NCBI GenBank assembly: GCA_017468395.1
Contig: JAFUIR010000015.1
Span: 1 to 64,000, forward strand
Source: Lachnospiraceae bacterium
GTDB lineage: Bacteria > Bacillota > Clostridia > Lachnospirales > Lachnospiraceae
DNA: 64,000 nt
Direction: 5' to 3'
The notes under the pieces: generated by a model
What the model saw: the letters and a program-made list of their open reading frames with translations, nothing else
Database searches by the model: none
What the model was told of the DNA's origin: nothing
Made by a program: the position numbers and the translations under genes
Shown here: one piece after another, positions 1 to 64,000 of the stretch
Numbering within the stretch: the first letter of the stretch is position 1
Layout: each line of letters begins with the position of its first letter

Positions 1-713
1 ACTTTACGGCTGTATCTGAAGTTAATCTTCATATTCCAAAAGGAAAGGTTTATGGTTTCCTCGGTCCGAATGGAGCAGGCAAATCCACAACAATGAAAAT
101 GTTTCTCGGACTGACGAAACCTACAAGCGGCTCTTTTGTGATTGACGGAAAGAAATATCCTCAAAACCGAGTTGAGATTTTGAAGGAAGTCGAGTCTTTC
201 ATTGAAGCCCCTGCCTTTTACGGAAATTTAAGCGGCAAGGAAAATCTGGAAATTGTATGTAAAATTTTGGAATTACCAAAATCAGCCGTTATGGATGCGT
301 TGGAACTTGTAGGGCTGACACAGTACAAAGACAGACTTGCAAAAAAATATTCGCTTGGTATGAAACAGCGATTAGGACTTGCAAGTGCATTGATTGGCAG
401 ACCGCCTATCCTTATTCTTGATGAGCCGACAAACGGACTTGACCCCGTGGGTATCCACGAAATCAGAACGCTTATTCGTTCTCTACCACAAAAATTTGAT
501 TGCACGGTTTTGGTGTCCTCACACCTACTTTCCGAAATTGAGCTTATGGCAGACAACATCGGTATTCTCAATCACGGACGGTTACTGTTTGAGGGAAGTC
601 TTGATGAACTGAAGCAGAGAGCCGTATCACAGGGCTATCCTACGGATAATCTGGAAGATACTTTCCTTGCACTTATTGATGCCGACAACAGGCAGAGAGG
701 TGGTGCAAGATGA
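1..713 (+). CDS. Lantibiotic-protection type ABC transporter, ATP-binding subunit (5' end outside window)
   Basis: This is the nucleotide-binding subunit of an ABC exporter of the BcrA/SpaF/MutF kind, which clears cell-wall-targeting peptides from the membrane. The frame is open from base 3 and Walker A (GPNGAGKST) is encoded at about 66-92, before the first internal ATG at 93. The true start therefore lies left of the window. The signature YSLGMKQRLGLASAL and Walker B ILILDEPTNGLDP follow. Its stop overlaps the next gene by four bases (ATGA), showing translational coupling to the permeases. The lantibiotic assignment rests on operon layout (ATPase plus two small permeases); other peptide or bacitracin-like substrates are possible. 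Confidence 0.9.
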   Translation, partial: FTAVSEVNLHIPKGKVYGFLGPNGAGKSTTMKMFLGLTKPTSGSFVIDGKKYPQNRVEILKEVESFIEAPAFYGNLSGKENLEIVCKILELPKSAVMDALELVGLTQYKDRLAKKYSLGMKQRLGLASALIGRPPILILDEPTNGLDPVGIHEIRTLIRSLPQKFDCTVLVSSHLLSEIELMADNIGILNHGRLLFEGSLDELKQRAVSQGYPTDNLEDTFLALIDADNRQRGGAR

Positions 714-1432
714 CCTTCGGTTTGGAATGTAAAAAGGTTAAACGGACAGGATTTATCCCTACATTCATTGTAGGCGGTCTGCTGGCTGCGGCAGTTCCTG
801 TTGTGAATATGGCAGTTCGTTCAGAAACTTATCTCGGACTTGAAAGCTCTCCAATTCAAATTCTGATGGACGCCAACTGGCAGATGATGGCTATGCTGAA
901 TGTTCTGCTCTTAGTGGCAGGTGCGTGTTTGATGTATCATACCGAGTATGCAGATAATGCTATTCAAAAAATGTGTATGCTACCCATCAAAGAACAGGAT
1001 TTTTTCTTTGGCAAAACTGTTTTGATTGCGGTTATGGGAATAGTCATCTTAATATTTGAAGCTATTGGTATTGCCTTCTGTTCTGCTCATTGGTTTGAGC
1101 TTTCGGGCAATTTTGCATTGGAACTGCTGAAAAGTTTCGGATATGCCTTTGCCTTGATGTTGCCATCAGCGTTGTTATCACTTTTAATTGCATCGCTTTG
1201 TCAGAATATGTGGGTATCACTTGGCATTGGAGTTATTTGTGTGTTTATGGCAACAATGCTTCCTACCGATAAATATGTTTTATCCATATTTCCATTTGCT
1301 TTGCCGTTTCAGACATTCGCAGGAGCAACAGGAAATGTTATCCGAAATATGCTGATTGCAAGCGTGGTTGAAACCGTCATTATCGCTATTGCGGAAGTAT
1401 TACTTTTGAAGGTAAGGAGGTCTATGGAATGA
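710..1432 (+). CDS. ABC-2 type permease (MutE/SpaE-like), 240 aa
   Basis: A membrane subunit of the same exporter. It begins with a short cytoplasmic stretch and a first hydrophobic segment (GFIPTFIVGGLLAAAVPVVN). About six membrane spans can be read, including LNVLLLVAGACLMYH and TVLIAVMGIVILIFEAIGIA. The length of about 240 residues is typical of lantibiotic-immunity permeases. Start and stop overlap both neighbours by four bases, so ATPase and permeases should be made in fixed ratio. The substrate cannot be deduced from sequence. Confidence 0.85.
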   Translation: MTFGLECKKVKRTGFIPTFIVGGLLAAAVPVVNMAVRSETYLGLESSPIQILMDANWQMMAMLNVLLLVAGACLMYHTEYADNAIQKMCMLPIKEQDFFFGKTVLIAVMGIVILIFEAIGIAFCSAHWFELSGNFALELLKSFGYAFALMLPSALLSLLIASLCQNMWVSLGIGVICVFMATMLPTDKYVLSIFPFALPFQTFAGATGNVIRNMLIASVVETVIIAIAEVLLLKVRRSME

Positions 1433-2199
1433 GTTTTCTTTCATTACTCGGCGTTGAGTTTAAGAAAATACGCCGTTCTAAAATAATGCTGATTTTATCA
1501 GTAGCGGTAATTGCCCTATGGCTACCATCAATTTTTAATGCGAATATGAACTTTCAAATGCAAGCAGAGGGCATATCTCCAGAATACAATTTCTTGATAC
1601 AGGGCTTTCTTGCTATGTCGTGGTTTATTTTCCCTGCAAGTATGGTTGTAAGTACCGTTCTGCTTAACCAGACCGAAAGAAGCAACAAGGGTATTTTAAA
1701 AATGCTTGCCCTGCCTATCAGTACAGCGAAATTATGTATGGCAAAGTTTGTGGTGCTGCTTTCTTTGGCAGCTGTCCAAGTCCTTATGTCAGTTGGTATG
1801 TATTACCTGAGTGCCGCTATTGTGACAGGAACGCAGAACTATAATTTTATCTTGTCGCCGTTATTTGTAATTAAGGAAGCAGGGCTGCTTTTGTTATCGT
1901 CCATACCGATGCTTGCTATTTTTTGGCTTTTAGCAGTATGTATTCAGACACCTATTTTCTCTGTCGGAATTGGGCTTGCATCTATTGTACCGTCCGTATT
2001 GATGATTAACACGAAAATCTGGTTTGCTTATCCAATGGCTTATCCGTTTTTTGTAATAACGGCAGAGTATGGGAAATTAGCCGCTAATCTGAACACGGCA
2101 CAGGTTGACTTAGTTCCGTGGTTGCCTGTTGCTGCTTGCATTACAGTAATTTGTTTGTTGATTGCCTGTTCCTGTTTTGGAAGGGCTGAAAGGAGATAA
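1429..2199 (+). CDS. ABC-2 type permease (MutG/SpaG-like), 256 aa
   Basis: Second membrane subunit of the exporter. It shares the layout of the preceding permease (MSFLSLLGVEFKKIRRSKIM, then about six spans) and the motif KGILKMLALPISTAKLCMAKF, which corresponds to NAIQKMCMLPIKEQDFFFGK in the first permease. The two probably arose by duplication and act as a heterodimer. A strong AAGGAGG lies just before the start, inside the end of the upstream gene. It is followed after five bases by a small membrane protein gene. Confidence 0.85.
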   Translation: MSFLSLLGVEFKKIRRSKIMLILSVAVIALWLPSIFNANMNFQMQAEGISPEYNFLIQGFLAMSWFIFPASMVVSTVLLNQTERSNKGILKMLALPISTAKLCMAKFVVLLSLAAVQVLMSVGMYYLSAAIVTGTQNYNFILSPLFVIKEAGLLLLSSIPMLAIFWLLAVCIQTPIFSVGIGLASIVPSVLMINTKIWFAYPMAYPFFVITAEYGKLAANLNTAQVDLVPWLPVAACITVICLLIACSCFGRAERR

Positions 2200-2204
2200 T
2201 CAGT

Positions 2205-2489
2205 ATGAAAAATAAAATCTTAACTACTATCAGTACCATTATGCTTTTTGTTCCGTGGACTATCCTGCCGTTTAGAATGTTCGATTGGGCGTTAGAGTCA
2301 CCCGTAGCTGAAATTATGATTTCCTGCTATGCGGCGTTTATGATATTCAGCGGAGTGTTTACAATCATATCTTATGTTAAGGCAAAAGTGCAGAATAATT
2401 TGATGAAGATTTGCTTGATTGTGAACGGTCTTTATGCAGTTGGCGGCGTTGCCGTATTCGCTATGATGGTTTTACCGAAAATTATGTAA
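2205..2489 (+). CDS. Small three-span membrane protein of the ABC cassette
   Basis: A 94-residue protein with three hydrophobic segments (about residues 5-23, 34-57 and 66-90) and almost no soluble part. It starts after AAAGGAGATAATCAGT, five bases past the second permease and 15 bases before the lipoprotein gene, so it is co-transcribed with the exporter. I do not recognise a named family. Position suggests an accessory or immunity-assisting membrane protein, but that is inference. Confidence 0.7.
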   Translation: MKNKILTTISTIMLFVPWTILPFRMFDWALESPVAEIMISCYAAFMIFSGVFTIISYVKAKVQNNLMKICLIVNGLYAVGGVAVFAMMVLPKIM

Positions 2490-2504
2490 GGAGGTATACA
2501 GAAT

Positions 2505-2993
2505 ATGAAAAGAGCAAAAGTAATTATATCTCTGATTTTGGTTTTGTGTTTGACCTTTTGTGTTGCAGGTTGCAGCTCCAATCACGACAACGGAAGTTTG
2601 AAAGATAATCTGATTGACGGATGGGATAATTGGATGCAGTCCTTTAGCAAACACGCATTAACAAAGGAAAAAGACCTGCAAGGCGAAAAGGATAAGGGTA
2701 ATGACGCATACACCGGTACTTATACAGCCACCTATGATGAATTCAATGGGAAAGAGTTTATCTTCGGCGGAACAGCTTTGGAACGAGCCAACGGTAATCA
2801 ACTTACTGTGACCTATACGCTAACCATAGATGAAGGTACGGCTGAGTTGTATTGGATTGCAGGTAGTGATGAATATACGATTGCAAATGACAATTCAGAA
2901 GATACAAAGGAGTACACCATTTCCTCTGGAGATAACTACATCGTCCTTAAAGGAGAGGACTTCAGCGGTACTCTGACATTGACAGTAGAATGA
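2505..2993 (+). CDS. Lipoprotein of the ABC cassette, 162 aa
   Basis: The N-terminus has a lysine/arginine start, a hydrophobic core and the lipobox VAGCSS, so the mature protein should be tethered to the outer face of the membrane by its cysteine at about residue 22. The mature part is polar, with a compact C-terminal region (residues about 60-162) rich in beta-strand-forming residues. Lantibiotic producers carry LanI lipoproteins beside LanFEG exporters, and the position fits such a role. The sequence is not one I can match to a known LanI, so function is inferred only from context. The stop overlaps the next small ORF as ATGA. Confidence 0.7.
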   Translation: MKRAKVIISLILVLCLTFCVAGCSSNHDNGSLKDNLIDGWDNWMQSFSKHALTKEKDLQGEKDKGNDAYTGTYTATYDEFNGKEFIFGGTALERANGNQLTVTYTLTIDEGTAELYWIAGSDEYTIANDNSEDTKEYTISSGDNYIVLKGEDFSGTLTLTVE

Positions 2994-3160
2994 CAGGCTT
3001 GTATTTCAGAAAATGTCTATCTTATACCATAACTGGTATCAGCGTGATCCTAATCGGAATACTGCTGATACCAGTTAGCATATTGCTTATGCTTATTTTT
3101 ATTCTATGGACTTCTACGGATGAAATTTTACGATTGTTGGAGGAGAAAAATGAATTATGA
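2990..3160 (+). CDS. 56-residue single-span membrane peptide
   Basis: A short ORF begins inside the lipoprotein stop (ATGA overlap) and ends at 3160, overlapping the start of the GntR gene. The product has one long hydrophobic segment (about residues 12-40) and a charged tail ending EILRLLEEKNEL. The tight overlaps at both ends match the translationally coupled style of the operon and argue that it is translated. There is no internal Shine-Dalgarno apart from coupling. Function unknown. Confidence 0.5.
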   Translation: MTGLYFRKCLSYTITGISVILIGILLIPVSILLMLIFILWTSTDEILRLLEEKNEL

Positions 3161-3536
3161 AAAATGGGCGTTTCACGACATAACCCCTATTTCCAGACAA
3201 CTTACCCAGAAGCTGACATATGCCATTTTGAGTAATGAGCTTTCCTCTGGGAATAGTATTCCGTCTGTTCGTGAAATGGCTGAAATACTACATATCAATC
3301 CAAATACCGTTTTGAAATCTTATAAAGCGGTAAAACAAGAACACCTCATTATTTGCTCTAAGGACGGAAAGTATTCTGTCACGCAAGATTATGATTGCAT
3401 ACAGCAGGTAAAGCAAAATACCATTAAAGAACTTTGTTGCTCATATTTGAGCAAGATGTTTGCATTGGGATTTAGCAAATCCGAAGCTATTGAACAGTTA
3501 CAAAATTACTGCGATAAGCTAAGTTGTCATCAATAA
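3150..3536 (+). CDS. GntR family regulator, YtrA-like
   Basis: A 128-residue repressor-type protein with an N-terminal winged helix of the GntR class: ISRQLTQKLTYAILSNEL, then SGNSIPSVREMAEILHINP and NTVLKSYKAVKQEHLI. The C-terminal part is short and helical with no large ligand domain, as in the YtrA subfamily that controls ABC exporters. The ATG at 3150 is chosen because TTGGAGGAG lies seven bases upstream; a longer frame from 3120 has no ribosome site. It probably controls the upstream exporter operon in response to envelope stress or antibiotic, by analogy with YtrA. Confidence 0.85.
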   Translation: MNYEKWAFHDITPISRQLTQKLTYAILSNELSSGNSIPSVREMAEILHINPNTVLKSYKAVKQEHLIICSKDGKYSVTQDYDCIQQVKQNTIKELCCSYLSKMFALGFSKSEAIEQLQNYCDKLSCHQ

Positions 3537-3560
3537 AGAACTATTAATAGAAAGGCATAA

Positions 3561-3594
3561 GCCCACCAAATAAAAAAACGGTGCTTTGGTGGGC
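3561..3594 (+). terminator. Hairpin downstream of the ABC-GntR operon
   Basis: GCCCACCAAA pairs with TTTGGTGGGC across a 14-base loop. The T-tract after it is poor, so it may act with the next hairpin at 3627. Confidence 0.5.
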
Positions 3595-3626
3595 GGATTT
3601 GTCACGCCCAGACTAAAATTTTACTG

Positions 3627-3662
3627 CCCTCTAAACCCGTTTTGAGTTTGGAGGGATTTTTT
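3627..3662 (+). terminator. Rho-independent terminator
   Basis: CCCTCTAAAC pairs with GTTTGGAGGG (one G-U pair) and is followed by ATTTTTT. This is the likely end of the ABC/GntR transcript. Confidence 0.75.
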
Positions 3663-3810
3663 ATGTGTTGGTCAAACACGACCACCACACTGCTTATTAA
3701 AAGCAGCGGCTACATACAAAGCACCACACATAAGCGAGGATAAGCTGTTAAAAAAAGCCTTGCCTATGCGTGGGAAAAGAATACTGTTCAAGTAGAGATT
3801 ACATCTCTCT

Positions 3811-3876
3811 ATGTTAGAACTGAATATACCTATAACTTTGTCCGTGTAGATGTGCGTGTCTATACGGATATTTTTT
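3811..3876 (+). promoter_or_regulatory. Putative leader peptide and attenuator before the mobility genes
   Basis: A 12-codon ORF (ATG at 3811, TAG at 3847-3849, MLELNIPITLSV) runs into the left arm of a hairpin, TCCGTGTAGA (3841-3850) with TCTATACGGA (3859-3868), followed by seven T residues. A ribosome on the leader would overlap the stem and could prevent termination, as in tet(M)- or erm-type leaders. No good Shine-Dalgarno precedes the ATG, so translation is uncertain. The hairpin and T-run are clear. The surrounding 3663-3970 stretch holds no other gene, only a further small inverted repeat around 3666-3690. Confidence 0.5.
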
Positions 3877-3970
3877 GTTTAAGAGACATTGCTGCTTATA
3901 CTGTCGGCTGTCGTAGCCCACCTCAATCTGAATTTTCAAAACAAGAAATTCAGATTGGAGGAAATTAAGA

Positions 3971-4396
3971 ATGGCATATAACCACGGTAAAGAAGAACGC
4001 AAATGGCGTATCTGGAAAGAAGCAGAGGAAAAGACAATGCGTGATTGCGGTGTTGATGAAGATACCATTGAGAAAATCCGCATCTATGACAGAGAGGTGT
4101 TCAATTCGGACAGGCGATTTTATCAGCGGTTGCAGGAAACGGATACATACCTTGATACTGTCGCAGAAAAAGAATGGCAGGTTGAGGTATGTTCTGTCAG
4201 TAAGCTGTTGGACGAGATTGAAAATATGGAACTGTATCGTGAATTGCTTACGGCGGACAGGCTTACCCTGCAAATCGTTCTGCTGAAAATGCAGGGGTGC
4301 TCTACAAAAGAAATCGCTAAAATCGTCCATCTAAAACCTAATGCAATATACGGAAGAATGAATACTCTCCGAAAAAAGCTGAAAAAGTTTTTTTAG
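3971..4396 (+). CDS. Sigma-70 region 4-like / HTH protein of integrative elements
   Basis: A 141-residue basic protein. The C-terminal third (about residues 80-135) is a sigma region-4-like helix-turn-helix: LTADRLTLQIVLLKMQGCSTKEIAKIVHLKPNAIYGRMNTLRKKL. Such proteins sit just upstream of recombinase genes in Tn1549/Tn4451-like elements. A GGAGG sequence precedes the ATG. It follows the attenuator hairpin at 3841-3868, so its expression is probably conditional. It may activate element excision or transfer genes; that role is inferred from position. Confidence 0.75.
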   Translation: MAYNHGKEERKWRIWKEAEEKTMRDCGVDEDTIEKIRIYDREVFNSDRRFYQRLQETDTYLDTVAEKEWQVEVCSVSKLLDEIENMELYRELLTADRLTLQIVLLKMQGCSTKEIAKIVHLKPNAIYGRMNTLRKKLKKFF

Positions 4397-4480
4397 TGTC
4401 TAATATTAGAGTGTTCTCACGGGCTATTGGGTGAGGGGATAAAACCTCTCACCCATTCAGCATTTCGGAGGGTTAAGATT

Positions 4481-4741
4481 ATGAACAGCTATATAGACGA
4501 AACAAGCAAAGAAGAATTTACTGAGGATATTACTATCCGAGAAGCATTAGACAGCATTGACGATATGCTCGCTTCTTGGACGAAAGAGGAACGCCTTGCT
4601 TTCTTTGCCACCTTTGCAAAACCGAAGGATATAGATTTTGTCAAAGAAATCGGCGGCATTTACTATGTGGTACGCTCCCACTTTAACCATGACAGTAACG
4701 AGGATATGGTAAGCAAGGTCAATAGGCTATTGAGCGAATAA
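4481..4741 (+). CDS. TnpW-like transposon-encoded protein
   Basis: An 86-residue acidic protein whose C-terminal part (IGGIYYVVRSHFNHDSNED, then a short helix) resembles the TnpW family carried by many clostridial integrative elements. The ATG at 4481 follows TTCGGAGGG at the right distance; the frame extends upstream to 4427 without a ribosome site. The N-terminal half contains an extra helical segment (EALDSIDDMLASWTKEERL). Function of the family is unknown, but it is nearly always found beside the recombinase, as here. Confidence 0.7.
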   Translation: MNSYIDETSKEEFTEDITIREALDSIDDMLASWTKEERLAFFATFAKPKDIDFVKEIGGIYYVVRSHFNHDSNEDMVSKVNRLLSE

Positions 4742-4763
4742 TCAGTAACAATTTTCAAATTAC

Positions 4764-6523
<1,760 letters not shown>

Positions 6524-6563
6524 CCACGAATGACTATACCGTAATTTTATTAAGAGCCGCCCT

Positions 6564-6609
6564 CGTCCCCTCCACTTCCTTATGTGAAGGGGACGAAGCA
6601 GTCTTTTTT
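6564..6609 (+). terminator. Terminator after the recombinase gene
   Basis: CGTCCCCTCCAC pairs with GTGAAGGGGACG (one mismatch), followed by AAGCAG and TCTTTTTTT. Confidence 0.8.
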
Positions 6610-6642
6610 TATTTTACCCTCTTTTTGCGTTGCTCAATGTAC

Positions 6643-6662
6643 TGCGGAAGATGGGACTTGAA
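6643..6662 (+). repeat. Copy of the tRNA-Leu 3' end (attachment-site duplicate)
   Basis: The 20 bases TGCGGAAGATGGGACTTGAA are identical to 7872-7891, the 3' end of the minus-strand tRNA-Leu gene. A third, partial 12-base copy, GCGGAAGATGGG, is at 7720-7731. This pattern marks integration at a tRNA 3' end, with 6663-7871 as one unit and the recombinase element ending just to the left. Confidence 0.8.
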
Positions 6663-6763
6663 TGAATTTGTACCTAAAAAAACACGATAGAAAGGGGCTT
6701 TTCAGCACATCATCTACGAGTGTAACAAAAGTGTAACAAACTTCCGCATGACCTTTACACACT

Positions 6764-7501
6764 TTACATATTCATTTCCATATCTTCAAGAATTCCTACA
6801 AGATTACGAATAGATTTTCCTTCTTCAATTCTCTTTTTTAGTTCTTCCTTAATTTGTAGATATGAAATTTTTGATGGAATAATATCATCTACAATTCCAG
6901 GATACAATTCTGATAAATTGTCTATCATAAGTTTTACAATATTCTTATTTAGAATTTCACCATAATGCTTGTCGCAAACATTCGCAACATCATCAATTAT
7001 TCTTTTATAAGATTCTTCTTCATTCTCATCAATGAACGCAGAAAACAAGACATTATCAAAGGCTGAAATTCTATACTCATTTTCTTTTAGTTCTGTATTA
7101 TCTCTAATTCGTAAAAGAGGCATTAACTTTCCAGTTTTTTTAACCAAAATCATACGTTGTTTATTCACATAATCTGTTTCAAGCCCCGAAACTATGTAAG
7201 AGATTAAATCAACTCCAAATTCTAGAACTAATGGCTCGGCTATCATATTATTTTTGATTTCCCTATCAGCAGTAATATTACCATTCTCTACCACGCTCTC
7301 TTCTACTCCTATCAAAGCCCCTGCCGACACTCCCAAAACTTTACATATTCCAGCCAACAAAGAAACGTCTGGCATTCCATTACCACGTTCCCATTTACTT
7401 ACTGCCTGTGCAGTTACACCTAATCTTGACGCAAATTCTTCTTGTGTCATTTTACGCATTTGCCTATATTGGCAAATAGTTTCTCCAATATTATTTTGCA
7501 T
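6764..7501 (-). CDS. XRE-type HTH protein with FlhA-like C-terminal domain
   Basis: A 245-residue protein. Residues 5-60 form an XRE helix-turn-helix (MTQEEFASRLGVTAQAVSKWERG). Residues about 90-242 resemble the cytoplasmic domain of FlhA/FHIPEP proteins, the export gate of flagellar type III secretion. In particular LRIRDNTELKENEYRI (130-145) matches the conserved RIRDN..L..NEY block. The C-terminal stretch HYGEILNKNIVKLMIDNL ... SIRNLVGILEDM (179-241) matches the H..ELL...E...L ... SIRNLVTI end of FlhA. The region between these blocks is shorter than in FlhA and there are no membrane spans. It sits alone in the 1.2-kb unit at the tRNA-Leu site behind its own promoter. It is probably a DNA-binding regulator with a protein-docking domain; partners unknown. 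Confidence 0.8.
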   Translation of the reverse strand: MQNNIGETICQYRQMRKMTQEEFASRLGVTAQAVSKWERGNGMPDVSLLAGICKVLGVSAGALIGVEESVVENGNITADREIKNNMIAEPLVLEFGVDLISYIVSGLETDYVNKQRMILVKKTGKLMPLLRIRDNTELKENEYRISAFDNVLFSAFIDENEEESYKRIIDDVANVCDKHYGEILNKNIVKLMIDNLSELYPGIVDDIIPSKISYLQIKEELKKRIEEGKSIRNLVGILEDMEMNM

Positions 7502-7525
7502 ATTAGCACCTCCAAAATGTTTTAC

Positions 7526-7560
7526 AATTAGATTATATTTCTAATTCTCATCTCCGTAAA
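7526..7560 (-). promoter_or_regulatory. Promoter and inverted-repeat operator of the HTH-FlhA-like gene
   Basis: On the minus strand TTTACG (7560-7555), 17 bases, then TATAAT (7537-7532). A perfect 7+7 inverted repeat, AATTAGA (7526-7532) and TCTAATT (7540-7546), covers the -10 box. This suggests autorepression by the HTH protein. Confidence 0.6.
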
Positions 7561-7719
7561 ACAACGAGATGTTGATAGAAACTAAACCGACTTATGCTTA
7601 AAACACACTTTGGAAAATATTATATCATTATTCATAACATATATAAAATTTTTATTCGCCAAAGTTTTCAAGCCAAAAGCGGTGTAACAAAGTGTACAAA
7701 AAAATTTCATTTTAGCCAA

Positions 7720-7731
7720 GCGGAAGATGGG
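7720..7731 (+). repeat. Partial third copy of the tRNA-Leu 3' end
   Basis: GCGGAAGATGGG matches the first 12 bases of the tRNA 3' terminus repeat and leads directly into the hairpin at 7731. It may be an older attachment-site remnant. Confidence 0.5.
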
Positions 7732-7817
7732 GCGCTAGACGTCCAGTGGACGTCTGTTTAGCGCCGACCGTAGCGGAGCGAAGACCTTGAACTCTGGGTT
7801 CAAGGGACGCTCCCGCT
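7731..7817. other. Double-hairpin element beside tRNA-Leu
   Basis: Two consecutive stem-loops. The first (7731-7765) pairs GGCGCTA with TAGCGCC and GACGTCCA with TGGACGTC. The second (7772-7817) pairs AGCGGAGCG with CGCTCCCGCT (one bulge) and CCTTGAA with TTCAAGG. Base composition is GC-richer than the surroundings. It could be a recombination site, a small structured RNA or a REP-like element. No gene is seen in 7561-7719. Confidence 0.5.
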
Positions 7818-7820
7818 TCT

Positions 7821-7867
7821 GAAAAAGAAAAGACCCAAACGATTTCTCGTTTGAGTCTTTCTTTTTC
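7821..7867 (-). terminator. Terminator downstream of tRNA-Leu
   Basis: A long, nearly symmetrical stem: GAAAAAGAAAAGACCCAAAC with the matching GTTTGAGTCTTTCTTTTTC. It lies five bases beyond the tRNA 3' end on the minus strand and can work in both directions. Confidence 0.8.
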
Positions 7868-7871
7868 ACAA

Positions 7872-7955
7872 TGCGGAAGATGGGACTTGAACCCACACGT
7901 CTATACCGACACAAGATCCTTAGTCTTGCCTGTCTGCCAATTCCAGCACTTCCGC
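7872..7955 (-). tRNA. tRNA-Leu (anticodon AAG)
   Basis: The reverse complement folds as a class II tRNA of 84 nt. The acceptor stem GCGGAAG pairs with CTTCCGC, followed by discriminator A; CCA is not encoded. The anticodon stem CAAGA/TCTTG encloses the loop CTAAGGA, giving anticodon AAG, which reads CUU/CUC leucine codons. The T-arm carries GGTTCAAGTCC. Its last 20 bases are the repeat found again at 6643-6662, so it is the attachment site of an integrative element. Confidence 0.92.
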
Positions 7956-7980
7956 ATATGTGCTAAATCACACAAATGGT

Positions 7981-8009
7981 ATATTATCATTTTCATTAAA
8001 AAAAGTCAA
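7981..8009 (-). promoter_or_regulatory. Promoter of tRNA-Leu
   Basis: On the minus strand TTGACT (8009-8004), a 17-base spacer, then TAATAT (7986-7981), ending 25 bases before the tRNA 5' end. Confidence 0.75.
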
Positions 8010-8095
8010 CACGTTTTTGCAACATAACTCAAGGATAACTACTTTAGGATCCTGAAAGCAACTCAGTATCATTCATAATAGAAAACAAAATTTCG

Positions 8096-8124
8096 CCTTG
8101 CCATGATGTAAAATCACGGCAAGG
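8096..8124 (-). terminator. Terminator of the 8.1-11.5 kb gene pair
   Basis: CCTTGCCATGAT pairs with ATCACGGCAAGG (one G-U), followed on the minus strand by a T-rich stretch. Confidence 0.75.
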
Positions 8125-8141
8125 CAAGTTTGTAATAACTA

Positions 8142-10757
8142 TTAATCAAAACGTTCAACATCCATTTGTCCCAAAATCTCTACAATGAAATGTTCAAAAA
8201 CCTCTATTGCTTTTCCTTCATTTGCTTTTTCGCCCCAACTTCCAATGATATTCAATCCATCGCCCAACTCAATATAGAAGAAATATACCGTTCCATCTAT
8301 AATATCTGCATCTTCTTCCGAAATCGTAAAATATTTTACCACCGCATTATCAAATCGGATTTCTTTTATATTTTCCACGGGGTAATCCACTCTAAAGTAG
8401 GAATCGTCATATAGATTCTTCTGCCCCTGATAATACCGGTTAAAATCCCAATCCACAACTGACAATTGACAAATGTTTTCGGTAATAATATTTTCGGTAT
8501 TATCCGCATATCCGACATAGGGTAGGGACGGATCCCAGGATGTAGTTATGCAAAAGATGTTATCATTGTAATTAAGGGTGTACTTGGCAATATTTGTTGT
8601 AAACGAATACTTGCCATTAAAAGGTCCTGTAGGAACATATGTCGTTTCTACCACTTCTACATCATAACCCGTTTCTTCAGGTACAACCTCTCCAACCTTT
8701 CCATCAACAATCGGAACCGAAAAGTCAAATTTTGAGTCTACTCTTGTAGTAGGCAAGGCATCACCTTTAGAAACACCTGAACCTAAGACCACCGGAATAC
8801 GATACACCACCGTACCGTCTTCCTCTGTCACCAGATAATCAGACAAACCTTTTGTCCACTCTTTTGCGTGACTTCCTGTATATACGGTCATTCCTACATC
8901 TGCCACAGATGTGCCTTTCGTTTTAGGTCTGATTACAATTTCGCACACACCTTCCGTCTTCAAAACCTCCACAGTTCTTGTATAACTGTCCGTACGGCTG
9001 TTTGAACGAATATTTCCAGCAAGCATGCCATCCTGCTGATAATACTGATAACTGAATACCTTTTTACAAAGAAATCCCAGACCATCCTCATCTTTTCCTT
9101 CCAAAGAAAATTCCAGTCCGCCAACTTCATTTCCCTTTGCTTCATCCCAATCAAACATATAAATATACTGTTCTCGCCAATCTCCAAGGGCAGAAATGGC
9201 ATATTTTGTATCCTGCGCGTGCTGATAAACAGAGAAATCGCTTGCACTAAACTCAAGCAGATATTCAATATGCTCTGCCATCTCTTCCACGGTGGCTTTA
9301 GAATCTGTCGCTATGGTGCTGTCAAATTCCAGTGCCTTCCATGCATTATGTCCCGCCAACATATAAATCAATGTGGTATCTCTCATGTTCTGAAGAACTT
9401 CCATTTTCTTCTGGGTATTCTCTGTTGTCTCATAAAGCACTTTATAATAATAGAAGCTTCTTCTGGCAGCGTCCTGAATATGCAAATTGGAAGTTGCAGT
9501 TATTACACTGTCCACCTGGAAAGTCGTATAATTTTCTCCCAGCACTTCCTCTCCAATCATATCCATGGTATTAACCCAAAATTCTGTAGCCGTGGCATTA
9601 ATGCCGATACTTCCAGTTGCATCATTTGCCGCGCTGGTCAAATCTCCGATTATTACTTCTACAAGCCCTTCTGCTTTCTGCTCCAAAAGAGCATTCCACA
9701 TGGATTTTTCGCCGGAATTAATTTCCACAGTATCATCAAAAGCTTCGGTTAGGCTCTGGATGTCGATATTTCCCGTGCGACTAACCAACTCAATACCACG
9801 GGCTATGCTTTCGTTCATATTTTCCATGTTGGCATAATATTCCATGATTTTCAGCGACTCTTCCACTTGGGCTAATTTCTCTACCTTGCCTACCAGCGAA
9901 GCAGCCTTTGCTGACGCTGAATAATCCTTACAAAATTCTTCATTATAACCGGTCTCAGACTCCCCGTTTTCCGGATTCATTTTCGTAACATCGCCTCTGT
10001 ACTCAATCATCGTGAGGTACTTCATCCGATCTTTATGTGCTGCGATTTCAGCCATAGCAAGGTCAAGGTTCGGGTACATAATCTTCGATAGTGCAGCACG
10101 GTACTGTTCATAAGTGGCGGTACCGGATGCATAATCATAAATCGCCGTAGGTAATGCGTACAGTTTTCTTCCGATATCGGTAGCCTGTGCCAGCACTCTG
10201 GATGTTTCCGCATCATATTTATCCGCTGTCTGCCAATTCCACATCTTATAGGTCACATTATTATACATCGGGTCCGTAGCAGAATAGATATCCCAAACAC
10301 TTCTTGCCGGGATTACTCTAACCAATTCTCTTTTTCTGTCAAAAGTCGTATCAATACACAAATCCGTCATTGCTTCGATGTAGGGATAATATATCACATC
10401 TTTATAGGTGAAAGTCTCATAATCTCCAACCACAAACTCTGCATTTTTCACATCTCTGCGTGCAAAACTAATGGTTTCACCCGACTCATTTTGGTATTCC
10501 ACCAAAGGCGCCATGTTAAGCAAAGTTTCAGTTTCTATGTACAATGAATTATTGTGTTTAAAAAAAGTACCTTTAAACTTACCATTTGCTTCCACTGAAT
10601 ACATATCCACATAAATAAAAGTATCCCCTGCACCGAGCAGTTCCTTAGCCGAAACAGGCATATAGGGCGTGCACAGCATACTTATTACCAGTACAAACAT
10701 CAAAACATTTTTAAATGCATTCTTAAATATATCTTTAAAAAAGTTTTTCCTTTTCAT
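8142..10757 (-). CDS. Large secreted protein of unknown function
   Basis: An 871-residue protein with a clear signal peptide (hydrophobic FVLVISMLCTPYMPVSA, probable cleavage before KELLG). Residues about 45-150 (DTFIYVDMYSVEANGKFK ... ELVRVIPARSVWD) look like a stalk or copper-amine-oxidase N-terminal-like module found in clostridial surface proteins. The middle part (about 180-550) is mainly helical. The C-terminal 250 residues appear beta-rich (SFTTNIAKYTLNYNDNIFCI). There is no cell-wall sorting motif or second membrane segment, so it is probably released or non-covalently attached. It lies 12 bases after a lipoprotein gene and should be co-transcribed. I do not recognise the family. Confidence 0.75.
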   Translation of the reverse strand: MKRKNFFKDIFKNAFKNVLMFVLVISMLCTPYMPVSAKELLGAGDTFIYVDMYSVEANGKFKGTFFKHNNSLYIETETLLNMAPLVEYQNESGETISFARRDVKNAEFVVGDYETFTYKDVIYYPYIEAMTDLCIDTTFDRKRELVRVIPARSVWDIYSATDPMYNNVTYKMWNWQTADKYDAETSRVLAQATDIGRKLYALPTAIYDYASGTATYEQYRAALSKIMYPNLDLAMAEIAAHKDRMKYLTMIEYRGDVTKMNPENGESETGYNEEFCKDYSASAKAASLVGKVEKLAQVEESLKIMEYYANMENMNESIARGIELVSRTGNIDIQSLTEAFDDTVEINSGEKSMWNALLEQKAEGLVEVIIGDLTSAANDATGSIGINATATEFWVNTMDMIGEEVLGENYTTFQVDSVITATSNLHIQDAARRSFYYYKVLYETTENTQKKMEVLQNMRDTTLIYMLAGHNAWKALEFDSTIATDSKATVEEMAEHIEYLLEFSASDFSVYQHAQDTKYAISALGDWREQYIYMFDWDEAKGNEVGGLEFSLEGKDEDGLGFLCKKVFSYQYYQQDGMLAGNIRSNSRTDSYTRTVEVLKTEGVCEIVIRPKTKGTSVADVGMTVYTGSHAKEWTKGLSDYLVTEEDGTVVYRIPVVLGSGVSKGDALPTTRVDSKFDFSVPIVDGKVGEVVPEETGYDVEVVETTYVPTGPFNGKYSFTTNIAKYTLNYNDNIFCITTSWDPSLPYVGYADNTENIITENICQLSVVDWDFNRYYQGQKNLYDDSYFRVDYPVENIKEIRFDNAVVKYFTISEEDADIIDGTVYFFYIELGDGLNIIGSWGEKANEGKAIEVFEHFIVEILGQMDVERFD

Positions 10758-10769
10758 TTTCAGTCTCCT

Positions 10770-11528
10770 TTACTCAATACTGTAAAGACCACCGGTAATG
10801 GCATCGTATAGTTCCTTCGTCCATTCTATTGTCCGGAAACTTCCAATCTCAATTACTGTTACGTCCAAAGTTTTTTCTATTGTTTCAACCTCACCGTTTT
10901 CAATAGTTTTTGCTAATGAATCAAGCATTACATCGATTTCCTCTTGGGAAGCATCTGCAGCAAGTTGTGCTTCCGCTTCCTTCAATGCTTCTGCTGCATT
11001 GGGATATGTCACTGTAACATTGCAAACTCCATCTTCCACACGGTTAATTATAATATCTGTTTTGTTCAAAATTGCGTTACTTACCCTGGAAGCTGCATCA
11101 AGTTCTTCTTCCGGCACAATATAGTTCAGTGCGGAGTCAAACACTGCTTTCATATCTTCCATCAGTTCTGCCGCATCAAGTTCCTCTCCCACAAGTGTAT
11201 CTGCTTCCTCTGTTTCCGGTTCACTCTCAAAAGATTCTTCCGGTGAACTTTCTGTTTCCATGGTGTTTTCCGGTTCACTTGCACTTTCCGGTTCACTCTC
11301 TACTTCCGGTTCGCTCTCACTTACAGGCTCGCTCTCCGTCTTGCTTCCGGGTTCCTCAGTACTTTCCGGTTCAGAAACACTTTCTGATTCATAAGCGCTT
11401 TCCACTTCAACAGTTGATTCCTTTTTCGGAATAGAAGTTTTCCCATTACTTTCTTTTTGTTTTCCGCATGCCGCACATAAAGCCATAAGCATACAAATCA
11501 TGAGTACATAAGCCACTCTTCTTTTCAT
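10770..11528 (-). CDS. Lipoprotein with Ser/Glu/Pro-rich linker
   Basis: A 252-residue lipoprotein with lipobox LCAACG after a hydrophobic segment. Residues about 35-120 are a low-complexity linker of Ser-Glu-Pro repeats (ESEPVSESEPEVESEPESAS), which probably spans the cell wall. The C-terminal domain (about 120-252; SALNYIVPEEELDAASRVSN ... SFRTIEWTKELYDAITGGLY) has the look of small DUF-type extracytoplasmic domains of lipoproteins. It is the first gene of a two-gene unit with the 871-residue secreted protein, so the two may form a surface complex. Confidence 0.75.
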   Translation of the reverse strand: MKRRVAYVLMICMLMALCAACGKQKESNGKTSIPKKESTVEVESAYESESVSEPESTEEPGSKTESEPVSESEPEVESEPESASEPENTMETESSPEESFESEPETEEADTLVGEELDAAELMEDMKAVFDSALNYIVPEEELDAASRVSNAILNKTDIIINRVEDGVCNVTVTYPNAAEALKEAEAQLAADASQEEIDVMLDSLAKTIENGEVETIEKTLDVTVIEIGSFRTIEWTKELYDAITGGLYSIE

Positions 11529-11556
11529 AGTTTCTCTCCTTGCTGTCTGGCGCTAA

Positions 11557-11617
11557 AAATAGTTCTTTTGTACTATTTCTTAAATCATATTATATATTTT
11601 GCAGCACAAATTTGCAA
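11557..11617 (-). promoter_or_regulatory. Promoter with downstream inverted repeat
   Basis: On the minus strand TTGCAA (11617-11612), 17 bases, TATAAT (11594-11589). An inverted repeat AAATAGT/ACTATTT (11557-11578) lies just downstream, where a repressor could block initiation. Confidence 0.6.
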
Positions 11618-11651
11618 CTATTACAGCGTTCTCAGTGGAGGGATTTCCACA

Positions 11652-11698
11652 AGAAAAGAAGTGCTCCATTCCCTTTTGGAACAGACCACTTCTTTTCT
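11652..11698 (-). terminator. Terminator of the 47-residue protein gene
   Basis: AGAAAAGAAGTG pairs perfectly with CACTTCTTTTCT; the A/T-rich stem can act in both directions. It lies 34 bases beyond the stop at 11732. Confidence 0.65.
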
Positions 11699-11731
11699 AT
11701 TGTATAATTATTAATCTACACTGTACTGCAA

Positions 11732-11875
11732 TTATGCATACAGGGAACATTTATATCTGATTTTGCGGTAAATCTTCCACACAATAATTGCAGGAATGGA
11801 CAACAGCATATAGAGGCTGCTGATAACTCCCACTGCTCCGCCTACGATAATAATAATCCACATTACAATATTCAT
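11732..11875 (-). CDS. 47-residue membrane protein
   Basis: A short ORF with a strong ribosome site (GAAAGAGGAAAAA before ATG). The product begins MNIVMWIIIIVGGAVGVISS, continues as a hydrophobic span to about residue 35 and ends in a basic tail (WKIYRKIRYKCSLYA). The clean Shine-Dalgarno, the terminator right after it and the classic span-plus-basic-tail design support a real gene. Function unknown. Confidence 0.65.
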   Translation of the reverse strand: MNIVMWIIIIVGGAVGVISSLYMLLSIPAIIVWKIYRKIRYKCSLYA

Positions 11876-11985
11876 TTTTTCCTCTTTCCGCACTATTTCG
11901 TGCCCGTATCATAAATTTTCATTACAAAATATGCACGCAAATAACGCCCTGCCACTCAGAGCCTGCCTGCATAGTCAACCCATAT

Positions 11986-12396
11986 TTATGCTACGATACG
12001 CTTCTCGCCATCCTTGGCGTGAATAAAGCGGATAATATACGCTTCCCGCCTTTTGGCTCTCTCTTCATACCCACTGAGAGCCCTATAAATAGTAAGGAAA
12101 AAAATCGGCAGAACTGCCGTTAATAATACACAGAAAATTTCGAGTGTCCGGCTCAATCTTCCCGCTCCGTTTTTTTGACGAATTTGAGCCTGAATGAACC
12201 TTGTGTCCTGGCCTGCCGTCTCTCTGGTCCAAACTTTTTGGCTTGCCTCACTGGCAGGGGCACAAATTACGTTTGCTTTCTCCTGCCTGAAACTTAACAC
12301 ATGAGAGGACATTTTCGGACAGATTGCCGCCAACAGTGCTACGCAAAATGTAATACACAATATAAACTTTTTCCAAGCCATTTTATTTTGCAACAC
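11986..12396 (-). CDS. Small two-span membrane protein
   Basis: A 136-residue protein with a hydrophobic segment near the N-terminus (about 9-30, KKFILCITFCVALLAAIC), an extracytoplasmic loop of about 60 residues, and a second span (about 87-108, CVLLTAVLPIFFLTIYRAL). The tail is charged (YEERAKRREAYIIRFIHAKD). It could be a divisome-like or envelope protein, but I see no family signature. Its promoter side faces the terminator at 12424-12451. Confidence 0.55.
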   Translation of the reverse strand: MLQNKMAWKKFILCITFCVALLAAICPKMSSHVLSFRQEKANVICAPASEASQKVWTRETAGQDTRFIQAQIRQKNGAGRLSRTLEIFCVLLTAVLPIFFLTIYRALSGYEERAKRREAYIIRFIHAKDGEKRIVA

Positions 12397-12423
12397 TTTA
12401 CAGACCTACCTTAACTCAAAACT

Positions 12424-12451
12424 ACAGCCCCATTTTACCAAATGAGGCTGT
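12424..12451 (-). terminator. Terminator of the MFS-GH2 gene
   Basis: ACAGCCCCATTT pairs with AAATGAGGCTGT (one mismatch), 48 bases beyond the stop at 12500. The T-tract on the minus strand is modest (TAGTTTTGAG). Confidence 0.5.
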
Positions 12452-12499
12452 TTTCCGCAACGATATACTTCTTATGTTCCCACAAATTTTACATGCTTT

Positions 12500-15478
12500 T
12501 TACAAAACTCTTTCAAACTCCTCATAGATGCGTTTGCTTAAATTCTGCATTCTTTCTTTATTTACCTTACATACCTTGCGGTCGTAAGTGTAGAACCCGT
12601 TTACTTCGTCTTCCACGTCGCTCAGCTGGGTGTAAACACTGCCGCACAGCCCATTTCCCATGCTGGAAAGCACCATCGCTTCGTAAGATTCTACAATGCG
12701 GTTTGTCAGTTCATCTGCATCCTTGCAAAATCCATAACCATGCTGATTATATAGACTGAAAGAATGCTCCGCAAGCACTCTGGAATAACCGCCAAACTCT
12801 GAAAGAACATGAGGTTTCTCCGTTTCAGGCAGTGGTTCATTTCTAAAGTACACATGACTGCTTTCCACATCACTTTTTTCTGTGCGAAACCATCCTGACG
12901 CAGTATCAAAAATTCTGGTACTGTCAATTTTCTTCACTTCTTCATACATGGTATCGCTGTCAAACTGCCCCCAGCCCTCATTAAAAATAGTATAATAGAC
13001 AATGCAGGGATGATTGTACAACTGCTCCAATACTCCTTTCATATGCGCCATCCAAAGTGCCCGTCTTTTCTTGGACACAGTTCTGCCCTTCGGAACCTTA
13101 TCCGCCAGACCGATGGTGGGCAGCGCCGTATCCCTTGTAAAGGAATATCTGCCGCTGTTTACCATATCCTGCATTACAAGCATGCCTAACTTGTCGCAGT
13201 AATAATAAAAACATTCCGGTTCTACTTTTATATGCTTTCTAAGACAATTAAGCCCCAGTTCCTTCATGGCTTTGATATCAAATTCGTAACCTTTTTCAGA
13301 AGCCGGCAAATAAATACCGTCACTATAATATCCTTGATCCAAAACTGCGTGCAGGAAAATAGGCTTACCATTTAAGCAAATCCGGTTTTTCTTGCCTACT
13401 TTTTCGATGGAAACCCTGCGCAGGGCAAAGTAAGATGTCACTTCATCTGCTCCGGCTTTTATCGTCATATTATAAAGATAAGGTGTATCCGGTGTCCAAA
13501 GTTTTGGCTCTACGCCTTCTTCTTTTAGGTCAATACGGATACTACTGCCGCTTGCGCTTTTTCTTATCGCACCTTTCTCCGTTTGCACCGTTACTTCCCA
13601 ACTTTCCGACTCTGTATCTGCTTCCAATGTAACGCCCGACAAATCAGGAGTAATACGGATTCCCTTTATATACTTTTCAGGCACACTCTCCAGCCATACG
13701 CTCTGCCAGATTCCACTGATGGGCGTGTACCACATCTCGCCTCGTTTGCGGCATTGTTTTCCGTAAGGATAATCCCACGAAAGAGCATCTGTCACCTTTA
13801 CCTGCAGCAGATTCTCGCCCTCTTTATAGGCATCCGTCACATCAAAGGTAAAGGCCAAATAGCCGTCTTCGTGACTTCCCACAAGTTTGCCGTTTAAATA
13901 CACCTGCGCCGCCTGGTCTACCGCACCAAAGTGAATCAAAAGTCTGTCCTTCATAAATCCTTCCGGCAACGTAAATTTCCTGGTAAAAGTCATATGCTTT
14001 TCACTGCCGTAACTTCCCGTTTTTCCCTCATAACCGGAAAGCACAGACTGAGGCGGATAAGGCACCTTGAGCCCCTCCTCCCACTGACCGTTCAAACTGT
14101 AAAAAGAATCCCTTCGAAGTTGGGGTCTGGGGTACTCACTAAAAGGAACAGATGAATTTTCATCCCCAAAGTCTGTCGAAAGATTTCTATGTTCTCTTCG
14201 AATCATGCGAAAATATAGTTTTAACACAATCAGCAAAACTACTGCCACCCCAAAGGCCGCCGCAAAAATGTTGGTATTCGGTAAAAAGGACTCCGTGCCA
14301 TCGCTGTTTACAATCTTTTCTGCCCCTCTAAGCACAAATGCACCTACCGCCGGACCCACAATACCCGGCACAAATACCTGTCCGAAAATGCGGATTCCTT
14401 GAAAAAGCCCCGCTTTTTCTTCCGGGATTAGTCCCTTAATTCTGGCACCAAAAACAGCCATGCCCGCCAAATATCCTGACATCATGCACAGCGAACCGGC
14501 AAACACCAAACCCGTACTTTTGCAAAAATACAAAAGCACATAACCAAACATCAACACCCAAACGCATGAAAAAACACATCTGCGAAATCCTAATTGGTCA
14601 TAAAGTTTGCCCACCACAAAAGTAACCATTGCCGCCAAAATAATGGCCGGTGCCATCACAAGCACATAATCCGTCATCTGCAAACTGACTTCATAATACA
14701 AAATCAGATAAGGCATAAACACATTGATAGAAATGCAAAATACCGCAAATGCCACAACTGTCAAATACAAAAGCAAATGCTCCTTAACCACAGCCGGTTT
14801 GAAACTATAAAGCAGATTGGCCAAATACTTACTGTTTTCTTCCCTTTTAACGCCCTTCTCTTCAATTAAAAACAGCCCCAAAACACCGATAACAAGGACG
14901 CTGATACCGATTATCAGGAAAATCCACGTCCAACTGGATTCCTTGTCCAAATCAAAGGCCATAAAGCCCCCAAAAACCGCTAAAATGGACACCAGTGGCA
15001 TCATCGCATTAATACCTTCTATAGCACCACGGTTGGAATCATCACCACTTTCTGTCAGCCAGGCATTAAAGCAGGCATCGTTGGCACAAGAACCGAAGAA
15101 CGTCATAACGCAGTCCAGCAAAATAACCAGATTTACCCCAAGAGCTGCCGCAGACACCACACTTCCCGTCAGCGCTGTAAGATATTCCATTTTCAGCAGG
15201 CAAAACGCCATGATGGAAATGCCCCAAAAAATGTAACCGCCACTGATAAAGATTTTTCTCTTGCCCACTTTGTCAGAAAACGCCCCGATTACCAGCGTCG
15301 TCACCGTTGCCATTACTGCGCTGGCACCTACCATGAGGGAAATCTCTGCTGCGGAGGCCTTGAAAATTTTGTAAATAAACACGTTAAAATACATATTTTC
15401 CACTACCCACGCAACTTGTCCCATGAGACTAAATATTACAAGTGCAATCCAAAATTTCTTTTTCAATTTTCCCTGCAT
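12500..15478 (-). CDS. Fusion of MFS transporter and GH2 glycoside hydrolase, 992 aa
   Basis: One uninterrupted frame encodes two enzymes. Residues about 1-425 are a 12-span major facilitator transporter: the loop 2-3 motif GAFSDKVGKRKIF is present and the last spans end at VVLLIVLKLYFRMIRREHRN. A short linker leads into a GH2 protein (about 440-992). This has a jelly-roll sugar-binding domain (HFGAVDQAAQVYLNGKLVG), an Ig-like domain and a TIM barrel with NEGWGQF (acid/base Glu about 834) and SEFGG (nucleophile Glu about 894). Start chosen at 15478 because GGGAGG lies seven bases before it. With an even number of spans the GH2 part should be cytoplasmic, so an imported glycoside could be cleaved at the transporter exit. 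Beta-glucuronide or beta-galactoside substrates are both possible. Confidence 0.88.
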   Translation of the reverse strand: MQGKLKKKFWIALVIFSLMGQVAWVVENMYFNVFIYKIFKASAAEISLMVGASAVMATVTTLVIGAFSDKVGKRKIFISGGYIFWGISIMAFCLLKMEYLTALTGSVVSAAALGVNLVILLDCVMTFFGSCANDACFNAWLTESGDDSNRGAIEGINAMMPLVSILAVFGGFMAFDLDKESSWTWIFLIIGISVLVIGVLGLFLIEEKGVKREENSKYLANLLYSFKPAVVKEHLLLYLTVVAFAVFCISINVFMPYLILYYEVSLQMTDYVLVMAPAIILAAMVTFVVGKLYDQLGFRRCVFSCVWVLMFGYVLLYFCKSTGLVFAGSLCMMSGYLAGMAVFGARIKGLIPEEKAGLFQGIRIFGQVFVPGIVGPAVGAFVLRGAEKIVNSDGTESFLPNTNIFAAAFGVAVVLLIVLKLYFRMIRREHRNLSTDFGDENSSVPFSEYPRPQLRRDSFYSLNGQWEEGLKVPYPPQSVLSGYEGKTGSYGSEKHMTFTRKFTLPEGFMKDRLLIHFGAVDQAAQVYLNGKLVGSHEDGYLAFTFDVTDAYKEGENLLQVKVTDALSWDYPYGKQCRKRGEMWYTPISGIWQSVWLESVPEKYIKGIRITPDLSGVTLEADTESESWEVTVQTEKGAIRKSASGSSIRIDLKEEGVEPKLWTPDTPYLYNMTIKAGADEVTSYFALRRVSIEKVGKKNRICLNGKPIFLHAVLDQGYYSDGIYLPASEKGYEFDIKAMKELGLNCLRKHIKVEPECFYYYCDKLGMLVMQDMVNSGRYSFTRDTALPTIGLADKVPKGRTVSKKRRALWMAHMKGVLEQLYNHPCIVYYTIFNEGWGQFDSDTMYEEVKKIDSTRIFDTASGWFRTEKSDVESSHVYFRNEPLPETEKPHVLSEFGGYSRVLAEHSFSLYNQHGYGFCKDADELTNRIVESYEAMVLSSMGNGLCGSVYTQLSDVEDEVNGFYTYDRKVCKVNKERMQNLSKRIYEEFERVL

Positions 15479-15553
15479 ATCCATTCCTCCCATAAATTCC
15501 TTGTGCATAACTTGAAAGCACAGCAAGTTCCGCCCATCTACGGTGTCTTGCTC

Positions 15554-15973
15554 TTATTTTTTCTTGGTTGCCGTATCAATACTCTTGCCGAAAACAATAA
15601 ATCTGTCATACAAATACTCTGTCACAAAATTAATAATCATTGTTCCTGCCAAAACTAAATATTCATTCCAGCCCACGCTTTCACCCGTAAGAACAGCAGT
15701 CCACCATGTAGACAAAGGCGTAAAAATCACATAAAACACAGCCACTTTCATCATCGCAACAGGAATGTTGTTTGCTGAATAGAAAGTGAATTTGCGGTTC
15801 AATGTGAAGTTCCACAGTACTGACAAAACAAGCGACACCAGATAGGAAATCCAATGTTCCAAATGCAAGACCTCTTCCATAAGAGTAAAACTCGCCACTT
15901 GAATAATGCCCGCACTTGCGGAAAAAAGCACAAATTTCACTGTTCTGATTATTTCCTTTTTCGTATTAGCCAT
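15554..15973 (-). CDS. GtrA-like membrane protein
   Basis: A 139-residue protein with four hydrophobic segments and the GtrA-family features FVLFSASAGIIQVASFTLM, an NFTLNRKFTF motif after the second span, and the ending TEYLYDRFIVFGKS. GtrA proteins assist transfer of lipid-linked sugars across the membrane for envelope polysaccharides. It is immediately upstream of the MFS-GH2 gene (about 75 bases), so the two may be co-transcribed. Any functional link is unclear. Confidence 0.85.
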   Translation of the reverse strand: MANTKKEIIRTVKFVLFSASAGIIQVASFTLMEEVLHLEHWISYLVSLVLSVLWNFTLNRKFTFYSANNIPVAMMKVAVFYVIFTPLSTWWTAVLTGESVGWNEYLVLAGTMIINFVTEYLYDRFIVFGKSIDTATKKK

Positions 15974-16014
15974 AGTATTTCTCCTTCGTTTCTTTGTTTA
16001 TTGTATAGTTGAAC

Positions 16015-16533
16015 TCAGCATTTCATTTCATACTGATATTCCAAGCGTTCCTCATGGGATGACTTGTTCTTCCGGCCTTCATTTACTGCGGTTCTTATCA
16101 TCCCCAATTTTTCCATGGTTTTGTAGGAACCGATATTTTCCGCATCGCAGTGGGCAATAAAGTGCTTCACTCCAAGTTCATTTCTTGCATATTCCACAAG
16201 TGCCTTTGCTGCCTCACAGGCAAACCCTTGCCTCCAATAATTTTTGTGCAAAATCCACCCAAGTTCGCCGGTGGAATTCTCGTCCACACATACGCTCACC
16301 GCACCAATCTGCTTATCTTCAAAAAGAATCGCAAACTCGTAACTGCATTGCGCCTCGCTCGCCCACTCTTTATCTACACTTTGAAGAAACTCTATGGTTT
16401 CCTCGATTGTATCATTGGGCAAAAACACCATATACTTTGTATTTTCAATATCCGAAGCATACTCATGGACAGTTTCCAAATACTGCATACCAAGCGGCCT
16501 TAAGACCAGTCTCCGGGTTTCAATTTCAATCAT
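16015..16533 (-). CDS. GNAT family N-acetyltransferase (RimJ/RimL-like)
   Basis: A 172-residue acetyltransferase of the RimJ/RimL type: start MIEIETRRLVLRPLGMQYLE, acetyl-CoA region GELGWILHKNYWRQGFACEA, and the typical AHCDAENIGSYKTMEKLGM near the C-terminus. Start and stop of the two adjacent GNAT genes share one base (TAATG), so they are translationally coupled. Substrate unknown; such proteins acetylate ribosomal N-termini or small amines. Confidence 0.9.
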   Translation of the reverse strand: MIEIETRRLVLRPLGMQYLETVHEYASDIENTKYMVFLPNDTIEETIEFLQSVDKEWASEAQCSYEFAILFEDKQIGAVSVCVDENSTGELGWILHKNYWRQGFACEAAKALVEYARNELGVKHFIAHCDAENIGSYKTMEKLGMIRTAVNEGRKNKSSHEERLEYQYEMKC

Positions 16534-17063
16534 TATTTCACTTCCTCCAAATCCAATTCAAAAATACCGCCGTCAAAAATAATGTCGTTCCCCCCGGCGT
16601 CTTTATAAAAGGATACTTTTTCCTCCCCAACCTGCTTGAATCCCAGAGATTTTAGCAAGCCTACCGACGGCAGATTATTTATAGCCGTCCCCGCTGAAAA
16701 TCTCGTTATGCCAAGGTCATGCAGATGGTTAAATAGAGCCAAGTGACTTTCCTTTGCATACTCTTTCCCACAATAATCGGAATGAAAGCAATATCCGATT
16801 TCATATCCATTATCCCGTATGTTAAAGGCAATGTATCCAATAATTCTCTCGTGGAGGCACACTGCGAAAAACATGTGCTCCATTCCGCTGTTCGCTTTTG
16901 CCCATCTGGCTATTCTTTCCCGCACATCGGCTTCCTCGGTAATATGGGGCATATCGTACTGCGCATATTTCGACCGGTTAAAATCCTCCCAAATTTCTTT
17001 CATGCTTTCCCAATCGTTCTCAGTTATATGTCTAATATGTAATCTTTCTGTCGTTAGTAACAT
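16533..17063 (-). CDS. GNAT family N-acetyltransferase
   Basis: A 176-residue RimJ/RimL-like acetyltransferase: TTERLHIRHITENDWESMKE at the start, the acetyl-CoA site EIGYCFHSDYCGKEYAKESH, and TAINNLPSVGLLKSLGFKQV. It is a distant relative of the gene that follows rather than a recent duplicate. It lies in a run of small accessory genes on the same strand. Substrate cannot be deduced. Confidence 0.9.
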   Translation of the reverse strand: MLLTTERLHIRHITENDWESMKEIWEDFNRSKYAQYDMPHITEEADVRERIARWAKANSGMEHMFFAVCLHERIIGYIAFNIRDNGYEIGYCFHSDYCGKEYAKESHLALFNHLHDLGITRFSAGTAINNLPSVGLLKSLGFKQVGEEKVSFYKDAGGNDIIFDGGIFELDLEEVK

Positions 17064-17079
17064 TTAAAACTCCTATCTG

Positions 17080-17658
17080 TTAATCTTCAAATTCCTCTAA
17101 AAATTCAGAAAAATTGCCACGAAGAAAATGTCTGTATTCCGGATGCTCTACAGCTTCTTCATATTCTTTTTTTATCGTTTTTCTATTCCATTCTCGCATT
17201 TTCTCTGTCATTTCTTCATACCGCATTATTGATATAAGACCATTCTTTTCAGCTTCTAAAATGGCGGTATATGCGTCAGGAATAAACTCCACATCTGATA
17301 TCTTTACCGATATATCAGTCGAAGTTACGTCAGGAATATTGGTTTGAAAATTAGATTCAGTAATTTCATCAACCATATAAATATACCCAGATACTCCTTT
17401 ATATGTTTTTTCAAGTGCATTAGGATAATATTCCTCTATACGTTGCTTACCCTCTTTTCTAAAACCATATGCCGCCCATTTTTGCCAAATCCCGTTATAT
17501 GAAAAATTTGTTTCTTTACAGTATTTTTCAACAGCATTGCTTAGATATACCAGTACATTTTCGCGTTTTTTCGAAAAGTAAATTAAGGGTATTCCATGAT
17601 TAGAAGTTCTTGGTTCAAGCACCTCAATATCTTTAATTTCTGAAGCATGATAATACAT
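17080..17658 (-). CDS. Conserved-looking hypothetical protein
   Basis: A 192-residue acidic protein starting MYYHASEIKDIEVLEPRTSN. The opening, with a YHAS motif, then EPR and a following GIPLIYFS, is reminiscent of small ADP-ribosyltransferase-like folds, but I cannot confirm conserved catalytic residues. The C-terminal part is helical and rich in Glu and Arg. It lies 16 bases upstream of the GNAT pair and is probably co-transcribed. Function unknown. Confidence 0.6.
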   Translation of the reverse strand: MYYHASEIKDIEVLEPRTSNHGIPLIYFSKKRENVLVYLSNAVEKYCKETNFSYNGIWQKWAAYGFRKEGKQRIEEYYPNALEKTYKGVSGYIYMVDEITESNFQTNIPDVTSTDISVKISDVEFIPDAYTAILEAEKNGLISIMRYEEMTEKMREWNRKTIKKEYEEAVEHPEYRHFLRGNFSEFLEEFED

Positions 17659-17888
17659 TCAAACGCACCTCTACAAAACTCAAACTTGATTACTTTATTG
17701 TGACAATGACAGTAATACAATCCAAACCATCCGAACCGGTCCATTCATTTTATCTGCAAGCGTCATGTGACTTACCTCCACACAGTGTATTTTCAAATCT
17801 TCACAAGTTGGGATTTGTGCATGCGGGCTTCTCCTGCGATTCCTGTGGGCATAATGCAAAATTGGGATTTGACGCTGTTGAAATATAA

Positions 17889-18191
17889 TCATACTGTACT
17901 TTTAGAAAATTTTATAAATTCATATGGCAATCCTATATCTTCAGAATATTTACAGATTTCTCTCTTTTCGTCATCATTCATTTCGTCATAGAAAGGGCGA
18001 TCTGATACTTTCCAGTATGTTTTTACTTCGTCTATTTTCAATATATCACCCCATGGGGCAGTATATAATTCCCCAACTTTATATTTCCCGATTTCTTTAT
18101 ATACCCTCGTGGTATAACAATACCCCAATTTATTTAAATAATTTTGAATTGACTCATATTCATGTTCAGAGAATGATATTGGTTCAAACAT
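17889..18191 (-). CDS. Hypothetical protein, possibly ASCH/PUA-like
   Basis: A 100-residue protein. The core YKVGELYTAPWGDILKIDEV, followed by KTYWKVSDRPFYDEMNDDEK, has the layout of small ASCH-like beta-barrel proteins (VG..Y..PWGD.LKV). The resemblance is by eye only. A gap of 230 bases (17659-17888) separates it from the previous gene; that gap holds no convincing gene or structure. Confidence 0.5.
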   Translation of the reverse strand: MFEPISFSEHEYESIQNYLNKLGYCYTTRVYKEIGKYKVGELYTAPWGDILKIDEVKTYWKVSDRPFYDEMNDDEKREICKYSEDIGLPYEFIKFSKSTV

Positions 18192-18221
18192 ACACTAAAT
18201 CTCCTAACAATGTAAAACACA

Positions 18222-18965
18222 TCACTTGATTTCCAAAACAAGTGATTCGCCATCCTTGCAAATCTGCTTTTGGCATCCGTCTTTGATACTATATGCTTCG
18301 CCGTACAAAGTTTCAATACCATCATCAATCACAATATAACTTCCATCATTCAAAGCTAAAATTTCATGTCCCATACTATCGGCATATGTAATATCCTCAA
18401 TCAGCCGAAATCCATCCAAAACATCGTCCTTTAGATTTTGAAAATGGGGAAGCATATTAACTTTGGTCAAACCAAGTCCAGAAATCCAACGTTGATAATT
18501 AGGGTCTGTCGCCTCCCCATCCAACTCCGGACCAGCATACACAATCTCTGCACAATTCATAGAGCCTGCACTCCATGCAATAACAATTCCATTATAGTTT
18601 TCTATTTTTTCTTTTAAATATAATTTTTTCATGAATGTATTTTGTGTTGGAACATGTCCACCAACCAAAATAATTGCATCCATCTCTCCTAATCGTTCTA
18701 TAATTTCTTCATTTCTATCATCACACATTTCAAAGGATGAGAAACTCAAACCACTCATCAAAATGGCTTCTTTTAAACAACTATATACACTATCATTTAC
18801 ATCATAGTTATTCGGGGAAGCACAAATCATCATGACCTTTGCGTTTTCTGTCCAAATTGATTTTATTTTATTCAGCAGCCCATTTTCTTCGATTAAAATT
18901 GCCGGTATTCTTTTTCCATTTACTTTAATTGAACCTCCGATAGAACTTGCTAATATTGCTTTCAT
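18222..18965 (-). CDS. Peptidase S51-like (dipeptidase E type) protein
   Basis: A 247-residue protein of the class I glutamine amidotransferase-like fold. The nucleophile elbow AWSAGSMNC carries the catalytic serine typical of S51 peptidases (aspartyl dipeptidase, cyanophycinase). IILVGGHVPTQN is the upstream GG motif and LPHFQNLKDD supplies the histidine region. The ATG at 18965 is chosen because AAGGAGCAAGGGAT precedes it; the frame extends 16 codons further without a ribosome site. It should cleave small peptides in the cytoplasm. It is one of a series of stand-alone metabolic genes in this accessory cluster. Confidence 0.85.
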   Translation of the reverse strand: MKAILASSIGGSIKVNGKRIPAILIEENGLLNKIKSIWTENAKVMMICASPNNYDVNDSVYSCLKEAILMSGLSFSSFEMCDDRNEEIIERLGEMDAIILVGGHVPTQNTFMKKLYLKEKIENYNGIVIAWSAGSMNCAEIVYAGPELDGEATDPNYQRWISGLGLTKVNMLPHFQNLKDDVLDGFRLIEDITYADSMGHEILALNDGSYIVIDDGIETLYGEAYSIKDGCQKQICKDGESLVLEIK

Positions 18966-19043
18966 ATCCCTTGCTCCTTTTAATATGTAAATCAAGTTGC
19001 CACCTCTGCACATTCACCCCTTCCCTCTCTTACAGTTTGGAAT

Positions 19044-19367
19044 TTACATTCTAACTTCTGATTTAAAATTTTTTTCTTGAAATTTAACTTGTTCCATAAT
19101 CTCCTCTTTTGTAAAGGAAACATTTTCAGGTGCAACAACCCATTTCTCCTCAACATCATCAAACCTATGAATAATTGCTATTATTCTTCCAACAAACTCC
19201 TCTACCGGTTCATTTACCCCAAGTACATAAGCATCTTGCTCTTCTCCATCAGGCGCAATAATACCTTCAATATAACCATAATTTATTGGATAATATATAT
19301 CTTTATGCTTTGGATGGCAACTTCCTAATGGTCTATCAACAACCACTTTTACAATATTTCCAATCAC
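19044..19367 (-). CDS. Short inorganic pyrophosphatase-like protein
   Basis: A roughly 107-residue protein with the core of family I soluble pyrophosphatases: VVVDRPLGSCHPKHKDIYYP, NYGYIEGI and the acidic metal site DGEEQDAYVLGV, then IIAIIHRFDDVEEKWVVAP. It is shorter than classic PpaA (about 175) and belongs to a small-protein branch seen in Firmicutes. The GTG at 19367 is preferred: it follows AGAGG and makes the protein begin at IGN, right before the conserved core. An ATG at 19391 would overlap the upstream HAD gene by four bases. True pyrophosphatase activity needs proof. Confidence 0.75.
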   Translation of the reverse strand: MIGNIVKVVVDRPLGSCHPKHKDIYYPINYGYIEGIIAPDGEEQDAYVLGVNEPVEEFVGRIIAIIHRFDDVEEKWVVAPENVSFTKEEIMEQVKFQEKNFKSEVRM

Positions 19368-19387
19368 AATAAATACCTCTACACAGT

Positions 19388-19996
19388 TCAATTTTCTAAC
19401 AGTTCACTTAATCTGCCCTTAAATTCTGCCATGTCCCTCTTTTCATCATCGAACAGTATGGTTTTAAATCCCATCTCTCTTGGAATCTCCAGATTCTTGG
19501 CAGTGTTATCAATAAAAACACATTCTGCCGGACTAAGACTTGCTTTACTCAATGCTGCATCAAATATCTTTGCTTCAGTTTTCTGCGCATGGACATCGGC
19601 TGAAATCGTAACTACATCAAACAAATTTTTAAGTTCAGTATTTTCCAAAATAGTTTCTATTCTGTCGACCTTATTATCTGTAATCATTCCAATAATATAG
19701 TTCTCTTTCAATTCCCGAATATAGGAGATTAATGCCCTATCCGGTGTAATATTCAAAAATGAATCGGTAAGCACACTATAATCAACTTCTCTTCCTAATT
19801 CCTCACAAAATGCACCCCACATATCCTTATGCGTGATATCTCCCCGTAAAAGAAGCCTGTTGTGCCTTCTATATGCCGTCTCAACTTGCCGGGCGGGCAG
19901 GCCTGTCGCTTTCGCTATATGCGAGACAATCGTAGGCGTCCCCATTTTTTCAACTGTTATTACACCGTCAAAATCAAAGAAAATTCCTTTTATCAT
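19388..19996 (-). CDS. HAD superfamily hydrolase
   Basis: A 202-residue phosphatase-like protein with HAD motif I IFFDFDGVIT (two catalytic Asp), motif II near GMITDNKVDR, a lysine in HAQKTEAKIFD and motif III ECVFIDNTAKN. The cap domain is helical (residues about 18-85). It is a small-molecule phosphatase of the beta-phosphoglucomutase/epoxide hydrolase N-terminal type. It lies three bases after the kinase gene and before the pyrophosphatase-like gene. Together these form a phosphate-handling trio, though the shared substrate is unknown. Confidence 0.88.
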   Translation of the reverse strand: MIKGIFFDFDGVITVEKMGTPTIVSHIAKATGLPARQVETAYRRHNRLLLRGDITHKDMWGAFCEELGREVDYSVLTDSFLNITPDRALISYIRELKENYIIGMITDNKVDRIETILENTELKNLFDVVTISADVHAQKTEAKIFDAALSKASLSPAECVFIDNTAKNLEIPREMGFKTILFDDEKRDMAEFKGRLSELLEN

Positions 19997-19999
19997 AAT

Positions 20000-20602
20000 T
20001 TACATCCCAAACCGGTACTCTTTTTCTTCCTTGTCATTGGCTTTAAGTCCAAATCTTTCGATAACCATATCTGCGACTTCGTCCGGCTCCAAATTTGTAT
20101 TATCAATTTTGATGTGATTTTTAAACCAGAACTCATCACTATTTGAATTAAGCCTGTGCTTTTCTGTATCACTTAAAAGATTGGACTTGCTCCACGCAGC
20201 ATCTCTCTTTGAGGGTTTTCTTTCCATCCGGTGTGGTGTTGCGTTTCTTGCAAGTCTGGTTTCAATGTCTGCACTAAGTTCTACAAAATAGAACTCTCCG
20301 CCGCCCGCCTCAAACAAATCAGCAAGTCCCGTCAGGTATTCTCTTTCCTGTGGCACCTCAAACGCACAAACATATGTAAATATCAAATCCACATTATGCT
20401 TCACTGCCAATTCAAAGGCCTTTTCTCTAAAAAATGCATTAAATTCCTTTTGGGCAGGTGTTCCAAACCCAAATATTTTATCTGACACCTCAATGCTGTC
20501 GTGATTTATCATCAGATTGTACTTTATTTTATCTCTTATGCTCTCCGCAACGGTCATTTTTCCCACTGCCTGGGGGCCACATACCACGATTAAATTTGCC
20601 AT
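20000..20602 (-). CDS. P-loop kinase-like AAA protein
   Basis: A 200-residue protein with an N-terminal Walker A VVCGPQAVGKMTVAES, in which lysine and threonine of the P-loop are present. A second motif VDLIFTYVCAFE may be Walker B, and an arginine-rich lid follows (TRLARNATPHRMERKPSKRD). The layout is that of small-molecule kinases such as shikimate kinase or chloramphenicol phosphotransferase. It is closely followed by the HAD phosphatase gene. Substrate unknown. Confidence 0.75.
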   Translation of the reverse strand: MANLIVVCGPQAVGKMTVAESIRDKIKYNLMINHDSIEVSDKIFGFGTPAQKEFNAFFREKAFELAVKHNVDLIFTYVCAFEVPQEREYLTGLADLFEAGGGEFYFVELSADIETRLARNATPHRMERKPSKRDAAWSKSNLLSDTEKHRLNSNSDEFWFKNHIKIDNTNLEPDEVADMVIERFGLKANDKEEKEYRFGM

Positions 20603-20634
20603 AAGTTATTTTTTCCTCTCCACAGTTCAAACAC

Positions 20635-21627
20635 CTATTCCACAAAGAATCTAATTTCTGCCAATGCCTTTTCTTCTACTTCTTCACTTGCACACTTATT
20701 AACATAGAACTTTCCATCTCTCAAATCTGAAAAGCGGAAATACAAATCCTGAGAATACAAGGTTTCAAACAGTCTGTTCTCTTCATATTTGGATGTAAAT
20801 ATTTTATCACAGTACGTCTCCAGGAGATAGGGATACGTAGTATACATACGCATATCAACCCGGGAATCTAAACTCATAAGGAGCATGGGAAATGTTCCCG
20901 AACACCCTGACTCAACCACAACAATACGTTTCTCGGTTATTTTTCCGAGCAGCCCCATCAGGCACTCTTTCATCTTCGGGTATCGCTCAAGACATTCCCT
21001 GATATCCGGCAAAACAAACTCACAAAACTCATCATAGTCATGACACTTACCACTTTCCAATGCCTTTATAATGGACGCCCGAATCTCATCGTCCACCAAT
21101 TCTTTACCCGCCAGCATTGTCATTGTTTTTCTTCCTAAGAGCCATGGATAAGCGCTACTTCTCCCTTTTCCCCTATAGTAAATGTAGGGTAACAAGGTAT
21201 CTCTCAGTAGAAAAATATACGCCGTGTCTTCTTCACAGCCTATCCACTCGCAGAAGCGGACCAGTTCCGTCAAAAAAACATCGTCACTTACAGCACTGCT
21301 CATTTTTGCCAGAATACACGCACTTTCAATTGCTTCCACAAGTTCCATATTGTCAGACTCATAAGTAACATCAGCCTCTCCCACCGGCTTGTGTAATATT
21401 TCAAAAGGGATGGCATTATGACTTTCCAGATATTTTTGAAGCCTTGATACCGCTCCGAAAGATTCTTCCAACTTTTCGTTTAATTCCGTATAACCTTCAT
21501 CGACAAGGTCGTCAAGCATTTTTAAGAGTTGCTTTGCCCTGTATACGTCTTCCTCTGTCCCAGCCCCGGATTCTATTTTTTGTAATTCGCTATAATAATA
21601 ATCTAAATTATATGAGATAAATCCCAT
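20635..21627 (-). CDS. Hypothetical protein, 330 aa
   Basis: An acidic soluble protein. The N-terminal 60 residues are helical with a leucine-rich pattern (QLLKMLDDLVDEGYTELNEK). A distinctive C-terminal block EKRIVVVESGCSGTFPMLLM, followed by RMYTTYPYLLETYCDKIF, looks like an alpha/beta nucleotide- or substrate-binding core. The ESGCSGTFP turn resembles a phosphate-binding loop. It is the promoter-proximal gene of the kinase/HAD/pyrophosphatase run (32 bases upstream of the kinase). I do not recognise the family. The 225 bases between this gene and 21853 hold no feature I can support. Confidence 0.6.
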   Translation of the reverse strand: MGFISYNLDYYYSELQKIESGAGTEEDVYRAKQLLKMLDDLVDEGYTELNEKLEESFGAVSRLQKYLESHNAIPFEILHKPVGEADVTYESDNMELVEAIESACILAKMSSAVSDDVFLTELVRFCEWIGCEEDTAYIFLLRDTLLPYIYYRGKGRSSAYPWLLGRKTMTMLAGKELVDDEIRASIIKALESGKCHDYDEFCEFVLPDIRECLERYPKMKECLMGLLGKITEKRIVVVESGCSGTFPMLLMSLDSRVDMRMYTTYPYLLETYCDKIFTSKYEENRLFETLYSQDLYFRFSDLRDGKFYVNKCASEEVEEKALAEIRFFVE

Positions 21628-21852
21628 TTATTTTCTCCTCAATCATCAGTTTTTCCTTAATTGGTTGCATCAATTTCTGATATTTTCCCTGCTTCCGAAA
21701 AACTCATTTCCCTATATGTAAGCATTGCTCAATGTCCTACCCAATGCCAATCGATAAAAAGTCTGTCAAACACTCATAATCAGTAGCAAAAACACATTAC
21801 TAAACCTTCCATAAAAATAATTATCGTCTTTTCCTCAAAAAAATCATGTTTC

Positions 21853-22719
21853 TCAGCCCACCGGTTCGGAAATCTCGATTTCCGGCATAGGATACCCAAG
21901 TGCGGCGATATTTTCTTCCGTCAATGACTGATATGGAATCTCCACCTCTTTTGCCTCACCGAAATAAGTAGCGCGCCACTTTTCATATTCCGCTCCGTCT
22001 ACCAGAGGCATATACTCATAACTTCCCACCCAATCTGCGGAGAAAATGTAATAGACAACGCCATCTCCATCCTCATCAATATCTGTAGGGAAATTCTCGC
22101 CCTCATAGTTTATATCTCTAAGGCTTTTATCCCAAGCATCCACGCTTCCCATCTCTTTGTATGTGTCACTCTCCGCATCGTAGCAATAAACATTATATGT
22201 CCAAAATTCTCCGGCAAGTCCCTGATTGTGAGACCATCCCGCTTCAACAGCACCGTTGTCATAAAACGTCATAGCCGGGAACTCCACAAGTTCCTCATAA
22301 ATAGTGTAATCCTGATAACCGAAAATGAATTCCACAGACCCAGCCATGGAAGCGTTCGTCCATTTGAGCAACAACTCTTCCTTACCATCACCATCGATAT
22401 CCATGACTGCAAAATGGTTTGCCTTGGCACTTGACATACTTGTGTAATCCAATGCCTTACCATCAGGGCGAATCCCTTTTTGATACACATCCCACAATGC
22501 CTTGCCAAAAGCCAGGTGCGCTTCATTGGCTTCAGGCACCGTGTTGGCTTCTTCTGTTGTCTCTGTTTCTTCCATTGGTTCTACTTCTGACTCCACCTCT
22601 ATTTCCGATAAAGTTTCCTCTATATCACTTGGTGTATTACTTACTTCTTCCTTTGTTCCGCAAGAAACCAAATTCAGAATAAGCAAAAGCGTAACAATAA
22701 CTGATAATAATTTCTTCAT
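21853..22719 (-). CDS. Lipoprotein with calcium-type DxDGDG motifs
   Basis: A 288-residue lipoprotein: lipobox NLVSCGTK, then an acidic Glu/Ser/Thr linker (about 25-65). A domain follows with FG-GAP/VCBS-like motifs, VMDIDGDGKEELLLKW at about 112-127 and DIDEDGDGVVYY at about 215-226, which may bind calcium. The C-terminus YQSLTEENIAALGYPMPEIE is Pro/Glu-rich. Clostridia often carry several such extracytoplasmic lipoproteins; ligands are unknown. It lies directly downstream of the 53-bp repeat array, which would sit in or near its promoter region. Confidence 0.75.
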   Translation of the reverse strand: MKKLLSVIVTLLLILNLVSCGTKEEVSNTPSDIEETLSEIEVESEVEPMEETETTEEANTVPEANEAHLAFGKALWDVYQKGIRPDGKALDYTSMSSAKANHFAVMDIDGDGKEELLLKWTNASMAGSVEFIFGYQDYTIYEELVEFPAMTFYDNGAVEAGWSHNQGLAGEFWTYNVYCYDAESDTYKEMGSVDAWDKSLRDINYEGENFPTDIDEDGDGVVYYIFSADWVGSYEYMPLVDGAEYEKWRATYFGEAKEVEIPYQSLTEENIAALGYPMPEIEISEPVG

Positions 22720-22777
22720 TTCTTTCTGCTACAAATTCTAATTTATGGTGTCCAGTTGGAGCAAACCCTCTTTTTCC

Positions 22778-23150
22778 CGACTAGTCCACCTGTTTTCTTG
22801 TTTTAGTCGGGGTCCGACTTGTTTTTTTTCCGACTAATCTGCTGTTTTTCCCATTCCGGTCGGGGTTCAACCTCGTTTTCCCCCGACTAACCTGTTGTTT
22901 TCCCCATTTCAGTCGGGGTTTAACCTCGTTTTTTCCCGACTAACCTGCTGTTTTTCCCATTTCAGTCGGGGTTTAACCTCGTTTTTTCCCGACTAACCTG
23001 CTGTTTTTCCCATTCCGGTCGGAGTTCAACCTCGTTTTTTCCCGACTAACCTGCTGTTTTTCACATTCCGGTCGGAGTTCAACCTCGTTTTTTCCCGACT
23101 AATCCTCTGGTTTTCTTATTTTAGTCGAGTTTGTTCCTCACCCCCGACTG
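22778..23150. repeat. 53-bp tandem repeat array (about seven units)
   Basis: The hexamer CGACTA recurs at 22778, 22831, 22884, 22937, 22990, 23043 and 23096 with an exact 53-base period. A final degenerate CGACTG is at 23145. The central units differ at only a few bases (for example CATTCCGGTCGG versus CATTTCAGTCGG). Each unit carries CCGACT and AGTCGG/GGTCGG arms plus a run of T residues, so each can fold as a terminator-like hairpin. No ORF spans the array. Its ends are more diverged than its middle, as expected for slippage or unequal crossover. Confidence 0.9.
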
Positions 23151-23260
23151 ATTATCCAAGCCAAATTAGTTCTACAAATTCAAATTTATCAACTTCTTAA
23201 TTCCCCATTTGCTCGCAAAAGAACTCGCTCATTCCTTGTTTTATGAATTTTCCTCCCCCT

Positions 23261-23620
23261 CTACCCACAATAGGCTATTGCGTCTGCTTGGAATAACAAT
23301 CCGTTTTCACCACCCACATGGGCAAACTCGGTTTGAATGGATTTGCGCACAGGGTATTTGCCGTTAAATCTTTCTTTTATTACCTTTTCCATTACAGGAA
23401 TATTCCAAACATCTCTAAACAAACAATCCATTTGCACAACATTTTCAAGTGTAAGTCCTACCATGGCCAGTCGTCTTTCCATTTCATCGAAAGCACCGTT
23501 AATTTGCTCTTCAATAGTTCCGCCAACATTGCCGACACAATAATTCAAATAACAAGTATCGCCGGCTTTGATAATTCCGGTATGTGCCCATTTCTCGTTC
23601 ACATCGTATCTTTCAATCAT
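23261..23620 (-). CDS. RidA family protein
   Basis: A 119-residue RidA/YjgF-like protein: HTGIIKAGDTCYLNYCVGN, TIEEQINGAFDEMERRLAMV, NVVQMDCLFRDVWNIPVMEK, and the C-terminal PVRKSIQTEFAHVG, where the arginine is the conserved iminopyruvate-binding residue. RidA proteins hydrolyse reactive enamine/imine intermediates. The ATG at 23620 follows AAGGAGAAGAGGAAC; the frame could extend eight codons upstream. It lies beyond the terminator of the uronate operon and is probably a separate transcript. Confidence 0.88.
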   Translation of the reverse strand: MIERYDVNEKWAHTGIIKAGDTCYLNYCVGNVGGTIEEQINGAFDEMERRLAMVGLTLENVVQMDCLFRDVWNIPVMEKVIKERFNGKYPVRKSIQTEFAHVGGENGLLFQADAIAYCG

Positions 23621-23745
23621 GTTCCTCTTCTCCTTAACATTCACTCTTTCACATCGCTTTAATACTCTCGTTTTATCCTTGTTTTTCTTTCTCTATTATA
23701 ACTTTTCTATCCGTTCTTGGGTAGAGTGTTTTTCCCTCTAATATC

Positions 23746-23783
23746 AAAAAACAGGTCCCAAACCTTTTCAGATTTGGAACCTG
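23746..23783 (-). terminator. Terminator of the uronate operon
   Basis: CAGGTCCCAAA pairs with TTTGGAACCTG (one mismatch) and is followed on the minus strand by TTTTTTGAT, 64 bases after the kdgK stop. Confidence 0.75.
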
Positions 23784-23846
23784 CCATTAGAATCATTCTA
23801 TTTAAATTCTGAGATGTTTTTATCTCACTCTCAGTCTCGATAGCAA

Positions 23847-24878
23847 TTATCTCTGTACACGTCCGGAAGCGTCACCGCCGGCCAGAGTTTCAACTTCTTT
23901 TCTGGAAACCAGGTTGAAGTCGCCGGGGATTGTGTGTTTCAGAGCAGATGCTGCAACGCCGTATTCAAGAGCTGCCTTGAAGTCTTTGCCGTCAAGCATA
24001 CCGCAGATAACACCGCCTGCGAAGGAGTCACCACCACCTACGCGGTCAACAATAGGATGGATGCTGTACTCTTTGGAGTGATAGAATTCTTTTGTATCTC
24101 TGGAGTAGATGCAAGCAGACCAACCATTATCGGAAGCGGAACGGCTTACACGCAGGGAAGATACGCAGTATTCAAAGTTGAATTTGTCAACCATCTGCTC
24201 GAAGATGGATTTGTAACCAGCCAACTCAAGTTCGCCGCTTGTTACGTCTGTTTCACCGGGTTTGAAGCCAAGAACCAGTTCAGCATCTTCTTCGTTACCG
24301 ATACATACGTCAACGTATTTCATCAGGTTTGTCATAACTTTCTGAGCCTTCTCGGAAGACCACAGTTTTTTACGGAAGTTAAGGTCTACAGAAACTTTTA
24401 CGCCGTGTTTTTTAGCAGCGATAAGAGCTTTTTCTGTAAGTTCAGCAGCGCTGTCGGATACAGCGGGTGTAATACCTGTGAAGTGGAACCAGTCAGCGCC
24501 TTCAAAAATAGCATCGAAGTCGAAATCTGCTTCTGTTGCTGTAGAGATAGAAGAATGTGCTCTATCGTAAACAACTTTGGAAGGTCTCATGGAAGAACCG
24601 CTTTCCAGGAAGTAGATACCAAGTCTTTCGCCGCATTTAGCGATGTGTTTTGTACCTACATTGTATTTTCTCAGTGCTGCAACTGCACACTCACCGATTT
24701 CGTTGTTGGGAACTGCTGTAACGAATTCAGCGTCATGACCGTAGTTAGCCAAAGATACTGCAACGTTAGCTTCACCGCCGCCGTAGCATACATCGAACTC
24801 GTCTGCCTGAATAAATTTCTCATTGTTGGGGGTGGACAATCTCAGCATGATTTCACCCATAGTAATTACTTTTGCCAT
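23847..24878 (-). CDS. kdgK: 2-dehydro-3-deoxygluconokinase
   Basis: A 343-residue sugar kinase of the PfkB/ribokinase family that phosphorylates KDG to KDPG in uronate catabolism. It has the N-terminal GEIMLRLSTPNN, the first signature region GGGEANVAVSLANYGHDAEF and the C-terminal catalytic motif VGGGDSFAGGVICGM with the base Asp. Start chosen at 24878 (MAKVITMGE) with AAAGGA upstream; the frame extends 24 codons further, into the palindromic element. It is the last gene of kduI-kduD-rpiB-like-kdgA-kdgK and follows a 219-bp palindrome that could alter its expression relative to kdgA. Confidence 0.92.
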   Translation of the reverse strand: MAKVITMGEIMLRLSTPNNEKFIQADEFDVCYGGGEANVAVSLANYGHDAEFVTAVPNNEIGECAVAALRKYNVGTKHIAKCGERLGIYFLESGSSMRPSKVVYDRAHSSISTATEADFDFDAIFEGADWFHFTGITPAVSDSAAELTEKALIAAKKHGVKVSVDLNFRKKLWSSEKAQKVMTNLMKYVDVCIGNEEDAELVLGFKPGETDVTSGELELAGYKSIFEQMVDKFNFEYCVSSLRVSRSASDNGWSACIYSRDTKEFYHSKEYSIHPIVDRVGGGDSFAGGVICGMLDGKDFKAALEYGVAASALKHTIPGDFNLVSRKEVETLAGGDASGRVQR

Positions 24879-24920
24879 TTTGGTATATTCCTTTCTTGAT
24901 TTAAAGTTGTATTTTGTTTG

Positions 24921-25139
24921 TGAAAAATTTGCATTTAGCGGATTGCACAAAAATTTTTAAGCAGACTGTCGAAAAACGTCAGCACTTAGGTGGTGGGCTA
25001 ATGATTACTGAAAAAGGATTGCTAGCAAGCCTTTTGAAGGTAATCATTTGACCGGCACCTTAGTACTGTTACGTTTTTCACCAAGCGAAAGCGTGTCTGC
25101 GCGGAAATTATTTGTGCAATTGGCAATGCAAATTTTTCA
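24921..25139. repeat. 219-bp near-palindromic element inside the kdgA-kdgK gap
   Basis: The ends are a perfect 15-bp inverted repeat, TGAAAAATTTGCATT and AATGCAAATTTTTCA. Inward, further blocks pair in the same register: ATTGCACAAA/TTTGTGCAAT, GCAGAC/GTCTGC, GAAAAACGT/ACGTTTTTC, ATGATTAC/GTAATCAT and AAAAGG/CCTTTT, centred on GCTAGC (25021-25026). The right arm has an extra small hairpin (AAGCGAAAGCGT). It could be a MITE-like insertion or a long RNA stem that controls mRNA processing. No coding capacity is apparent. Confidence 0.75.
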
Positions 25140-25155
25140 AACATAAGATTCAAAT

Positions 25156-26121
25156 TTATTTCTGTACAAGATGTACTGCAAATCCGCCGATTTCCTCTTT
25201 GATGTAGATTGCTTTCAGGTTACCCTTAGGATCTCTCTTTGCAGAATCTGCATTAAACTCTACGCCAAGAACAGTTTCCAGATAGTTTACTGCTCTGTCA
25301 ATGTAGTTTGTTCTGATAGCAATGTGACCATTCTTACCAAGATAAGGTGTCTTCATTACTTCAAGTGCTGTGCCTGCGAATACGGAACTTCCGCCAACTT
25401 TTGCGGGCATACCGAAAATAAATGCAAAACGATTTGCAACCTTAATAGCCTCTTCTTCGTTTTCAGCGTTTACTCCAACGTGAGCCAGTTCAAAACCAAG
25501 CATTGTCTGAACTGCTTCTCTTGTAAGCTGTTCAATCTTGTCCCACTCGCCGGCGTTAATAAGGTCGCCGGGAACCATCCATGAACCGCCGCAAGCGATA
25601 ATCTTGTTGAAGTCAAGGTAAGAATTCAGATTCTTAGCATTGATACCGCCTGTAGGCATGAACTTCATATTTACATAAGGTGCTGCCATGGCTTTAATTT
25701 TTGCAAGACCGCCGGACTGCTCAGCAGGGAAAAATTTCACTACGTCAAGTCCAAGTTCAATAGCCTGCTCGATGTCGCTGGGGCTTGATGTACCGGGAGT
25801 GATAGGCACATTCTTTTCCAAACAGTATTTAACTGTGTTAGGGTTAAGACCGGGGCTAACGATGAATTTAGCGCCTGCTTCTACTGCTGCATCTACTTGT
25901 GCTGCATTCAGGACTGTACCTGCACCTACACACATATTAGGGAAATTTTCAGTCATGGCTTTGATAGCACCTGCTGCTGCGTCGGTACGGAATGTTACTT
26001 CTGCACAGGGAAGTCCGCCTGCGCAAAGTGCTTTTGCCAAAGGAACTGCATCTTCTACTCTGTCAATCTTTACAACCGGTACAATACCGATTTTTTGGAT
26101 CTGTTCTAAAACTGCGTTCAT
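25156..26121 (-). CDS. KDPG/KHG aldolase with C-terminal VOC-like domain
   Basis: A 321-residue protein. Residues 1-205 are a complete class I KDPG aldolase: catalytic Glu41 in AEVTFRTDAA, GAGTVLN and the Schiff-base Lys129 in VVKFFPAEQSGG. The aldolase splits KDPG to pyruvate and glyceraldehyde-3-phosphate. Residues about 212-319 form a second domain (LAHVGVNAENEEEAIKVANR ... GHIAIRTNYIDRAVNYLETV) that resembles a glyoxalase/VOC fold. The normal enzyme is about 210 residues, so this is a fusion, perhaps a regulatory or oligomerisation module. The gene directly precedes the palindrome and kdgK. Confidence 0.9.
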   Translation of the reverse strand: MNAVLEQIQKIGIVPVVKIDRVEDAVPLAKALCAGGLPCAEVTFRTDAAAGAIKAMTENFPNMCVGAGTVLNAAQVDAAVEAGAKFIVSPGLNPNTVKYCLEKNVPITPGTSSPSDIEQAIELGLDVVKFFPAEQSGGLAKIKAMAAPYVNMKFMPTGGINAKNLNSYLDFNKIIACGGSWMVPGDLINAGEWDKIEQLTREAVQTMLGFELAHVGVNAENEEEAIKVANRFAFIFGMPAKVGGSSVFAGTALEVMKTPYLGKNGHIAIRTNYIDRAVNYLETVLGVEFNADSAKRDPKGNLKAIYIKEEIGGFAVHLVQK

Positions 26122-26167
26122 TTTAGTCTCCTTCTTTCTTATCTCTAAATTAAATATTGAACTACTT

Positions 26168-26806
26168 TTATGCCAGTACTTCTTTTACTGCTTCCGCAAT
26201 TTTGTCGCATTTGCAGTTTGCAAAGAAATACTCTTGGAACTTTTCTCCGGAAAGTGCGCCCTTAACCAAGTCGCGGTCAAGGTTTTTCAGTATGGTTACC
26301 ATGTCTACATGGGTTACTTCCTTTACGCTGTCCAGAATTTTCTTGTTGCGCTGCTCGGGAACCACTCTATCCTTAGGATAGCCGCCACCACCGGGAGCAC
26401 AAAACAGTTTTTCAAAGGTATACTCCAGATTCAGTTCACCACCCCAGCCGAAGTTTTCAGCAAAAGGAAGTGCCACACAGTTTCCATCGTTTACCTGTGA
26501 AAACAAATAAGCATCCAAGGGGGAGCAAATATGTCCGCAAAGCACCTTGGGGAAAGAGTTTGCTGCGAGCATTGCACCTTCGCCGGTTCCGCAACCTGTG
26601 ATAACATAGTCTGCTGCACCGGAATTAATCAGTACTGCTGCCAGAATACCATTCTGCACATAAGTCAGGCTGTTAGGGTCTTCTGCGCCGTACATACCAT
26701 AGTTGAATACCTCATGTCCCATGGGTTCCACTACTTTTTTCAGGGTCTCACAAATCATGGCATTTTTTGCCGCCTGACTGTTTTCATTAATTAATGCAAT
26801 TTTCAT
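26168..26806 (-). CDS. RpiB/LacA/LacB family sugar-phosphate isomerase
   Basis: A 212-residue member of the RpiB/LacAB isomerase family: MKIALINENSQAAKNAMICE at the start and the substrate/anion loop VITGCGTGEGAMLAANSFP. The C-terminus is about 60 residues longer than RpiB (about 150). The ATG at 26806 follows TTTGGAGGC; the frame could extend six codons. Located between kduD and kdgA, it probably isomerises a uronate-derived ketose or a pentose phosphate in the same pathway. Exact substrate unknown. Confidence 0.85.
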   Translation of the reverse strand: MKIALINENSQAAKNAMICETLKKVVEPMGHEVFNYGMYGAEDPNSLTYVQNGILAAVLINSGAADYVITGCGTGEGAMLAANSFPKVLCGHICSPLDAYLFSQVNDGNCVALPFAENFGWGGELNLEYTFEKLFCAPGGGGYPKDRVVPEQRNKKILDSVKEVTHVDMVTILKNLDRDLVKGALSGEKFQEYFFANCKCDKIAEAVKEVLA

Positions 26807-26873
26807 TTTTTGCCTCCAAATCAAATATTAATCTCCGTTTTCACTGCCCATTGCAATGATTTTCTACAATTAA

Positions 26874-27677
26874 TTATGAAGGCTGTTTACCGATATAAGC
26901 CAAGATACCGCCGTCTACATACAGGATGTGACCGTTTACAGCGTTAGATGCTTCAGAAGCAAGGAATACTGCAGGTCCTGTCAGTTCTTCGGGTTTTAAC
27001 CATCTGTTTGCAGGTGTTTTTGCACAGATAAACTGGTCGAAAGGATGTCTGCTGCCATCAGGCTGAACCTCACGAAGGGGTGCTGTCTGAGGTGTTTCGA
27101 TATAGCCGGGACCAAGGCCGTTACACTGAATGTTGTACTGACCGTACTCGGAACAGATATTCTTTGTAAGCATTTTCAGACCACCTTTAGCTGCTGCATA
27201 TGCAGAAACTGTTTCACGTCCAAGTTCGGACATCATGGAGCAGATGTTGATAATCTTTCCGTGACCTTTTTTAATCATGGAAGGAATAACTGCTTTGGAC
27301 ACGATGAAAGGTCCGTTCAAGTCGATGTCGATAACCTGTCTGAACTGTGCTGCTGTCATCTCGTGCATAGGGATACGTTTGATGATACCTGCGTTGTTTA
27401 CAAGGATATCGATTACACCTACTTCAGATTCGATCTGGGCAACCATAGCGTTTACAGCATCTTCATTTGTTACGTCGCATACATAACCATGTGCTTTGAT
27501 ACCTTTTTCCGCATATGCTGCGATTCCTTTGTCTACTAATTCCTGATTGATATCGTTAAAACAGATTGTTGCGCCTGCATCAGCATAAGCAGATGCAATA
27601 GCAAAACCGATACCGTAAGATGCACCTGTAACCAGTGCCACTTTGCCTTCCAGGCTGAAATTGATAAAGTTGTTCAT
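26874..27677 (-). CDS. kduD: SDR oxidoreductase, KduD-type (2-dehydro-3-deoxygluconate 5-dehydrogenase)
   Basis: A 267-residue short-chain dehydrogenase. It has the NAD(P) loop TGASYGIGFAIASAY, NNAGIIKR, the catalytic serine in NICSMMSELGRE, then YAAAKGG with the Tyr and Lys, and PGYIETPQTAPLRE. Sequence alone does not separate gluconate 5-dehydrogenase from KduD. Its place between kduI and the KDG kinase/aldolase genes favours reduction of 2,5-diketo-3-deoxygluconate to KDG. It is the second gene of the operon. Confidence 0.85.
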   Translation of the reverse strand: MNNFINFSLEGKVALVTGASYGIGFAIASAYADAGATICFNDINQELVDKGIAAYAEKGIKAHGYVCDVTNEDAVNAMVAQIESEVGVIDILVNNAGIIKRIPMHEMTAAQFRQVIDIDLNGPFIVSKAVIPSMIKKGHGKIINICSMMSELGRETVSAYAAAKGGLKMLTKNICSEYGQYNIQCNGLGPGYIETPQTAPLREVQPDGSRHPFDQFICAKTPANRWLKPEELTGPAVFLASEASNAVNGHILYVDGGILAYIGKQPS

Positions 27678-27733
27678 GTTTTCTCTCCTTCTTTTTTGAT
27701 ATATCTCATTTTAATTAATTACTTCTCTAAACC

Positions 27734-28594
27734 TTACATCAGGTCTTTCATGGCTACGCCGTCCATATCGTCGAAATCCTGGTTTTCGCCAACCATACCC
27801 CAAATAAAGGTATATGCTCTGGAACCGCATCCTGAGTGGATGGACCAACTGGGAGAAATAACGGCTTCTTCGTTTCTCATAACGATGTGGCGTGTCTCGT
27901 TGGGCTCGCCCATGTAATGCATAACGAAAGCATCTTCCTGCATTTCGAAGTAAAGATAAACTTCCATACGTCTGTCGTGTGTATGGCAGGGCATGGTGTT
28001 CCAAACGCTGCCGGGTTCCAATTTTGTCATACCCATTACAAGCTGACAACTTTCAACTTGTCCGGGCAGAATGTATTTGCAGATGACTCTGTGGTTTGCA
28101 TCTTCCAAACAACCAAGTTCCACCTTGTTCTCATCCTTAACAATCACAACGCCTTCTTCGGGAGTTCCATTAGGCTTAATCAATACTGTAGGATAAGTTT
28201 TGTGAGCAGGTGCACTGTTCAAATAGAATTTTGCAGGGTTTGCTTTGTCATCACTGGCAAAAGTAATGTCTTTTGAGCCCATACCGATGTACATACCCTC
28301 TTTAAAGCCTACCTTATATACTTTTCCGTCTACTGTAATTGTTCCTGCGCCACCGATGTTGATTACTCCCAGTTCTCTTCTCTGGCAGAAATACTCTGCA
28401 CGAAGTTCATCTCCTGCTGTAAGCGCAATGGGTTCTGTAGGTACTGCCGCACCTGTGATGATTCTGTCGATGTGACTGTATACTAATTTTATCTCGCCGG
28501 GAACGAAAAGATTCTGAATCAGAAATTCTTCGCGAAGACGCTCTGTAGTATAATGCTTCACATCTTTTGGTGATACTGCTGTTCTAAGTTCCAC
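27734..28594 (-). CDS. kduI: 5-dehydro-4-deoxy-D-glucuronate isomerase
   Basis: A 286-residue cupin isomerase that converts DKI, the unsaturated-uronate product, to 2,5-diketo-3-deoxygluconate. It begins MELRTAVSPKDVKHYTTERL and carries GGAGTITVDG and the metal-binding cupin motif MPCHTHDRRMEVYLYFE, then SPSWSIHSGCGSRAYTFIWG; all are KduI hallmarks. It is promoter-proximal in the operon and faces a divergent AraC regulator across about 320 bases. Full length for the family. Confidence 0.95.
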   Translation of the reverse strand: MELRTAVSPKDVKHYTTERLREEFLIQNLFVPGEIKLVYSHIDRIITGAAVPTEPIALTAGDELRAEYFCQRRELGVINIGGAGTITVDGKVYKVGFKEGMYIGMGSKDITFASDDKANPAKFYLNSAPAHKTYPTVLIKPNGTPEEGVVIVKDENKVELGCLEDANHRVICKYILPGQVESCQLVMGMTKLEPGSVWNTMPCHTHDRRMEVYLYFEMQEDAFVMHYMGEPNETRHIVMRNEEAVISPSWSIHSGCGSRAYTFIWGMVGENQDFDDMDGVAMKDLM

Positions 28595-28659
28595 GTTTTA
28601 CCATCCCTTTCTGTCGCACATATTTGTAGCCAAAATCACGACACTATGATAATTTTCAT

Positions 28660-28678
28660 TGTAAGTGCTTACATTATA
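28660..28678 (-). promoter_or_regulatory. kduI -10 box with cre-like palindromic operator
   Basis: A minus-strand TATAAT (28678-28673) runs directly into the perfect 14-bp palindrome TGTAAGCACTTACA (28673-28660). This differs from a CcpA cre consensus only at the central CG. Position just after -10 suits roadblock repression by CcpA or another LacI-type protein. The -35 is poor, so activation by the adjacent AraC protein is plausible. Confidence 0.6.
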
Positions 28679-28913
28679 TCACAAATGCCTTTTTTGTGCT
28701 ACTTCTTTTTCATTTTTCATAAAAAACTTCTATGACTGTAAATTCATTATACTGTAAATAATTATCTAAGTCTTTTCAAATATAGGTCAAAACATTGCAA
28801 ATTTTGAACTTTTATGATAGCCTATGCGCATGGATAGCACATTAGTGATTTTGAAACTCTTGAAATTCTTCTGTCGGTTTCAAAATCACATCATCCCCCG
28901 AAAGGAGATTTTT

Positions 28914-29786
28914 ATGGAAGAACTTACATCCTGCAAAATTGCCGTAGAAAATTGTCTGCGTGACCGCACATTTTCTGTGGCTCACTTATACAAAGAAGAA
29001 AAAGCCATGGATATGCACATCCACGACTGCTATGAACTATATTATTCTATTTCCGGCGGAAAACAATTTCTCATTGACAATCGTTTTTATTCTATTGCGC
29101 CCGGGGATTTGTTTATCATTAATCAATATGAAAGTCATAAATTGACCCAAATTGACGATATGGTGCATGAGCGAATTGTATTTTCCATTCACCCGGACTA
29201 CGCAAAGAAACTTTCCTCTTCCGAGACCAATTTGGATTATTGTTTCGCAAACCGCAGTGAATCTTTTCAACACAAAATTTCTCTCAACAAGGAACAGCAA
29301 AAACGTTTTCTGTACTATGTAAATAAAATCACCTCTGCAGATGGTTTTGCACATGACATTATCGAGCAAGCTGCCTTTATGGAACTGCTGGTAATGATTA
29401 ATTCTCTTGCGTCTATCACCCAACCGGACGTGAAACAGTTACCTGAAAGTTTAAGTACTTATAAATATAACCACCAAGTGGACGACATTCTGGCCTATAT
29501 TAACCGCAACATTTCAAATGACATTACCATCGAGCAACTTGCCGGTGAGTTTTTCTTAAGCGAATCTTATATTTGCCGAATCTTCAAATCTGCCACAGGA
29601 ACTACTATCGGCAAATATATTACTGCCCGCCGCATCAGCATTGCAAAGTCTCTTCTAAACGAAGGCGTCTCCGTATCCGAGGCTTTTGAACGAAGCGGTT
29701 TTACTGACTATAGCAACTTCTTCAAGGCTTTTACAAAGGCCGTTGGGGTTTCACCGAAAAAATACGCGGGGTTAACGATTAGTTAG
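28914..29786 (+). CDS. AraC family transcriptional regulator
   Basis: A 290-residue regulator with an N-terminal cupin sensor (MHIHDCYELYYSISGGKQFL, IAPGDLFIINQYESHKL) and a C-terminal double helix-turn-helix (NISNDITIEQLAGEFFLSES, then ERSGFTDYSNFFKAFTKAVG and SPKKY). The ATG at 28914 follows AAAGGAG; the frame could start earlier at 28824 without a ribosome site. It is divergent from kduI, so it very probably controls the uronate operon in response to a pathway sugar acid. Confidence 0.9.
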   Translation: MEELTSCKIAVENCLRDRTFSVAHLYKEEKAMDMHIHDCYELYYSISGGKQFLIDNRFYSIAPGDLFIINQYESHKLTQIDDMVHERIVFSIHPDYAKKLSSSETNLDYCFANRSESFQHKISLNKEQQKRFLYYVNKITSADGFAHDIIEQAAFMELLVMINSLASITQPDVKQLPESLSTYKYNHQVDDILAYINRNISNDITIEQLAGEFFLSESYICRIFKSATGTTIGKYITARRISIAKSLLNEGVSVSEAFERSGFTDYSNFFKAFTKAVGVSPKKYAGLTIS

Positions 29787-29928
29787 TCCCAAAGCATTGA
29801 CAAAAAATTTAAAATGAGTTAGATTACATATTACATCAATCATATACTATTCTTTAGTATTCTTTTTTTCGTTTTTTCTTTATTATTTATTTTACCCCAA
29901 GAAGTTCTTTGACAATTTCATAAAAGGC

Positions 29929-29958
29929 TTTACACCGTTAATTATTGTATGATAAAAT
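29929..29958 (+). promoter_or_regulatory. Promoter of the coiled-coil gene
   Basis: TTTACA (29929-29934), 18 bases, TAAAAT (29953-29958). The gene's ATG is 23 bases further, after AAAGGAG. Confidence 0.5.
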
Positions 29959-29981
29959 GTATGCAAAGGAGCGTGGTAAAT

Positions 29982-30608
29982 ATGACCAATAGCCAAAAAT
30001 TAGATTTAATTCTCAGCGAAGTTTGTAATGTAAAGACTGAGATAAGTGAACTCAGAACCGATATTGAAGACCTCAAAACCAGATTCGATACTCTCGAAAC
30101 CAAGGTTGATGACCTCAGAACTGATGTCGATGTACTCAAAACCGATGTTGCTACTCTCAAAAACGAGGTCGCTGAACTCAGAACCGATGTTGATGAACTC
30201 AGAACCGAGGTTGATGAACTCAGAACCGATGTTGCTACTCTCAAAAACGAGGTCGCTGAACTCAGAACCGAGGTTGATGACCTCAGAACCGAGGTTGCTA
30301 CTCTCAAAAACGAGGTCGCTGAACTCAGAACCGATGTTGCTACTCTCAAAAACGAGGTCGCTGAACTCAGAACCGATGTTGATGAACTCAAAGTCCAAGT
30401 GGCAACCACTCAAAGCGATGTCAATATCATTAAATTCACTCTTGAGAATGAAATCCGTGTCAATATTAAGAGAGTTGCAGAGGGGCATCTGGACTTATCA
30501 AGAAATTTACATGAGGCAATGAAGCCCAATAATGAAATCGAAATATTATCCGTCAAGGTAAGCACACTGGAATCTGAAGTTAAAGAAATCAAAAGAAAAA
30601 TATCATAA
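29982..30608 (+). CDS. Heptad-repeat coiled-coil protein
   Basis: A 208-residue, almost entirely coiled-coil protein. Residues about 20-135 are near-perfect seven-residue repeats alternating VATLKNE, VAELRTD/E and VDELRTE/D. At DNA level this is a 21-bp tandem repeat array at about 30090-30405. Start chosen at 29982 after AAAGGAG; the frame is also open from 29949. The C-terminal 70 residues are non-repetitive (SDVNIIKFTLENEIRVNIKR, AEGHLDLSRNLHEAM) and probably hold the specific function. No signal peptide or membrane span. Identical repeats suggest copy-number variation between strains. Function unknown. Confidence 0.8.
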   Translation: MTNSQKLDLILSEVCNVKTEISELRTDIEDLKTRFDTLETKVDDLRTDVDVLKTDVATLKNEVAELRTDVDELRTEVDELRTDVATLKNEVAELRTEVDDLRTEVATLKNEVAELRTDVATLKNEVAELRTDVDELKVQVATTQSDVNIIKFTLENEIRVNIKRVAEGHLDLSRNLHEAMKPNNEIEILSVKVSTLESEVKEIKRKIS

Positions 30609-30630
30609 TATCCCAAAACTATATAAAAAG

Positions 30631-30676
30631 GTGTAAAGTCTTTTATCAAATTGTCAAGACTTTACACCCTATTTTT
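30631..30676. terminator. Bidirectional terminator between the coiled-coil and GH27 genes
   Basis: GGTGTAAAGTCTT pairs perfectly with AAGACTTTACACC, followed by CTATTTTTT on the plus strand and an A/T-rich flank on the other side. Confidence 0.85.
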
Positions 30677-30696
30677 TATCTCTTTGAACTGATCAT

Positions 30697-32661
30697 CTAT
30701 TTTTCCTTAATTGCCTTGCATACAGTCTTTGCAATTAAATCAAGACCTTGGGCACAAGGATGCAGATTATCTGCCGAATACATAGCCTGTCTCTCCTCCT
30801 GTGACAAATCCATAAAGGTTTGATGCACATCAATAATCTGTATATCCGGATTGCGTTCTGCAATTTCCTGATAAAAAGGAAGCAATTGTCGCAAATACTT
30901 TTCCTGATGTCTTCTCCAAATACACTGCATCACCGGCGCAGGAATCCCCATATAAATCTTAGCCTTTGGAGCCACCACACGGATTCCGTCAATAATTCTC
31001 TGGTAGCAGGGAACAAAATCCTTTTTTTCGGAAATCATATTCAGATAAGGATCCACCACATCTTCCACATCACCGATACCATCCTGAGCATCATTGGTTC
31101 CAAGCAATATCACATAAATATCGCCTCTTACAGCCAATCCCTCCACATATCTGCTCTGCCTTAAGTAAGGCAGCCCCATTGGTCTGTCTTCCAGCATTTT
31201 GTCAATTACGGTACTGCAACACAGCCCCTTATTATGCACTTCATAACCTTCCCCTAAGTACATCTGCAATCTGGTAGGATATGCTTCTTCCTCGCTTACG
31301 CCAAATCCCTCGGTAATGCTATCTCCGAGACAAACCACCTTCACAACAGATTTATCTTCTTCGATGCAATAAAGACCTGCTCCGTGTCTGGCAATGGTGT
31401 CCGTCATTTTACCATCTTTAACCTCTATGATTCTGCCTGTCCACACTTCTCTTACAATACCATAAGATGAAAGAATACCATCTGATTTAGCCTGTTTTAA
31501 ATCGAACGTCATTTCCTTTTCATCTTCAAAGTTAAATAGAGCTATATAATGGCTGCTATTGTCCGGATGATGGCTGTGCCATACCGCTCCGGTTTCATCT
31601 CTCATAAGTTGTTTTGCCCTGTTTGCAGGGTCAAGAAGTCCCAAAACTTCCCAGTTCGTCAGTAAAGACAAGGTCCAATCATCCAACTTGGTCAGTTCTG
31701 CTCCCAGCATCAGCGGAGAACCAAACATACACCAAAGAGTCATCATGGTTACTTGTTCTTCCTTGGTAAACAAAGTTTGCCTCTCGCACCCAAAGCCTTT
31801 GCCCACATAACCAAGCGGCAACATATCGCAATCGGGATAGCAACCTTCCGACACATGGTTTTGCCAAAGTTCACAGCGTTCAAACATATGCAAAAGCAAA
31901 TCCCAGTTATCCCAAAAATCATCGGTAATGCGCCACATATTAGCATATTTCTCATAATGCCAAGCGCTTTCTATAACCGCCGGTCCGGGAGACAGACTAA
32001 GCACAATATTTCTGCCGCATTTCGCAATGGCATGATGAAGCATCTCCACCTCTTTAGCGGTGGACCATGGTTTGCGTCTGTCAATATCATCTCTGCAAAT
32101 ATCATCGCATTTGATAAAATCCACTCCCCACTGCGCATACAATTCCATCAGGGAATCATAGTATTCCTGCGCCCCTTCCACATCATGCCGCACACCGTAC
32201 ATGTCAGGATTCCATGCACATACAGAAGAAGGATCTGCAATACAGTCTGCCGTAAATTTTGTACCTTTGATTTTACTGTGCATATGTGCCGCAATGCGGG
32301 GAATACCTCGCATAATATGTATACCAAATTTAAGCCCCTTTGAATGCACATAATCTGCCAAAGGTTTAAATCCTGCTCCTTCCACGGAAGAAGGAAACCT
32401 CTCCGGGCACGGAAGCAGTCTGGAGTATTCATCCATCTCCACTTTCCCGAAAGGAATATACTGATATTTATCCCGCATGGAACCTGCTCCATAGGAATAC
32501 CACTCAATATCCACCACTATGTATTTCCATCCGCAATATGCCAATTTCTCCGCCATAAAATCTGCATTTTGTTTTACCTGCTCTTCATTTATGGTGGTGT
32601 CATAGTAATCATAACTGTTCCAACCCATGGGCGGTCTTTTCAAAAAGCTGTTTTTATCCAT
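30697..32661 (-). CDS. GH27-like glycosidase fused to SGNH/GDSL esterase
   Basis: A 654-residue bifunctional enzyme. Residues 1-425 form a GH27-type alpha-galactosidase / beta-L-arabinopyranosidase: PPMGWNSYDYY, YIVVDIEWY, nucleophile region VDFIKCDDICRDD and acid/base region WRITDDFWDNW. From about 439 the chain continues as an SGNH hydrolase with KVVCLGDSITEG (Ser448), LLGTNDAQDG (Asn523) and SADNLHPCAQG (Asp631/His634). No signal peptide, so it acts in the cytoplasm on imported oligosaccharides, removing an acyl group and a terminal alpha-linked sugar. It is 30 bases after the GH95 gene. Confidence 0.9.
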   Translation of the reverse strand: MDKNSFLKRPPMGWNSYDYYDTTINEEQVKQNADFMAEKLAYCGWKYIVVDIEWYSYGAGSMRDKYQYIPFGKVEMDEYSRLLPCPERFPSSVEGAGFKPLADYVHSKGLKFGIHIMRGIPRIAAHMHSKIKGTKFTADCIADPSSVCAWNPDMYGVRHDVEGAQEYYDSLMELYAQWGVDFIKCDDICRDDIDRRKPWSTAKEVEMLHHAIAKCGRNIVLSLSPGPAVIESAWHYEKYANMWRITDDFWDNWDLLLHMFERCELWQNHVSEGCYPDCDMLPLGYVGKGFGCERQTLFTKEEQVTMMTLWCMFGSPLMLGAELTKLDDWTLSLLTNWEVLGLLDPANRAKQLMRDETGAVWHSHHPDNSSHYIALFNFEDEKEMTFDLKQAKSDGILSSYGIVREVWTGRIIEVKDGKMTDTIARHGAGLYCIEEDKSVVKVVCLGDSITEGFGVSEEEAYPTRLQMYLGEGYEVHNKGLCCSTVIDKMLEDRPMGLPYLRQSRYVEGLAVRGDIYVILLGTNDAQDGIGDVEDVVDPYLNMISEKKDFVPCYQRIIDGIRVVAPKAKIYMGIPAPVMQCIWRRHQEKYLRQLLPFYQEIAERNPDIQIIDVHQTFMDLSQEERQAMYSADNLHPCAQGLDLIAKTVCKAIKEK

Positions 32662-32691
32662 TTTAATACGCCTTTCTCCCGGTTGTTTCTA

Positions 32692-34902
32692 TCACTCAGA
32701 AAAAGTCCATGTTTCTCCCGGCTGTAAATCAACTTCCTTTACACAGCCTTCATAAACCACTTTCGTATGTAATACTGCTTTGGCACGAAGCACGCAGTCC
32801 ACCATTTTTCCGTCTTTCCATGCCAAATCAATCTCTGCGCCGCCTTTTACACAAAGCCCCTTTATGTATCCTTCACTCCAAGCAGAGGGAAGCGCCGGTA
32901 AAAGCACAATACGCTCCAAAGTACTTTGCACCAACATCTCCGCAATAGCTGCCGTAGCACCAAAGTTTCCGTCAATCTGGAAAGGGGGATGATTGTCAAA
33001 AAGGTTAGGCAATGTGGATTTTTCCATCAGTTTTTCAAAATGTGCATAGGCTGTTTCGCCATCCCACAGTTTCGCATAATGATTGATAATCCATGCACGG
33101 CTCCAGCCTGTGTGACCACCGCCGTTTGCCAGTCTGCGCTCCAAAGTCACTCTTGCTGCGGTGGCAAGTTCCGGTGTCTTATCCATCAAAATCTGTTCTG
33201 ACGGATGCAAACCATACAAATGGGAAATGTGTCTGTGTCCCGGTTCCCATTCCTCATAATCCTCGGGCCACTCTAAAATATTTCCTCTAAGGCCAATCTG
33301 TGTAGGCACCAGTCTGTCTCTCGCACTTACAAATTGCTCCGTTAGTTCATCCTCTATACCGAGAATCTTAGCCGCATCAATACACTGGCTAAACAAATCT
33401 CTTAAAATCTGATTATCCATGGTAACACCAGCTGTATTTGCCCCCATTTCACCGCTGGGCAAAATAAAGGTATTTTCCGGCGAAACGGAAGGACATGTCT
33501 TTAAATAACCGTCATCTTCAATCATGTAATCCAAGAAAAATAATGCCGCATCCCGCATAATGGGATAACATTCTCTCAGGAATTCTTCATCCTTTGTGTA
33601 CTGATAGTGTGTCCACTGATGGGTACACATCCATGCTGCGCCCATTACCCAGTAAGAACCGGGAACCCAATGATCCTGTGTCACCGTATCCCCCCAAAGG
33701 TCTGTGTTGTGATGACACATGAAACCACGGCAACCATACATCACATCCGCAGTCTTCTTTCCGTTGGGATACATTTTCTTTATCAGTTCAAACATGGGCA
33801 TATGACACTCGGAAAGATTACAATTTTCCGCCAGCCAATAGTTCATTTCTGTATTAATGTTAATGGTAAATTTGGAATCCCAAGGGGGCATCATGTCTTT
33901 ATTCCAAAGCCCCTGCAAAGTAGCCGCCAAGGTACCCTCCCTGCTGCACGCAATCAGCAAATAACGGCCATAATCAAAATACAGTTTTGCCAGACCTTTA
34001 TCCACCTTGCCTTCCATTGCATTTGAAATTCTTACATCCGTAGGTACTCTGTCAAACTCAGTCAAACCACCAAGATAAAAGTCCACTCTTCCATAGAGTG
34101 CCCTATAATCTTCCACATGACGCTGCTTTAACGCCTCATAAGACTGCGCCGCCGCTTTCTCAATCTGAGCCTGTATTTCCTTTTCCACATCTTCCATATA
34201 GTAAGTGGTTCCGGCCGCAAAGTAAAGGCACACCTCATCTGCCTCTTCCACAATCAGATGCTCGCCGATAACACAGGTCTTTCCGCCCTTTGCCCTGGCA
34301 GTAATCTGCATGGCAAAATCAAGACCGCCTTTGCCCAGATTTCCGTAAAGACAAATGCCATCGTTTCCTTTTTTACGGATACCATCATAAAACTTCTCTC
34401 TGCGCAGCAAAGTCCAAAAACTGATACTGCCTGGCCTATCCGCAGTCAATTTCACGCACATTACCTGATCCGGCTGTGAAATAAAAGCCTCTCTTTCATA
34501 CTTCACACCGCCTGCAGTAAAAGTATGCTTATAGACAGCTTCTTCCAAATCCAGACTTCTCTCGTACTCTGTTACTTCGCCCAAATTTTCAAAACTGAAA
34601 TGAATATTTCCAAGAGTCTGGTAAGGATGCATACTGTCAGGACATCCCGACATGGCAAACCTCATTAGTCTCTCTGCCTTACGGATTTGACCGGACAAAA
34701 TCAAACTTCTGATTTCCGGCAAATATTTCTTCATATCCGGATTGTTTCTGTCCACCGGCGCGCCATACCACATACTGTCTTCATTTACCTGAATCAATTC
34801 GCCCCCCGGTTCTCCGAAAATCATTGCACCAATCCGCCCGTTTCCGAGAGGTAATGCTTCCTCCCATCTGGAAGCCGGCTGCCTATACCATAATTTACTC
34901 AT
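32692..34902 (-). CDS. GH95 family glycosidase (alpha-L-fucosidase or alpha-L-galactosidase)
   Basis: A 736-residue intracellular enzyme. It begins LWYRQPASRWEEALPLGNGR (typical of GH95), with FTININTEMNYWLAENCNLS in the (alpha/alpha)6 barrel, then GHRHISHLYGLHPSEQILMD and DNHPPFQIDGNFGATAAIAE. GH95 members remove alpha-1,2-linked fucose or L-galactose, from host glycans or plant xyloglucan/pectin. There is no signal peptide. Its start overlaps the end of the upstream Mbeg1-like gene by four bases and it is followed by the GH27-SGNH gene, so all are one transcript. Confidence 0.93.
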   Translation of the reverse strand: MSKLWYRQPASRWEEALPLGNGRIGAMIFGEPGGELIQVNEDSMWYGAPVDRNNPDMKKYLPEIRSLILSGQIRKAERLMRFAMSGCPDSMHPYQTLGNIHFSFENLGEVTEYERSLDLEEAVYKHTFTAGGVKYEREAFISQPDQVMCVKLTADRPGSISFWTLLRREKFYDGIRKKGNDGICLYGNLGKGGLDFAMQITARAKGGKTCVIGEHLIVEEADEVCLYFAAGTTYYMEDVEKEIQAQIEKAAAQSYEALKQRHVEDYRALYGRVDFYLGGLTEFDRVPTDVRISNAMEGKVDKGLAKLYFDYGRYLLIACSREGTLAATLQGLWNKDMMPPWDSKFTININTEMNYWLAENCNLSECHMPMFELIKKMYPNGKKTADVMYGCRGFMCHHNTDLWGDTVTQDHWVPGSYWVMGAAWMCTHQWTHYQYTKDEEFLRECYPIMRDAALFFLDYMIEDDGYLKTCPSVSPENTFILPSGEMGANTAGVTMDNQILRDLFSQCIDAAKILGIEDELTEQFVSARDRLVPTQIGLRGNILEWPEDYEEWEPGHRHISHLYGLHPSEQILMDKTPELATAARVTLERRLANGGGHTGWSRAWIINHYAKLWDGETAYAHFEKLMEKSTLPNLFDNHPPFQIDGNFGATAAIAEMLVQSTLERIVLLPALPSAWSEGYIKGLCVKGGAEIDLAWKDGKMVDCVLRAKAVLHTKVVYEGCVKEVDLQPGETWTFSE

Positions 34903-36044
34903 AAAACACTCTCTCCACTTCTTTTCAAAGCTTTTTCTGCTCTGTTTTTTGCTACGTTTCCCCTTAATCTTCCAAGCCGCAGACGAAACAACGACGCCAC
35001 CACTTCTTTCAGCATCTTTTCGCTCTTTTCATCTACTTCGTGCAAAGCCTCTACCACTGCTTTTAAGTTCTTTCTCCAATTTCTGGCAAAATCATTTAAA
35101 TCTTCTGCTTCCGTTGCCAAAACCACCTGATAAAGTGTATCTACAAAGGCCTTTAACTCTTTTTCCTCAAGTCCCAAAATCCACTCGTTAATCACGATAT
35201 TGGATTTTATTCTGCTGCGGTAAATCCCTTCCACATATACAAAACTTCCATCCACCACAAGCCAGGTGTAAGGGTCATGTTGAAACAGCCCAAAAGCCTT
35301 ACTTTCCACTACCCGGTAATCTGCTCCGTCTTCAAAAATCATACCTACCACCGAAGATTGGGGCAAAATCTTTATAATCCGCTGCACCACTTTGTCATAA
35401 CCACATTTTTCGCGCACTTCCGGTCTGAATCCCGGACCATCCATGTTATAAATCTTGAGGATACGCTCCTGTACATAGGGATGACAGTTCATAGCTGCAT
35501 ATACTGCCAGATTGCCACCTTTTGAATGTCCGCCTATATAAAAAGCCCGGTGAAAACGGCTACTAACCATATTTAAATATTTTACACTATATTCCTGCGC
35601 AGGGATAGGGGAAAGATACGCCATATTGAAGTCTTCTTTCCACCCCACCAAAGTTTCGTCCGTTCCCCGGTATGCCACATAAATGGTTCCGTCCTCCAGA
35701 ATAAATGTAACCGCTGCAAACTGTGTTTCCCACTGGGTCTGCACAATATTTACATAACAGTTAATTTTCATATTACCATATCTCCGGCTTTTTTGCATCG
35801 CCTCAAATAATGCCCGGTTTTGTTTTTCGTAGCGCTCATCGGTAAACAACCTATCAAACTGTTCATGCTCCATTAGTTGTTGCAATGATACCGAAGATTT
35901 GTTTTCTGTTACATATGGAACAAGCCCATCGAATTTCAAGTAACTGAACTGGCATAAGACCAGACTGTCAACATCATTCATGGGCTCATTCATAAAAGTA
36001 TTATTTCCGTATTCTTTTACATATTTGATAATAGTATTAGCCAT
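34899..36044 (-). CDS. Mbeg1-like (DUF2974) alpha/beta hydrolase
   Basis: A 381-residue protein of the Mbeg1-like/DUF2974 family. The N-terminus NEPMNDVDSLVLCQFSYLKF is typical, YVAYRGTDETLVGWKEDFNM is the conserved core, and FYIGGHSKGGNLAVYAAM holds the nucleophile serine of a lipase-like fold. The C-terminal 90 residues are helical and basic. The physiological substrate of the family is not known. It lies in a glycan operon (aldolase, this gene, GH95, GH27-SGNH) with translational coupling to GH95, which hints at acyl-ester removal, though this is inference. Confidence 0.88.
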   Translation of the reverse strand: MANTIIKYVKEYGNNTFMNEPMNDVDSLVLCQFSYLKFDGLVPYVTENKSSVSLQQLMEHEQFDRLFTDERYEKQNRALFEAMQKSRRYGNMKINCYVNIVQTQWETQFAAVTFILEDGTIYVAYRGTDETLVGWKEDFNMAYLSPIPAQEYSVKYLNMVSSRFHRAFYIGGHSKGGNLAVYAAMNCHPYVQERILKIYNMDGPGFRPEVREKCGYDKVVQRIIKILPQSSVVGMIFEDGADYRVVESKAFGLFQHDPYTWLVVDGSFVYVEGIYRSRIKSNIVINEWILGLEEKELKAFVDTLYQVVLATEAEDLNDFARNWRKNLKAVVEALHEVDEKSEKMLKEVVASLFRLRLGRLRGNVAKNRAEKALKRSGESVL

Positions 36045-36109
36045 GTGCAGAATTCTCCTTCCGCTTTATTTTCCCCAGCCTCATACTATTTCAAACATTT
36101 TTCTGCTGA

Positions 36110-36763
36110 TTATTCGCCGAATACTGCCTTGTAATCTGCCTGGAATTTTTCAATACCTGCATCTGTCAAAGGATGCTTTGTCATCTGCACGATTACACCG
36201 TAAGGAACGGTAGCAATATCTGCACCTGCAAGTGCACAGTCAGTTACATGGATAGGATTACGAACGCTTGCTGCGATAATCTGGGTATCCAAATCTGTTA
36301 CTGCGAACATATCAGAAATTTCACGAATCAAATCAACACCTCTCTGGCTGATGTCATCCAAACGGCCAAGGAAAGGAGATACATATGTAGCGCCTGCTCT
36401 TGCTGCAAGAAGTGCCTGGTTAGCGCTGAAAATCAATGTAACATTTGTTTTAATACCTTCACTGCTCAGTACTTTACAAGCCTTCAGCCCTTCAACTGTC
36501 ATGGGAATTTTAACTACCATATTGGGATGGATAGCTGCGATTTCTCTACCTTCTTTAATCATTCCTTCTGCATCTACGGTAGTTGCTTTAACTTCACCGC
36601 TGATAGGACCATCTACGATAGAAGCAATTTCAGCGATTACCTGATTGAAATCTCTTCCTTCTTTTGCAATCAGGGAAGGGTTGGTTGTTACGCCACAAAT
36701 AACTCCCATGTCATTAGCTTTTTTGATGTCTTCAACGTTTGCTGTGTCAATAAAAAATCTCAT
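36110..36763 (-). CDS. fsa: Transaldolase-like fructose-6-phosphate aldolase
   Basis: A 217-residue member of the small transaldolase/FSA family. [20 protein letters not shown] opens the barrel, [15 protein letters not shown] follows, the Schiff-base lysine is Lys85 in MVVKIPMT, and [16 protein letters not shown] completes the site. Length is that of FSA and of short TalB-like transaldolases, so the reaction may be F6P cleavage or dihydroxyacetone transfer. It is the first gene after a good promoter at 36815-36843, leading into the glycan genes. Confidence 0.88.
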
Positions 36764-36814
36764 ATTCGTTCTCCTCTTTTCTATTTCTTATGAATAGTTT
36801 TTTCAATCAATGTC

Positions 36815-36843
36815 ATTATAATGCAATTTTTGTTACTTGTCAC
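36815..36843 (-). promoter_or_regulatory. Promoter of the fsa-Mbeg1-GH95-GH27 transcript
   Basis: On the minus strand GTGACA (36843-36838), 17 bases, TATAAT (36820-36815). The fsa ATG follows 52 bases downstream. Confidence 0.7.
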
Positions 36844-36878
36844 TTCACATATTGCTATTGTTTGGTCAAAAAACAATA

Positions 36879-36906
36879 AAAACTTCCGCTTGGCTTCGGA
36901 AGTTTT
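36879..36906 (-). terminator. Terminator of the small XRE gene
   Basis: AAAACTTCCG pairs with CGGAAGTTTT and overlaps the stop of the XRE gene; a T-rich tract follows on the minus strand. Confidence 0.75.
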
Positions 36907-37243
36907 ATTCTATGGTCCTAATCAATTTATTGGTAAATTTCCAAACATTTTCGATGAAAATATTTCTCTGTTGTACCTCACAATTTGCAAGATATGTTTC
37001 CACATCAAATTCTTCTGCCACCCTTCCGGTAATCAGATATGTGGGTTCGATTCCAAACTTTTCAAACAATACGGACATCTTGTCGATAGGAAAACCGACT
37101 GTTCCCAATTCATATTTTCTGTAATGCTCCTCTGACACTTCTAAGATTGCCGCAAAATCTGCCTGTCTATAGCCTAATCTCTTTCTCGCATCTTGCAGCC
37201 TTTGCCCCACTTGAACATTAAGATCCTTCTTTTTATTACGCAT
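36905..37243 (-). CDS. Small XRE family regulator
   Basis: A 112-residue DNA-binding protein: VGQRLQDARKRLGYRQADFA then ILEVSEEHYRKYELGTVGFP forms the helix-turn-helix, followed by SVLFEKFGIEPTYLITGRVA and a short C-terminal helix. The ATG at 37243 is favoured with GGAGAG seven bases upstream; a GTG five codons earlier is possible. It stands alone with its own terminator and no neighbouring target is obvious. Confidence 0.8.
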   Translation of the reverse strand: MRNKKKDLNVQVGQRLQDARKRLGYRQADFAAILEVSEEHYRKYELGTVGFPIDKMSVLFEKFGIEPTYLITGRVAEEFDVETYLANCEVQQRNIFIENVWKFTNKLIRTIE

Positions 37244-37386
37244 GCCTCTTCTCTCCACGGATAAACGAATAGTTTAGTCGTTCCCTTTATATGATATAAT
37301 CATACCAATCAAATCAGAGAAGATACAGAGCGTTATAAAACTTCGTTTCGGGCGTGTTTTGCTCTGTCAGGCCTTCTATTATAAAA

Positions 37387-37428
37387 ACACTCCAAATGGT
37401 AAAGAACATTCTCTTCCATTTGAAGTGT
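37387..37428 (-). terminator. Terminator of the Cthe_2159-like lipoprotein gene
   Basis: ACACTCCAAATGG pairs with CCATTTGAAGTGT (one mismatch), with T-rich flanks on both strands. It begins 26 bases after the stop. Confidence 0.7.
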
Positions 37429-37453
37429 ATTTTTCAAAACTCCTATTGCTATA

Positions 37454-39103
37454 CTACATAGTCCCAGAAACACCATTAAAGTAGTTTCCGCCTGCAGTAA
37501 TGGTAAACTCCTTAGACAGTTCACCTGTTGCCTGATTCATTGGACCTCTGCCGCCAAATCCGCCTCTACCGGCCTGTGCTCCTTCGGGTATTTCAGGCAT
37601 TTCACCCGGCATCATTTCTTCCGGCATTTCGGGCATCTCGCCCGGTGTCATTCCTTCCGGTATTTCAGGCATTTCGCCCTCCGGCATCTCGCCAGGAGTC
37701 ATCCCTTCCGGCATCATTGGTCGCTGGCCTTCTTCAAGTTTAAAATCGCCATCTTTTCCACCGAAATTCATACCGCCCATACCGCCGCCGAATCCCCGAC
37801 CTTGGTTTCCTGACGCACCGGCATACTGCTCACCGTCAATCCAAAGAGTGTACGTTCCTTCTTTCAGAAAATCACCAGAAACAATCAAGTAACTGTAATC
37901 ATTTACGGTCGCCCATTTTCCTACCTCTTTGTCATCTGCGTCCTTTAAAATAATATCTTTCCCGCCGTTCTGTCCGGAAGAAAAACTGAACACGGCGTAA
38001 TTCTGCTGACTTTCTCCAATGCGGTCAAGCATATTTCCGGTTGCCACAACCGTTCCTCCGTTAATGTGGATTCCCATGTCAGAGTCAATCCCCGCATCCC
38101 CGCTGAATCCGCAGGCATAAGACACCACCGTACCACCGTTGATTACCAGCCAGCCGTTGGAATCAATGCCATCGCCTTCGCCCGTGGAACCATCCACTGC
38201 AATCTCTAAAGTACCTCCGTTCACTGTAGTTACGGAAACACCGTCTTCATTGGTATTAATACCATCATTTCCGGATGTGATTTTGATGTTACCACCGTTA
38301 ATTGTCAAATGCAATTCTGAATCCAATCCCTCATTTTTTGCATTAATTTCCAGCACACCGGTTCCTTCTTCATCGCCGTTTACGTTCATGGACATTTTGG
38401 AATAAAATGCCGCATCATATTTATGGAGTTTCTTGCTGTCTACAACCTCTGTACCATCTTCACTCAGTTCATAAGATTTATAAATTCTCGCCACATAAGA
38501 ACCATTTACTGTATTGTATGTGCCATCTGCAATAAGTACATTGGCACCTGCCGCCGATGTATCCACATCCTTAGTCGGATTATCCTTATCGTCTCCGGAA
38601 CATTCATATACATTATAGAAAATTACTGCCGGCGCCACGCTGCAAGTAATCTCTGCATTATTCATAATCAGTGTTACCACCGCCTGCGGATCTTCCTTGG
38701 CATCTTTACCAAGGTCAACGGCAATCTGCCCTGCCGACAAAGTACCTGTCACTGCATAAGTGCCGGGTTTTGTGATATGCACCACAGTATGTTTATCCGC
38801 TTCTGACTGGGTATGTTCATCCTTCTCTTCGCCTTCGCCATAGGTAAAACCTTGACCTGCCAAATAGAACACAATATCCTTTGCCACATACACCGGGGCC
38901 GACGCATCTTCAGAAACAGCCTCGCCGTCCACCGTAATACCCTCATCGGACAATGCGATTTCTGTCACTCCCTCAAAAACTTTAGGCTTTGCCTCTTCTT
39001 TCAGCACACCGCTTCCCACTTGAGAGTATCCGCTCTCTTTACATCCTGCGAGCATGCCCATAATACACAGACAGACTATGACAATTTTCATATTTTTTTT
39101 CAT
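37454..39103 (-). CDS. Carbohydrate-binding lipoprotein (Cthe_2159-like beta-helix)
   Basis: A 549-residue lipoprotein: KIVIVCLCIMGMLAGCKES is signal plus lipobox. Residues about 60-400 contain repeated NGGT/NGGN turns and Asn/Asp ladders (LTINGGNIKITSGNDGINTN, LVINGGTVVSYACGFSG, IHINGGTVVATG), the pattern of the Cthe_2159/DUF4353 right-handed beta-helix that binds acidic polysaccharides with calcium. The C-terminal tail is a Met/Pro/Glu-Gly repeat (PEGMTPGEMPEGEMPEIPEG) plus a Gly-rich segment. Start at 39103 is preferred (GAGAGGG seven bases upstream); 39109 is the alternative. It probably displays a pectin-like glycan binder on the surface, consistent with the nearby uronate pathway. Confidence 0.8.
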   Translation of the reverse strand: MKKNMKIVIVCLCIMGMLAGCKESGYSQVGSGVLKEEAKPKVFEGVTEIALSDEGITVDGEAVSEDASAPVYVAKDIVFYLAGQGFTYGEGEEKDEHTQSEADKHTVVHITKPGTYAVTGTLSAGQIAVDLGKDAKEDPQAVVTLIMNNAEITCSVAPAVIFYNVYECSGDDKDNPTKDVDTSAAGANVLIADGTYNTVNGSYVARIYKSYELSEDGTEVVDSKKLHKYDAAFYSKMSMNVNGDEEGTGVLEINAKNEGLDSELHLTINGGNIKITSGNDGINTNEDGVSVTTVNGGTLEIAVDGSTGEGDGIDSNGWLVINGGTVVSYACGFSGDAGIDSDMGIHINGGTVVATGNMLDRIGESQQNYAVFSFSSGQNGGKDIILKDADDKEVGKWATVNDYSYLIVSGDFLKEGTYTLWIDGEQYAGASGNQGRGFGGGMGGMNFGGKDGDFKLEEGQRPMMPEGMTPGEMPEGEMPEIPEGMTPGEMPEMPEEMMPGEMPEIPEGAQAGRGGFGGRGPMNQATGELSKEFTITAGGNYFNGVSGTM

Positions 39104-39192
39104 GTTCATTCCCTCTCTTGCCTTGCTTCATTTCTTCATTCTAATTCCTGTCTGTGAAAAAAATGTGAACAAGTTAAGGAAATTTTATGAAA

Positions 39193-39876
39193 TTATGCCA
39201 TCACAACTCCCACACATGTTCCGATACAGTCAATTTCATCCAGACGTTTAAATTCAAGGGCGGCTTCACGTCCGTTTACACTTTTCAAAATATAACAATC
39301 ATCTTTTTCAATAAATTGCCTGATATATCCCCGTCCCTCTTTAACAAAAACGCCTCTCTCACCATTCTCCGGAAATCTGTCGGCAATTAAAATTTTATCG
39401 CCTTTACAAAAAACGGGACCATATGCATGACTGGTAATTTGTATGGATGTATATGCTTCTTTATTGGTTGTTTCTATTTCCAGCACTTCATTACTATCAT
39501 AAATGAAACCATCTTTTACTTTTATAGGTGCCAGACATGGAATCTTATGTTTATCCTTACTTTCGCGCTCACTTCTGGCGGTATTGGCTTCATATTTGGA
39601 TACCAACATGATAATACTCTTTCCATGTACGCCACACTTCCGGTAATTTCTGATCAGTGCCTGTTCCTCCGGTGAATAAAGACTTTTTCCCATAAGATAA
39701 TTGACCGATAACTGAAAAACATTTGCTATGCTCATCATTGTTGATACTTTGGGATCAGTTACCTTGCCGTAGTAAATATTGCGCATGGTTTCATAAGGAA
39801 TATTTGCTTGGTCTGCCAATTCCTGCAAAGACATATTTCTCTCATTTAATAACTCTTTTAAAGTTTTACTTAGCAT
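39193..39876 (-). CDS. XRE/S24-like repressor lacking peptidase residues
   Basis: A 227-residue protein with an N-terminal helix-turn-helix (MSLQELADQANIPYETMRNI) and a C-terminal LexA/CI-like S24 fold (about 120-227). The expected nucleophile motif (G-D-S-M-x-P) is replaced by SHAYGP (149-154), so the serine is Ala151. The catalytic lysine position in GYIRQF is Arg186. Self-cleavage should therefore be impossible. The ATG at 39876 follows AAAGGGGAG; the frame is open 17 codons further. It is divergent from a stand-alone Spo0A C-terminal domain gene and probably represses it and itself via the repeat at 39891-39904. Confidence 0.82.
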   Translation of the reverse strand: MLSKTLKELLNERNMSLQELADQANIPYETMRNIYYGKVTDPKVSTMMSIANVFQLSVNYLMGKSLYSPEEQALIRNYRKCGVHGKSIIMLVSKYEANTARSERESKDKHKIPCLAPIKVKDGFIYDSNEVLEIETTNKEAYTSIQITSHAYGPVFCKGDKILIADRFPENGERGVFVKEGRGYIRQFIEKDDCYILKSVNGREAALEFKRLDEIDCIGTCVGVVMA

Positions 39877-39890
39877 ATTTCTCCCCTTTG

Positions 39891-39904
39891 TGTCACAAAT
39901 GACA
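39891..39904. promoter_or_regulatory. Inverted repeat in the divergent regulator region
   Basis: TGTCA-CAAA-TGACA is a perfect inverted repeat 15 bases before the repressor start. A related, less perfect element (TCGACACA and TGTTATCGA) lies at about 39921-39942. Both suit an autoregulatory operator. Confidence 0.55.
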
Positions 39905-40026
39905 TTCTTTATTTCCTCTTTCGACACAAAAAATGTTATCGAAAATATATTTTTTTGTCAATATTTGGGATATGATTTTTTCGTTGGTTTACGAAACTTT
40001 TACAAATAAAGAGGAGAGTTAAATGT

Positions 40027-40398
40027 ATGAAAGAGACTGATGGTCCCAGTGAGATTTATGACGCAAGAGAAATTCAAGATGTACTTCTGAGCATAGGCGT
40101 TCCTGCAAACCTTTCGGGGTTCAAGTACATCACCTACGCCGTGCAACTTATTTTAGCCAATCCGGAAGAATCTACTATTAAGATAGTAGATGGGCTATAC
40201 GCAGATGTAGGACGAAAATACGCCACAAAATCCACAAGAGTAGAACGTTGTATCCGTCACGCAATCGTAACAACCTGGCAGCGGGGCAACGTGGAATACA
40301 TCAACTACTTATTTAAAAGTAGCATAAATCCTAAACGTGGTAATCCCACAAACACGCAATTTCTTATGAGACTATATTATTATTTTGCAACCAAATAA
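40027..40398 (+). CDS. Stand-alone Spo0A C-terminal DNA-binding domain protein
   Basis: A 123-residue protein that matches only the effector domain of Spo0A: IQDVLLSIGVPANLSGFKYI, then the recognition helix region YATKSTRVERCIRHAIVTTW (65-84) and NPKRGNPTNTQFL. The phosphorylated receiver domain (about 120 residues) is absent. Start at 40027 follows GAGGAGAG. It could bind 0A-box-like DNA without phosphorylation control, or compete with Spo0A. It is divergent from the LexA-like repressor, which probably controls it. Confidence 0.88.
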   Translation: MKETDGPSEIYDAREIQDVLLSIGVPANLSGFKYITYAVQLILANPEESTIKIVDGLYADVGRKYATKSTRVERCIRHAIVTTWQRGNVEYINYLFKSSINPKRGNPTNTQFLMRLYYYFATK

Positions 40399-40420
40399 AC
40401 CAACAAAAAATTTAAAAAAC

Positions 40421-40454
40421 AGAAGCCCTTATGAGTGTATCATAAAGGCTTCTT
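40421..40454. terminator. Bidirectional terminator
   Basis: GAAGCCCTTATGA pairs with TCATAAAGGCTTC (one mismatch) and is followed by TTTCTTATT. It is shared by the Spo0A-domain gene and the convergent MCP-PilZ gene. Confidence 0.8.
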
Positions 40455-40466
40455 TCTTATTATTCA

Positions 40467-42551
40467 CTATTCAAAATAATGTTTTTTAACATATTCCAAA
40501 ACATCTTCACGTTCTTCCAACATACGGCATCCTACAATATACTGACCGTTGTTATCTGTCACACGGATGATGCAACCCTTCATTTCAGAGAGCGCTTCTG
40601 ACTCAAAATTCTGAATCTTCATTGTCACGTTTTCACCCTTGGCATTTTTTAACACCTCGTCATAGGAAGCAAATGCGAAACCGCCTGCACTGATATTAAC
40701 TGTTCTACCGCTAACAGTCACACCCTTTTCTCTCAACGTCAATGTGCAGGAATTAGATATAGGCATACGGGGATGTTTTCTACGGTTCACTACTTTGGGA
40801 TTACCTTGTGTAACAATCTTAACCCATTTATTTCCTTCGGAATGCACTTTAATATCATCCCAAAAATATAACTCATTTTCTACTACAATATTCAGGGAAC
40901 ATTTATCTGTTTTATGTACGCTTACTTCTTCAAAAAGATTTGCTACAACAGTATCTTCTGCCGCTTCTGCAACATGTCCTTTATATTCGTTTCGTCCGCT
41001 TGCATTTGCCACTGTCAAAGTTAAGAACATACCGGCCTGCACGTCTTTCACGCCCATAAAACCGCCTGCTCCCAGTTCTTCAACCAGTTTTCCCACAACA
41101 TTCTCAATGCTGACGACATTTGCAGAAGTTTCTTCGTACTTACTTCTCATGACTTTTGTATTTTCATCTGCATCTGCAATACTCTCAGTCATCAAGTGCA
41201 TAACTTCTGTTACCTGCTGCATGTTATCCACCATGTTTCTGTTGGATTTCTCCACTTCCTGCATGGCTTCGTCCACAACCTGAATGTTTTCACCCAGTTT
41301 AATGGAATCCTGTGTAATATTGGTTACACTTTCATTTGCCTGTACTACATTATTCAAAGTAGTATTAATAAGTACCAGCGTCTTGGAAATAGATTTCATC
41401 ATCTTATCGGAAGTTTCTTCCAAATGGGTAAGTGCATCCATAATACTGGTGGAAGAATCCTTGGTTCCGGTACTGAGTTCACGGATTTGGTCTGCAACTA
41501 CCGCAAAGCCTTTTCCGGCCTCTCCTGCTCTGGCTGCTTCAATAGAGGCATTCAATGCAAGCAGGTTGGTCTGGCTTGTAATCTTTTCGATTGTACCGGT
41601 TTCTTCTTTAACCATATCAAATTCATTTCTGAATTCCTGCAATATCTGTTCAACTTCAGAAGACAACTGTGCCATCTCGTTTGTGGACTGTACCACTTTT
41701 TCAAGTTGGGCAGAACTGGTCTTTGCATTTGATACGGACTGCTGCATCAGTACCACGATTTCCTGGATTAGATTTGCAGCATTTTCAACCTGCATATTAA
41801 TGCTCCGGGTCATTTCCATAGAGGAATCGGTCTTATCCCTAAGAACCCCATTGTTCGTAGTAAGTTGTGCCATACTGTCCACAACATTGTTTGCACTTTG
41901 CATGTTTTCTTCCGCCAACTCACGGACAACCGTTACGCCGTCTACAATAGAGTTACTTGCACCCTTTACGCTCTCAATGGTTTTTACTACTTTATTTAAG
42001 TTTCCTTCCACGGAGGAAAGCAATGCCTGTTCGGATTTTGTAAGGTAAATCTGTGCCATAATATAACTTACATAGCACAAAATGGTGCAGGCAAGTTGTA
42101 CTTCAAAATCTGTTACCGTAGTAGCAGTCTTCTGTCCTGTTACCAAAATTCTCACAAAATTGGCAATAACCACAAGAATATTAGCTCCACACAATCGAAT
42201 CAAAAGTCCCCTATCCTTGTACAAAATAATCATACCTGCAACCGGAAATACATAGGTAAAAGTAATGGCTGAATCTGCCGTAAACAGCACAAATGCAAAG
42301 AAGATACCATATCCGATAGCAATAATCTCTTTAAACAATCTGGTATGAGCACCTCTGATTTTCATCAAAAGAATTCCCAGCACAATCGGCGCCCACCCCA
42401 AGAACAGGAAGATTGCATAAAAAAGTATTTCCTTTTTTCCCATAAGTACTTCCACTGCATACGCAATGGTTAATACCGAAGTTATTGCAATCCAAATTCC
42501 GAGAGCCAATTTATTGGCAAGAGCTTGAAATTTTTTCTCATTGTATTCCAT
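40467..42551 (-). CDS. Membrane MCP signalling domain with C-terminal PilZ
   Basis: A 694-residue protein. Residues about 10-185 hold six hydrophobic segments with no extracytoplasmic ligand domain and no HAMP. A long cytoplasmic coiled coil (about 195-500) carries the MCP signalling tip [19 protein letters not shown], followed by [20 protein letters not shown]. Residues 590-694 are a PilZ domain with the c-di-GMP motif RRKHPR (R591xxxR595) and NISAGG (619-624). It could tie chemotaxis output to c-di-GMP level or membrane state. The ATG at 42551 has CAGGAGG upstream. A diverged paralogue lies at 49829. Confidence 0.92.
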
Positions 42552-42648
42552 ACCAATTTCCTCCTGAAAGTATTTCTTAATACATTTTAACACATATTTA
42601 CATTTTACGCATTGTATTTTTACACATTTTTTAATTGAAACAAAAAAA

Positions 42649-43965
42649 TTATTTCAATTTTTTGTTAGGAATCAAAAATATAAATATCAGGGAACTGATA
42701 AGCAGCATAAACGGATAGGTCAAATTAGGAATAATCTGAAAAGCAGACACACTATGTCCTAAGTCCGTAGTCAACGAAATAGCTACCAGCATCTGAGCAC
42801 CGTAAGGAATAACGCCTTGGAAAATACAAGAAAAAGTGTCCAATATAGACGCTGCTTTTCTGGGAGAAATATTATAATCCTGAGCCATTTCCTTGGCAAT
42901 AGGATTTGCCATTACAATGGCTACCGTGTTGTTTGCTGTGGCAATGTCCATAGCACCTACCAAAAGCCCCATTCCCAATTGACCGCTTTTTTTGCCTTTA
43001 AATAGTTTCTTAATCAGTTGAAGTAACGCCGCAAAACCGCCATATTCTTCGATTAAAGCACAAATAGCTGCCACCAAAATAGCCACCATGGAGGTTTCAA
43101 ACATTCCCGAAACACCTGAGCCCATATTGGATAGCAAATTGGTAATTTCCACAGTACCTGTGGCAATCATAATGACAGCACCGCTGACAATACCGATAAG
43201 CAAAACCACAAATACATTAATACCCACAATACCGCCCAAAAGCACTAAAAGATAAGGAATGACCTGCACCAGATTATACTCACCGATTACCGCATCCCCC
43301 ACATCCATACCCACGGTTCTCACCGCATGCACTATAATAGTTGCAAGCGCCGCAGGAAGGGCAATCCCAAAGTTTTCCCTGAACTTGTCCTTCATATCGC
43401 AGCCCTGTCCGTTGCAGGCCGCAATGGTGGTATCTGAAATGAAGGATAAATTATCGCCAAACATGGAACCTCCCACCACAGAACCTACACAAATAGGGAT
43501 ACTAAATCCGGAACTGTCCGCCACCGCCACCGCAATGGGCGTAATCAAAGTAATGGTTCCCACAGAAGTTCCCATGGTAAGAGATACAAAAGCACTTACC
43601 ACAAACAAAACCAGTACCGCATAATTTGCCGGAATAAAAGAGAGCACAAAATAGGCCACACTCTCCGCACTGCTTCTTCCTACCACACCTACGAAAATAC
43701 CTGCCGCCATAAAAATCAGCACCATAGTAACGATATTTTTATCTCCCACGCCCCGGGACATAATTCCAAATTTTTCATCCAGACTTACCTTTGGATTTTG
43801 CATACAAGCTACCAGCAGCGCAATGAGAAACACTACCACGATGGGAATATTGTAAAAACCCATGGATATTTTCAAAACATACTCAAATACGATACCAAGT
43901 CCCAGATAAAGCACCAAAAACACCCCTATGGGCAGCAGCGCCTTATAATTTGCTTTTTTCATCAT
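42649..43965 (-). CDS. NhaC family Na+/H+ antiporter
   Basis: A 438-residue membrane protein with about 11-12 spans. The family motif regions are [40 protein letters not shown] and [15 protein letters not shown], as in NhaC antiporters. It should expel Na+ or exchange an organic ion for protons. The Shine-Dalgarno GGAGG lies within the final codons of the upstream FliB-like gene and the genes abut, so translation is coupled. Confidence 0.9.
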
Positions 43966-45102
43966 CTATTCCTCCAATTTATTTTCCCCATCAAATACAC
44001 TCATAAGCCACTCTTCCATCAAATTCAAATTGACATCGGAGTGCTCCACCTCCCTTGCATAGCGATATGCCAGAGAGATACACCGTTGCCGGTCTATCTG
44101 CTTTCCCTCAAGAAACCATCGGCACATAATAAACTCTTGAATATAACAAACCGAAAATGCGGAAAGTGCCACTTTACTGTAAATACATTCGTCATAAACC
44201 GCACCGCAAAAGTAAGTATATAAAAAGAACATCAAAATCTGTTCTAGGAAGATGTCCCATTTTTCTTCTCCCTGCACCGCAATAAATTCTTTGCCAAATG
44301 CCTTATGTATCACAGCATAATTCCCATACCCTTTAGAATATAAGGTTTCCTGCGCTTTTGCAACAACTTCCGTCCATTCTTCCCGCAAACGCTCCAATTT
44401 ATGGAAAACCTGAAAACCATTCTTGATTTTTTGGTATCTTTCCTCTCCCGAAAGCATGACAGGCACAGGAGATTTATCTGCATACTTTTGTATGACCTCT
44501 TCCATGTCAAAAAGACGTTCCTCATCCAGACAAAACTGCATTTCTTTTGCCATTTCCATAATCATCGCCATGCGTTTTTCCATGGGCAAATCCCGGTTTT
44601 GGACAATCTGAAACAGCACATTTCTGGCGTCTTCAAGTTGTGTAAAGAGCATGAAGTCAAAGTCCTCAAATTCATCTTCCAGCGGGTCTGGCTCTTCATC
44701 TTCCTCTGCCAAAAAACGGACGCTTTCCTCGCTTTCCAGCAGCATCTTTGCCACCACCGGACAGGATAAGGAAAGAGACATTTCCCGCACGCCGTCAAAC
44801 TCTTCTATATGCCTGGGATAACGGTCACAGGTGATGCACAGCCACTCTTCCCCTTTTTCCGTCACCAAATCACACAGATTATTTTCATTCAGCATGGCAC
44901 AGCGGCCCCCATGCTGTAAAAAACAGCCTTCTTCCCAGTCAATGGAATTTTTCAGACGTGTGCTGAACCCATCCCGGCTTGCCCCATATTTTTCTAAAGT
45001 TTCTTCGTCAATCACAATCTGCCAGCCCGCACAACAAGTATCCGGGCATTTATCCGCAATACACTTAAATTCATCATAATAATGTGGTTTTACATAGCGC
45101 AT
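43966..45102 (-). CDS. fliB: Flagellin lysine-N-methylase homologue
   Basis: A 378-residue FliB-type protein. The N-terminal cysteine cluster CIADKCPDTCCAGWQI, continued by CFLQHGGRCAMLNENNLC and EWLCITCDRYPRH, is diagnostic and may bind an iron-sulfur centre. The remaining 250 residues are helical. FliB methylates lysines of surface-exposed flagellin, changing filament hydrophobicity. No flagellar structural gene lies in the window, so the substrate would be encoded elsewhere. It abuts the NhaC gene. Confidence 0.88.
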   Translation of the reverse strand: MRYVKPHYYDEFKCIADKCPDTCCAGWQIVIDEETLEKYGASRDGFSTRLKNSIDWEEGCFLQHGGRCAMLNENNLCDLVTEKGEEWLCITCDRYPRHIEEFDGVREMSLSLSCPVVAKMLLESEESVRFLAEEDEEPDPLEDEFEDFDFMLFTQLEDARNVLFQIVQNRDLPMEKRMAMIMEMAKEMQFCLDEERLFDMEEVIQKYADKSPVPVMLSGEERYQKIKNGFQVFHKLERLREEWTEVVAKAQETLYSKGYGNYAVIHKAFGKEFIAVQGEEKWDIFLEQILMFFLYTYFCGAVYDECIYSKVALSAFSVCYIQEFIMCRWFLEGKQIDRQRCISLAYRYAREVEHSDVNLNLMEEWLMSVFDGENKLEE

Positions 45103-45125
45103 AAATATTCTTTATTTCCTTCTTT

Positions 45126-45929
45126 TTACCTGAAAAACTCCATAACACGTGGCAAAAAATCTTTTGCCTCTTCGTACAAACCATGCCCTAAGCCTTCATA
45201 CATATATAAACTGCTGCCTTCTATTTTTTCCGCAATTTCTTTGGACGCTTCCCCGGTCAAAATTTTATCTTCTTTTCCACCTATGATTAGTGTGGGACAC
45301 TTAATCTTGTGTAGTTCTTCATATGCGTTGTGGGTCAGACAAGCCTCTCCCATAATCAAAAAGCGGTCAAAACTTTTAGGTTTTCCGATATTTCCTATCA
45401 CAGAATATAAAGGACGCATTTTCTTTAAATAGACCTGCGAATATGAGTTTTCGGCAGTATCAATCATTATACCCTTGTAATCGCCCCGCTTCGCCATTTC
45501 CATCCAGTTCCTTATAACAGGCCGGACAACCTCATTTTGTCTGGCCAGTGTTACTGTTAAAATCAGTTTTTTGACCAACTCCGGGTAGTCTATTGCAAGA
45601 TACTGCGAAATCATACCGCCCTGGGACACTCCTACGACATACGCCTCTTTAATGCCCAACTGCTTCATGGCAAAATGGACATCCCTTGCCATATCCCTCG
45701 TTGTATACCCTTGCGGAATCACATTCCTACGGCTAAAAGCATAGACCCTAAAATCCTTTACAAGTTTCCGATACATAATGGAAAATGGCACAGCCGTGCC
45801 CTTTGCGGTCTTAAGCCCGTCTCCCAGTCCCGGAATCATGACCAGATTTTTATCTCCTTTTCCGAAAGCAATATAATCCATTTCCGTATCATCAATTTTT
45901 ACAACTCCGTTTTTTGCATTGTATATCAT
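45126..45929 (-). CDS. Alpha/beta-fold hydrolase
   Basis: A 267-residue alpha/beta hydrolase. The oxyanion region is VMIPGLGDGLK, the nucleophile elbow GVSQGGMISQYLA holds the serine, and a late acidic residue lies in PTLIIGGKEDKILTG with histidine in EGLGHGLYEE. It is a cytoplasmic esterase or peptidase of the lipase class. Its start overlaps the upstream kinase gene by four bases. Confidence 0.88.
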   Translation of the reverse strand: MIYNAKNGVVKIDDTEMDYIAFGKGDKNLVMIPGLGDGLKTAKGTAVPFSIMYRKLVKDFRVYAFSRRNVIPQGYTTRDMARDVHFAMKQLGIKEAYVVGVSQGGMISQYLAIDYPELVKKLILTVTLARQNEVVRPVIRNWMEMAKRGDYKGIMIDTAENSYSQVYLKKMRPLYSVIGNIGKPKSFDRFLIMGEACLTHNAYEELHKIKCPTLIIGGKEDKILTGEASKEIAEKIEGSSLYMYEGLGHGLYEEAKDFLPRVMEFFR

Positions 45930-46459
45930 ATTCCTACCTCATTCGTCTCCATCCATTTCTCCACATCATAAGCCTCATCAATCAGCCAGTAATCGCAGCC
46001 ATGCTTCCTGCACTGCTTTAGCGTTTCTTTATTGTCACGAAGCAAATTTTCCTTCGTACACCAACCATCCTCCAGACGCTTCTCCGCCAAGCAGGAATAC
46101 TTTTTAATATCCTCAAAATGATTTTCTATGTACCTTTCTGTCATCACCAGACATATGTAGCGGATATGCTCCCTATATTTAGGCTCAAAATAAGTTTCCC
46201 AGTCGTAAGGGAAATAGCAGCCCTCCAAAATCATGTTCTGATTATTTTCAATGGCGGTCTTTATCATTTCTTTTACAATGGGCCACAAAAGGTCTGTCAT
46301 TTTATCATCATCTTCCGGCGTCAGATTGGTATGTCCGCTACGAATCAAACCCATTTTCAAATGGTCCAGCGACATACAGAAATAATGATATTTTTCCACC
46401 AGTTTCTGCGCCAGTACGGTTTTTCCTGTATGACTGCTGCCTGCAATTAAAATAATCAT
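45926..46459 (-). CDS. P-loop small-molecule kinase-like protein
   Basis: A 177-residue protein with Walker A MIILIAGSSHTGKTVLAQKL and a second acidic region HLKMGLIRSGHTNLTPEDDD. Overall it resembles short nucleoside/zeta-toxin-type kinases. The ATG at 46459 follows GGGAGGAGAAC; the frame extends seven codons upstream. It overlaps the following hydrolase gene by four bases. Substrate unknown. Confidence 0.75.
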   Translation of the reverse strand: MIILIAGSSHTGKTVLAQKLVEKYHYFCMSLDHLKMGLIRSGHTNLTPEDDDKMTDLLWPIVKEMIKTAIENNQNMILEGCYFPYDWETYFEPKYREHIRYICLVMTERYIENHFEDIKKYSCLAEKRLEDGWCTKENLLRDNKETLKQCRKHGCDYWLIDEAYDVEKWMETNEVGI

Positions 46460-46520
46460 AAAGTTCTCCTCCCGTAGCACATTTCCTTTTATTGTATCAC
46501 ACTCTTACCCTTTTTTATAT

Positions 46521-46551
46521 AAAAAAAGGAACCAACATCTCTGTTGATTCC
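46521..46551 (-). terminator. Terminator of tRNA-Pro
   Basis: GGAACCAACA pairs with TGTTGATTCC (one mismatch), followed on the minus strand by TTTTTTTATAT; it begins five bases past the tRNA. Confidence 0.75.
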
Positions 46552-46555
46552 TACG

Positions 46556-46630
46556 TCGGAGTGGCGGGATTCGAACTCGCGACCTCCGCCTCCCTAAGAC
46601 GGCGCTCTAACCAAGCTGAGCCACACCCCG
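46556..46630 (-). tRNA. tRNA-Pro (anticodon AGG)
   Basis: The reverse complement is 75 nt. The acceptor stem CGGGGTG pairs with CACTCCG, then discriminator A. The D-arm is GCTCAGCTTGGTTAGAGC. The anticodon stem CCGTC/GGCGG frames the loop TTAGGGA, giving anticodon AGG. The T-arm contains GAGTTCGAATCC. CCA is not encoded. Identity as proline follows from the anticodon and the C1-G72 pair. Confidence 0.9.
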
Positions 46631-46643
46631 AAACACAATCGTT

Positions 46644-46672
46644 ATTATATATGGTTTGTTTCAGAAAATCAA
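46644..46672 (-). promoter_or_regulatory. Promoter of tRNA-Pro
   Basis: On the minus strand TTGATT (46672-46667), 17 bases, TATAAT (46649-46644). Confidence 0.75.
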
Positions 46673-46767
46673 GCCCTAATTTTAAATTTTTTTAATTTTC
46701 TAAAAATTTATACAGAATGACACAAAACATGATATTATAGTTGTATTAATAATTGGAGGAAAATAAA

Positions 46768-47934
46768 ATGGGTGAAGAGAAGAAATGCCCGGCCTTTGGC
46801 CGTTGTGGCGGCTGCCAATATCTCAGCAAGACCTACACGGAGCAATTAAAAATAAAAGAAGAATATGTGCGCAAACTATGCGGTGGTTTCGTAAAATTCC
46901 AGCCCATTATGGGCATGGACAATCCCTATCACTACCGCAACAAAGTTCATGCGGCTTTCGGTGAGGACAGAAAGCACGGTATTATTTCGGGACAATATGA
47001 AGAAAAGACCCATCGCATCGTACCTATCGACAGTTGCCTTTTAGAAAACCAGAAGGCGGATGAAATCATTTTGACCATCCGTGGGCTTTTAAAATCTTTC
47101 AAAATCCGTCCTTATAATGAAGATACGGGCTATGGTCTTTTGCGCCATGTGCTAATCCGCACCGGTCATGTCAGCGGTCAGATTATGGTGGTACTGGTGC
47201 TTGCCTCTCCCATCATGCCCTCCAAGAATAATTTTGTGAAGGCACTTTTGAAGGTTCATCCCGAAATCACCACCATTGTGGCAAACGCCAACAACCGAAG
47301 CGACAGTATGGTGCTTGGCGACAAGGAACAGATTCTTTACGGCAAAGGCTACATTGAAGACACCCTTTGCGGTAAAACCTTCCGTATTTCGCCCAAATCT
47401 TTTTATCAGGTCAACCCGGTGCAGACAGAAAAACTTTATAATAAAGCTATAGAATTCGCCAATCTTAGCGGTAAAGAAACCGTGCTTGACGCCTACTGCG
47501 GAACCGGAACCATCGGCATGATTGCCTCCGAAAAAGCCGGCAAAGTCATTGGTGTGGAATTAAATCCCGATGCAGTCCGTGATGCCCGCAATAACGCCAA
47601 GCATAATAATGTAAAGAACATTGAATTTTATCAAAAAGACGCAGGACAATTTATGGTTGGACTGGCCGAACAAAAAATTCCCATTGACGTAGTTTTGATG
47701 GACCCACCCCGGGCCGGCAGCGATGAGGCATTTTTATCTTCCTTGGTAAAATTAAAACCCCAAAAAGTAATTTACGTTTCCTGTAACCCCGAAACCTTGG
47801 CAAGAGACTTAAAATATCTTACCAAAAAAGGATATCAGGTAAAAAAAGGTGTCTGTGTAGATATGTTCCCTTGGACAAACCATGTGGAGAGCGTGGTCAT
47901 GATGCAATTTGTAGGATTGAGCAAACCACATTAG
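46768..47934 (+). CDS. RlmD/TrmA family RNA (uracil-C5) methyltransferase
   Basis: A 388-residue class I methyltransferase for uracil-5 in rRNA or tRNA. The N-terminus has the iron-sulfur cysteines Cys7, Cys13, Cys16 (CPAFGRCGGC). The SAM site is VLDAYCGTGTIGMIAS, the motif IV region is VLMDPPRAGSDEAF, and the catalytic cysteine lies in YVSCNPETLARDLKYL. It lacks the N-terminal TRAM domain of full-length RlmD, a known shorter form. The ATG at 46768 follows TTGGAGG; the TTG at 46753 is that ribosome site. The target base cannot be assigned. Confidence 0.9.
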   Translation: MGEEKKCPAFGRCGGCQYLSKTYTEQLKIKEEYVRKLCGGFVKFQPIMGMDNPYHYRNKVHAAFGEDRKHGIISGQYEEKTHRIVPIDSCLLENQKADEIILTIRGLLKSFKIRPYNEDTGYGLLRHVLIRTGHVSGQIMVVLVLASPIMPSKNNFVKALLKVHPEITTIVANANNRSDSMVLGDKEQILYGKGYIEDTLCGKTFRISPKSFYQVNPVQTEKLYNKAIEFANLSGKETVLDAYCGTGTIGMIASEKAGKVIGVELNPDAVRDARNNAKHNNVKNIEFYQKDAGQFMVGLAEQKIPIDVVLMDPPRAGSDEAFLSSLVKLKPQKVIYVSCNPETLARDLKYLTKKGYQVKKGVCVDMFPWTNHVESVVMMQFVGLSKPH

Positions 47935-47961
47935 TATAAAAAATCGAAGGAGTATCTTGAT

Positions 47962-49764
47962 ATGAAACCAAAACGCTATTGCACTTTTCTTATGGCAATT
48001 ATAATTTCATTGCTGATGTCACCCAGACTTATCACTACTGCCGAAGAAACAGCCTATTTCATGAATGTGACCGTTGATCTGTCAGGCGAGCACAAAGAAA
48101 TCAGTCCATATATCTATGGCATAAACGAATATAGCAATAAGAATCATCTTGATGGTCTGAATATCAATGCGCTTCGTCAAGGCGGTAATCGTCTGACTGC
48201 TTATAACTGGGAAACAAATGCCTCCAATGCGGGTTCTGATTGGGAACACAGTTCTGACAATCATCTCACTACTTCCCAGAAACCTGCTGCAATCGCTCAG
48301 GAACTTTCTGAAGAATGTACAAAGCATAAAATCGCCTACAAACTCACCACATTACAACTGGCAGGCTATGTTGCTGCAGATAAAAAAGGAGCCGTTCCCG
48401 AGAAAGACGCAGCACCATCAGACCGCTGGAATAAAGTGGTATTCATAAAGGGCAGTGAGTTTTCCGATACTCCCAATCTGACAGACGGCGTCGTCTATAT
48501 TGATGAGTATGTTAACTACCTTATCAATACACTTGGGGATTCTACAACCTCCACAGGCATCCAGGGCTATAGTCTTGACAATGAGCCTGCCTTGTGGGCG
48601 CACACACACAGCCGAATCCATCCTGAGGCAGTAACTGTAAGTGAACTTTCCGCAAAATCAATTGAAGTGGCCAAAGCCGTTAAGACCTTAGACCCTCATG
48701 CAGAAATTTTTGGTCCTGCACTTTACGGATATACCGCATACGACCATCTCGCTGACGAGCACGACTGGAATACCGTAAAGGCAAAAGGAAATTATCATTG
48801 GTATCTCGACAGTTATCTTGATGACATGAAAAAAGCAAGTGATGAATGTGGCATTCGCCTGCTTGACGTGCTCGATATCCATTACTATACCGAATCAGGT
48901 CGTAACAGCGCCGAGGACCGGCTCCAATCTGTACGCACACTTTATGAGAAGGACTTTGCCGAAAACAGCTGGATTGGACAATGGTGCCAAAAGAATATTC
49001 CGATTTTGCCAACTATTCAGAAATCCATAGACACTTATTTTCCGGGAACCAAACTTGCCGTTACCGAGTATAGTTTCGGTGGGGATGATTTAAGCGGTAC
49101 AATCGCCCAAGCCGAAGCACTGGGCTGCTATGCCGATGCCGGTGTTTATCTTGCAACTCTCTGGGGCGGTAATCCCTATACTTTTGCCGGAATGAAACTT
49201 TATACTAATTATGACGGTAACAACAGCACTTTTGGTAATACCCTTGTTCCTACCGTTACGGATGATGTTTCTCTTGCTTCTTCCTACTCCGCAATCAGCG
49301 GAAGTAACGATAGTATTGTAACAACAATGCTGACAAACAAAAGTTTTACCCAAGAAGAGAACGCTATAATTACACTAAAGAACAGTAACTCCGTTTATAA
49401 AACCGCTGCCGTATATGCCGTTTATGGCGATTCTTCGGAAATTAGGCAGATTGCCACCGTCGATGTTGAAAACAACACTGTCAAGGTCACACTTCCTGCA
49501 TATTCAGCAGCAATGATTGTAATTACCGGTGATAACGACGACAATACAACCCATACCGACAGTGCAGCAAACACCAATGTGTCTGACAATACATCAGATA
49601 CAACAAAATCCACCATCGAATCTGCCGCAAGCACCGATTCCGATTCCGATTCTGATTCCAACAGCGGAAAGTCTCTGCCCCCGAAATTTATTTTATTAGG
49701 TATTATCGCAGTTATCTGCCTGCTATTTTACTTGAAACGTAAAATTAAAGGCAATTTACAATAG
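47962..49764 (+). CDS. Surface-anchored GH44-like glycosidase
   Basis: A 600-residue exported enzyme. A signal peptide (residues 1-27) is followed by a GH44-type catalytic domain: ISPYIYGINEYSNKN, LRQGGNRLTAYNWETN, acid/base Glu208 in GYSLDNEPALW and nucleophile Glu369 in VTEYSFGGDD. GH44 enzymes cut beta-1,4-glucan, xyloglucan or mannan. A beta-rich region (about 430-515) precedes a Ser/Thr/Asp linker (SAASTDSDSDSDSNSGKS). The end is a membrane span (PPKFILLGIIAVICLLFYL) with a basic stop (KRKIK). The enzyme is therefore held at the cell surface by its C-terminus rather than by a cellulosome dockerin. Confidence 0.88.
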   Translation: MKPKRYCTFLMAIIISLLMSPRLITTAEETAYFMNVTVDLSGEHKEISPYIYGINEYSNKNHLDGLNINALRQGGNRLTAYNWETNASNAGSDWEHSSDNHLTTSQKPAAIAQELSEECTKHKIAYKLTTLQLAGYVAADKKGAVPEKDAAPSDRWNKVVFIKGSEFSDTPNLTDGVVYIDEYVNYLINTLGDSTTSTGIQGYSLDNEPALWAHTHSRIHPEAVTVSELSAKSIEVAKAVKTLDPHAEIFGPALYGYTAYDHLADEHDWNTVKAKGNYHWYLDSYLDDMKKASDECGIRLLDVLDIHYYTESGRNSAEDRLQSVRTLYEKDFAENSWIGQWCQKNIPILPTIQKSIDTYFPGTKLAVTEYSFGGDDLSGTIAQAEALGCYADAGVYLATLWGGNPYTFAGMKLYTNYDGNNSTFGNTLVPTVTDDVSLASSYSAISGSNDSIVTTMLTNKSFTQEENAIITLKNSNSVYKTAAVYAVYGDSSEIRQIATVDVENNTVKVTLPAYSAAMIVITGDNDDNTTHTDSAANTNVSDNTSDTTKSTIESAASTDSDSDSDSNSGKSLPPKFILLGIIAVICLLFYLKRKIKGNLQ

Positions 49765-49828
49765 CCCTAAAGTCCCATAATGTGACACAATAAAAAGAAA
49801 ACCATGGTATTTCCAGGAGGAAAAACAT

Positions 49829-51937
49829 ATGCAAAATTACGACGAAAAATATTTTAATGCCAAAGCAAACAAGCGGGCCGGTACCACATGGCTTACGCTA
49901 ATGCTTATTGTAACCATATACTATGGCGCCAAAATGAGTTCCGGCGATGTTAGCCTAAAATGGTTCCTACTCTTCTCCGTTATCGGCTGGGCCGAGTACA
50001 TAGGCGGTGGCTTAATGCTGAAATTCAAAGGCATGGACAATAAAGACTATAAGTGGGTGCTGGGATTAGGTTACCTGACCTTTTTCGGTTTTATTGCATG
50101 GACATCCTTAGATGAGATATCCTACGTATTTATTCTTCCGCTGATTTCCATATTAATACTTTATAAAAATCCCAAACTTATTAAAGTTATGATGTAGGCT
50201 ACCATGTTTGTACTTATTACCAGCAACCTCTATAAGGGCTGGGCTAAAGACATGATGGAATTTGTTTCCAGTGTAGATTGTGCCCTTCAATTTGCTATTG
50301 TTTTATGTTGCTATGCATGCACCAATATGGCCATCAAGCACCTTGTGGAATCCGACGGTGCACTTACCGGTTCCATCGAAGATAACCTTAAGCGCGTTGT
50401 CCAGACCGTAGAAAAAGTTAAAGTAGCAAGCAACTCAGTTGTTGATGGTGTTACCGTAGTAAGAGAACTGGCTGACGAAAACCGCATGGGCGCCGAAAAC
50501 GTAGTGGCAGATATGAACAAACTTGCTCATGATAACGATACATTAAATGACAGAACCATGTCCTCCATGGAAATGACCAACGTTATCGACACTCAGGTAG
50601 CCAACGTTGCAGAACTCATGGAACAGGTAGTGACCCTCATTGAGGCTTCTGTAGAACATGCAAATACCAGTTCCGCAGAACTGAACGGCGTAGTGGAAAC
50701 TACCAATAAAATGGCGGCTCTTTCCTCCGAAATCGAAGCTGTTCTGGGCGAGTTTAAGGAAGAATTCCAGAATGTAAAAAGAGAAACCGGTACTATTACA
50801 GATATTACCTCAAAGACCAATCTCCTTGCACTGAATGCCTCTATCGAGGCAGCAAGAGCCGGCGAGGCAGGCAAAGGTTTTGCGGTAGTTGCTGATGAAA
50901 TCCGTGAATTGAGCAGCGGAACACAGAATTCCTCCAACCGTATTTTAAGCGCACTCTCCCATCTGGAAGAGACTTCCGAAAAAATGCTGGAAGCCATCGC
51001 TGAAACCATTCACTTGATTCAGGTAAACATAGACAAAGTATCTACCGTAGAGCGCAGTGTCACCGACATTACCAACGATGCCACAGCCCTTGGTGTAAAT
51101 ATTAAGACTGTAGACGGCGCTGTTAAAGAAGTAGAAACTTCCAACAAAACTCTTTCAGACAACATGTAGCAGGTATGTGACCTTATGGAAGTTATGACTG
51201 AAAGAATTAACCGCGCGGAACTCACCACTAAAGAAATGCTCAGCAAGTACGATGAAAGTGCAAAGAGTGCCGTAAACATTGAAACTGTCGTAGGACACCT
51301 TATGGAAGAATTAGGTGTCGGCGGATTTATGGGTGTTCAAGACATAAGACCCAGCATGAAGATTGCAATTGCATTTAAAGGTACAAATGCAGATAAGAGA
51401 GACTATATCGGCGAAGTGGCAGATTGCGTAGATAAAAATATCTATGTAACCCTTGAAGAAAATATCTCTGATATTCTGACCCAAAAAGAAAAACATACCT
51501 TATGCCAACTTCGTATTGTGGTTGACAATGTATTATACAGTTGGGACGATATTGAAATATCCCACGCCCAAAACGGCAGATATAAACTTACCGTTGAAAC
51601 AAATCCTCAAGTATTCAACAGAAGAAAATATCCCCGTATGCCCCTCTCCAACTCCTGCTCCATCAAAATAAAAGGCAACGATATCTCCTATCACGGCAGA
51701 ATGGTCAACATCAGTGCCAACGGCTTTGCTTTTGCCAGCAGAGAATCCTTGTTCTCTAACATAAAAGGCCAGGATGTGGTTCTGGACATTACGGATTTCG
51801 ACCTTCTGAAAGGCCGGTCCGTGGAAGGTTGCATCATCAGAACCTCCAATAACGGCGGTGAATATATCATCGGATGCAGAATGCCTCAGGACAATGCAAT
51901 CCTCAAAGAATACATCAGCAAAAACTATAGTGAATAA
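49829..51937 (+). pseudogene. Second MCP-PilZ gene, interrupted by two in-frame TAG codons
   Basis: One reading frame of 702 codons is broken only by TAG at 50195-50197 (codon 123) and TAG at 51167-51169 (codon 447). All three pieces stay in the same frame and match the protein at 40467-42551 from end to end: membrane part, signalling tip [19 protein letters not shown], and PilZ with NRRKYPRMPLSNS and NISANGFAF. At the second site the paralogue reads DNMQQV, so the TAG stands for CAG. A good ribosome site (CAGGAGG) precedes 49829. The simplest reading is a recent pseudogene; readthrough or suppression is the alternative. Confidence 0.8.
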
Positions 51938-51959
51938 TATCGATTATTACAAAAAAGAT

Positions 51960-51993
51960 AACGCCCCCAAGTCACGAAAGATTTGGAGGCGTT
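51960..51993. terminator. Bidirectional terminator between MCP-PilZ remnant and tspO
   Basis: AACGCCCCCAA pairs with TTGGAGGCGTT (one mismatch), followed by GTTTTAATTT. Confidence 0.75.
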
Positions 51994-51996
51994 GTT

Positions 51997-52467
51997 TTAA
52001 TTTAAAAGATAAATGGACAAATTCAAATATCCCGCAAAAGTTACCCAAAGTAAGTAGGGAACCAAAAGATAAGCTGCCACTTGGGAAATGGGATAAAACA
52101 AGCGTATTGTGTACAGAATAAGTACCCATAAAAGCACTAACCAAAAGAAAGCGAACAGGTACCATTCCAAATTAAAGAAAAATATGGACCAGAAAAAATT
52201 CACCACCAGCTGCACACCATAAACTGTAAGCGCATCCTGAATATCCTGCCCTTCTTTATTGCTCACAAACACCAAATAAGAAGCAATTCCCATCAAAACA
52301 TACAAAATTGTCCATACTATGGGAAACAAGAACCCCGGTGGTGCTAAAGGCGGCTGATTTAACTGCCCAAATTGTTCCATACCATTTCTTGATATAAAAC
52401 CCGATACAAACCCTACAATTAAAGGAATTGCTATGAAAACTGCCAATACCTTACCATTTATTTTCAT
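51997..52467 (-). CDS. tspO: TspO/MBR family protein
   Basis: A 156-residue five-span membrane protein with the family core QPPLAPPGFLFPIVWTILYV and FWSIFFFNLEWYLFAFFWLV. TspO proteins bind porphyrins, cholesterol-like ligands or other hydrophobic small molecules and modulate stress responses. Full length for bacterial members. It is followed by the shared terminator at 51960-51993. Role in this anaerobe is unknown. Confidence 0.93.
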   Translation of the reverse strand: MKINGKVLAVFIAIPLIVGFVSGFISRNGMEQFGQLNQPPLAPPGFLFPIVWTILYVLMGIASYLVFVSNKEGQDIQDALTVYGVQLVVNFFWSIFFFNLEWYLFAFFWLVLLWVLILYTIRLFYPISQVAAYLLVPYLLWVTFAGYLNLSIYLLN

Positions 52468-52557
52468 AATTTTCCCCCTAAATATTATTACTAAATTTAT
52501 ATGATGTTGGACATACTAATATGAGTAAAACATCATATAAATTTAAGGAGACAAATT

Positions 52558-52992
52558 ATGACAAATCAAGATACTATCCACTTACTAAAGGAATGTGACG
52601 CAGGCAGCAAAATGGCTGTAACTTCTATTGATGAGGTGCTTGAAAGCGTTTCCGATTCCGAATTAAAACAGTTACTTCAAAAAAGCAAAGAACATCACGA
52701 AACTCTCGGAAACGAACTCCACTCCCTTTTAATCCAAAACAAAGCAGAGGAAAAGGATCCCACCCTCATGGCCAAAAGCATGTCTTGGATGAAAACAAAC
52801 ATGAAACTTGGCATGGACAACAGCGATGCTACGGTTGCCGATTTAATCACAGACGGCTGCAATATGGGCATAAAATCCCTGTACCGTTATATGAATCAAT
52901 ACAAAACCGCAGATGAATCAGCCCACAAAATTTGTGAGAAACTTATTTCTATTGAAGAAGAACTGCGCAGGGATTTAAGAAAATACCTGTAA
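52558..52992 (+). CDS. Ferritin-like DUF2383-type protein
   Basis: A 144-residue all-helical protein: IHLLKECDAGSKMAVTSIDE, then LQKSKEHHETLGNELHSLLI, the middle MSWMKTNMKLGMDNSDATVA and a final helix TADESAHKICEKLISIEEEL. The four-helix pattern with acidic and histidine positions is that of the DUF2383/ferritin-like group found in clostridia. No clear di-iron ligand set is visible, so function is open. It follows AAGGAG and is divergent from tspO. Confidence 0.75.
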   Translation: MTNQDTIHLLKECDAGSKMAVTSIDEVLESVSDSELKQLLQKSKEHHETLGNELHSLLIQNKAEEKDPTLMAKSMSWMKTNMKLGMDNSDATVADLITDGCNMGIKSLYRYMNQYKTADESAHKICEKLISIEEELRRDLRKYL

Positions 52993-53003
52993 AGTCCCTT
53001 TGA

Positions 53004-57363
<4,360 letters not shown>

Positions 57364-57364
57364 A

Positions 57365-58399
57365 TTATACCCTCTCCAATATTGCTATTAAACGCTCCAC
57401 GTTTTCCTCTTTTGTTGCCCAACTGGTACAAAAACGTACTGCACTATGGGTTTCATCCACTCTTTGTTGATAACTGAAACCAACCTCACTTTTTATTTTT
57501 TCAAGCACCGCATCCGGCATAATCACAAAAATCTGATTGGTCCGGTTTTTTACTAAATAAGAATACCCCTGCGCTTCAAAGGCCCCTCTCAGGCGTTCCG
57601 CTAAAGAAATAGCATGGGCAGATATTTCCTCATATAACCCATCTTTCATCAACTCTTCAAATTGAATTCCAAGAAGTCTTCCTTTTGCAAGCATACCGCC
57701 CCTTTGCTTGATAAAATAGCGAAAATCTTTTTTCAAAGTTTCATTGCTGATAACCACCGCTTCTCCAAACAGTGCACCAACCTTAGTTCCCCCTATATAG
57801 AAAACGTCAGTATTTGCCGCAATATCTTCCATCGTCATGTCATTGTCCGGGGCTGCAAGCCCATAGCCCAGTCTGGCACCGTCCAAAAACAAATAGAAAC
57901 CGCATTCTTTACAAGCCGCATATAATTCCTGCAATTCCTGCTTGCTGTAAATTGTTCCCAACTCTGTAGGGTTACTGATATAGACCATTTTCGGCTGCAC
58001 CATATGCTCAAAACTGGAATCCTCTACATGTGCATTATATGCGTCCTTTACCTGCATGGCAGTAATTTTGCCATCCCCGGACGCAAGACCCATTACTTTG
58101 TGTCCGCAGGCTTCCACCGCCCCTGTTTCATGTACATTAATGTGCCCGCTCACAGCACAAAGTACCCCCTGATGAGATCTAAGGGCAGCATCAATTACCG
58201 TTAAATTTGCCTGAGTACCACCCACAAGAAAATGCACCGCCAAAGAACTGTCTTTACATTTTCTGCGAATCATGTCCCTTGCCTTTTCACAGTACTCATC
58301 TTCACCATAACCAACGGTCTGTTCTTCGTTGGTGGAAATCAGGCGCTCCAGTATGCGCGGATGCACCCCTTCATTATAGTCGCATTGGAATAAAATCAT
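57365..58399 (-). CDS. Low-specificity L-threonine aldolase-like PLP enzyme
   Basis: A 344-residue fold-type I PLP enzyme of the threonine aldolase/beta-eliminating lyase group. It contains FLVGGTQANLTVIDAAL, SGHINVHETGAVEACGHKV, LDGARLGYGLA and the PLP lysine Lys206 in FYIGGTKVGALFGEAVV. The expected reaction is cleavage of L-threonine or allo-threonine to glycine and acetaldehyde. It is embedded between the PepD and AI-2E genes with 1-4 base spacers. Confidence 0.9.
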   Translation of the reverse strand: MILFQCDYNEGVHPRILERLISTNEEQTVGYGEDEYCEKARDMIRRKCKDSSLAVHFLVGGTQANLTVIDAALRSHQGVLCAVSGHINVHETGAVEACGHKVMGLASGDGKITAMQVKDAYNAHVEDSSFEHMVQPKMVYISNPTELGTIYSKQELQELYAACKECGFYLFLDGARLGYGLAAPDNDMTMEDIAANTDVFYIGGTKVGALFGEAVVISNETLKKDFRYFIKQRGGMLAKGRLLGIQFEELMKDGLYEEISAHAISLAERLRGAFEAQGYSYLVKNRTNQIFVIMPDAVLEKIKSEVGFSYQQRVDETHSAVRFCTSWATKEENVERLIAILERV

Positions 58400-58403
58400 T
58401 TTC

Positions 58404-59858
58404 TCAGTCCCTTTCTGCCAATAATGTTACCAGATATTCCCACACTCTCTTCGTAGAAGAAATGCTCAATGTCTCTTCCGTGGTATGGATGTCTTTCATA
58501 TCCGGTCCGAAAGAAATACAATCCAAATCTTCTATTTTGGATGCCAAAATACCACATTCCAGTCCTGCATGAATGGCTTGTACCTGCGGTTTCTTTCCAT
58601 ACATCCTCTCATACACACGAATCATTTTTTCGCGCAGGGGGGAATCCACCCGATATGCCCAGCCCGGATAATCTCCTGATACACTGTAAGAAGCGCCTGC
58701 CAGTTCTGCCACAGCGCATACCTTGCCGATTAAGTTTTGTTTTGCAGACTCTATGCAGCTACGCACGGAAAATTCACACAAAAGTTCCTGCTCTCCGGTT
58801 TGCAGTTCCATAATACCAAGATTTAAAGAAGTCTCTACCAGTCCCTGCATATCCGCACTCATAGCCTGCACTCCGTTTGGCAAAGCCATGATAAAAGAAG
58901 CCATTTCAGCAGTAGACTCTTCCTCCGCACAGGTATAACTTCCCTCGTCCACCATAATAGTTGTTATGGCAAAATCAGGATCTTTCGTTGCAAGTTCTGC
59001 TTTTATTTCCTTTTCCTGACCAAGCAGAATTTCCTTAAATTTGTGAATATCTTTCTCTTCAATAAGAACCGTCGCTACTGTCTGTCTGGGAATGGCATTG
59101 TCCGCCAGACCGCCTTGCATACTCTCCACACAAACCGGAATTTCCTTTGTCAGATTATAAAGGATTCTTCCCATCAGGCAGTTAGAATTTCCTCTCTCTT
59201 TATGGATTTCCGCACCGGAATGTCCTCCCAGAAGTCCTTCCACGCTGATGCGGTATAATACTCCTTCTTTTTCCTTTACACTAAATGGTAAATACGTGTG
59301 AATCCTGCCGCCGCCTGCACAACTGGTTAAGAAAATCCCTTCTTCTTCAGAGTCCAAATTCAACAGTCTGCGACCTTTAAGCATAGACAAATCAATGCCT
59401 CTGGCGCCGTCCATGCCCACTTCCTCATCTACCGTAATTACAACTTCCAAACGGGGATGTGCATATTCCTCGCTGTCAAGCAGGGCAAGTGCATAAGCTA
59501 CCGCAATACCGTCATCGCCTCCCAGACTGGTTCCCTCGGCATATACCAAATCTTCGTCCACAGCCACCCTGAGCCCTTCTGTCTTCATATCCATGTCCAG
59601 TTCCGGTTTTTTAACCGCAACCATATCCATATGTCCCTGCAAAATCACCGCAGGCTCATTCTCGTATCCTTTCGTTGCCTCTTTTATGATAATCACATTT
59701 TTCAATTCGTCCTGAATGTAAAATAAATTTCTATCCTTTGCAAATTTCACCAGATAATCGCTGATTTTATCCACATTTCCGGAGCCGTGGGGAATCCCAC
59801 AAATCTCCTCAAAATACTGAAAAACCTTTTTAGGCTCAAGTGCTGATAAAACGCCCAT
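58404..59858 (-). CDS. pepD: Aminoacyl-histidine dipeptidase (M20 family)
   Basis: A 484-residue zinc dipeptidase. VILQGHMDMVAVKK carries the first metal His/Asp, then GTSLGGDDGIAVAYALALLD, the catalytic Glu region ITVDEEVGMDGARG, and LNLDSEEEGIFLTSCAGGG. The C-terminal metal ligand region is IHAGLECGILASK, followed by GPDMKDIHTTEETLSISST. It hydrolyses Xaa-His and other dipeptides in the cytoplasm. It is the first gene of the pepD-aldolase-AI-2E-lacZ run. Confidence 0.93.
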   Translation of the reverse strand: MGVLSALEPKKVFQYFEEICGIPHGSGNVDKISDYLVKFAKDRNLFYIQDELKNVIIIKEATKGYENEPAVILQGHMDMVAVKKPELDMDMKTEGLRVAVDEDLVYAEGTSLGGDDGIAVAYALALLDSEEYAHPRLEVVITVDEEVGMDGARGIDLSMLKGRRLLNLDSEEEGIFLTSCAGGGRIHTYLPFSVKEKEGVLYRISVEGLLGGHSGAEIHKERGNSNCLMGRILYNLTKEIPVCVESMQGGLADNAIPRQTVATVLIEEKDIHKFKEILLGQEKEIKAELATKDPDFAITTIMVDEGSYTCAEEESTAEMASFIMALPNGVQAMSADMQGLVETSLNLGIMELQTGEQELLCEFSVRSCIESAKQNLIGKVCAVAELAGASYSVSGDYPGWAYRVDSPLREKMIRVYERMYGKKPQVQAIHAGLECGILASKIEDLDCISFGPDMKDIHTTEETLSISSTKRVWEYLVTLLAERD

Positions 59859-60013
59859 ACTGCTACCTTACCTTTCTGCAATATATGATTCATACCGGAA
59901 TCCGCTTGTATGCTTTGTTGCTATACACGAATAGCCATCTGTGGCTATTTTATCACACTGCGCAGGAATTGAATAGTAAATTAAATCTAAAATTCCACCA
60001 CTTTGGCATATAC

Positions 60014-60045
60014 GAAAAAACCCCGGAAATTTTCATTTCCGGGGT
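60014..60045 (-). terminator. Terminator of the infC-rpmI-rplT operon
   Basis: ACCCCGGAAA pairs perfectly with TTTCCGGGGT, followed on the minus strand by TTTTTTCGTA. The stretch 59859-60013 upstream holds only a small ATAGCCA/TGGCTAT hairpin at 59931-59948. Confidence 0.85.
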
Positions 60046-60071
60046 ATAAATCACATAAAACTATATTCGCA

Positions 60072-60428
60072 TTAAGCCAATTTAGATTTAGCAAGTTCTG
60101 CAAGTGTTGCAAAACCTTCTGCATCATTTACTGCCATTTCAGCAAGCATTTTTCTGTTCATGTCAACACCAGCTAATTTCAAACCATACATAAATTTGCT
60201 GTAAGACAAACCATTGATTCTTGCTGCTGCGTTGATACGAGCAATCCAAAGCTGTCTGAACTGACGCTTTCTTTCTTTTCTACCTGCGTAAGAAGAAGCC
60301 AATGCTCTCATTACGGACTGTTTTGCGATTCTGTACTGTTTAGATCTTGCTCCTCTGTAACCTTTTGCAAGTTTCAGTACTCTATTGTGTTTTTTCTTAG
60401 CGTTTAAACCGCCTTTAATTCTTGCCAT
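60072..60428 (-). CDS. rplT: 50S ribosomal protein L20
   Basis: A 118-residue protein with the classic start [20 protein letters not shown] and [21 protein letters not shown]20 binds 23S rRNA during 50S assembly. In Firmicutes it also represses its own operon by binding the leader that precedes infC. Last gene of infC-rpmI-rplT. Confidence 0.98.
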
Positions 60429-60463
60429 TCTAGTTTTCCTCCTAACCTACAATAATGTTTTCC

Positions 60464-60661
60464 TTACAGATAAGGTAAAATCTTCTTCATATTCTTAACA
60501 TTTGTTGCATCTGTTATTGCAGACTGTCTAAGATTACGTTTTCTCTTAGTAGATTTCTTGGTTAAGATATGGCTCTTGTAAGCTTTTGCTCTTTTCAATT
60601 TACCTGTTCCAGTTGCTTTAAAACGCTTCGCTGCTGCTCTGCTTGTTTTCATTTTGGGCAT
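60464..60661 (-). CDS. rpmI: 50S ribosomal protein L35
   Basis: A 65-residue, strongly basic protein starting [20 protein letters not shown] and ending [12 protein letters not shown]-like ([12 protein letters not shown]). Typical length and position between infC and rplT. Confidence 0.98.
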
Positions 60662-60708
60662 AACAAATTCCTCCTAAACTTTTGTTTCATCTATTTTAAC
60701 TGTACTTA

Positions 60709-61215
60709 CTAGCGCTTTTCAGTTAAAAACATTGTCATACTTCTGCCTTCCACCTTGGGAGCCTTTTCCACTACTGAAATATCGGACAGACTTTCAGCAA
60801 AATCATCAAGAATGTGTTTGCTGTTGTTCATATGTGCCATCTCTCTTCCGCGGAAACGCAAAGTAACCTTTACTCTGTCGCCCTTTGTCAGAAATTTTCT
60901 GGCAGCATTAATTTTGGTGTTTAAATCGTTGGTATCGATGTTGGGTGAGAGACGAATCTCCTTAATCTCGATTACCTTCTGCTTTTTCTTTGCTTCTTTC
61001 TCTTTACGCATCTGCTCATATTTGAACTTGCCGTAATCTACGATTTTGCACACAGGGGGCTGTGCCGTAGGTGCAATCTTTACCAAATCCAAACCTGCTT
61101 CGTCTGCCAACTTCATTGCTTCTTTTGCAGACATAATACCAAGCTGCTCACCGTTTTCCCCAATCAGACGAACTTCTTTGTCCCTGATCTGTTCATTAAT
61201 CATTAAATCGCTAAT
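60709..61215 (-). CDS. infC: Translation initiation factor IF-3, probable AUU start
   Basis: IF-3 prevents premature subunit joining and checks the start codon. The sequence contains ISDLMINEQIRDKEVRLIGE, VKIAPTAQPPVCKIVDYGKF, FKYEQMRKEKEAKKKQK and the C-terminal VTLRFRGREMAHMNNSKHIL. The reading frame is open to an ATG at 61230, but that ATG lies inside the ribosome site. GGAGGG is followed after seven bases by ATT at 61215, giving the rare AUU initiation codon known for infC and used for autoregulation. From that start the protein is 168 residues. Confidence 0.9.
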   Translation of the reverse strand: MSDLMINEQIRDKEVRLIGENGEQLGIMSAKEAMKLADEAGLDLVKIAPTAQPPVCKIVDYGKFKYEQMRKEKEAKKKQKVIEIKEIRLSPNIDTNDLNTKINAARKFLTKGDRVKVTLRFRGREMAHMNNSKHILDDFAESLSDISVVEKAPKVEGRSMTMFLTEKR

Positions 61216-61430
61216 GGTTGTACCCTCCATATAGAAAATAAAAAGTGGATAGCATAACTATCCACTGAACTTCACATTCCAACATTCTCTCGGCACACTG
61301 ACAAATCCCTCACATACCGGATTATGTATGAGTTTCTCAAGAAACTTGAATCATGAACACTTGCAAGCTTAATTACCGCAAGGTGAGAGTGGATACTCTG
61401 CTTTGTTATTACACATGTGCACATCACATG
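61216..61430 (-). ncRNA. L20-type leader with attenuator before infC
   Basis: The promoter at 61438-61466 predicts a leader of about 215 nt. It ends in a strong terminator hairpin AGTGGATAG/CTATCCACT (61244-61266) followed by TTTTTATTTTC, only 28 bases before the infC start. Upstream, GAGTATCCACTCTC can pair with the terminator arm to form an anti-terminator. This is the layout of the Firmicute L20 leader, in which L20 promotes termination. Assignment to the Rfam family is by layout, not by alignment. Confidence 0.75.
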
Positions 61431-61437
61431 CTTAGAT

Positions 61438-61466
61438 AGAATAGCACATACTTCCTGCCAAGTCAA
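61438..61466 (-). promoter_or_regulatory. Promoter of the infC operon
   Basis: On the minus strand TTGACT (61466-61461), a 17-base spacer, TATTCT (61443-61438). Confidence 0.8.
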
Positions 61467-61530
61467 GCACAAAATAAAAATATTTATAGAATTCTCCTGC
61501 ATTTTCTTTTTCAAGGTAATATTCAAACGT

Positions 61531-63876
61531 TTACTGTTTATTCGCATAAATATTCTCAAACAAATCCCATCTGCTTCGTATCATGTCCATAATAAAACTT
61601 TGTTCCTGCAAACTTACATCATTACCATCCATGATAAAATGCTGACCGCTTTCCCTGTCATATATGAGGTACATGGACAGACTGTTATCTGCCCGGTAAC
61701 TATATACATCCACTTCCCGACCGTTCAGATTCCATGTACACTCCCACTTTAGTTCATCAAAATCACTCTGCAGTCCTGCAGGTAAAGCATCCTTGGGAGG
61801 TAGCGCGCTTTGTACCTTTACCGGTTTATTATCTTCCGCCAGGAAATTTTGGGAAACCAACCAATTTTGCATGCGAATACCTTCCAACGCTCTGCGAAGT
61901 TCCTCTGCCGTTTGCACATTTTCTACCGGTATGCCGGAAAGAGTATTCCCCGTATACCAGTGCCATATGTCGTATGCATCAGGTATCATTCTTTCTGCAT
62001 CAAAATGTGTTGCTACTTGAAACTCTTCGATTTCGCCCGTACCGGTATCCACCATGATGGTAGCCTTATCCAAATGTTCCTTTAATTCTAAGGTATAATC
62101 TATCATTTCCTCTATAGGAAAATTTCTTTCAAAATAGGTACCGAACTCTCCATCCATGTAGCGCTCCGGCTGCCACGGTTCTATTGTGAATTCCAAGGAA
62201 TTTTCTGCTTTTGTCACCCGCTCCCAATTTCTGTTATAAGTAAATACCTCATAGCCGTAAGCCCCCACTCCCTGACCGCAATAAGGAATATTACATACTA
62301 TGCAGCCTTTTCCTTCTTCCACGTAGTAACTGTACTGCTTATTCCCAGAATGAGCATGAGCGCAATCGCCAAGCACTTCCACCAAAGAATCCGCAGCAAT
62401 TTCATCGCCCGGTCGGAAATTATCCATGTTATCACAAGCCAAAACGCCATCATATAACCGCAGTTCCATATAACTGCCGACATTTTTCCTAAGGCTCTCT
62501 AACAGCCTCTCTTTGTCTGCCGTAATTGCCACCGGGTCATTCACTAAATCCAAGGATTCCAGCCTCACAATATCCCTGACGCCATCACCATTCATATCCA
62601 GCAAAAAGTCATTTACAAATATTCTCTTTTCCTCCATGACTGTTTCTTCGGATGAGGCTGTCCTATCCGCAGCGTTTTCATCACCGGAAGTTTCTTCATC
62701 CTCTGAACTTTGCACCACCTGCGAACTTTGCGCCCCTTCAAACCGCTGTTCCTGCCCGGTCTCTTCATTGCGTAGTACTTTCTGCTCTTTCGCCCCGGTA
62801 AAAGTCATTGTAATTATGGACACGCACAATAACATTACCGCCACCACAGAAACAAGCATCATCTTGGGTCTGTGGGCAATACGCATAATTCTCTCTTTCA
62901 GGCTTTTCTTTCCTCCTGTCATGGTGGTGGCACAACTAAATCTCTCCTTGTAATTTACCCGTTTTACGCTCAGGGAAATCAACAGTCTTCCGTATTCCTG
63001 CTTTTCTGCTTCAGACATTTTTGCAATAACCGTCTCATCACAAGCCAGTTCGCTATCCTGTTTACTTAAATAAGCCGCTACCCAAACAAAAGGATTGTAC
63101 CAATGCAATACAAGACTTACACTGCGAAGCAACGCCCAAATGTGGTCTCCATGCTTATAATGAGTAAGTTCATGCCGGAAAATATAATAGAGTTTCCCGC
63201 TTTCCACATCCTCCGGTCTTATGTAAATTGCAGGCAAAAAGAAGCCAAACAGGCAAGGTGTACTTACCGCTTTCGTAACATAAACCGGCACTTTGAAAGG
63301 CTTCTGCAAAACCTCTGTCACCTTTGCTTCCTCTTCTGCAAAACTTCTACGGCTTCTTTTCAGTTTCAAGTAAAAATGGATATTCGCTGCCAACAGTACA
63401 GCCGCTGTCACAGTCATACCTGCTATCCAAATTGCCACTGCGGCTTTTTTCCAATTTATTTTTTCTTCCGGCAAAGCATTTGTTTCATGAACAGGTTCAC
63501 GCACATCTGCAAGGCTTTCCTTAGACTCATCCCACGGGCTGCTTATTCCCTCAAACTTCCCTACTTTATCTGAATCCCTATCCAAGTCTCCATGGGCTTT
63601 ATTCTCCTTAAAAACACCTTCTCCGCCCACCACCTCTGCATATGTATTATTTTCTTGCAGTTCTGCACTCTCATTTTGTCTGTTTTGCAGCGGTATCAAA
63701 TTCAAAACGCTGGCGCTGTTTGCAGCAAATGACACCGGAACAAGCAATCTGATTAGTACAATCAACCAAAGAAAATAGCGCAGAGCAGCATTTATTTTAT
63801 TTTTAAAAAGCCACCGGATTAACAGCATCATCATAATCAATACCACCGATGACAGCATCCACTCAATCCCCATCAT
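61531..63876 (-). CDS. BlaR1/MecR1-like M56 metallopeptidase with large C-terminal extracytoplasmic region
   Basis: A 781-residue membrane sensor-protease. Two spans at the N-terminus, a loop of about 90 residues, a third span (146-170), the zinc-protease site FRHELTHYKHGD (HELTH 235-239), downstream SELACDETVI (275-284) and a fourth span (338-358). The region after 360 (420 residues) is outside the cell. It has a Ser/Glu linker and a domain with LDMNGDGVRDIVRLE, without the SxxK/SxN penicillin-binding motifs of BlaR1. It therefore senses something other than beta-lactams in the usual way. Start at 63876 follows AAGGAG within the end of a BlaI-like gene, its expected partner. Confidence 0.88.
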   Translation of the reverse strand: MMGIEWMLSSVVLIMMMLLIRWLFKNKINAALRYFLWLIVLIRLLVPVSFAANSASVLNLIPLQNRQNESAELQENNTYAEVVGGEGVFKENKAHGDLDRDSDKVGKFEGISSPWDESKESLADVREPVHETNALPEEKINWKKAAVAIWIAGMTVTAAVLLAANIHFYLKLKRSRRSFAEEEAKVTEVLQKPFKVPVYVTKAVSTPCLFGFFLPAIYIRPEDVESGKLYYIFRHELTHYKHGDHIWALLRSVSLVLHWYNPFVWVAAYLSKQDSELACDETVIAKMSEAEKQEYGRLLISLSVKRVNYKERFSCATTMTGGKKSLKERIMRIAHRPKMMLVSVVAVMLLCVSIITMTFTGAKEQKVLRNEETGQEQRFEGAQSSQVVQSSEDEETSGDENAADRTASSEETVMEEKRIFVNDFLLDMNGDGVRDIVRLESLDLVNDPVAITADKERLLESLRKNVGSYMELRLYDGVLACDNMDNFRPGDEIAADSLVEVLGDCAHAHSGNKQYSYYVEEGKGCIVCNIPYCGQGVGAYGYEVFTYNRNWERVTKAENSLEFTIEPWQPERYMDGEFGTYFERNFPIEEMIDYTLELKEHLDKATIMVDTGTGEIEEFQVATHFDAERMIPDAYDIWHWYTGNTLSGIPVENVQTAEELRRALEGIRMQNWLVSQNFLAEDNKPVKVQSALPPKDALPAGLQSDFDELKWECTWNLNGREVDVYSYRADNSLSMYLIYDRESGQHFIMDGNDVSLQEQSFIMDMIRSRWDLFENIYANKQ

Positions 63877-63877
63877 A

Positions 63878-64000
63878 CTATTGCTCCTTCCGATACTGCT
63901 CTAAAATAGCATATAACTGCTCCACATCCTCCTTGGAAAGTTCCTGCTTGGCGGTTATGGAACTCATCATGAGGCTCACACTGCCTTTATAAACCCTTTT
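63878..64000 (-). CDS. BlaI/MecI-like repressor, C-terminal end only
   Basis: The frame runs in from the right window edge and ends at TAG 63880-63878, with the sequence SLMMSSITAKQELSKEDVEQ and the ending LYAILEQYRKEQ. This matches the dimerisation tail of BlaI/MecI/CopY regulators. It is one base upstream of the M56 sensor gene, forming the standard repressor-sensor pair. Only 40 residues are visible. Confidence 0.75.
   Translation of the reverse strand, partial: KRVYKGSVSLMMSSITAKQELSKEDVEQLYAILEQYRKEQ

Follow-up and report, generated by a model that had tools for sequence, protein, structure and literature searches.

Why would a DNA-binding protein carry a piece of FlhA, which is known as a membrane protein of the export gate? 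The question is posed by a gene in a 64,000-nucleotide stretch of DNA from a Lachnospiraceae bacterium, analysed here as a whole (the window), and it breaks down into several narrower ones: is the resemblance to FlhA due to common descent, which parts of FlhA are kept, what kind of unit holds the gene, what does the protein act on, and does it still have anything to do with flagella? The gene and its parts are the following.

6764..7501, minus strand: XRE-FlhA gene, 245 aa (open reading frame; HTH_3 and FHIPEP above the Pfam cut-offs)
7322..7471, minus strand: XRE helix-turn-helix (HTH), residues 11-60 (HTH_3, E 6.6e-15, Pfam)
7067..7264, minus strand: FlhA D1-like part, residues 80-145, with the GYXLI glycine (G96) and RIRDN (PDB profile alignment, hhalign)
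6779..7006, minus strand: end of D1 and D3-like part, residues 166-241 (FHIPEP match, profile alignment)

The XRE head and the FlhA-derived part

The first-pass annotation placed an XRE HTH at residues 5-60, in agreement with the HTH_3 match listed above; SinR is one of the PDB matches found for this head with the family profile A2 (17 relatives). The remainder of the protein had been read as FlhA-like from the motifs LRIRDNTELKENEYRI and SIRNLVGILEDM in FlhA order, and the collinear stretches recovered with FHIPEP and phmmer, far above chance, bear this out. The FHIPEP match on which that reading hinged (PF00771, Pfam) scores 60.8 bits against a cut-off of 29.1 (E 1.3e-16) and consists of two collinear stretches, on profile positions 318-393 and 455 to about 530-535, the best covering residues 166-241; TIGR01398 (FlhA) gives E 3.2e-17 and 62.1 bits, below its equivalog cut-off of 772.1. 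With phmmer, the protein matches FlhA 3mix over the collinear query stretches 78-150 and 175-241 (E 1.2e-12), whereas profile A2, in a PDB profile search, matches 3mix with E 2.7e-28 and the FlhA chains 6ai0-6ai3 with E of about 6e-20. Aligned with hhalign, the 17 C-terminal parts (A3) and 10 FlhA sequences yield 99.75% and E 1.9e-27 over 189 columns, and G96, the glycine of the GYXLI motif, is invariant in all 17 aligned family rows. By these comparisons, the resemblance to the cytoplasmic domain of FlhA is one of homology.

The protein is classed here with the XRE regulators, its FlhA-derived C-terminal part being new, and not as FlhA. The N-terminal membrane domain is absent, the 245-aa frame carrying the HTH there instead, and so is D4, the FHIPEP match stopping at about position 530 of 657, at residue 241 of 245 (the borders of D1, D2, D3 and D4 on this protein are presumed). 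Thus, the earlier statement that the FlhA type is always a membrane protein does not hold for this family, which has no membrane part at all, and what does hold is the description of a soluble, predicted DNA-binding protein with a FlhA-derived domain, the sole gene of a small unit at tRNA-Leu. AlphaFold models reach a mean pLDDT of 43 with an alignment of 5 sequences and of 37 for the C-terminal part alone. At the level of titles and the first lines of abstracts, the open-access literature yielded no description of an XRE-FlhA fusion.

So which part of FlhA is missing between the two matched stretches? FlhA has about 60 extra residues there (profile 393-455) that are absent from the window protein. 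On 6ai0-6ai3, which we take to be Salmonella FlhA-C, profile A2 aligns to chain positions 27-99 and 166-256 but not to 100-165 (about 66 residues). Chain position 167 is Met in one of these chains and Thr in the others; the chain with Met is presumably the T490M mutant, which sets the residue numbering, so that the skipped part corresponds to about residues 423-488 and includes Asp456 and Phe459. PMC8166844 describes a dimple of Asp456, Phe459 and Thr490, located where D1 meets D2, to which FlgN, FliS and FliT bind. D2 is absent and D1 and D3 are kept in 16 of the 17 aligned fusions, the window protein included, and the residue aligned to Thr490 is variable within the family. With two of the three dimple residues absent, the window protein cannot use the known chaperone-docking dimple; as far as the alignments go, it has kept a D1-D3 core but not the known docking site, which takes the ground from the earlier proposal that the protein 'borrowed the docking domain'. 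The exception is L028 (genome G173), a divergent relative that keeps D2: here FHIPEP matches in one stretch (residues 75-293 on 314-541), and EPVW stands at the position of the EPSF of the host FlhA.

These findings bear directly on the idea, put forward in the first-pass annotation, of a sensor of flagellar chaperones or substrates working through the FlhA docking site. Chaperone docking by FlhA-C itself and the G173 relative, which both keeps D2 and adjoins a FliD_C gene, would fit such a sensor, but a docking stretch missing from all other aligned fusions, along with a variable Thr490 position, makes it decidedly unlikely. As for other uses of the retained core, the linker of FlhA touches D1 and D3 of the adjacent subunit and steadies the ring (PMC8166844), which suggests a role of the core as a contact module. 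PMC9431611 has the linker binding D1 and D2 of the neighbour subunit, not D1 and D3, and with D2 gone such a contact would be lost.

Distribution of the family and the unit at tRNA-Leu

XRE-FlhA copies, intact or broken, occur in at least 17 of the 397 Lachnospiraceae genomes. Fourteen are full-length (G000, the host genome from which the window comes, G184, G206, G264, G164, G265, G272, G166, G333, G370, G288, G096, G173 and G016), and the damaged ones are shortened in G045, broken in G174 and in fragments in G349. In the last genome, a further XRE-FlhA-like fragment with a 110-aa frame (L255, G349:C4:53763-54047) is separate from the piece on contig C68, the pieces thus lying at two places. 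Of the six loci found in the search of genome contigs, four are close relatives that have both the head and the FlhA part, L004 lacks the HTH, and the remaining one matches in the HTH only. No further carrier was among the matches listed for a second query, L028, on the Lachnospiraceae genomes; checking those with extra FHIPEP or longer XRE matches added none, and the two genomes of the host's genus in this sample gave no match at fusion strength. Among 371 Clostridia genomes, 142 of which had A3 matches, the host G000 alone matched as a fusion; the other frames are as long as FlhA or, where checked, are FlhA truncated by a contig end, apart from one chance match.

A number of candidate carriers were rejected. 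The short FlhA-like frames of G750, G549, G667 and G567 are FlhA truncated by contig ends (the first three judged from frames, G567 from the profile match only), and G652 is a chance match. In G097, G274, G285, G311 and G342, each with a second FHIPEP match, the matches listed are FlhA-like frames and include no fusion, the frames of G285 and G311 being without HTH by the whole-family profile; G333:C69, G164:C30 and G174:C83 have the XRE head only, and nothing in G223 matches the FlhA part. Among the best 20 each of the phage and plasmid records (90 and 312 partial matches, respectively), none covers 80% of the window protein. MT835847 and MT835480 (L040 and L041, matching residues 89-241 and 93-241) contain flagellar gene clusters with ordinary FlhA frames of 681 and 688 aa and are evidently bacterial DNA filed in phage records; the best-covered plasmid and satellite-phage matches, OY725837 and MK448428, are XRE heads without the FlhA part. 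In viral contigs, the family alignment A2 found nine loci, eight matching the HTH region and one (L177) matching 4-158 at 26%, and the FlhA alignment found none.

In a tree of 17 fusions and 18 FlhA sequences, each group lies on its own side of one branch (support 100/99). The fusion branches are much longer than those of FlhA, so that the old contact surface may be gone; L024 and L028 are nearest to FlhA, their joining being flagged as a possible long-branch effect. Whole-gene dN/dS is 0.094 (window/L005), 0.144 (L001/L002) and 0.101 (L001/L003), and 0-0.06 for the HTH alone, in three usable pairs, two other pairs being saturated or nearly so. Shortened or broken copies, as in G045, G174, G349 and L004, are what one would expect of a decaying, functionless gene fusion carried as dead cargo, but given dN/dS of 0.09-0.14 in the computable pairs, and an operator that is conserved (see below), we find this scarcely credible.

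Some loci call for separate mention. At L004 (8102-8721, Lachnospiraceae SUG40), 620 bp are 99% identical to window 6646-7265; this insert comprises the FlhA-like part and the left end of the unit, without HTH or promoter, and splits what looks by eye like a single lipoprotein gene. At L045 and L048 (G164 and G166), mutS-like genes (by eye) are found close to the XRE-FlhA genes, a hint that in some lineages the gene has long had a chromosomal location.

In the window, the gene lies within a unit delimited as follows.

6643..6662, plus strand: att core, left copy (exact 20-bp repeat of the tRNA-Leu 3' end)
6643..6755, plus strand: left end of the unit, common to other elements (copies at G000:C17, G372:C32 and G122:C92)
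7655..7687, plus strand: right end of the unit, with the putative integrase 3'-end relic FAKVFKPKAV-stop (likeness to the L120 integrase end; read off the sequence)
7871..7956, minus strand: tRNA-Leu (aag), the integration target, with the right att core (7872-7891) inside (ARAGORN, repeat)

The 19-bp att core has 2 matches, against a mean of 0.01 in shuffles. Copies of the left end were found at G000:C17 (86%), G372:C32 (97%), G122:C92 (81%) and G349:C5 (78%), with weaker ones elsewhere, and many of the 77 genomes in this search matched the tRNA 3' end alone. L120 (G122) is a fuller element (495-4653) in tRNA-Leu(aag), with Rep (PF23343), a Mob_Pre relaxase (PF01076) and a tyrosine integrase (PF00589) that ends FAKVFGSKAM-stop, the DNA matching the right end in the window at 86% over 51 bases; by this likeness, FAKVFKPKAV-stop is read as the last codons of a lost integrase gene. 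The unit thus derives from an element with integration and transfer genes, its ends being common to L120 and only the last integrase codons remaining. Its GC content is 34.6% versus 41.4% for the window, the XRE-FlhA gene is its sole sizeable intact gene, and it has no transfer gene. Judging by its ends and contents, this 1.2-kb unit is a decayed, non-autonomous mobile element, CIME-like, in tRNA-Leu.

The host genome has a second unit (L065, G000:C17, 1-1440), whose left end is the same and whose right end is similar. It contains a truncated Rep frame and a gene resembling DHFR, for which the nearest NCBIfam model is DfrF (193.7 bits, short of the cut-off of 320); contig C17 breaks within a stretch resembling window 6590-6620. 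At L118 (6259-7187, G372), what comes after the 97% identical left end is another cargo, a 148-aa frame with no match in Pfam or PADLOC, so that the genes carried next to this end vary. A large serine recombinase (window 4850-6523; Resolvase, Recombinase, Zn_ribbon_recom and DUF4368) probably belongs to a separate element ending directly beside the unit.

Could the protein then regulate the mobile element itself, that is, its excision or immunity, rather than host functions? XRE repressors are common in such elements, and here the gene is all of any size that the unit has kept intact. However, the unit is reduced to the last integrase codons and devoid of transfer genes, the listed frames of the fuller L120 element include no XRE-FlhA gene, and at the other XRE-FlhA loci read no such unit surrounds the gene and, except at L004, no shared left end lies beside it; we consider this role very unlikely.

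Predicted operator and promoter, and the question of flagella

The DNA upstream of the gene offers a more direct way to ask what the protein acts on.

7562..7574, minus strand: predicted operator CAAC-ATCTC-GTTG, centred near -43 (leave-one-out conservation, 16 of 18 family genes)
7532..7560, minus strand: predicted promoter, -35 TTTACG (7560-7555), 17 nt, -10 TATAAT (7537-7532) (promoter scan, conserved spacing)

Aligned upstream DNA of the family shows (A/C)AAC-N5-GTTG-(T/C)TTTAC, 18 nt and a TATAAT-like word, the promoter being sigma-A-like; the word at this fixed spacing fits TANNNT in 15 of the 16 genes with the site. The window promoter scores 10 of 12 in the scan, the region having 5 such matches versus 4.9 in shuffles. 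The operator seeds were set by eye and by pattern in 16 of the 18 genes, in a set without L002 (a near-copy of L001) and L004, L054 and L056 (intact start absent), the four closest genes being kept apart from one another in scoring. Leave-one-out scoring recovered the same palindrome site in 16 of the 18 family genes (p 0.0009-0.0121 against 1072 random stretches); the operator is absent from the two others, L051 (G370, p 0.37) and L055 (G016, p 0.12). None of the 13 XRE-only control genes, which lack the FlhA part, fell under 0.05 (lowest p 0.068).

In the host genome, the strict pattern with at most three mismatches has 68 sites versus 104 for the reversed pattern, and with at most one mismatch a single site, the gene's own promoter; there are four two-mismatch sites, C21:43043 among them, and the looser pattern adds one one-mismatch site, C10:35135. 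Across 13 of the 17 carrier genomes, the looser pattern with at most one mismatch has 27 sites, of which 10 are own promoters; the other 17 are no excess, the reversed pattern giving 24. All four exact sites in these genomes (G000, G166, G333 and G272) are own promoters. A conserved palindrome before the promoter, with exact sites only at own promoters, indicates that the XRE-FlhA protein is most likely an autoregulator, and the position of the operator near -43 is compatible with activation as much as with repression. The scans of the host and the 13 carrier genomes gave no sign of flagellar targets. Hence the suggestion that a mobile element reads the flagellar state of the host survives in part: the unit is indeed mobile-derived, but no such unit was seen around the gene at the other loci and the operator scan brings no sign of flagellar targets.

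Co-occurrence with flagellar genes, which the first-pass annotation had raised, gives a different picture. FHIPEP matched in 211 of the 397 Lachnospiraceae genomes, 209 of which have FlhA at 7.4e-106 or better, the count excluding G272 and G174 with their sole, weak and fusion-type FHIPEP matches. By this marker, carriers are mostly flagellated: FlhA is present in 15 of the 17 carriers versus 194 of the 380 other genomes (Fisher p 0.002), and in 13 of the 14 full-length carriers (p 0.0015), both figures being uncorrected for kinship. FliF, searched in G272, G174 and G000 only, was found in G272 (93% complete) and is absent from G174 (76% complete), so that the lack of FlhA in G272 is probably an assembly gap; with three genomes searched, this rescue is one-sided.

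At 19 loci, read by eye over up to four frames on each side, no gene is common across loci, and when 311 frames from 21 loci were compared with 34 frames of three flagellar clusters, themselves without many flagellar genes, only one general sigma-factor-like frame and one response-regulator frame matched beyond the fusions. Flagella-related neighbours were found at 3 of the 19 loci: by Pfam, run on ten selected proteins, a FliD_C protein (37.8 bits, cut-off 25.4) lies directly upstream of the G173 copy; also by Pfam, a chemoreceptor lies four frames away from the G164 copy; and a FliD_C-like frame is about 4 kb from the G264 copy. Separately, a small FliD_C-like family recurs (L065 1579-2307, L057 6562-7335, L109, L112, L113 and L044), with members at two XRE-FlhA loci and at several loci that surround tRNA-Leu cores. 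The idea of a defence island was dropped: two neighbours in G272 are of methyltransferase type, the other six neighbour proteins tested have no PADLOC match, and the window protein matched in PADLOC only via the HTH region and the stretch just after it.

Hence, the link of the family to flagella stays alive, on account of the co-occurrence and of the G173 relative, with its retained D2 and adjoining FliD_C gene. The opposite reading is a self-contained autoregulator with no present flagellar link, in which the FlhA piece was captured once and is now a dimerization or small-ligand domain. Scans with no target beyond the own promoter, loci without a common neighbour and long fusion branches are all compatible with it, but it leaves aside that FlhA occurs in nearly all carriers and in only about half of the remaining genomes, that G272, one of the two FlhA-less carriers, has FliF, and that the G173 copy has a FliD_C neighbour; we deem it possible but doubtful.

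A proposed role and comparison with known systems

The hypothesis that we prefer, tentatively and with somewhat less than even confidence, is that the window protein is a one-component XRE-type autoregulator in which the trimmed FlhA D1-D3 part is a protein-contact module, carried as cargo of the decayed CIME-like unit. The N-terminal HTH would most likely bind the palindrome near -43 of its own promoter, both the binding and its sign being suggested by comparison. The C-terminal part, the cytoplasmic domain of FlhA trimmed to D1 and D3, would now serve for contact, either by self-assembly of the regulator or by co-assembly with the host FlhA ring, the putative partner. Co-assembly would couple DNA binding to the amount of export gate present. 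Both the partner and the mechanism proposed here for the retained FlhA piece are putative.

A bolder scenario, which we think rather improbable, has the D1-D3 core joining the host FlhA ring, with free molecules acting on their own promoter and occupied ones not, such that a soluble FlhA mimic would be made to match the export gates, tuning or blocking flagellar export. If this is true, a FlhA mimic on a mobile unit could switch motility off after arrival. More generally, a soluble DNA-binding family that has D1-D3 but neither D4 nor the part for chaperone docking would mean that the ring fold of the gate is reusable as a regulatory module, and with it one could ask whether cells, or mobile elements, directly gauge the assembly of export gates.

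How does the autoregulator with a contact module compare with known systems? With FlhA (FHIPEP; PF00771, TIGR01398), it shares, in collinear order, D1 (including the GYXLI glycine and RIRDN) and D3 (including SIR(N/D)L), and it differs from FlhA in lacking the membrane domain, the D2 stretch with Asp456 and Phe459, and D4, and in the fused DNA-binding head. SinR and SlrR of Bacillus are XRE-family regulators acting on motility. So, reportedly, are BswR (PMC3985676) and the Xre regulator of Cereibacter (PMC11999139). All four have an XRE head like that of the window protein, whereas the C-terminal part of the latter is FlhA-derived and its sole suggested target is its own promoter. A CIME, according to PMC5704250, is a decayed ICE or IME that can be mobilized in cis; like it, the window unit keeps two att sites, has lost integration and transfer genes and targets a tRNA 3' end, but it is very small (1.2 kb) and has a single regulator gene as cargo.
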